Assembly (NCBI GenBank): GCA_029559475.1
Contig: JAKQBN010000038.1
Location: 1 to 23,789 of the forward strand
Reading direction: 5' to 3'
DNA length: 23,789 nucleotides
From: a bacterium
Lineage (GTDB): Bacteria > UBA4055
In this document: one piece after another, positions 1 to 23,789 of the stretch
Numbering within the stretch: the first letter of the stretch is position 1
Layout of the letters: every line of letters starts with the position of its first letter
Notes under the pieces: generated by a model
What the model was told of the DNA's origin: nothing
Database searches by the model: none
What the model saw: only the letters and a program-made list of their open reading frames with translations
Program-made: the position numbers and the translations under genes

Positions 1-140
1 GTAAAAATAAACACGTCTCTGATGAGCTTAATTCCGATCTCGATCTTCTCATTCTCGCAGATCAGCTTTCCATACTCTTTATTTAACTCATCCACGCTCA
101 CTGCGGACGCATTCCCCAACAATCCTGAAAAAAATCCCAT
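1..140 (-). CDS. Bacterial PH-domain protein, partial (N-terminus)
   Basis: The first 46 codons of a gene that runs off the left edge of the window. It reads MGFFSGLLGNASAVSVDEL... and then has a GKLICENEKIEIGIKLIRD segment ending in VFIFT. This matches the N-terminus of the small bacterial pleckstrin-homology family (bPH_1, formerly DUF1696), where the start MGFFxGLLGNAS and the phrase KLIRDxFxFT are conserved. The ATG at 140 is preceded by a GGAG ribosome site at 147-150. Family members are soluble, oligomeric PH folds of unclear function, often near small membrane proteins. The gene lies 80 bases downstream of the small membrane protein at 221-436 on the same strand, so they may be co-transcribed. 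The family call rests only on the N-terminal third. Confidence 0.75.
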   Translation of the reverse strand, partial: MGFFSGLLGNASAVSVDELNKEYGKLICENEKIEIGIKLIRDVFIF

Positions 141-220
141 TCTTATCTCCGTTTTCTTGAAACCTATTTCCAACAGGCCATCTAAAAAAATTATTTACAC
201 TCTCGTATATTTCATCCGAG

Positions 221-436
221 TTATTCTTTGTTTTGAATCCTTTTTTTATCTGCATTTCTCTTCATTAAAAGTATTAAAGCAACACATAAAATTATTGAAG
301 TGCCACCAGATTTTCTTAAGTCCACCGATCCTACTCCATCAGTTAAGTAATTCAAAAAATACATTCCTGCTGAATATGTAATAAATATAATCGGTAAAAT
401 GATGATCACTGCTTTGATATAATCTATCTTTTTCAT
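221..436 (-). CDS. Small two-helix membrane protein, unknown function
   Basis: A 71-residue protein not assigned to a family. A first hydrophobic helix (about residues 8-29, after MKKIDYIK) and a second (about 46-60) are joined by a short loop holding GVGSVDLRKSGG. The C-terminus is basic and polar (KRNADKKRIQNKE), so both ends are probably cytoplasmic. The ATG at 436 is preceded by GGAG about 10 bases upstream, and a promoter with TTGATT, a 17-base spacer and TATATT lies at 486-514 on the same strand. Signals plus hydrophobic pattern make this a credible real gene. The opposite-strand frame over it (22-381) has no such support. Confidence 0.6.
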   Translation of the reverse strand: MKKIDYIKAVIIILPIIFITYSAGMYFLNYLTDGVGSVDLRKSGGTSIILCVALILLMKRNADKKRIQNKE

Positions 437-485
437 AAGCTAACTTCTCCAGTTCAGTTTTCATACTCTAAATAACAATGAGAGG

Positions 486-514
486 AATATAATTACGAAA
501 TTACTTTTAATCAA
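486..514 (-). promoter_or_regulatory. Sigma70-like promoter for the minus-strand small membrane gene
   Basis: On the minus strand, TTGATT (514-509), a 17-base spacer and TATATT (491-486). A start near 479 would give a leader of about 43 bases to the ATG at 436. The -35 lies inside the inverted repeat at 504-521. The same -10 and spacer occur at several other gene starts in the window. Confidence 0.5.
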
Positions 515-521
515 TTAAAAG
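504..521. promoter_or_regulatory. 18-bp inverted repeat between divergent promoters (candidate operator)
   Basis: CTTTTAAT-CA-ATTAAAAG is a perfect 8-base inverted repeat with a 2-base centre. It covers the -35 of the leftward promoter (509-514) and ends 16 bases before the -35 of the rightward promoter (538). A protein bound here could affect both. It is AT-rich, so chance is possible, and no regulator is identified. Confidence 0.3.
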
Positions 522-537
522 AGGAGTTTTATTTACA

Positions 538-566
538 TTGATAAATCATGCTGATTTGTTTATATT
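538..566 (+). promoter_or_regulatory. Sigma70-like promoter for the nucleotidyltransferase operon
   Basis: TTGATA (538-543), a 17-base spacer and TATATT (561-566). Transcription would start near 573, about 34 bases before the GTG at 607. It matches the other TATATT promoters in the window in both spacing and sequence. Confidence 0.55.
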
Positions 567-606
567 TAATTGTTGTTATTTCACAATAAAACTATGAGGA
601 ATCTAA

Positions 607-804
607 GTGAAGTTAGATAGAAAAGCAGTGAAGATCTTAAATTCTCATTCAGTGAATGACGAAGAATTCGTTATAGCTGACAGTGCTTCTCTTTTTGAAA
701 TGGTATGGGAGATAACCCGCGATCTATGGTCATTTACCGGAGGGTATGATGCTGAACGACGATTACAAAGAAATGCTGTCAATATTATCAGAAGAAAAAG
801 TTAA
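607..804 (+). CDS. Small protein paired with nucleotidyltransferase (possible TA partner)
   Basis: A 65-residue soluble protein starting at GTG 607, with GAGGA at 596-600 six bases upstream and a good promoter at 538-566. The centre, SLFEMVWEITRDLWSF, and the basic end, RRLQRNAVNIIRRKS, resemble small proteins often encoded just before AbiEii/MNT-like nucleotidyltransferases, which share an ERL..VWELTRDAWAF...ESRLxRHVxRV pattern. I recall this from family knowledge and could not search it. Its last 59 bases overlap the next gene in another frame, so the ribosome site of that gene lies inside this coding region and the two are probably coupled. A role as antitoxin or cofactor of the nucleotidyltransferase is inference. 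Confidence 0.6.
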   Translation: MKLDRKAVKILNSHSVNDEEFVIADSASLFEMVWEITRDLWSFTGGYDAERRLQRNAVNIIRRKS

Positions 805-1201
805 ATATCTGGTAATAGGCGCATTCGCTTTGGGAACATACGGATATCCGAGAGCTACAGGCGATATTGATATATGGGTTGAAGCGAGTATAGATAACTC
901 AAATAAAGTTTTTAAGAGCCTTGCAAGATTTGGTGCGCCGACAGATAATATCGAAGCCAAAGACTTCGAGAAAAAAGGAATAATTTTCCAGATAGGAATA
1001 GCCCCAAGAAGAATAGATATTACAACTGTAATTGACGGTGTTGACTTTGAACAGGCATATCCAAAAAGAAAGATCGTAAATATAGAAGGGATCAATATTC
1101 CCATCATATCCTGCGAAGATTTGATCCTTAACAAAGAGAGCACGGGAAGAGAAAAAGATCTACTTGATGTTAAAATGCTGAAACAGAAGAATAAATTATG
1201 A
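749..1201 (+). CDS. AbiEii/MNT-like nucleotidyltransferase
   Basis: A 150-residue minimal nucleotidyltransferase-fold protein. Residues 20-43 hold the core YLVIGAFALGTYGYPRATGD followed by IDIWV: a G-A in place of the usual G-G, then the metal-binding D39-x-D41 pair, with a later RIDI strand supplying the likely third acid. The end, EDLILNKESTGREKDLLDVKML, matches the family's DLIxNKxxTGRxKDLxDVExL signature. Members are often annotated as AbiEii toxin-family or MNT proteins that transfer nucleotides to a target such as RNA or protein; the target here is unknown. GGAGGG at 739-744 places the start better at ATG 749 than at the adjacent ATG 746. Its stop overlaps the amidohydrolase start as ATGA. 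Confidence 0.8.
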   Translation: MLNDDYKEMLSILSEEKVKYLVIGAFALGTYGYPRATGDIDIWVEASIDNSNKVFKSLARFGAPTDNIEAKDFEKKGIIFQIGIAPRRIDITTVIDGVDFEQAYPKRKIVNIEGINIPIISCEDLILNKESTGREKDLLDVKMLKQKNKL

Positions 1202-2040
1202 AGATCATCGACTCGCATTTCCATTTTTCAAAGATAGCGTCATTTCAGAAGGCTGCTGAGCTTAACGGGAATGACTATTCGAGAGCAGGCTTTATGAAGG
1301 AAGCTGAACAGAACGGAGTCGTTTCCGCCGTCTGCATGGGTATTTCAGAATTTGAGCCGGGAAGTTTTCCGGATGTACACACAGAAACGCCGATGACTTA
1401 CGATATCGATTTTCTGCCTGATGACAGCTATTTCTGCGCCGGGATCAATCCGCACATGCTCGATCAGATCAATCTTATGCACCTTGAGAAAACACTTACA
1501 AGGCACGACTGCGCGGGGATTAAGATCTATGCCGGATATTATTACTACACTGTGACATCACCTATCTATAAAAAAGTTTACGAACTTGCGATGAAATACG
1601 ATCTTCCGGTGGTTATTCATTCTGGAGATACTTTCAGCGACAGGGGACTTCTGCGATATTCTCATCCTTTGTATATTGACGAACTGGCCGTGAGATATCC
1701 CGATCTTAGGATCGTTATCTGTCATCTGGGGAATCCGTGGGTGATGGATGCGGCTGAGATAGTTTATAAGAACAAGAACGTTTATTCCGATCTTTCCGGT
1801 CTTCAGGTTGGCACGAAAGAGGTTTTCGGCAGGTTCAGCTCCAGCGAACTCTGGCTTAATACTTTCAGGACGGCTATGGTTTTCGCCGACCGTTACGATA
1901 AATTCCTTTACGGGTCGGACTGGCCGCTCGCTCCGATGAAGTCTTATATCGATCTGATCAAAGTTATGGTTCCCGAAGAACATCACGAAAAAGTCTTTTA
2001 TGACAATGCGCTGAATGTTTTCAAGAAACTCAGGGTCTGA
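1198..2040 (+). CDS. Amidohydrolase family (amidohydrolase 2, TIM barrel) metal-dependent hydrolase
   Basis: A 280-residue protein of the ACMSD/amidohydrolase-2 type. Visible metal and active-site motifs are H7-x-H9 (IIDSHFHF), the strand GIKIY at 107-111, H141 in VVIHSGD, H176 in VICHLGNPW and D241 in LYGSDWP, in the order and spacing usual for this TIM-barrel group. No signal peptide is visible, so it is probably cytoplasmic. Family reactions include decarboxylation and hydrolysis of C-O or C-N bonds in small ring or carboxylated substrates; the substrate cannot be read here. The ATG overlaps the stop of the nucleotidyltransferase (ATGA), implying coupled translation, an odd partner for a metabolic enzyme. 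Confidence 0.85.
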   Translation: MKIIDSHFHFSKIASFQKAAELNGNDYSRAGFMKEAEQNGVVSAVCMGISEFEPGSFPDVHTETPMTYDIDFLPDDSYFCAGINPHMLDQINLMHLEKTLTRHDCAGIKIYAGYYYYTVTSPIYKKVYELAMKYDLPVVIHSGDTFSDRGLLRYSHPLYIDELAVRYPDLRIVICHLGNPWVMDAAEIVYKNKNVYSDLSGLQVGTKEVFGRFSSSELWLNTFRTAMVFADRYDKFLYGSDWPLAPMKSYIDLIKVMVPEEHHEKVFYDNALNVFKKLRV

Positions 2041-2059
2041 AACAATTTTAAAATAATAC

Positions 2060-2088
2060 TTGCATAGTTTTTTCACATTCCGTATATT
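2060..2088 (+). promoter_or_regulatory. Sigma70-like promoter for the GNAT-fusion gene
   Basis: TTGCAT (2060-2065), a 17-base spacer and TATATT (2083-2088), continued as TATATTTG. A start near 2095 leaves a leader of about 87 bases before ATG 2182, the longest leader among the promoters proposed here. It lies in the 141-base gap after the amidohydrolase and suggests a separate transcript. Confidence 0.55.
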
Positions 2089-2181
2089 TGGGCAACTTTT
2101 ACTACTTCAGAATATCGGTCTCGCACAAAAACACCCTGAAAAATACCAGAACAAAAACACATCAATGAATTGGAGAACAAA

Positions 2182-5100
2182 ATGACAGAATTTAAATTAG
2201 TCGAGTACAGCCCGAAATATGCGAAAGCGATTGCGGACATGTGGAACGCGAGCAAGGACGGCTGGAACGGCGAATCGGATCATAAAACGGAAGAAGGCGT
2301 TCTTAGAAAAGAAGCAATTTCATCGCACTTAAATCTTTATCTCGCGCTTGACGGCGAAAAAGTTATCGGATATTGCAAACTATCAAAATATTTTGCTGAA
2401 GAGAATACGCTTTATGTTGACCTGTTGAACGTTGACCCCGCGTATCACGGTAAGAAAGCAGGAAAAATGCTTGTTAAGAAATCAGTTGAAAGAACTATTG
2501 AACTCGGTTATCCGAGGATCGACCTTTTTACTTGGGCAGGCAATACCAAGGCTGTTCCGATGTATAAAAAATGCGGCTTCTTCTGGGAGCAGATGGAAGG
2601 CGGTTCGACCCATCTTATGAATTTTATACCGACCGTGGTTCAGGCGGAATTATTCAGAGATTTCTTTAAAAAAGCTGATTGGTATGACGATTCAAACCGT
2701 AAGATCGACCTTATTCCCGACGGCGTGTCTGAGAACGGTTTTGACTATCTGACTTATTCATGGCAATATGACGGTAATAACCTTCTCGTCGAATTTGAGA
2801 AAACAGGCAGAGGTATCAGGCGTATCGAAACTGACGATTATTCTATTACATCAAGCGTAATTAAGAACAAGCTCGTTTTCGGGAAAGATTATACGATCAG
2901 CTATGAGATCGTAAATAAGACAGGTAAAAAGCTAGAAGTCGGGATCAAGGGGTTGACCGATAAGAATATTAAGACACAGGCTGATTTCAACGGGAATGTC
3001 AAAGGGAAAAAGAACGTTGAAGCTAAATTTAATCTCGATAAGATAGAAATAGATCAGAGTATCTGGCAGACCCATCCCTGCGTAATGTCCGAAATATCAG
3101 TGAATGGCAAGAAAGTCATCTTCAAGACAGGAATAAATCCTCAGTTCCCGCTCAAGCTGAAAGCCAATGGTAATTTCACTCTTGTGCATGCCGGAATAGA
3201 AAAAGAATTGTATCTTGATGTCGAAAACAATTTTGATGAGGAATGTAAATTCACAATAAAACTGCCTAAAGTTCCTGAAATAGAGTTCTCGAAGTACAAT
3301 AACACCTTTTCTCTCAAAAAAGGAGAAAGGAACACAGTTGTAATAAAAACCGTACCTCGCGGTTCAGTACTTATCAGCAAAGATATTGAAATTACAGCGA
3401 AATTCAAAGACCGCAGTAAATATTCATACAAACAGAAGTTTGAACTCGCATGGAATACTTATGACGGAAAAGTATACGGCGAAACAAGTAAAAGCTATTA
3501 CATGTCTTTGGGAAAATACTGCGTAAGAATTGACAAAGATGTTGATTTTAACGAAATGGTATTCTGGGAATCACTTTCCGATACTTACGGATACAACTCA
3601 GCCCCCAAGATCGGAAAACCGTATTCATCTGAATTCGTCAGAAAAGCGCCATATAAAACCGAATTCATCGGATCAGATAATGCAACTCATCTAAAGGCTT
3701 TCTTCAGATCTGAGGATTTTCCGGGTTGTGAATTTTCCAATAATTACAAACTAAACCAAAGCGGAATGCTCGAACAGTGGTTTGAGATCATAAGTTTTCC
3801 GAAAGGTTTTGAAGAAATATATGTCACCTGCGATCTGAATTTCAGGCGGCATAAAGTCATAGTTCCTTACAACGGAAAACTTCACAAATATGATCAGAAT
3901 GCATACGGTGACACAGCGCTCGATTTTCTGAATAATGAAAAGATCTCAGAGAACTGGATGTTCGCGCAAGATGATAAACATTCAATTGCGTTGATATGGC
4001 CGGAGAACTTTAAGATGAATTTATGTTCATGGTTCCTGTCCGCTGAGCATAAATTTACCCGCGGAGGAAAGACCAAAAGCGATCCTGTAATATTCGCGAT
4101 CGATGTTTTCGAAACAGTAAAAGATGTGCGTGAGTTCGCACTAAAGAAACACTTTGAGCAGCAAAGAACTTACGACAGTTTTGATCTTGAGATCAATGCT
4201 GGAAATCCCTTCAGCGATAAAAAAGTCAGCGGTTCATTTATTGATCATAAAGACAAGCCTATTGATGCAACAGTTAAGATCAGTTCTGTTAATGATACCG
4301 CTTTAACTAAAGTTCATAAAGCCGTTACGGAAGACAAAGTTCACAAAGTTGATTTCGGGTTTAAATTCAAAGGAAAAGATCCGATCGAGATTATAACAGC
4401 AAACGCAGATTATTATTCGAGGGAACTGAAAAAAACCAAAGCGGTCTTTATATGCGGTAAAGGTTCAGTTAAGACGGAGAAAGTCAAAGAGGGAGAAAAC
4501 ACTGTCTTTAAAGCAGATAACGGCATTCTGAAAATAAAATCATCGCCAGAATTCGCGCCTGCAGTATTTTCATTGACCTTTAAAGGTCGAGAATGGCTCG
4601 CTTCGGATTATCCCGAAAGGACGAACAAATCGTGGTGGAATTCATGGTTCGGCGGTATTCAGAGCAGACCGGGAGGACTCAAAGAACATCATATAATCGC
4701 GGAGAAAACTCTATCCTCGTTCGTAAATAAAACTGATTCGCTGGGAAACAAATGGGAAGGAATTGAGCTGGTTACGGCTATAAAGAAATTCGACGGTATG
4801 AAAGGGCTGACGATACGGCAGTTCTTCTTAATGAAGCCTGAAATACCTGTCCTTGCACTTTATACGGACATTTCGAATAAGACGGGCTATTATAAAGATT
4901 ATCATCAAATGAGCGGGGCTATCTATATCAATCCCGACGATGATCTGAAAAATATAATTGCAAATATGGCGGATAAGGGCAGAGAAAATATGTTAAAGTG
5001 CGGATATGAGGCTGTAGATTCGTCAATAAATTCAAATTTGATATCTTTTACGAATAAGATCAGAAAGGAACATCTTCATTATTATAACGCCGACCCTGTA

Positions 5101-5274
5101 TCACGCTGCTGGTTTTATTCGGATAACGCGGTCATTATGAACAATTTTAACGAAGGCCGTAAAATAAAGAACGGTGAAACGAAGGTATTTCCGCCCAAGT
5201 TCATAATATTTTCGGATATTGAGTTGACGGAAGAGAATCTGATCGACCTGCAGAATGTGAGGTTTGAAAAATAA
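2182..5274 (+). CDS. Large GNAT acetyltransferase fused to beta-rich C-terminal region
   Basis: A 1030-residue protein. Residues 1-150 are a GNAT N-acetyltransferase: LYLALDGEKVIGYCKLS, then LLNVDPAYHGKKAGKMLVKK (the acetyl-CoA binding motif A, residues 81-100) and NTKAVPMYKKCGFFWE. The remaining 880 residues have no signal peptide or membrane segment and look like successive beta-sandwich domains (about 180-450). A last segment from about 775, KADNGILKIKSSPEFAPAVF followed by SLTFKGREWL, resembles the beta-supersandwich/mutarotase-like fold of carbohydrate enzymes. That resemblance is a guess. An upstream in-frame TTG at 2170 is rejected because the GGAGA ribosome site (2172-2176) overlaps it and sits five bases before ATG 2182. 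The methyltransferase gene follows after 14 bases. Confidence 0.75.
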   Translation: MTEFKLVEYSPKYAKAIADMWNASKDGWNGESDHKTEEGVLRKEAISSHLNLYLALDGEKVIGYCKLSKYFAEENTLYVDLLNVDPAYHGKKAGKMLVKKSVERTIELGYPRIDLFTWAGNTKAVPMYKKCGFFWEQMEGGSTHLMNFIPTVVQAELFRDFFKKADWYDDSNRKIDLIPDGVSENGFDYLTYSWQYDGNNLLVEFEKTGRGIRRIETDDYSITSSVIKNKLVFGKDYTISYEIVNKTGKKLEVGIKGLTDKNIKTQADFNGNVKGKKNVEAKFNLDKIEIDQSIWQTHPCVMSEISVNGKKVIFKTGINPQFPLKLKANGNFTLVHAGIEKELYLDVENNFDEECKFTIKLPKVPEIEFSKYNNTFSLKKGERNTVVIKTVPRGSVLISKDIEITAKFKDRSKYSYKQKFELAWNTYDGKVYGETSKSYYMSLGKYCVRIDKDVDFNEMVFWESLSDTYGYNSAPKIGKPYSSEFVRKAPYKTEFIGSDNATHLKAFFRSEDFPGCEFSNNYKLNQSGMLEQWFEIISFPKGFEEIYVTCDLNFRRHKVIVPYNGKLHKYDQNAYGDTALDFLNNEKISENWMFAQDDKHSIALIWPENFKMNLCSWFLSAEHKFTRGGKTKSDPVIFAIDVFETVKDVREFALKKHFEQQRTYDSFDLEINAGNPFSDKKVSGSFIDHKDKPIDATVKISSVNDTALTKVHKAVTEDKVHKVDFGFKFKGKDPIEIITANADYYSRELKKTKAVFICGKGSVKTEKVKEGENTVFKADNGILKIKSSPEFAPAVFSLTFKGREWLASDYPERTNKSWWNSWFGGIQSRPGGLKEHHIIAEKTLSSFVNKTDSLGNKWEGIELVTAIKKFDGMKGLTIRQFFLMKPEIPVLALYTDISNKTGYYKDYHQMSGAIYINPDDDLKNIIANMADKGRENMLKCGYEAVDSSINSNLISFTNKIRKEHLHYYNADPVSRCWFYSDNAVIMNNFNEGRKIKNGETKVFPPKFIIFSDIELTEENLIDLQNVRFEK

Positions 5275-5288
5275 GGAGATTAAAAAAA

Positions 5289-6089
5289 ATGAACGAATAT
5301 ATTGAATCGAATAAGAAAAACTGGAATGAGAGAGTCGGCATTCATAAGAAATCTAAATTCTATGATGTTGAAGGATTTCTGAAAGGAAAAAGTTCTTTAG
5401 ACAGGCTGGAACTGGAAGAGCTTGAAGATGTGAAAGGGAAAAAGTTACTTCACCTTCAGTGTCATTTCGGGATGTCCACTCTATCACTGGCCAGGCTGGG
5501 CGCGGAAGTAACCGGGGCGGATTTTTCTGACAAGGCTATTGAGCTGGCGAATGAGCTGGCTCAAAAAGCCGGACTCGATGCAAAATTCGTATGCTCGAAT
5601 GTGCTTGAGCTTGATAAGAACCTCGAAGGCAAATTCGACATAGTGTTCGCATCATACGGAGTATTCTGCTGGATACCGGATCTGAACAGGTGGTTTGAAA
5701 TTGCTTCGCACTTCCTTAAACCAGGAGGCAAACTTGTCATACTCGACGGTCACCCCTTCAATGATCTTTTCGAATACGACGAAGAAAAGAAAGAACTTGA
5801 GATGATCGGACCGTACTTCAACGACGGGCCTCACAGATATGAGGAGGACTATACATATACCGACGGCGAAGAAAAAATGAACAACACGACCCAGTATGAG
5901 TGGGCTCATCCAGTCAGCGATTTCATCATGGCCGCAGTAGATAACGGGCTCAGGATCACATCGTTCAAAGAATATCCCTTGATGAGCTGGAACAGGTATC
6001 CTGATATGGTAAAGAACGATGATGGCTATTGGATACTCGAAGGAAAAGATCTTCCACTGACATTCTCGATGAAGTGCGTGAAGGAGTAG
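5289..6089 (+). CDS. Class I SAM-dependent methyltransferase
   Basis: A 266-residue cytoplasmic methyltransferase. SAM-binding motif I is KKLLHLQCHFGMSTLSLARL (residues 51-70) followed by GAEVTGADFS with the acidic end of strand 2. The LQCHFG form, in place of the usual GxGxG, is shared by a recognised subgroup. Later come FDIVFASYGVFCWIPDL (motif II region) and LKPGGKLVILDGHP (motif III). The substrate is unknown. AAGGAG at 5273-5278 lies 10 bases before ATG 5289, and only 14 bases separate it from the GNAT-fusion stop, so the two are almost certainly one operon. Two group-transfer enzymes together suggest successive modification of one small molecule or sugar; this is inference. Confidence 0.85.
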   Translation: MNEYIESNKKNWNERVGIHKKSKFYDVEGFLKGKSSLDRLELEELEDVKGKKLLHLQCHFGMSTLSLARLGAEVTGADFSDKAIELANELAQKAGLDAKFVCSNVLELDKNLEGKFDIVFASYGVFCWIPDLNRWFEIASHFLKPGGKLVILDGHPFNDLFEYDEEKKELEMIGPYFNDGPHRYEEDYTYTDGEEKMNNTTQYEWAHPVSDFIMAAVDNGLRITSFKEYPLMSWNRYPDMVKNDDGYWILEGKDLPLTFSMKCVKE

Positions 6090-6122
6090 TCTGAAAACCA
6101 ATAATAAATTAATCTTTTCAGT

Positions 6123-6151
6123 TTGCTTTTTAAAATAATTGAACTTACTTT
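6123..6151 (+). promoter_or_regulatory. Possible promoter for the SDR gene
   Basis: TTGCTT (6123-6128), a 17-base spacer and TACTTT (6146-6151), followed by G. A start near 6158 would give a leader of about 55 bases to ATG 6213. The -10 is weaker than the TATATT seen elsewhere, so this is a tentative call within the 123-base gap. Confidence 0.35.
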
Positions 6152-6212
6152 GTAAACGCAAAAATATGACAGCAGATTTCTGAAAGAGCCTTTAGAATAG
6201 GGAGATGGAAAA

Positions 6213-7208
6213 ATGAAAATACTTGTTTTGGGCGGAACGTTGTTTTTGGGAAAACATATCGTTGAGAGAGCTTTGAAGAACGGGCATGAAATCACTTTAT
6301 TCAACCGCGGAAAGCACAGTTCAGAACTATTTCCTGAGACCGAAAAGATCAAAGGAGACCGCGATTCTGATCTTGAGATCCTTCAGGGCAGAAAATGGGA
6401 CGCGGTAATAGACACCTGCGGTTATATACCACGCATAGTTGAAAAATCCGCTGAAATACTTTCTAAGAACGTTAAAACTTATGTCTTTATTTCATCTATA
6501 TCCGCATATAAAGATTTTTCTAAACCCGGAATTAACGAGCGTTCTAAGCTTGCTTCACTTGAAACTGAAGATAAAGAAACACTGACGAACGAAACCTACG
6601 GAGCTTTGAAGGCACACTGCGAAGCAAGAGTAAAAAAACACTTTCCGAAAAGAAATGTCATCATCCGCCCCGGTCTGATCGTCGGGCCTGATGATTATTC
6701 CGATAGATTCACCTACTGGCCTGTTAGAATTCAAAAAGGCGGAAATATCATAATCCCGAAAACAACAAATTATCCCATCCAGTTTATTGATGTCAGAGAT
6801 CTTGCGGATTTTATAATATTGCTGCTCGAGAAAAATAAAACAGGGATTTTCAATGCGACCGGACCAAAGAACAGATTTACTTTTCAGGAATTGCTTGATA
6901 TATGCATTCATTTCGCGAAGAAAGATGTAAACCTTATAAAGATGCCCGGGAAATTTCTTGCCCGCCAATTAAGCGAAAATGACTGCTATCTGCCTCTTGA
7001 AGAATCAAAGGGCGAATGGGCAGGGATCGAACAGATTGACTGCTCAAAAGCGATCAATGCGGGTCTTAAATTCAGAGATGTAAAAAAGACCGTAAAAGAC
7101 ACTTTAAAATGGTTCGGCAGCCTGGCTGAAGATCATCAGATGAGAGCCGGACTCAAGCCTGATATTGAGAAAGAGATCATCACAGAATGGAAAAACCGAA
7201 AAATCTGA
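6213..7208 (+). CDS. NAD(P)-dependent epimerase/dehydratase family (extended/atypical SDR)
   Basis: A 331-residue Rossmann-fold sugar-nucleotide-epimerase-like protein. The N-terminal dinucleotide-binding loop is GGTLFLG (residues 7-13), the GGTxFxG form of the atypical extended SDRs related to chloroplast CSP41. Catalytic-type residues are visible: serine in FISSISAY (about 94-97) and Y129-x-x-x-K133 in ETYGALK. IIRPGLIVGPDD and PIQFIDVRDLADFI follow as in extended SDRs. The substrate is not identifiable. GGGAG at 6200-6204 provides a ribosome site before ATG 6213. The gene is convergent with the aminopeptidase gene only 19 bases away, with no clear hairpin terminator between them. Confidence 0.85.
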   Translation: MKILVLGGTLFLGKHIVERALKNGHEITLFNRGKHSSELFPETEKIKGDRDSDLEILQGRKWDAVIDTCGYIPRIVEKSAEILSKNVKTYVFISSISAYKDFSKPGINERSKLASLETEDKETLTNETYGALKAHCEARVKKHFPKRNVIIRPGLIVGPDDYSDRFTYWPVRIQKGGNIIIPKTTNYPIQFIDVRDLADFIILLLEKNKTGIFNATGPKNRFTFQELLDICIHFAKKDVNLIKMPGKFLARQLSENDCYLPLEESKGEWAGIEQIDCSKAINAGLKFRDVKKTVKDTLKWFGSLAEDHQMRAGLKPDIEKEIITEWKNRKI

Positions 7209-7227
7209 TATTTGAATATATTACAGC

Positions 7228-9009
7228 TTATATCTTCGCGGTCTTCGATCTCAGCCATTTTATTTCGGCTTTCGTCAGATAAGGCGAAAGTTTCTTTAAT
7301 ACTGCAGAATGATAAAGGTTGAGCCATTTTAACTCGGATATAGTCATCAGTGATTTTACTATGGGTTTCGTATCGATCGGCACATAAGTCAAGCTCTCCA
7401 TTGAGTAAAATTCTCCTGACGGCGTGTTCCTGTAATTTCTCGTCAGGTACATGTTCTCGATCCTTATACCGTGTTTATCCTTTTTATATATCCCCGGCTC
7501 GACTGTCGTTATCATGCCCGGTTCAAGCGGAACATTTATCATGCGCTGGCTGATGCTCTGCGGTCCTTCGTGGACGTTTAAAAATGAACCTACGCCATGT
7601 CCCGTTCCGCATTTATAGTCGTACATTCCGTTCCATATCGGCTGTCTTGCCAGAACATCGAGCGCGTAGCCTGTAGTTCCTTTCAGAAATTTGGTGCTGA
7701 CCAGATTAATGTGACCTTTGAGAACTAGCGTGTAGTCCTTCCTCTCTTCCCTGCTGAGCTTTCCGAGAGAGTAAGTCCTTGTCGTGTCGGTCGTTCCCTC
7801 AAGATAGTTACCGCCTGTATCGACAAGAAGAAATCCCTCGGGCTTCAAAACGGCTTGCTTTTCTTTTGTCGGAGCGTAATGCATCATCGCGGCGTTTTCT
7901 TTGTAGGCTGTTATTGTATTAAAACTATCGGCTACATAACCCGTCTGATCTTTTCTTAACTTAGTAATATATTCGGAAACATCAAGCTCGGACAATTTTT
8001 TTCTTCCGAGATTCTTTTCGAGCCATATCTGAAATTTAACTAGCACTACGCTGTCTATTATAAGCGCTTTCTTCATATTCCTGATCTCGACAGGATCCTT
8101 GATGCTTTTCAATAAAATTACGGGATCGGTTTTCTCTATCATTGCAGCTTTTTCAGGAATAGAATCATAAGCTTCTTTGCTTGTTCTTGAAGGATCGAAC
8201 ATTACAGCGCATTTATTATTCATTTCTTTTTTTATGAATGAATTTATGGCCTCATAATCATACAGATCAACGCCATTGACTTTAAAATAATCCATGACTT
8301 TCTTATCGACTTTTCTTTTGTCAACAAAATAACTGATCTTATCTTTGGAAACTATCAGATGGGAAACAGATACCGGAGAGATCGGAATGTCTCTACCTCT
8401 GATATTAAGGATCCAAGCGATATTGTCAAGTGAAGACTCAATAAAGTGATCAGCTTTTTCTAAAGCCATCTTTTCACGGATCGTTTTAACTTTTTCAAGT
8501 AGACTCATCTTTGCATATTTTTCGTGCGTCGATATCTTTGAACAGGGAGCTTCCGGCCTGTCTTTCCATATTTTATCGACCAGATCTTCTTTTATGAATT
8601 TAATTTTAAATTCCTTCAGGCTGTTTTCTATCTCTCTAACCTGTGAAACCGACATAACTTTGCCGTCGAATCCTATTTTTATTTCTTTTTTCGAACTGAA
8701 CTTGATCTTAAGCCAATCATAGACGGTAACTGGGTTGGGAGTGTTCGTAATATACGGAAGTATCCCGCTTCCTTTCAGCTCGTTATCGGCCTGAATATCG
8801 TACCTTCCGTCAGTCCAAAGACCGGCATCATCTTTTGTCACAAGAACGGTTCCCGCTGAACCCGTAAATCCTGATATCCATTTTCTGGATTTCCATCTGT
8901 CCGCTACATATTCGCTCTGATGAGGATCGGAACTCGGAATATAAAACACATCGATTTTTTTATCAGACATAAGTTTTCTTAAAGCTGTAACTTTTTCTAT
9001 TACCTTCAA
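7228..9009 (-). CDS. Xaa-Pro aminopeptidase (M24B)
   Basis: A 593-residue dimetal aminopeptidase that removes the N-terminal residue preceding proline. It has the long four-part architecture of this subfamily: two creatinase-type N-terminal domains (IPSSDPHQSEYVADRWKSRK at 24-43, SGFTGSAGTVLVTKDDAGLW at 46-65), the M24 pita-bread domain and a short C-terminal extension. All five metal ligands are present: D397 (LLVDTGG), D408 (TTDTTRT), H471 (GTGHGVG), E504 (TVEPGIY) and E518 (RIENMYL). It has no signal peptide, so cytoplasmic. The start is TTG 9009, supported by GGGGG six bases upstream and by alignment of the family N-terminus. It is likely monocistronic. Confidence 0.93.
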   Translation of the reverse strand: MKVIEKVTALRKLMSDKKIDVFYIPSSDPHQSEYVADRWKSRKWISGFTGSAGTVLVTKDDAGLWTDGRYDIQADNELKGSGILPYITNTPNPVTVYDWLKIKFSSKKEIKIGFDGKVMSVSQVREIENSLKEFKIKFIKEDLVDKIWKDRPEAPCSKISTHEKYAKMSLLEKVKTIREKMALEKADHFIESSLDNIAWILNIRGRDIPISPVSVSHLIVSKDKISYFVDKRKVDKKVMDYFKVNGVDLYDYEAINSFIKKEMNNKCAVMFDPSRTSKEAYDSIPEKAAMIEKTDPVILLKSIKDPVEIRNMKKALIIDSVVLVKFQIWLEKNLGRKKLSELDVSEYITKLRKDQTGYVADSFNTITAYKENAAMMHYAPTKEKQAVLKPEGFLLVDTGGNYLEGTTDTTRTYSLGKLSREERKDYTLVLKGHINLVSTKFLKGTTGYALDVLARQPIWNGMYDYKCGTGHGVGSFLNVHEGPQSISQRMINVPLEPGMITTVEPGIYKKDKHGIRIENMYLTRNYRNTPSGEFYSMESLTYVPIDTKPIVKSLMTISELKWLNLYHSAVLKKLSPYLTKAEIKWLRSKTAKI

Positions 9010-9049
9010 TTTATACCCCCGTATTAATGATAATTTTTTATTTCAGTGA

Positions 9050-9078
9050 AATATAAGTTTTTTTTTACAAATAATAAA
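9050..9078 (-). promoter_or_regulatory. Promoter for the Xaa-Pro aminopeptidase gene
   Basis: On the minus strand, TTTATT (9078-9073), a 17-base spacer containing nine A in a row, and TATATT (9055-9050). A start near 9043 gives a leader of about 34 bases to TTG 9009. The -35 is imperfect, but the -10 and spacing repeat the local pattern. Confidence 0.45.
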
Positions 9079-9117
9079 AGAAAAGTTTTGTTATTGTATT
9101 TTTTCTGACAACTTTTT

Positions 9118-9129
9118 TGTTAATTAACA
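9118..9129. promoter_or_regulatory. 12-bp palindrome upstream of the ABC transporter operon
   Basis: TGTTAATTAACA is a perfect palindrome 34 bases before the ABC ATPase start. It could be an operator for the transporter operon, for which no promoter of the local TATATT type was found in the 154-base divergent gap. It is AT-rich and short, so chance occurrence is quite possible. Confidence 0.22.
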
Positions 9130-9163
9130 GTCTAAAGGTTGAAAATTAAAATTCGGGGATAAA

Positions 9164-10069
9164 ATGAAACTCACTATTCAGAATCTGTCAAAAACCTACC
9201 CTAACGGAGTTCAGGCGCTTAAGAATGTTTCTCTTGAAATATCGAACGGGATGTTCGGTCTGTTAGGACCGAACGGGGCAGGCAAATCAACTCTCATGCG
9301 TACTATCGCGACTCTTCAGGAAGCAGACAGCGGAACAATCATGCTCGATGACATAGATGTTTTGAAAGAAAAACCGAAAGTAAGAGAGATACTCGGGTAT
9401 CTCCCTCAGGAGTTCAGCCTTGATCCGAAAGTTACAGCGGACGATTTTCTCGATCATATTGCGCTTCTAAAAGGCTTAACTGACCCTAAGAACAGAAAAG
9501 AGACCACTGATGCCCTGTTCCATCAGACGAACCTGTGGGAGCACAAAAAAAAGAAGCTCGGTACTTTTTCCGGGGGTATGAAACAGCGGTTCGGTATAGC
9601 TCAGGCGCTGATAAATTCCCCGAAACTTTTAATCGTTGACGAACCTACAGCCGGACTTGATCCTGAGGAAAGGAACAGGTTCCACAACCTTCTTTCCGAG
9701 ATCGGCGAGAACCATATAGTTATATTGTCAACTCACATCGTGGATGATGTATCTTATCTGTGCTCAAATATGGCAGTAATAAACAAAGGACAACTGCTTT
9801 TAAACACGAAACCTTCGGAAGCCATCAAGACAATAAAAAACAGAATATATGAGAAAGAGATCATGAAATCAGATATAAATATTTATAAAGAAAAATACCG
9901 CTTTCTTTCTTCAAGGTTCTTCAGCGGTAAAACATTCATCAAAATATACTCGGATTCGAATCCCGGGGACGGTTTTATTAATGTTGTCCCCGACCTTGAA
10001 GATGTATATTTTCATCATATAAAGAACGGTCTGACACGTGCTTTACACGCGGAGGAAGTAAATGTTTAA
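9164..10069 (+). CDS. ABC transporter ATP-binding protein
   Basis: A 301-residue ATPase subunit. Walker A is GPNGAGKST (residues 35-43), the Q-loop YLPQEFS, the signature SGGMKQR, Walker B LLIVDEPTAGLDP and the switch histidine in ILSTHIVDD, so it should be catalytically competent. The C-terminal 90 residues are an accessory domain of unclear function. GGGG at 9155-9158 lies before ATG 9164. Its stop overlaps the start of the permease-peptidase gene by 8 bases, and the GGAGGAAG site for that gene lies inside this one, so the two subunits are made together. The transported substrate is unknown; the subunit belongs to the ABC-2 exporter type by partnership. Confidence 0.93.
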   Translation: MKLTIQNLSKTYPNGVQALKNVSLEISNGMFGLLGPNGAGKSTLMRTIATLQEADSGTIMLDDIDVLKEKPKVREILGYLPQEFSLDPKVTADDFLDHIALLKGLTDPKNRKETTDALFHQTNLWEHKKKKLGTFSGGMKQRFGIAQALINSPKLLIVDEPTAGLDPEERNRFHNLLSEIGENHIVILSTHIVDDVSYLCSNMAVINKGQLLLNTKPSEAIKTIKNRIYEKEIMKSDINIYKEKYRFLSSRFFSGKTFIKIYSDSNPGDGFINVVPDLEDVYFHHIKNGLTRALHAEEVNV

Positions 10070-13000
10070 CTCTATATTCAGGTATGAGCTGAAATATTCT
10101 TTGAGGATGATCTCAACTCATATATTCTTCGGCGTAATGTTCCTCTTCGCGTTCCTGGCTACGATAAGCGCCGGCGGGACTTTTTCCGGAGTGAATGTTT
10201 CCTTCGGAGGATCATCGTCAGCCAAAATATTCGTGAATTCTCCCTATTATATTTATCAGATGGAAACGATACTCGGCTATATCGGAATAATTTTCATAGC
10301 GGCTGTAGCGGCGAGAGTGATCAACAGGGATTACGAATTCGGGACTTATCAGTGGTTCTATTCGCTGCCGTTAAAAAAATCCGGTTTCGTTCTCGGAAGG
10401 TTCTCAGCGGGTCTTTTAGTCATTCTGTATATTTTTGCCGGAGTGCCTATAGGAATGTATTTTGGATCTGTCATGCCATTTGTAAATCCCGACAGGTTCT
10501 GTCCCAACGAATTTATCAATTATTCGTATCCTTTTATTACTTCAGTCTTGCCGTTTTCGGTTATGATGCTGAGTTTTCTTATGGGATTGTCCCTGTATTT
10601 TAAAAATACCCTTACGCTAATGATCGGCACGATAATAATGCTGATGGCCTATCCCGTTTTGGTCAATATGCCTGTAGGTCTGGATGCAAAATACTGGGTA
10701 GCGCTATTCGACCCCGTATCCCTTTTCACACTTGAGTATTTTACGCAGTACATTACTATAGCCGAGAAGAACTCTGAGCTCCTCAAAATTTCAGGCGTTT
10801 ACTTATACAACAGAATGTTTGTCCTCGCGGCAGCGGCAGCGCTTTTCGTCTGGGCATACAGGAAATTCGATTTCCGTCTGATAAGTAATAACTCGAATAT
10901 CAAAATAGAAAAAGAGGAAGATACGGTGAAAAAACCGGTCCCGCCTGCCCCTGCAGCTGCTCCGGGATTTATAGCTGATGCAAAAAAATATTTCAGCCTA
11001 ACAATAAGTAATTTCATTTATATAATTAAAAGCGGCCCCTTTTTAGGCATTTTCATTTTCTGGATCCTGCAGACCGTCATGAATTCCTTTTATATCGGAA
11101 TGCGCTACGAAACTTCTGTTTATCTTGTAACTGCGACGGTTGCAGAATTTCTTTATGAGAATATGGTCGTTTTCGTAATCGCTATCGTAGCTATATATTC
11201 CGGCGAGGTCATCTGGCGTGAAAGGGACAAGAAATATGATGGAATCTTCAATGCATTGCCTGTAACAACAGGGATGATCTTCGCCGCCAAACTGACATCA
11301 GTGCTTGTGCTGATATATTTCCTTATGGCTTCGAACATTGTTATGGGCATCCTGATACAGCTCTTCCACGGATATTACGAATTCGAACTTGTATTGTATT
11401 TTAAATACTTTATGATATTCGGATCGGTTTTTCTGATATTCATCGCACTTCTCTCTTTCGTGATTCATATATTCGTGAATAACAAGTACCTGGGTTATAT
11501 GTTCGTTCTGATATTTTACTTAAGCACGATGTTCATGGCTGGTCTTGATTTTAACCATCCGCTTTATATGTACGGAATGGTGGAATTTTCTTATTCCGAT
11601 ATTAACGGTTTCGGATACACAAGCAGATTCGTAATAATGTCACTATACTGGCTGTTCTTCATTAGCGCCGTACTTCTTGCTTCAAGATATCTCTGGGTAA
11701 GAGGAAATGAGACCGGCTTTAGACAGAGGATAGCAATATTCAGATCACAGATTAACAAAATTACGGTTTTAGCGTGTGCAATACTGGGACTTGGGTTTGC
11801 AGTACTCGGCAGCTACATATTTTATAGTGAGAACATACTTAATAAATATGAGACTAACGCAGATCAGGAAAAAAATACCGTGCAGTATGAGAAGGATTAT
11901 AAAAGGCTTGAAAGATCCGCTCAGCCTAGGATCGTCGATACAAAAGTAACAGTCGATATTTTTCCGGAAGACAGATCTGTCAGATGTTCGGGTGTATATA
12001 AGCTGAAAAACATGACCGACAGCGTCATAACGAAAATATATGTCGTTTCGGTCAGAACGGAAAATTACAAATACGATTTCTCGACAGGCGCGGAACATAC
12101 GGACAGCTGCAGATACATGCATTTCGATACGTACAGGCTGAATTCGCCTTTGTTTCCGGGCGACAGTTTAGAAATGACATTCGAAGCTGATCATCCCGCA
12201 AAAGGTTTAACTGGCGGTGGTGCATACTATAACGGGACTTTCATAAATAATTTTGAATATTTCCCTCAGATCGGATATACAGCGTCGGCGGAAATGGAGG
12301 ATGAGCACAAGAGAAAGAAATACGGTCTTCCTGCAAAAGAGAGAATGGCTCCTACAGATGACCCGTTCGAAAAATACAGGAACTATGTCGGGAACGCCTC
12401 ATGGACGAAATTCGAAGCTGTTGTAAGCACATCATCCGATCAGGTTGCTGTAGCTCCCGGCAGATTGATCGGTGAATGGTCGGAAAACGGAAGGAAATAT
12501 TACCGGTACAGAACAGATTCCGCCATATTAAGTTTTTTCTGTGTAAATTCAGGCAGATATGAAATAATGAAGGACAGCTGGAACGGCATCGATCTGGAAA
12601 TATATTATCATAAACCGCACGATTATAACATCGGTCACATGATGAAGATGATGAAAAGCTCGCTGGAGGTCTTTACAAGAGATTTCGGGCCTTATCAGTT
12701 CAGCAATCTGAGAATAATCGAATTTCCCTACGGCGGATTCGCGCAGTCGTTCGCTACGACCATTCCCTATTCCGAAAACCTCGGCTTCATCATTGATTAC
12801 AATTCCAAAAACGACAGAGGAGTTGATTATCTGGCTTACATCACTGCTCACGAGATCGGACATCAGTGGTGGGCTCATCAGGTCTGCTCGGCCAATACGA
12901 AAGGAACTACACTTTTAACTGAAGTTCTCGCACAGTACTCAAGCTATCTGGTTCTAAAAGAAACAAATGACGAAAAAGAGATCAGAACTTTCAGAAAGTA

Positions 13001-13616
13001 CAGCCTTGACTCATATCTTAAAGGTAGAAGCCGTGAAACTAAAAAGGAACTGCCGCTTTTATACAATGAGAATCAGGGTTATCTTCATTACGATAAAGGG
13101 ATTGTGGTTTTCGCAGCTTTTGAAGACTATATTGGAAAAGACAGCCTGAACTCAGCTTTAAAAAAATTCGTTTCAGACTGGAAATTCAAAAGCGACCCGT
13201 ATCCGGTCTCGACCGACATTCTGCCGTATCTGAGCGAAGTAACGCCCGACAGTATAAAATATATTCTCGATGACATGCTCGGTAAAATCGTTCTTTATGA
13301 TAACAAAGCCCTATCCGCCGAATGCACTAAACTTGAGAACGGTAAATATTCGACTGAGCTGACCGTTTTATCAAACAAATTCGAGGCTGACAGTCTGGGC
13401 GCAGAAACAAAAGTTAAAATGAATGATTATATCAATATAGGACTTCTCGATAAAGACGACGAACCTGTTTTCATTAAAAAATATATGATCGACAGGGACA
13501 CAATGTCATTCCTGATCGAAACCGACAGCCTGCCTGTGAAAGCGGGGATCGATCCCTATATTCTTCTAATTGACAGAAAACGCGACGACAATCTGTCAGA
13601 TGTAAAATATAAGTAA
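10062..13616 (+). CDS. ABC-2 permease fused to M1-family metallopeptidase
   Basis: A 1184-residue protein. Residues 1-590 carry about 12 membrane helices in two ABC-2-like blocks separated by a charged and Pro/Ala-rich linker (about 280-305). Residues 610-1184 are an M1-type peptidase with H930-E931-I-G-H934-Q-W-W and E954 as zinc ligands or catalytic residues. The gap between H934 and E954 is 19 residues, one more than the canonical M1 spacing. The exopeptidase motif GxMEN is absent; GGFAQSFATTIPYSE occupies that place. Both features match what I recall of ABC permease/M1 fusions in Bacteroidetes. The peptidase presumably faces outward and acts on exported or periplasmic peptide, which is inference. 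ATG 10062 has GGAGG six bases upstream. Confidence 0.9.
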   Translation: MFNSIFRYELKYSLRMISTHIFFGVMFLFAFLATISAGGTFSGVNVSFGGSSSAKIFVNSPYYIYQMETILGYIGIIFIAAVAARVINRDYEFGTYQWFYSLPLKKSGFVLGRFSAGLLVILYIFAGVPIGMYFGSVMPFVNPDRFCPNEFINYSYPFITSVLPFSVMMLSFLMGLSLYFKNTLTLMIGTIIMLMAYPVLVNMPVGLDAKYWVALFDPVSLFTLEYFTQYITIAEKNSELLKISGVYLYNRMFVLAAAAALFVWAYRKFDFRLISNNSNIKIEKEEDTVKKPVPPAPAAAPGFIADAKKYFSLTISNFIYIIKSGPFLGIFIFWILQTVMNSFYIGMRYETSVYLVTATVAEFLYENMVVFVIAIVAIYSGEVIWRERDKKYDGIFNALPVTTGMIFAAKLTSVLVLIYFLMASNIVMGILIQLFHGYYEFELVLYFKYFMIFGSVFLIFIALLSFVIHIFVNNKYLGYMFVLIFYLSTMFMAGLDFNHPLYMYGMVEFSYSDINGFGYTSRFVIMSLYWLFFISAVLLASRYLWVRGNETGFRQRIAIFRSQINKITVLACAILGLGFAVLGSYIFYSENILNKYETNADQEKNTVQYEKDYKRLERSAQPRIVDTKVTVDIFPEDRSVRCSGVYKLKNMTDSVITKIYVVSVRTENYKYDFSTGAEHTDSCRYMHFDTYRLNSPLFPGDSLEMTFEADHPAKGLTGGGAYYNGTFINNFEYFPQIGYTASAEMEDEHKRKKYGLPAKERMAPTDDPFEKYRNYVGNASWTKFEAVVSTSSDQVAVAPGRLIGEWSENGRKYYRYRTDSAILSFFCVNSGRYEIMKDSWNGIDLEIYYHKPHDYNIGHMMKMMKSSLEVFTRDFGPYQFSNLRIIEFPYGGFAQSFATTIPYSENLGFIIDYNSKNDRGVDYLAYITAHEIGHQWWAHQVCSANTKGTTLLTEVLAQYSSYLVLKETNDEKEIRTFRKYSLDSYLKGRSRETKKELPLLYNENQGYLHYDKGIVVFAAFEDYIGKDSLNSALKKFVSDWKFKSDPYPVSTDILPYLSEVTPDSIKYILDDMLGKIVLYDNKALSAECTKLENGKYSTELTVLSNKFEADSLGAETKVKMNDYINIGLLDKDDEPVFIKKYMIDRDTMSFLIETDSLPVKAGIDPYILLIDRKRDDNLSDVKYK

Positions 13617-13620
13617 TAAA

Positions 13621-13643
13621 AAAGCCGGTCTTAGACCGGCTTT
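13621..13643. terminator. Bidirectional intrinsic terminator
   Basis: AAAGCCGGTC-TTA-GACCGGCTTT forms a perfect 10-bp stem with a 3-base loop in the 30-base gap between convergent genes. On the minus strand it is followed by TTTTTTATTA, a good U-tract; on the plus strand the tail is TTTAAATT, weaker. It can end both the ABC operon and the envelope operon. Confidence 0.9.
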
Positions 13644-13646
13644 AAA

Positions 13647-14186
13647 TTATCTGGGTGTTATAAATTTTTTCGTTGTAAAATATCCGTCCCTGAGCGTGTC
13701 GGGAACGGCAGGGCTTCCCGTAACATAAATAAATCCCTCAAAATCAGCCTCGATGATCTCATTCGGTTTGATCTTTTTCAGCTTTATTACTGTATGATTC
13801 GCTTCGTCAGAGTTGGAATCGATGTAATAATCTCCGTATTCTACTGACTTCAGACTGATGCTGTTATTGACGCTCTCGTTCATATAAACTAAAGAATCAT
13901 CATTTACGGGATCATAAAGAAATTTGACTGTCCATAGATCTCCGTTGTCATCTTTTGCTGAAAATAAGTATTTCTCGCCTTCTGTCGTTACCGAGTATTC
14001 GCAGCTTACGAAATTCCTGGCTGTGAATTCTTTACTCGATGCAAGACCTCCTGAATTTGCAGGATTCTGACCTATAGTCACCATCAATCCATTATCAAAT
14101 GCCGGCGGATCTTCGCTTTCTTCGTCGCATGAATAGAATAAAAATACCGTAGCCGCGACAATTGCTAAAACAAGGAACTTTTTCAT
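13647..14186 (-). CDS. Small predicted lipoprotein, unknown function
   Basis: A 179-residue secreted protein with an N-terminal lipoprotein signal: MKK, a hydrophobic stretch (residues 4-18) and cysteine in FYSC followed by the acidic DEESEDPP. The mature part is polar and beta-like with no recognised motif. The open frame extends upstream to 14225, but GGAGG at 14194-14198, seven bases before ATG 14186, and the signal peptide fix the start there. The longer version would overlap the previous gene and hide the signal. It is the last gene of the envelope operon, 28 bases after the TPR lipoprotein and just before the terminator. Confidence 0.75.
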   Translation of the reverse strand: MKKFLVLAIVAATVFLFYSCDEESEDPPAFDNGLMVTIGQNPANSGGLASSKEFTARNFVSCEYSVTTEGEKYLFSAKDDNGDLWTVKFLYDPVNDDSLVYMNESVNNSISLKSVEYGDYYIDSNSDEANHTVIKLKKIKPNEIIEADFEGFIYVTGSPAVPDTLRDGYFTTKKFITPR

Positions 14187-14214
14187 CTTATAACCTCCGT
14201 AATATTTATTTGTT

Positions 14215-16041
14215 CTATCCGTCATTTCTTCTGTCCATCAGATACCATATATCAGAATCGGTCATCTTCTCTTCCTTTTGTACAGACTTTTCCTGAACAT
14301 CGGTAGTTTTTTTGAGCTTCTTTGAAGCGAACTGAGCCTGTGGAGTACCTGAATGATCTTCTTTTAATATCCCGTATATCTCAGCCGCTTTCTTATAATC
14401 TTTAATATAATTCTCTGCTATCATTCCGGCAGCCTGAAGTATTTTCGGAGTGAGAGGGCTTTTTGGAAATCTTGTTCCGATATCAACGTATTCATTCATC
14501 GCATCCATATACAGAGAATCGATAAATTTCTGTGATGAAATGTTAAACAAATAAGCTGCTGAATCCTCGATCACCTCTTCAGGCTCGATCCCTTTCATTA
14601 TTCTTATGTAATTCGCGCTTTTAGTACCGGGATATATTTTTAAAAGACTGTCGCTGAGACCTCCGTATTTCGAACTGTCCGATAGAATCATGTAGAGCAT
14701 CGCTTTTGAGGCGGTATGCGGATAATTTACTTCTTCTGAGAGTTCTTTGAAAATGACCATAGCCGTATCTTTCAGGTCGAATTCATATAACGCTTTTTCA
14801 GCGAATTTCATCTTATCTGAAATATAAGCATCTTTTATATTCTTCAGTCTTTTATTTTCAGAATCCGATGATCTTTTTGAATTTTTAGATCGGTCCTGTG
14901 ACAATGAATCTTTCCGTACAAGATCATCAGATCGTTCTGATCTAGAGACCGTAGAATCACTTTCAGCCTGAAAGTTCTCTAATTTCTTTCTAAGCGCTCT
15001 GAAATCTCTTATCGAACCGATCCTTGCGGCAGCTTTCTGATAAAAATCGTTCCTCCGGTCATAGTAGCCGCTAGAATCGTACATGTCTTCAGCCGATGCA
15101 AGATCCTTTATAAGCCTGAAATAATACTCGCCGAAATAGTAAGCAGTCTCTGATAAAAGCGCTCCGTTATCCTTATTTTTCGGATTAGTTCTCAATATCT
15201 CATCGAGCTTTTTAAAGGTTTTAAGCGGTATTTTGTTGTCAAGATACATCTTCGCAAGCCTGATGTCCCCTTTAAGGGAATAATCGGCATAGATCTCATT
15301 ATCGGTGAATTCTTCAAGGATTTTAATTGCTTCCTCAGTTCTGCCGGTCCTGAATAGCGCATCTGCATATGATATCGTGCTCGAAAAAACCTTTTCTCTT
15401 TCTGTATGAAGTGAAGCCAGTTCCTTATAAATTTCGGCAGCCGTGCTGTCTGCGTAAAGTTTTTCCGAAAGCTCCGCGGATAACTGCATCAAAGATATCT
15501 TTTCCGCTTCACCTTCAGCTGATTTAAAAGCCTGCGTCATAAGATCAAGAGCTTTTATGCTGTCTCCAAGAGAAAGATTCATCTGTGCATTCAGCTTTAA
15601 AAGTTCGTACGGTTCGATGTCGAGATTTTCAGTTTTAATGTTATCGATAAGTTCTTTTGCCTCGGCGTAATTTTTTTGAGCGATCTCTACTTCTGCAAGA
15701 TGAATCTTTGCCTGATCTATAAGTTCAGAGCCCGTGTAATTTGTAATAAGTTCAGTAAATTTTCTCTGCGCTTTATAATAATCCTCCTGTCTGAGGTAAC
15801 ACAGCCCCATCATCAGAAGTGCGTCATCCACCCATTTACTGTCGGGATAGAATTCTAGGATCTTGGAAAGCTCTTTAAGGCTGTTCTCGTAAAGACTTTT
15901 ATCTACCTGATTTTTTTCCTTTCGCTTAGTTTCTGCTTCATTGTAGCTTTCCTTCGCATTGTAGTACATATTGAAATAAGCGCAGTCCGAAAAGATCACG
16001 GCAATAAAGATCACTACTGATATTTTAAGAATAATTTTCAA
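14215..16041 (-). CDS. TPR-repeat lipoprotein (envelope assembly type)
   Basis: About 608 residues. A signal peptide (KIILKISVVIFIAVIF) ends at a cysteine in SDCAYFNMYYNAKESYNEAE; C-A-Y-F-N-x-Y-Y-N-A-K is a start I associate with TPR lipoproteins of FCB bacteria. The aspartate just before the cysteine is unusual for a lipobox. TPR-like helical pairs fill about residues 45-350 and the C-terminal third, separated by a Ser/Arg/Asp-rich linker near 375-410. It may act as a scaffold in the envelope, BamD- or CpoB-like, but no specific role is shown. Start choice: TTG 16041 has GAGGA eight bases upstream and overlaps the previous stop as TTGA; an in-frame GTG at 16062 has a poorer site. Confidence 0.75.
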   Translation of the reverse strand: MKIILKISVVIFIAVIFSDCAYFNMYYNAKESYNEAETKRKEKNQVDKSLYENSLKELSKILEFYPDSKWVDDALLMMGLCYLRQEDYYKAQRKFTELITNYTGSELIDQAKIHLAEVEIAQKNYAEAKELIDNIKTENLDIEPYELLKLNAQMNLSLGDSIKALDLMTQAFKSAEGEAEKISLMQLSAELSEKLYADSTAAEIYKELASLHTEREKVFSSTISYADALFRTGRTEEAIKILEEFTDNEIYADYSLKGDIRLAKMYLDNKIPLKTFKKLDEILRTNPKNKDNGALLSETAYYFGEYYFRLIKDLASAEDMYDSSGYYDRRNDFYQKAAARIGSIRDFRALRKKLENFQAESDSTVSRSERSDDLVRKDSLSQDRSKNSKRSSDSENKRLKNIKDAYISDKMKFAEKALYEFDLKDTAMVIFKELSEEVNYPHTASKAMLYMILSDSSKYGGLSDSLLKIYPGTKSANYIRIMKGIEPEEVIEDSAAYLFNISSQKFIDSLYMDAMNEYVDIGTRFPKSPLTPKILQAAGMIAENYIKDYKKAAEIYGILKEDHSGTPQAQFASKKLKKTTDVQEKSVQKEEKMTDSDIWYLMDRRNDG

Positions 16042-17543
16042 ATGACTTTTCCTCTTCTGCACATTTCTTCAACCGCCCTGAAATTGACTTTGCCGTTACC
16101 CATCAGAGGAAGCTCTTTGAATTTTATCACCCTCTTAGGAACAGCTATCGGAGAAAGTTCAGCTTTTAATTTTTTCTTTAATTCGTTTTCATGAACATCT
16201 GAAGTTACAGCGACAGCTATTTCAGCTCCCTTCGATACATGCGGAAGCCCGACAGCGCAGCACTGATGATCTTCACCAATATATTTCTCAACAGCGTTTT
16301 CAATAGCGGTAAGAGAGATCATCTCTCCGCCAATTTTTACGAACCTTTTCAGTCTGCCTTTGTGCCACAGATATCCGTCATTGTCGAACATTCCTATATC
16401 TCCCGTATCGTACCATCCGTTATGAATATGCAGCGATGTTTCTTCAAGATCATAAAAATATCCTTTCATTACAAGCCTGCCGCGAACGTATATTTTACCT
16501 TCCTGACCGGGAGGAAGTTCCTGCTCAGTCTCCACGTCAATGATCTTAACCTCCGCGCCGGGAATAACTTTGCCTATACTGCCGAATCTATTATGTTCCT
16601 GAGTGTTGACTGATATCACAGGACTTGTTTCGGTCGTACCGTATCCTTCCAGTACTTTCGCTCCGTGCTTTTCCAGATACATATCGCGTAAAGATCCTGT
16701 GAGTTTGTCTCCACCTGCCATGATTATACGTAAACTCCTAAAATCACCGGGTTCAGATCTCTGACAGTAACCTCTTAAAAATGTAGGCGTCGCAGTAATG
16801 ATCGTTCCTTTATTCTTCTTTATACCGTATGCCACATTCTTATAATCCAGCGGATTAGGATAGGTATTAACCGCCGCTCCTGAGGTCAGCGGGAGAAAGA
16901 ATGAAGTTGTCAGACCGTAAATATGGAACAGCGGCAGAACACCGATAAAAATATCATTTTCGTCAAAATGGAAGATCTTCTTTAAAGATTCCACGTTCGA
17001 CATAATATTATCGTGGGTCAGCATTACGGCCTTCGGTTCTTTCTCGCTGCCTGTTGTAAAAAGGATCACGGCGATATCGTCAGGTGATCTGCCTGCAATG
17101 AAGAAGTCCGGCAGTATTGATTTCGCCGCAGCGACGATCTTCTGTGAAATGTTTATGGCTTCGATCATCTCTTCGACATATATCATGCCGTCTTTATGCT
17201 CAACCTCAAGTTTTTCGCAGAGTTTTTTCGATGTTATAACCGTATTGAATCCGCATTTTGACCTGGCATACTTGATATTGCTCTCCGCACCCGTGGAATA
17301 ATTTATAATAACGGGAACTCTGCCTGAAATAAGGACGGCGAGTAGGCTGATAAAAGCACCGGCGGTCATCGGCATCATAAGTCCTATAAACTCGTCTTCC
17401 TTTTTCTTTATCACATCCGAAAATAACAGAGCGGCCGTCATCATCCGCCCGTATGTATAAGTCTGTCCCGTTAAGCTGTCGGTAATAGCTATATTATTCT
17501 TGTATTTCTTAGATGCTTTAAGTATCTCCTCGTGAAGGCTCAT
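16038..17543 (-). CDS. AMP-forming acyl-ACP synthetase-like ligase (Aas C-terminal type)
   Basis: A 501-residue adenylate-forming enzyme (ANL superfamily). Motifs: P-loop LFTTGSEKEPKAV (161-173), EGYGTTETSPV, GWYDTGDIGMF, the hinge region GRLKRFVKIGGEMISL and the C-terminal catalytic lysine K485 in GNGKVNF. The sequence KRFxKIGGEMxSL and the P-loop form are closest to the acyl-ACP synthetase half of E. coli Aas, which activates fatty acids for lysophospholipid re-acylation. The acyltransferase half is absent. It probably activates a fatty acid for an envelope lipid, consistent with the neighbouring phospholipid and heptose genes. ATG 17543 overlaps the rfaE2 stop as ATGA, with GAGGGG upstream. 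Confidence 0.85.
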   Translation of the reverse strand: MSLHEEILKASKKYKNNIAITDSLTGQTYTYGRMMTAALLFSDVIKKKEDEFIGLMMPMTAGAFISLLAVLISGRVPVIINYSTGAESNIKYARSKCGFNTVITSKKLCEKLEVEHKDGMIYVEEMIEAINISQKIVAAAKSILPDFFIAGRSPDDIAVILFTTGSEKEPKAVMLTHDNIMSNVESLKKIFHFDENDIFIGVLPLFHIYGLTTSFFLPLTSGAAVNTYPNPLDYKNVAYGIKKNKGTIITATPTFLRGYCQRSEPGDFRSLRIIMAGGDKLTGSLRDMYLEKHGAKVLEGYGTTETSPVISVNTQEHNRFGSIGKVIPGAEVKIIDVETEQELPPGQEGKIYVRGRLVMKGYFYDLEETSLHIHNGWYDTGDIGMFDNDGYLWHKGRLKRFVKIGGEMISLTAIENAVEKYIGEDHQCCAVGLPHVSKGAEIAVAVTSDVHENELKKKLKAELSPIAVPKRVIKFKELPLMGNGKVNFRAVEEMCRRGKVI

Positions 17544-18031
17544 TCCGATCCCCTCATTTTCCTTATCACACCGGTCGTGGATCTGCCCGCTACAAGTTCG
17601 ATCGTTATCACTCTGCCGCCCGCTTTTTTCACTATATCAGAACCTACAATATATTTTTTATCGGAAGGATCCGTGACGGAGGGATCGTAATCTCCCCCTT
17701 TTACCAGAACGTCAGGATTTACAGCCTCTATAAGGCCCAACGGCGAGTCCTCCTCGAAAAGAACAGTATAATCCACGGGCTTTAAAGAATCAAGCACGAT
17801 CATCCTGTCTTCCTGACAGTTAACGGGACGGTCATTGCCTTTCAGCCTTTTTACGGAACTGTCGGAGTTGATCCCGACGATAAGAACATCTCCTGCTTTC
17901 TTTGAGGCTGCCAGATATTCGGCATGGCCTCTGTGAATAATATCGAAGACGCCGTTGGTAAAAACAATTCTGAGACCTTTCTTTTTATGCCCTGAGGCAA
18001 TATATTTCAGCTGATCACGTGAAATTATCAT
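17540..18031 (-). CDS. rfaE2: D-glycero-beta-D-manno-heptose 1-phosphate adenylyltransferase
   Basis: A 163-residue cytidylyltransferase-fold enzyme that makes ADP-heptose from heptose-1-phosphate and ATP for the LPS inner core. It shows FTNGVFDIIHRGHAEYL with the H33-x-G-H36 catalytic motif, VGINSDSSVKRLKG, RPVN and the end GRSTTGVIRKM, all typical of the stand-alone RfaE2/HldE C-terminal domain. The usual GCFD is GVFD here. The gene abuts rfaE1 with no space between stop and ATG, so the two halves of the bifunctional HldE are separate but adjacent genes. Confidence 0.93.
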   Translation of the reverse strand: MIISRDQLKYIASGHKKKGLRIVFTNGVFDIIHRGHAEYLAASKKAGDVLIVGINSDSSVKRLKGNDRPVNCQEDRMIVLDSLKPVDYTVLFEEDSPLGLIEAVNPDVLVKGGDYDPSVTDPSDKKYIVGSDIVKKAGGRVITIELVAGRSTTGVIRKMRGSE

Positions 18032-19039
18032 TTATTTTCCAATTAATCCCCCAGATTCTGAAAGCCTTAACGAAAGGACTTTAGGATCAACGGGTATTAT
18101 GCTAACATCTTCCACTACTATCGAAGCGGCATAATTAGCTATAGTGCAGGCTTCATTAAAAGTCGCTCCCGCACAGAGAAAGCTGACAAGTGTTGCTATT
18201 ACAGTATCTCCGGCGCCTGAAACGTTGGCGATCTTTGCTGATCTTGCAGGTATTATATCCATTATGGCATTCTCGTTGAAGACCGCCATTCCTCTTTCGC
18301 TTAATGTTATTACAAGCTTTTTAAGATCTAATTTCTCCATAAGATCAGCACCGGCTTTCTCGATCTCAAGTTCTGTTTTGATCTTCCTCTTAAGTATATC
18401 TTCGGTTTCTCTCAGATTCGGCTTGAATATCGTTACGCCTTTGTATGATAGAATGTTTTTTATCTTGGGATCTACGGATGTTATTATGTTCCTCTTTCTG
18501 CACATTTCAATTACGGATCTGATCACTCTTGGAGTCAGCAGGCCTTTATTATAATCTTCAAATATCACCGCATTAACGCCGTCAATGTTCTTTTCGATCA
18601 GCGAAAGAAGCTTGTTCTCGTTCTTCTTTGAAATGTCCGCTGAATTTTCTTTATCGAATCTGACAACATGCTGATTTGATGCCAGTATCCTTGTTTTTAC
18701 TGTTGTAGGTCTTTTACTGTCGACGAGTATGTACTTAACGTCGATCCTGTTTTCCGTCAGATTATCGACGAAGTGTACTCCGTACAGATCGCTTCCTATA
18801 ATACCGAACATCATCGGTTCGGCTCCGAGCGATTTGATGTTCAGAGCTACGTTGGCTGCTCCCCCCGGCTTGATCTCCTCGTCTGTAATATTTACGACCG
18901 GCACTGGAGCTTCCGGAGAGATCCTTTCGGTTTTTCCCCAGTAATAAATATCAAGCATGACATCGCCTATAACCGCGATCCTTACGTTCTTCATGTTTTT
19001 CTGATATTTTATAAGATCGGCCTGTTTAATTTTTACCAT
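18032..19039 (-). CDS. rfaE1: D-glycero-beta-D-manno-heptose-7-phosphate kinase
   Basis: A 335-residue PfkB/ribokinase-family kinase making heptose 1,7-bisphosphate. It shows the N-terminal substrate signature GDVMLDIYYWGKTERISPEA followed by PVPVV, PGGAANVALN, and the catalytic anion-hole motif GAGD at 275-278 with D278 as base. This N-terminal pattern is specific for RfaE1/HldE N-terminal domains. Its ATG at 19039 overlaps the stop of the HAD phosphatase by 7 bases, with AGGAA about eight bases upstream. GmhA and the usual GmhB of the pathway are not in the window. Confidence 0.93.
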   Translation of the reverse strand: MVKIKQADLIKYQKNMKNVRIAVIGDVMLDIYYWGKTERISPEAPVPVVNITDEEIKPGGAANVALNIKSLGAEPMMFGIIGSDLYGVHFVDNLTENRIDVKYILVDSKRPTTVKTRILASNQHVVRFDKENSADISKKNENKLLSLIEKNIDGVNAVIFEDYNKGLLTPRVIRSVIEMCRKRNIITSVDPKIKNILSYKGVTIFKPNLRETEDILKRKIKTELEIEKAGADLMEKLDLKKLVITLSERGMAVFNENAIMDIIPARSAKIANVSGAGDTVIATLVSFLCAGATFNEACTIANYAASIVVEDVSIIPVDPKVLSLRLSESGGLIGK

Positions 19040-19650
19040 GGGGTCTTTCCTTTTTTTATGTTTCCGATTTTATCCACAAAATAAAATTCAGTTGATATCT
19101 TGAACATTTCCTCATCTCCTCTTGAATTCCCGAACACGATTATCTGAGCGTCGGGATTAAAATATTCGGAATTTTTTATTCTTGACACTTTTTCCGCGTA
19201 ATTGCAGTTCTTTCCTTTAAGCTTTCCCGTAAGTATGTTCCCTTCCTTTTCGCTCTCTGTACAAATGCAGCCGTCAAAACTGAATTTTTTCGCCATATAG
19301 TTCATGTAAATGTCAGGTGAAGCTGTAACGATAATTATTTTACAACCGGCGTCGCGCAGCTCGCCGATCTTTTTTTTGACTTTGGGAAAAACGTGCATCT
19401 GGAAGTAAAAATCCTCAAGTTTCTTTTCAATGTGATCCGTATTCATTCCTCTGAAAACCGCTTCAAAGCTGCGCCTTTTAGCTTCGTCCCTGGTTATAAA
19501 TTTCAAAAAATACTCAATAACTATGAATATAAGTTCGGGAGAGGTTTTAAAGAAATTCAGATAGCCGGAAAAGAAAAGAAGCGATCTGATATACGAATCG
19601 CCTTTTATGAATGTTCCGTCGAAATCTGTAAATACTATCCTGCTTTCCAA
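19033..19650 (-). CDS. HAD-IB family phosphatase (PgpC/SerB-like)
   Basis: A 205-residue HAD hydrolase. Motif I is D9-F-D11-G-T (nucleophile D9), motif II threonine 109 in IIVTAS, motif III a lysine near 145-154 and motif IV FGNSRGDEEM with D179. The helical cap after motif I, DSYIRSLLFFSGYLNFFKTS and onward, is the hydrophobic form seen in HAD-IB proteins such as PgpC, the phosphatidylglycerophosphate phosphatase. Lying 11 bases after a CDP-alcohol phosphatidyltransferase, it could dephosphorylate that enzyme's product. It could also act in the heptose path, but GmhB is of another HAD class (IIIA). The start is TTG 19650 with GGAGAG just upstream. Confidence 0.8.
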   Translation of the reverse strand: MESRIVFTDFDGTFIKGDSYIRSLLFFSGYLNFFKTSPELIFIVIEYFLKFITRDEAKRRSFEAVFRGMNTDHIEKKLEDFYFQMHVFPKVKKKIGELRDAGCKIIIVTASPDIYMNYMAKKFSFDGCICTESEKEGNILTGKLKGKNCNYAEKVSRIKNSEYFNPDAQIIVFGNSRGDEEMFKISTEFYFVDKIGNIKKGKTPW

Positions 19651-19661
19651 TAACTCTCCGT

Positions 19662-21224
19662 TTACTTTTTGTATTCAACGAATATCTTTTTGCTTCTGTT
19701 ACCATAGGACACAAGCCTGTCGTCAAGGAGACTTATCCCTATCAGATCCGTTTCGGGAGCTTTAACAATTTTTACTATCCCGCTCTGGATATTGCCCGCG
19801 AACACTGCCCTTTCAAGTGCCACCTGATATATAAGGTCCTTGCCTATCTTGTTAGCGAGGATGTAGATGTAGCCCCCTGAACTGTACAGGTTCTTTATAT
19901 AGAACTCGCTTTTCATTTTAAAGTTCGTCTGAACTATAAGATCACTGCTCTGGCTCAGGCCGTCGATAAGGCAGAAATGAAGATTTCCTGAATAAATATA
20001 ATCGTTTATAACAAGATAGTTCATTGAATTGAAAGTAACAGCGCATAGCGTCGCTGAGGAAGTGAATCCCGTGTAGAATTCCTTGGTGATCTTTACTTGT
20101 CTGTTGTTTAAAAGCTCATTCATATCCAACTGTATTACAGTATTCAGATTATCATCGATCAAATATATAAAATCACCGATCTGCTCTATATCCTTGATGT
20201 TCGTGATAGGTTCCGGCATATCTACACTGAATTCGCAGTCTGTGCTGCCGAGTCCGCTGAAAATGTATAGCCTAGAAATATCATGAACTTTTGATGCTGC
20301 TACTACAAGTTTTTCACCGCATGTTATGACGCCTCTGATCTTCAGCCCGTCCGTCTTTTCAATATCGGGAAAATTATAACTTTCCCACGATATATCTTCT
20401 GCTCCGCTTTCGAATTTGTTTTTAACAAGGTCAAGAAAATACGGCGATATAATGAACATCATCACTATCAGCGATATACCCGTAAGAACATTGTACCTTT
20501 TTTTTATGGTAGGATCAAGGCTGAACAGATAATCCACAAGCGAGTACAGAGTCACGCCTATCACTATAAAAGAGATAGTGAAAGTCGTAAGATAATTTAC
20601 TGTAAAGTTAATGAAATTAAGAGAAACGAGCATTCCGCCAAGAACAGCCATAAGAACAAGGATCGTAGTTAAAAGTCCGCCTTTTATTCTGAAATACAGA
20701 ACGACCAGAATATTTATTCCTATCCCGATTATTGCAGCGCTGTATAGAAATGCAGGAGACAGTTTAGCTCCGTTCTGAATTGTGTTTATCATCAGAGAGT
20801 ACATCAGAAGATAGACCCCCGCGAACTGAACTCCGCCTTTGATCTTTCCTGATAATCTTGCGCTCATTACCGTTCCCGAAAAAGACGCGAAGATCCTGAT
20901 ATAGGCAACGATAATGTCTCTGAAGAAAAAGAATATCATGAACCATATCGGGAAAAGTCCGTTGTAAGCAAGCGCGAAAAAATAAAAGAATCTGGAAATA
21001 GAATCTGAAAGAGGATCGAGGATCTTTCCTAGATCGGTTACTAATTTATCCCTTCTGGCAACGTATCCGTCTATTATATCGGATACTTCGGACAGACTCA
21101 TAATAATATAGGCGATTATCAGAAGTTTTATATTCCCGCTGAAGATCAAAAGCACACCAAGCAGAGTAAGAGCTACTCTCGAGAGAGTAATTATGTTAAC
21201 CACATTGATATATTTATTATTCAC
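19662..21224 (-). CDS. CDP-alcohol phosphatidyltransferase with extra C-terminal domain
   Basis: A 520-residue membrane enzyme. The family motif is complete: D49-x2-D52-G53-x2-A56-R57-x8-G66-x3-D70-x3-D74. It transfers a phosphatidyl group from CDP-diacylglycerol to an alcohol; PgsA-like glycerol phosphate is the likeliest acceptor but not proven. Six helices (to about 178) fit the catalytic domain. Three further hydrophobic helices (about 182-262) lead to an extra 250-residue soluble region (271-520) with repeated short strands, such as GDFIYLIDDNLNTVIQLD and GGYIYILANK, suggestive of a beta-propeller. PgsA is usually under 200 residues. The start is GTG 21224 with a weak AAGGG site. It heads the envelope operon, with a promoter at 21270-21298. 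Confidence 0.87.
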   Translation of the reverse strand: MNNKYINVVNIITLSRVALTLLGVLLIFSGNIKLLIIAYIIMSLSEVSDIIDGYVARRDKLVTDLGKILDPLSDSISRFFYFFALAYNGLFPIWFMIFFFFRDIIVAYIRIFASFSGTVMSARLSGKIKGGVQFAGVYLLMYSLMINTIQNGAKLSPAFLYSAAIIGIGINILVVLYFRIKGGLLTTILVLMAVLGGMLVSLNFINFTVNYLTTFTISFIVIGVTLYSLVDYLFSLDPTIKKRYNVLTGISLIVMMFIISPYFLDLVKNKFESGAEDISWESYNFPDIEKTDGLKIRGVITCGEKLVVAASKVHDISRLYIFSGLGSTDCEFSVDMPEPITNIKDIEQIGDFIYLIDDNLNTVIQLDMNELLNNRQVKITKEFYTGFTSSATLCAVTFNSMNYLVINDYIYSGNLHFCLIDGLSQSSDLIVQTNFKMKSEFYIKNLYSSGGYIYILANKIGKDLIYQVALERAVFAGNIQSGIVKIVKAPETDLIGISLLDDRLVSYGNRSKKIFVEYKK

Positions 21225-21269
21225 GTCTTTACCCTTACTTAATTAAGCGCTTTATATTTAAACATTATG

Positions 21270-21298
21270 AATATAAATAATAAATATTATCTTGTCAT
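21270..21298 (-). promoter_or_regulatory. Promoter of the envelope-lipid/heptose operon
   Basis: On the minus strand, ATGACA (21298-21293), a 17-base spacer and TATATT (21275-21270). A start near 21263 leaves about 39 bases before GTG 21224. It lies in the 91-base gap after the glycosyltransferase and probably drives the seven genes from 21224 down to 13647. Confidence 0.5.
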
Positions 21299-21315
21299 TA
21301 AAAAAAACAATATTA

Positions 21316-22440
21316 TTATAGGACTGATTCCGTAAGGATGTTCTCTATGTTTTCCCATACGAGCTCAGGTCCGCTTTTTAAACATGAGTTTCTTAAAGTG
21401 ATGTAGAGAGCAGGATCATTTAACAAAATATTTATGCTTTTTGTTATCTTATCTTTATCCGACGGGTCAATATTTATCCCGGTGTTCATACCGGCCACAT
21501 ATTTTTTCATTTCAGGAAAATCTGAAGCTATCTGCGGAACGCCTGCCTGAATGAACTCGAACATCTTATTCGGCGCGGAATAGTAATAGCTTTTGCCGCT
21601 GTTCCTGATCAGGCATAAGCCTATATCTGCGCAGACAGTATATCTGATCAGCTCCCCGTGAGAGAACGGGCCGATGAAAAAAACTCTATCTGACAGACCA
21701 GTTTCTTCAGTCAGTCTCACAAGGCTGTCTTTTTCAGAACCTGATCCGGCAAGTACAAGTACAGCCTTTTTTTCAACACCTGCAAAAGTCCTTATTATAT
21801 CGTCAAGACCGTTATTTATAAGAAACGAACCCTGATACATAACGATCTTAGTATCTTTTTCAAGACCCAGCAGATCGTGAATCATGGTTCTGTTTTGAGG
21901 AATTTCCTTTTCAATAGGAAGATTTGTTACCACACGCACATTTTTCAAACCATATATATTTTCCAGTTCCTCAGCTATAGGAGCCGAAACAGTAATAACG
22001 CTCTTGGCTCTTTTAATAAAAAATCTTTCATAGCTTGTCCAGAATTTCTTAGCCGCAGGTCTGTTCTCCACCTGCGAATTCCCGTGCCAGAATTCATGCG
22101 CGTCGTAGATATAAGGCACCTTCTTAAGTTTTGAAACAATATATACCGGTAGTAATGGAAAAATGTCGTGACTGTAAATGATGTCGCACTTTTCTTTTAG
22201 AAGCTTATGCAGTAGCCTTAACCAGAATACTAACATATTCAAAATCAGCGGAACTTTTTTATTTATAGAGATCCGCCTGTGGGGTATATCTTCCCATCCG
22301 CTGAGTTTATCTATATTATATCTGATGCCGATCACCTTTACACTGTAACCGGCTTTTTTAAAAGTTAAAGCTGTCTTATAACCTCTGTACTCTCTGTGAA
22401 GTTCATCGAAAACAGCGAATATTATTCTCTTTCCGCTCAC
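21316..22440 (-). CDS. GT4-like glycosyltransferase (GT-B fold)
   Basis: A 374-residue glycosyltransferase. The N-terminal half has a hydrophobic amphipathic patch (LILNMLVFWLRLLHKLL) likely to touch the membrane, then DIIYSHDIFPLLPVYI and PYIYDAHEFWHGN. The C-terminal half has VMYQGSFLINNGLDDIIRTF, VLVLAGSGSE and the nucleotide-sugar-binding acidic motif PNKMFEFIQAGVPQIASDFP followed by E. Family members use activated sugars to extend polysaccharide or lipid-linked glycans; donor and acceptor are unknown. A cell-surface glycan role fits the heptose genes next door. The start is GTG 22440, with only a poor ribosome site, eight bases after the previous stop, so it may depend on coupling. Confidence 0.85.
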   Translation of the reverse strand: MSGKRIIFAVFDELHREYRGYKTALTFKKAGYSVKVIGIRYNIDKLSGWEDIPHRRISINKKVPLILNMLVFWLRLLHKLLKEKCDIIYSHDIFPLLPVYIVSKLKKVPYIYDAHEFWHGNSQVENRPAAKKFWTSYERFFIKRAKSVITVSAPIAEELENIYGLKNVRVVTNLPIEKEIPQNRTMIHDLLGLEKDTKIVMYQGSFLINNGLDDIIRTFAGVEKKAVLVLAGSGSEKDSLVRLTEETGLSDRVFFIGPFSHGELIRYTVCADIGLCLIRNSGKSYYYSAPNKMFEFIQAGVPQIASDFPEMKKYVAGMNTGINIDPSDKDKITKSINILLNDPALYITLRNSCLKSGPELVWENIENILTESVL

Positions 22441-22448
22441 AGTTGCAG

Positions 22449-22856
22449 CTATTTCCCGCTTGATCTTTTATCCCCGGCGCTCTCTCCGGTCTTTTCGCTG
22501 TCTGAAATATTTGATATTATTTCATCTTCGAACTGGTCGCTCATTTCATCAGCTTCGATATAATCTTCGTGCTCTTTATCCCATTCCTCATCATCGGCTT
22601 TTTCATCAATTTTCGGTATCTCGGATTTTTTTTTGATCTTCTTAACCGGGCTTTCAACTTCAGTACTGCTGCCGGGATAAAAACCTTTTATTTTATCCTT
22701 TATCGCGCTGCCGTTCTTTTCACTGTAATAGAACCAGTACCATGCGGCGGAGGCTACAAGACCGATTATTATAAGCGCTATGATGATATCGAACAGCTTA
22801 GCGAAGAAACCGCCTGATCTGCTTTTTTTTGTTTTTTTGGGTTTTGCTTTTGCCAT
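22449..22856 (-). CDS. Single-helix membrane protein with acidic tail, unknown
   Basis: A 135-residue protein of unrecognised family. A very basic N-terminus (MAKAKPKKTKKSRSGG), one membrane helix (about 22-43, ending in the aromatic belt WYWFYY) and a C-terminal half of low complexity rich in Lys then Glu/Asp (residues 70-135). By the positive-inside rule the basic end is cytoplasmic and the acidic tail periplasmic. No domain motif is seen. It sits 14 bases after the DUF445 gene and 8 before the glycosyltransferase, so it belongs to their operon. The ribosome site is weak (AAAGAG). The composition could be mistaken for spurious coding, but the helix and tight spacing favour a real gene. Confidence 0.65.
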   Translation of the reverse strand: MAKAKPKKTKKSRSGGFFAKLFDIIIALIIIGLVASAAWYWFYYSEKNGSAIKDKIKGFYPGSSTEVESPVKKIKKKSEIPKIDEKADDEEWDKEHEDYIEADEMSDQFEDEIISNISDSEKTGESAGDKRSSGK

Positions 22857-22870
22857 AAAGAACTCTTTTT

Positions 22871-23443
22871 TTAAATTAAATATGTTAAAAACTGTGCGCA
22901 GCCTATTATGAATCCGAGAACACCTCCGAAATACGTTACATATGCAAGCTGGGTTTTAGTGACGCTAAGAATAAGACTTTCCAGTTTTTCTAACGAGAAA
23001 TCCTTTACTTTTTCTTCTACTGTAGCTTTTATATCCAGTTCACTAATCACTGCGGGCAGTTCGCTGTCCATCATTTCTATCACTTTATCTGAGATCATTT
23101 TTCTGATATCTGCAGTAATGAAAGCGGAAAGCATTCCGAACTGACCGTACATTTTATCGAGAGCTTCAGAGATTTTTTTTCTGACAGCTTCCTTTTTAAA
23201 AAGTTCGTGAAGAGATTCGTTCGAAAGTAGATGATCACCGACAGTAGCGCCAATTTTTTCTGCGAGTTTCTGATGCTCTTTGGGAATTACCCCTGGAGTG
23301 AAAGGTATTCTTATTCCAAATATATATTTCGGTTTAAAAGGCCTGAAAAGCATCTTTATGGCTAGGTAATTTGTAAACAGACCGATCAGAGCCCCAAGCA
23401 GCGGCGGCATGACGAATTTTATTATAATGTCAGTTGCGTCCAA
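22871..23443 (-). CDS. DUF445 family membrane protein
   Basis: A 190-residue protein. The N-terminal helix and the family signature GALIGLFTNYLAIKMLFRPF followed by KPKYIFGIRIPFTPGVIPKE (about residues 17-56) identify DUF445 (YheB-like). A long soluble, helical centre and a C-terminal membrane helix (about 167-188, YFGGVLGFIIGCAQFLTYL) follow, so the centre is held between two membrane anchors. The function of the family is not established. The start is TTG 23443, with AGGAG at 23450-23454, six bases upstream; the next methionine is inside the first helix. The upstream region is interrupted by an IS110 element about 40 bases away, and no local-type promoter remains. Confidence 0.88.
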   Translation of the reverse strand: MDATDIIIKFVMPPLLGALIGLFTNYLAIKMLFRPFKPKYIFGIRIPFTPGVIPKEHQKLAEKIGATVGDHLLSNESLHELFKKEAVRKKISEALDKMYGQFGMLSAFITADIRKMISDKVIEMMDSELPAVISELDIKATVEEKVKDFSLEKLESLILSVTKTQLAYVTYFGGVLGFIIGCAQFLTYLI

Positions 23444-23475
23444 TTATATCTCCTACTTATTTTTTGTTTAAATTT

Positions 23476-23484
23476 CGTTAAGTT
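23476..23484 (+). repeat. 9-bp repeat at the IS110 left junction (candidate target half)
   Basis: CGTTAAGTT here is repeated exactly at 23580-23588 in the second loop of the predicted bridge RNA, in the same orientation. The match does not extend either way. This is what a left target sequence beside the element would look like. Chance is roughly one in a hundred for a search of this size, by my rough estimate. Confidence 0.5.
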
Positions 23485-23501
23485 TTTAATTAAATTTGTA
23501 A

Positions 23502-23645
23502 TAGCAAGACAGCCTCATGTTTTCTAGGTCCCTGTTTACGAACAAACCTCTAAAGGAGTCAGCTGCTTGCTGTTAATCCCGTTAAGTTGGTTAGGCGTAA
23601 TAGCCTCAGTCAATATGGAGATTGGATAACAGCAATACCTTGCTA
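23502..23645 (+). ncRNA. Predicted IS110 bridge RNA (seekRNA) with two guide loops
   Basis: Three nested elements form a three-way junction. Closing stem: TAGCAAG (23502-23508) with CTTGCTA (23639-23645). Arm A: CAGC-CTC (23510-23516) with GAG-tca-GCTG (23556-23565), enclosing a loop with a small GTTT/AAAC hairpin (23534-23537/23544-23547). Arm B: TTGCTGTTA (23567-23575) with TAACAGCAA (23627-23635), a bulged A, then TCC/GGA (23577-23579/23624-23626), enclosing a loop with an AGGC/GCCT hairpin (23593-23596/23603-23606). Known bridge RNAs of IS110 elements have a target loop and a donor loop, each an internal loop with guides on both sides. Arm B's 5' side carries the junction repeat. TAAATTTG (23491-23498) could be a -10-like start signal. 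Pairing was done by eye. Confidence 0.6.
23580..23588 (+). repeat. Candidate left target guide in bridge RNA arm B
   Basis: CGTTAAGTT on the 5' side of the arm B internal loop, identical to 23476-23484 beside the element. As RNA it could pair with the bottom strand of that DNA, as a left guide does. The position in the unpaired part of the loop makes the match more meaningful than its length alone. Confidence 0.5.
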
Positions 23646-23670
23646 ATTAAAACTAACCTAAGGAGGGTGC

Positions 23671-23789
23671 ATGTACACTACTTTCGTAGGCATAGACATC
23701 TCGAAGTCGAGCTTCGATGTATGCATTCTTGATCACAGTAAGATCAAGCCTGTTCATTTTAAGTTTAAAATGGACTCTGATGATTTCAG
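23671..23789 (+). CDS. IS110-family transposase, partial (N-terminus)
   Basis: The first 39 codons of a gene running off the right edge. It reads MYTTFVGIDISKSSFDVCIL..., the conserved IS110/IS1111 start: a RuvC-like strand with the first catalytic aspartate (D9 in GIDISK) and FDV. These transposases are DEDD recombinases that, guided by the element's own RNA, insert and excise at short specific sites. A strong AGGAGGG site lies at 23661-23667, three bases before ATG 23671. The tyrosine/serine-containing C-terminal domain and the other acids are outside the window, so integrity cannot be judged. The orientation is opposite to the DUF445 operon. Confidence 0.88.
   Translation, partial: MYTTFVGIDISKSSFDVCILDHSKIKPVHFKFKMDSDDF

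What the first reader, a model, noticed from the sequence alone, without database searches (positions are those of the whole stretch)
23485..23670. The leader of the IS110 transposase folds like a bridge RNA with two guide loops
The 144 bases 23502-23645 form a closing 7-bp stem and two arms of 7 and 12 paired bases, with only 1-3 unpaired bases at the junction. Each arm opens into a large internal loop capped by a 4-bp hairpin. This matches the two-loop design of IS110 bridge RNAs (target-binding and donor-binding loops), although the sequence family appears unlike IS621. It would be a natural RNA-guided recombinase in a poorly sampled lineage.
Basis: partly seen in the sequence, partly recalled or inferred. 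Interest (0 to 1): 0.85.

Follow-up and report, generated by a model that had tools for sequence, protein, structure and literature searches.

The report
Bridge RNA aimed at gene starts
The leader is a two-loop guide RNA of a mobile DNA element, and its target loop spells out the signal where bacteria start making proteins (ribosome-binding site plus start codon), so copies of the element sit exactly there, in front of host genes.

Summary
Confirmed and extended. The window ends inside the left end of an IS110-group element in a Candidatus Delongbacteria/UBP11 MAG. The leader 23502-23645 folds as described; in 34 homologous leaders from several phyla, 19 of 25 pairs show compensatory changes and the closing stem covaries too. 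The loops are guides: with element ends located independently in 28 loci, right target guides pair with their own right flanks at 102/112 non-core positions (48 expected, 0/20,000 permutations) and left guides with left flanks at 141/224 (106 expected, 0/20,000). Core CT, donor ATAGTTGA-CT-CCTAC. The element has at least six copies in its genome. All seven left flanks checked read AGGAG-N5-8-start codon-ORF, and sister genomes show one precise empty site. The target loop addresses translation starts: right guide AAAGGAG (Shine-Dalgarno-like), left guide CAUGUUUUCU (CAT = start-codon complement). Across relatives all 18 such right guides accompany CAT in the left guide, against 1 of 18 others; the class changed at least three times on the tree. 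Bridge RNAs (IS621) and start-site targeting (IS900) are both known; the guide linking them is the new part. RNA expression and activity were not measured.

The parts
23450..23789 (+). Left part of the IS110 element (cut off by the contig end); core CT 23450-23451, right-donor sequence CCTACTT from 23452
   Evidence: Six left ends in the genome share sequence from CTCCT onward and differ before it; interior and right end on C77
23441..23449 (-). Left target flank: spacer and start codon (TTG on the minus strand) of the DUF445 gene into whose Shine-Dalgarno sequence the element inserted
   Evidence: AGGAG-N6-TTG followed by a 190-aa ORF; same gene uninterrupted in G001/G002, CATTTATATCTCCCTTG
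22871..23443 (-). Host gene at the insertion site (DUF445)
   Evidence: Pfam PF04286 E 8e-37
23502..23645 (+). Bridge RNA (structured part)
   Evidence: Fold, covariation; transcript ends not known
23502..23508 (+). Closing stem, 5' strand (pairs with 23639-23645)
   Evidence: covariation across 28 loci
23639..23645 (+). Closing stem, 3' strand
23504..23513 (+). Target-loop stem, 5' strand (pairs with 23562-23570; GCAAG is shared with the closing stem)
   Evidence: Helix 1: 8 of 9 pairs with two-sided changes
23562..23570 (+). Target-loop stem, 3' strand
23516..23525 (+). Left target guide CAUGUUUUCU (CAT = start-codon complement; CU pairs with the core)
   Evidence: left guides match left flanks, 0/20,000 permutations; CAT in 18/18 SD-type guides vs 1/18 others
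23552..23558 (+). Right target guide AAAGGAG, pairs with CTCCTTT (core CT plus right target)
   Evidence: 102/112 paired across loci, 0/20,000 permutations
23576..23579 (+). Donor-loop stem, 5' strand (pairs with 23624-23627)
   Evidence: Helix 3: 4 of 4 pairs with two-sided changes
23584..23592 (+). Left donor guide AAGUUGGUU, matches left donor ATAGTTGACT with G-T wobbles at the end
   Evidence: donor conserved in all relatives
23617..23620 (+). Right donor guide core GGAG, pairs with CTCC at the left end
   Evidence: in L080 (core CA) it is GGTG for CACC
23624..23627 (+). Donor-loop stem, 3' strand
23671..23789 (+). Start of the IS110 recombinase gene (39 of 393 codons; complete on contig C77)

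Best explanation
The leader is the bridge RNA of an IS110-group element (about 1.5 kb: left end with the RNA, a 393-aa DEDD/serine recombinase, a right end of about 120 nt). Inferred by analogy with IS621: the RNA is transcribed, binds the recombinase, and its second loop pairs with the joined ends of the excised circle (ATAGTTGA-CT-CCTAC) while its first loop pairs with chromosomal DNA. Shown here from sequence: the right guide AAAGGAG of the first loop pairs with CTCCTTT, the complement of a Shine-Dalgarno sequence, and the left guide CAUGUUUUCU carries the start-codon complement at about the usual spacing. The element is found inserted at the CT inside the Shine-Dalgarno sequence of genes, pointing away from the gene, with no target duplication. 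Because the element itself begins CCTAC, AGGAG is restored in front of the start codon. That this preserves expression, and that this is why the guide class exists, is inference.
For: Covariation of four helices and of the closing stem. Guide-flank pairing far above permutation for both target guides, with ends located independently of guides. Catalytic residues D, E, D, D and S aligned to IS621. 7/7 left flanks read AGGAG-N5-8-start codon-ORF against 2 of 24 AGGAG sites in the window. Precise empty site in two sister genomes. SD-type right guide and CAT in the left guide go together and change together on the tree.
Against: No RNA, binding or recombination data. Within the SD class the left guide fits the variable spacer only weakly (60/120 vs 54.4 expected; 1763 of 20,000 permutations as high), so the start-codon part rests on the CAT association, on 3 independent comparisons. 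Right donor guide pairing is only about 4 nt. The circle-junction promoter is weak in this copy (4/6 at -10).
Confidence: 0.93

Rival explanations
1. It is a bridge RNA, but only the right guide (Shine-Dalgarno complement) directs it. The preference for start codons comes from loss of insertions elsewhere, and CAT in the left guide is inherited by descent without a role.
For: Left guide-flank pairing within the SD class is weak. Only 3 independent changes of class on supported branches. Insertions inside genes would be purged.
Against: CAT in 18/18 SD-type left guides vs 1/18 others. In distant L068/L075, where the SD guide stands apart from the main SD group on the tree, CAT is present; in L058, which lost the SD guide, CAT is gone. 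Left guides clearly pair with left flanks in non-SD relatives (81/104 vs 59.9).
Confidence: 0.2
2. The leader is an ordinary 5' untranslated region or regulatory leader of the transposase; the fold is a chance one.
For: The single-sequence z-score is only -2.67, and no Rfam family matches.
Against: Two-sided changes in 19 of 25 pairs, closing stem covariation and loop-to-flank pairing cannot be explained this way.
Confidence: 0.01
3. Target choice is made by the protein recognising AGGAG in DNA, and the RNA has another role.
For: All copies in this genome use one guide, so within this genome RNA and protein cannot be separated.
Against: Across relatives the flank follows the loop sequence, including single-base differences inside the SD class (34/39 vs 25.0, 0/20,000) and complete switches such as L058 and L080.
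Confidence: 0.02

Closest known systems
IS621 bridge RNA system, IS110 group (PMC11208160, PMC11208158)
   Same: Upstream RNA with target loop first and donor loop second; left guide of about 9 nt and short right guide, CT core shared by target and donor; DEDD plus serine recombinase; no target duplication; TTGAC(T) at the end reconstituting a promoter in the circle (seen clearly in several relatives).
   Different: RNA sequence unrelated as far as could be seen; right guide pairs about 7 nt rather than 4 (the paper reports longer right guides in some orthologues); target is the translation start site, not REP elements; recombinase is longer (393 aa against 326) and distant.
IS900 (Mycobacterium avium subsp. 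paratuberculosis), IS110 family
   Same: Target motif CATGNNNNNNTCTCCTT (PMC8141618; Doran 1997, cited there, 'targets translation initiation signals'), i.e. start codon complement, spacer, Shine-Dalgarno complement, same orientation of the motif.
   Different: Here CAT-N5-8-CTCCTTT without the fixed G. IS900's own bridge RNA was not examined, so shared guide logic is a prediction. Close descent was not tested.
seekRNA of IS1111/IS110 elements (PMC11187229)
   Same: RNA from the non-coding region guides target choice; natural re-programming among relatives is reported there and seen here.
   Different: In IS1111 types the RNA usually lies downstream of the gene and the target-matching regions are in reverse order; here it lies upstream in the IS110 order.

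Membership tests
IS110 group with bridge RNA | DEDD (RuvC-like) plus IS110 Tnp domain with catalytic serine | tested here: met
   Pfam PF01548 E 1.2e-33 and PF02371 E 5e-27; D9, E59, D102, D105, S312 conserved with the 35% relative and aligned to IS621 D11/E60/D102/D105/S241
IS110 group with bridge RNA | Longer non-coding end upstream of the recombinase gene, holding the RNA | tested here: met
   Left end about 221 nt, right end about 120 nt
IS110 group with bridge RNA | Conserved RNA structure with two internal loops | tested here: met
IS110 group with bridge RNA | First loop base-pairs with both sides of the target, sharing the core dinucleotide | tested here: met
   Permutation tests
IS110 group with bridge RNA | Second loop base-pairs with the donor (joined element ends) | tested here: inconclusive
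   Left donor guide fits the conserved ATAGTTGACT and GGAG fits CTCC, with L080 (GGTG/CACC) as the one compensating case; the donor hardly varies, so covariation cannot be tested well
IS110 group with bridge RNA | Insertion at the core without target duplication or terminal inverted repeats | tested here: met
   Empty site for the C4/C8 copy in G001 and G002
IS110 group with bridge RNA | Promoter formed at the junction of the circular form | tested here: inconclusive
   TTGACT-N17-TATAAT in four relatives, but only 4/6 at -10 in this copy
IS110 group with bridge RNA | RNA is expressed and binds the recombinase | not testable with these tools
   Needs RNA sequencing and binding assays
IS1111 group | Guide RNA region downstream of the gene | tested here: not met
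   The structured, guide-bearing region is upstream
IS900-type target choice | Insertion at the start codon/Shine-Dalgarno region, motif CATG-N6-TCTCCTT | tested here: met
   7/7 left flanks AGGAG-N5-8-start codon; right flanks CTCCTTT in 6 of 7 right ends; the fixed G after CAT is not required here. This is similarity of behaviour; kinship to IS900 was not tested

The most novel reading that the evidence does not exclude
A class of natural bridge RNAs carries a two-part address for translation initiation regions (start-codon complement in the left guide, Shine-Dalgarno sequence in the right guide). It has been gained or lost at least three times, and it lets an element spread to many generic sites while restoring the ribosome-binding site it splits. 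The same logic would explain IS900.
Probability: 0.7. Interest if true: 0.7.

Novelty: new member of a known kind. Interest (0 to 1): 0.6.

Why it matters
Bridge recombinases are being developed as programmable DNA-rearrangement tools, and most natural guides are known only by prediction. This clade gives 28 natural guide-flank pairs per side with clear rules (CT core, about 7-nt right guide, about 8-nt left guide, one CA core) in a branch far from IS621. It also offers a concrete, testable explanation for the old observation that some IS110 elements (IS900) sit on translation start signals: the guide RNA spells out the ribosome-binding site and the start codon. Aiming at a motif that stands before very many genes is a different strategy from a rare or repeat-bound site.

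Tried and rejected
Rfam at gathering and permissive thresholds: only chance hits. Viral-contig scan: no relatives. Plasmid tblastn: thousands of IS110 elements at 33% identity or less, none usable as an IS900 stand-in. The window's own insertion: the DUF445 start is uninterrupted in G001/G002, but none of the seven right-end contigs matched the DNA upstream of it there, so its right partner is unresolved; the C4/C8 copy served instead. An empty site for the complete copy in L053 was not found. A first closing-stem test used wrong 3' segments through a coordinate slip and was replaced. Streptococcus and Clostridia loci (about 30% identical, L088-L132) were not used: the two leaders looked at (L089, L091) did not resemble the others.

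Full report
WHAT IS THERE. The window is one contig of a MAG (G000:C34; 2.28 Mb in 83 contigs) and breaks off inside a repeated element. A contig with an almost identical transposase is titled Candidatus Delongbacteria, and a decayed close copy comes from UBP11; only 13 genomes of the phylum are held. From 23671 the frame MYTTFVGIDISKSSFDV begins an IS110 transposase whose complete 393-aa gene is on contig C77. Pfam gives DEDD_Tnp_IS110 and Transposase_20. IS621 and ISCro4 are its solved relatives; D9, E59, D102, D105 and S312 correspond to D11, E60, D102, D105 and S241 of IS621 (the PDB chain is numbered two higher than the paper).

THE ENDS. Searching the genome with the leader and with the region behind the transposase finds six left ends and seven right ends, nearly all at contig ends, as expected where copies of one repeat collapse in assembly. 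Left junctions read flank|CTCCTACTTATT and right junctions TTAATAGTTGACTCC|TTTT (once CTCC|ATTAATT). With a CT core as in IS621, the donor is TTAATAGTTGA-CT-CCTACTTA and the target N-CT-CCTTT. For the copy in front of the elongation factor P gene (left flank on C4, right flank on C8) the two flanks lie side by side in two sister genomes, GCTTCCTTCATTTTTA-CTCC-TTTATATCAATT, which is the empty site; insertion leaves no duplication.

WHERE IT INSERTS. All six left flanks in this genome, and that of the complete copy L053, read on the gene strand AGGAG, 5-8 bases, start codon, ORF. Of 24 AGGAG sites in the rest of the window only 2 are so placed. The genes are unrelated: DUF445, EF-P, an SDR, TusA, a WYL regulator, and one without a Pfam match (the gene at L053 is cut by the contig end). 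The element lies inside the Shine-Dalgarno sequence and points away from the gene; because its own first bases are CCTAC, AGGAG is restored before the start codon. Selection against insertions elsewhere could contribute to this pattern.

THE RNA. The wider segment folds better than all but 1 of 200 shuffles, with a partly different pairing. One genome-collection scan with a small transposase alignment brought 80 loci. The close ones (36-51% identical; Campylobacterota, Cloacimonadota, Nitrospirota, Syntrophia and other deltaproteobacteria, Spirochaetales, Desulfofervidaceae, Acetomicrobium, Aminicenantes) have an unmistakably homologous leader. On 34 of them, 25 pairs in four helices are 94.5% paired, with 136 two-sided changes (42 in shuffles, at most 30 when slid). 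The closing stem also covaries: own-partner duplexes average -15.6 kcal/mol, swapped -11.25, and 0 of 10,000 swaps are as low. Strand 23504-23508 can serve either the target arm or the closing stem; which is used in the complex is open.

GUIDES AGAINST TARGETS. Ends of the relatives were located by conserved end motifs (CTCCTAC-like on the left, ATAGTTGACT-like on the right), not by resemblance to guides, and core bases were left out of the scores. Right guide with right flank: 102 of 112 positions pair, 47.8 expected from permuted loci, none of 20,000 permutations as high; this also holds inside the SD class (34/39 vs 25.0) and inside the rest (50.5/60 vs 33.7). Left guide with left flank: 141 of 224 vs 106, none of 20,000. 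Examples: L073 GACTACAG/CTGTAGTC, L072 TCAGGAG/CTCCTGA, L058 AAGAAAG/CTTTCTT, L083 left CTTCACCT/CTTCACCT. L080, with a CA core, has right guide TTTCTG for CAGAAA and donor guide GGTG for CACC. This is the kind of covariation by which bridge RNAs were recognised (Durrant et al. 2024, PMC11208160), here in a branch far from IS621. Permutation does not correct for shared descent; the within-class tests reduce but do not remove that concern.

THE ADDRESS. In 18 of 36 elements the right guide ends GGAG; all 18 have CAT in the left guide, against 1 of the other 18 (Fisher 4e-9), and the real left flanks show CAT in 13 of 16 against 0 of 13. Elements are related, so that p-value overstates independence. 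On the transposase tree the class changed at least 3 times (4 on the best tree), and CAT went along in essentially all of the 3 independent comparisons on supported branches, too few for significance alone. Beyond CAT the left guide fits the variable spacer only weakly (60/120 vs 54.4). The target loop therefore looks like a two-part address for translation starts, the Shine-Dalgarno part being the firmer.

COMPARISON. By the features tested it is a member of the IS110 group; the donor pairing and the circle-junction promoter (perfect TTGACT-N17-TATAAT in four relatives, weak here) are inconclusive for this copy. Its choice of site is that of IS900, CATGNNNNNNTCTCCTT (PMC8141618, which cites Doran 1997). 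No paper found in the held library linked bridge RNA with Shine-Dalgarno targeting, but that library is partial, so priority cannot be claimed. Expression, binding and activity are untested.

Noticed in passing
L053 (JAQVNT010000164.1) = G009:C280: Contig binned to another genus (g4) carries a practically identical copy of the element, and its right flank is 91% identical to G001 of the window's own genus, so it is probably mis-binned.
   Followed up: partly
L060:650-857 against L053:1409-1616: The right end of the decayed UBP11 copy is about 90% identical (97% in places) to that of this element, although the transposase DNA is only about 71% identical. Unexplained: constraint on the right end, or exchange between elements.
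   Followed up: partly
window 23660-23671: The ribosome-binding site of the transposase itself (AAGGAGG, then ATG at 23671) resembles the target class, so the element might be able to insert into itself.
   Followed up: no
window 23582: The window's leader has T where the other five left ends and L053 have A, two bases before the left donor guide.
   Followed up: no
L012:4912-5463 (contig C4): One copy sits in the Shine-Dalgarno sequence of the elongation factor P gene, apparently tolerated.
   Followed up: partly
L064 and L069, right flanks of the element: The right flanks share GTAATGTTG...CCAATTCA-ACAACATTTCAA, an imperfect palindrome: elements with non-SD guides (right guide ..CAG, left guide ..CTTCCT) may be aimed at an intergenic repeat in deltaproteobacteria.
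   Followed up: no
L063 (JAPDJT010000009.1): A contig labelled Thermoplasmatota archaeon carries an element very close to that of a Desulfofervidaceae MAG (L061): recent transfer or mis-binning.
   Followed up: no
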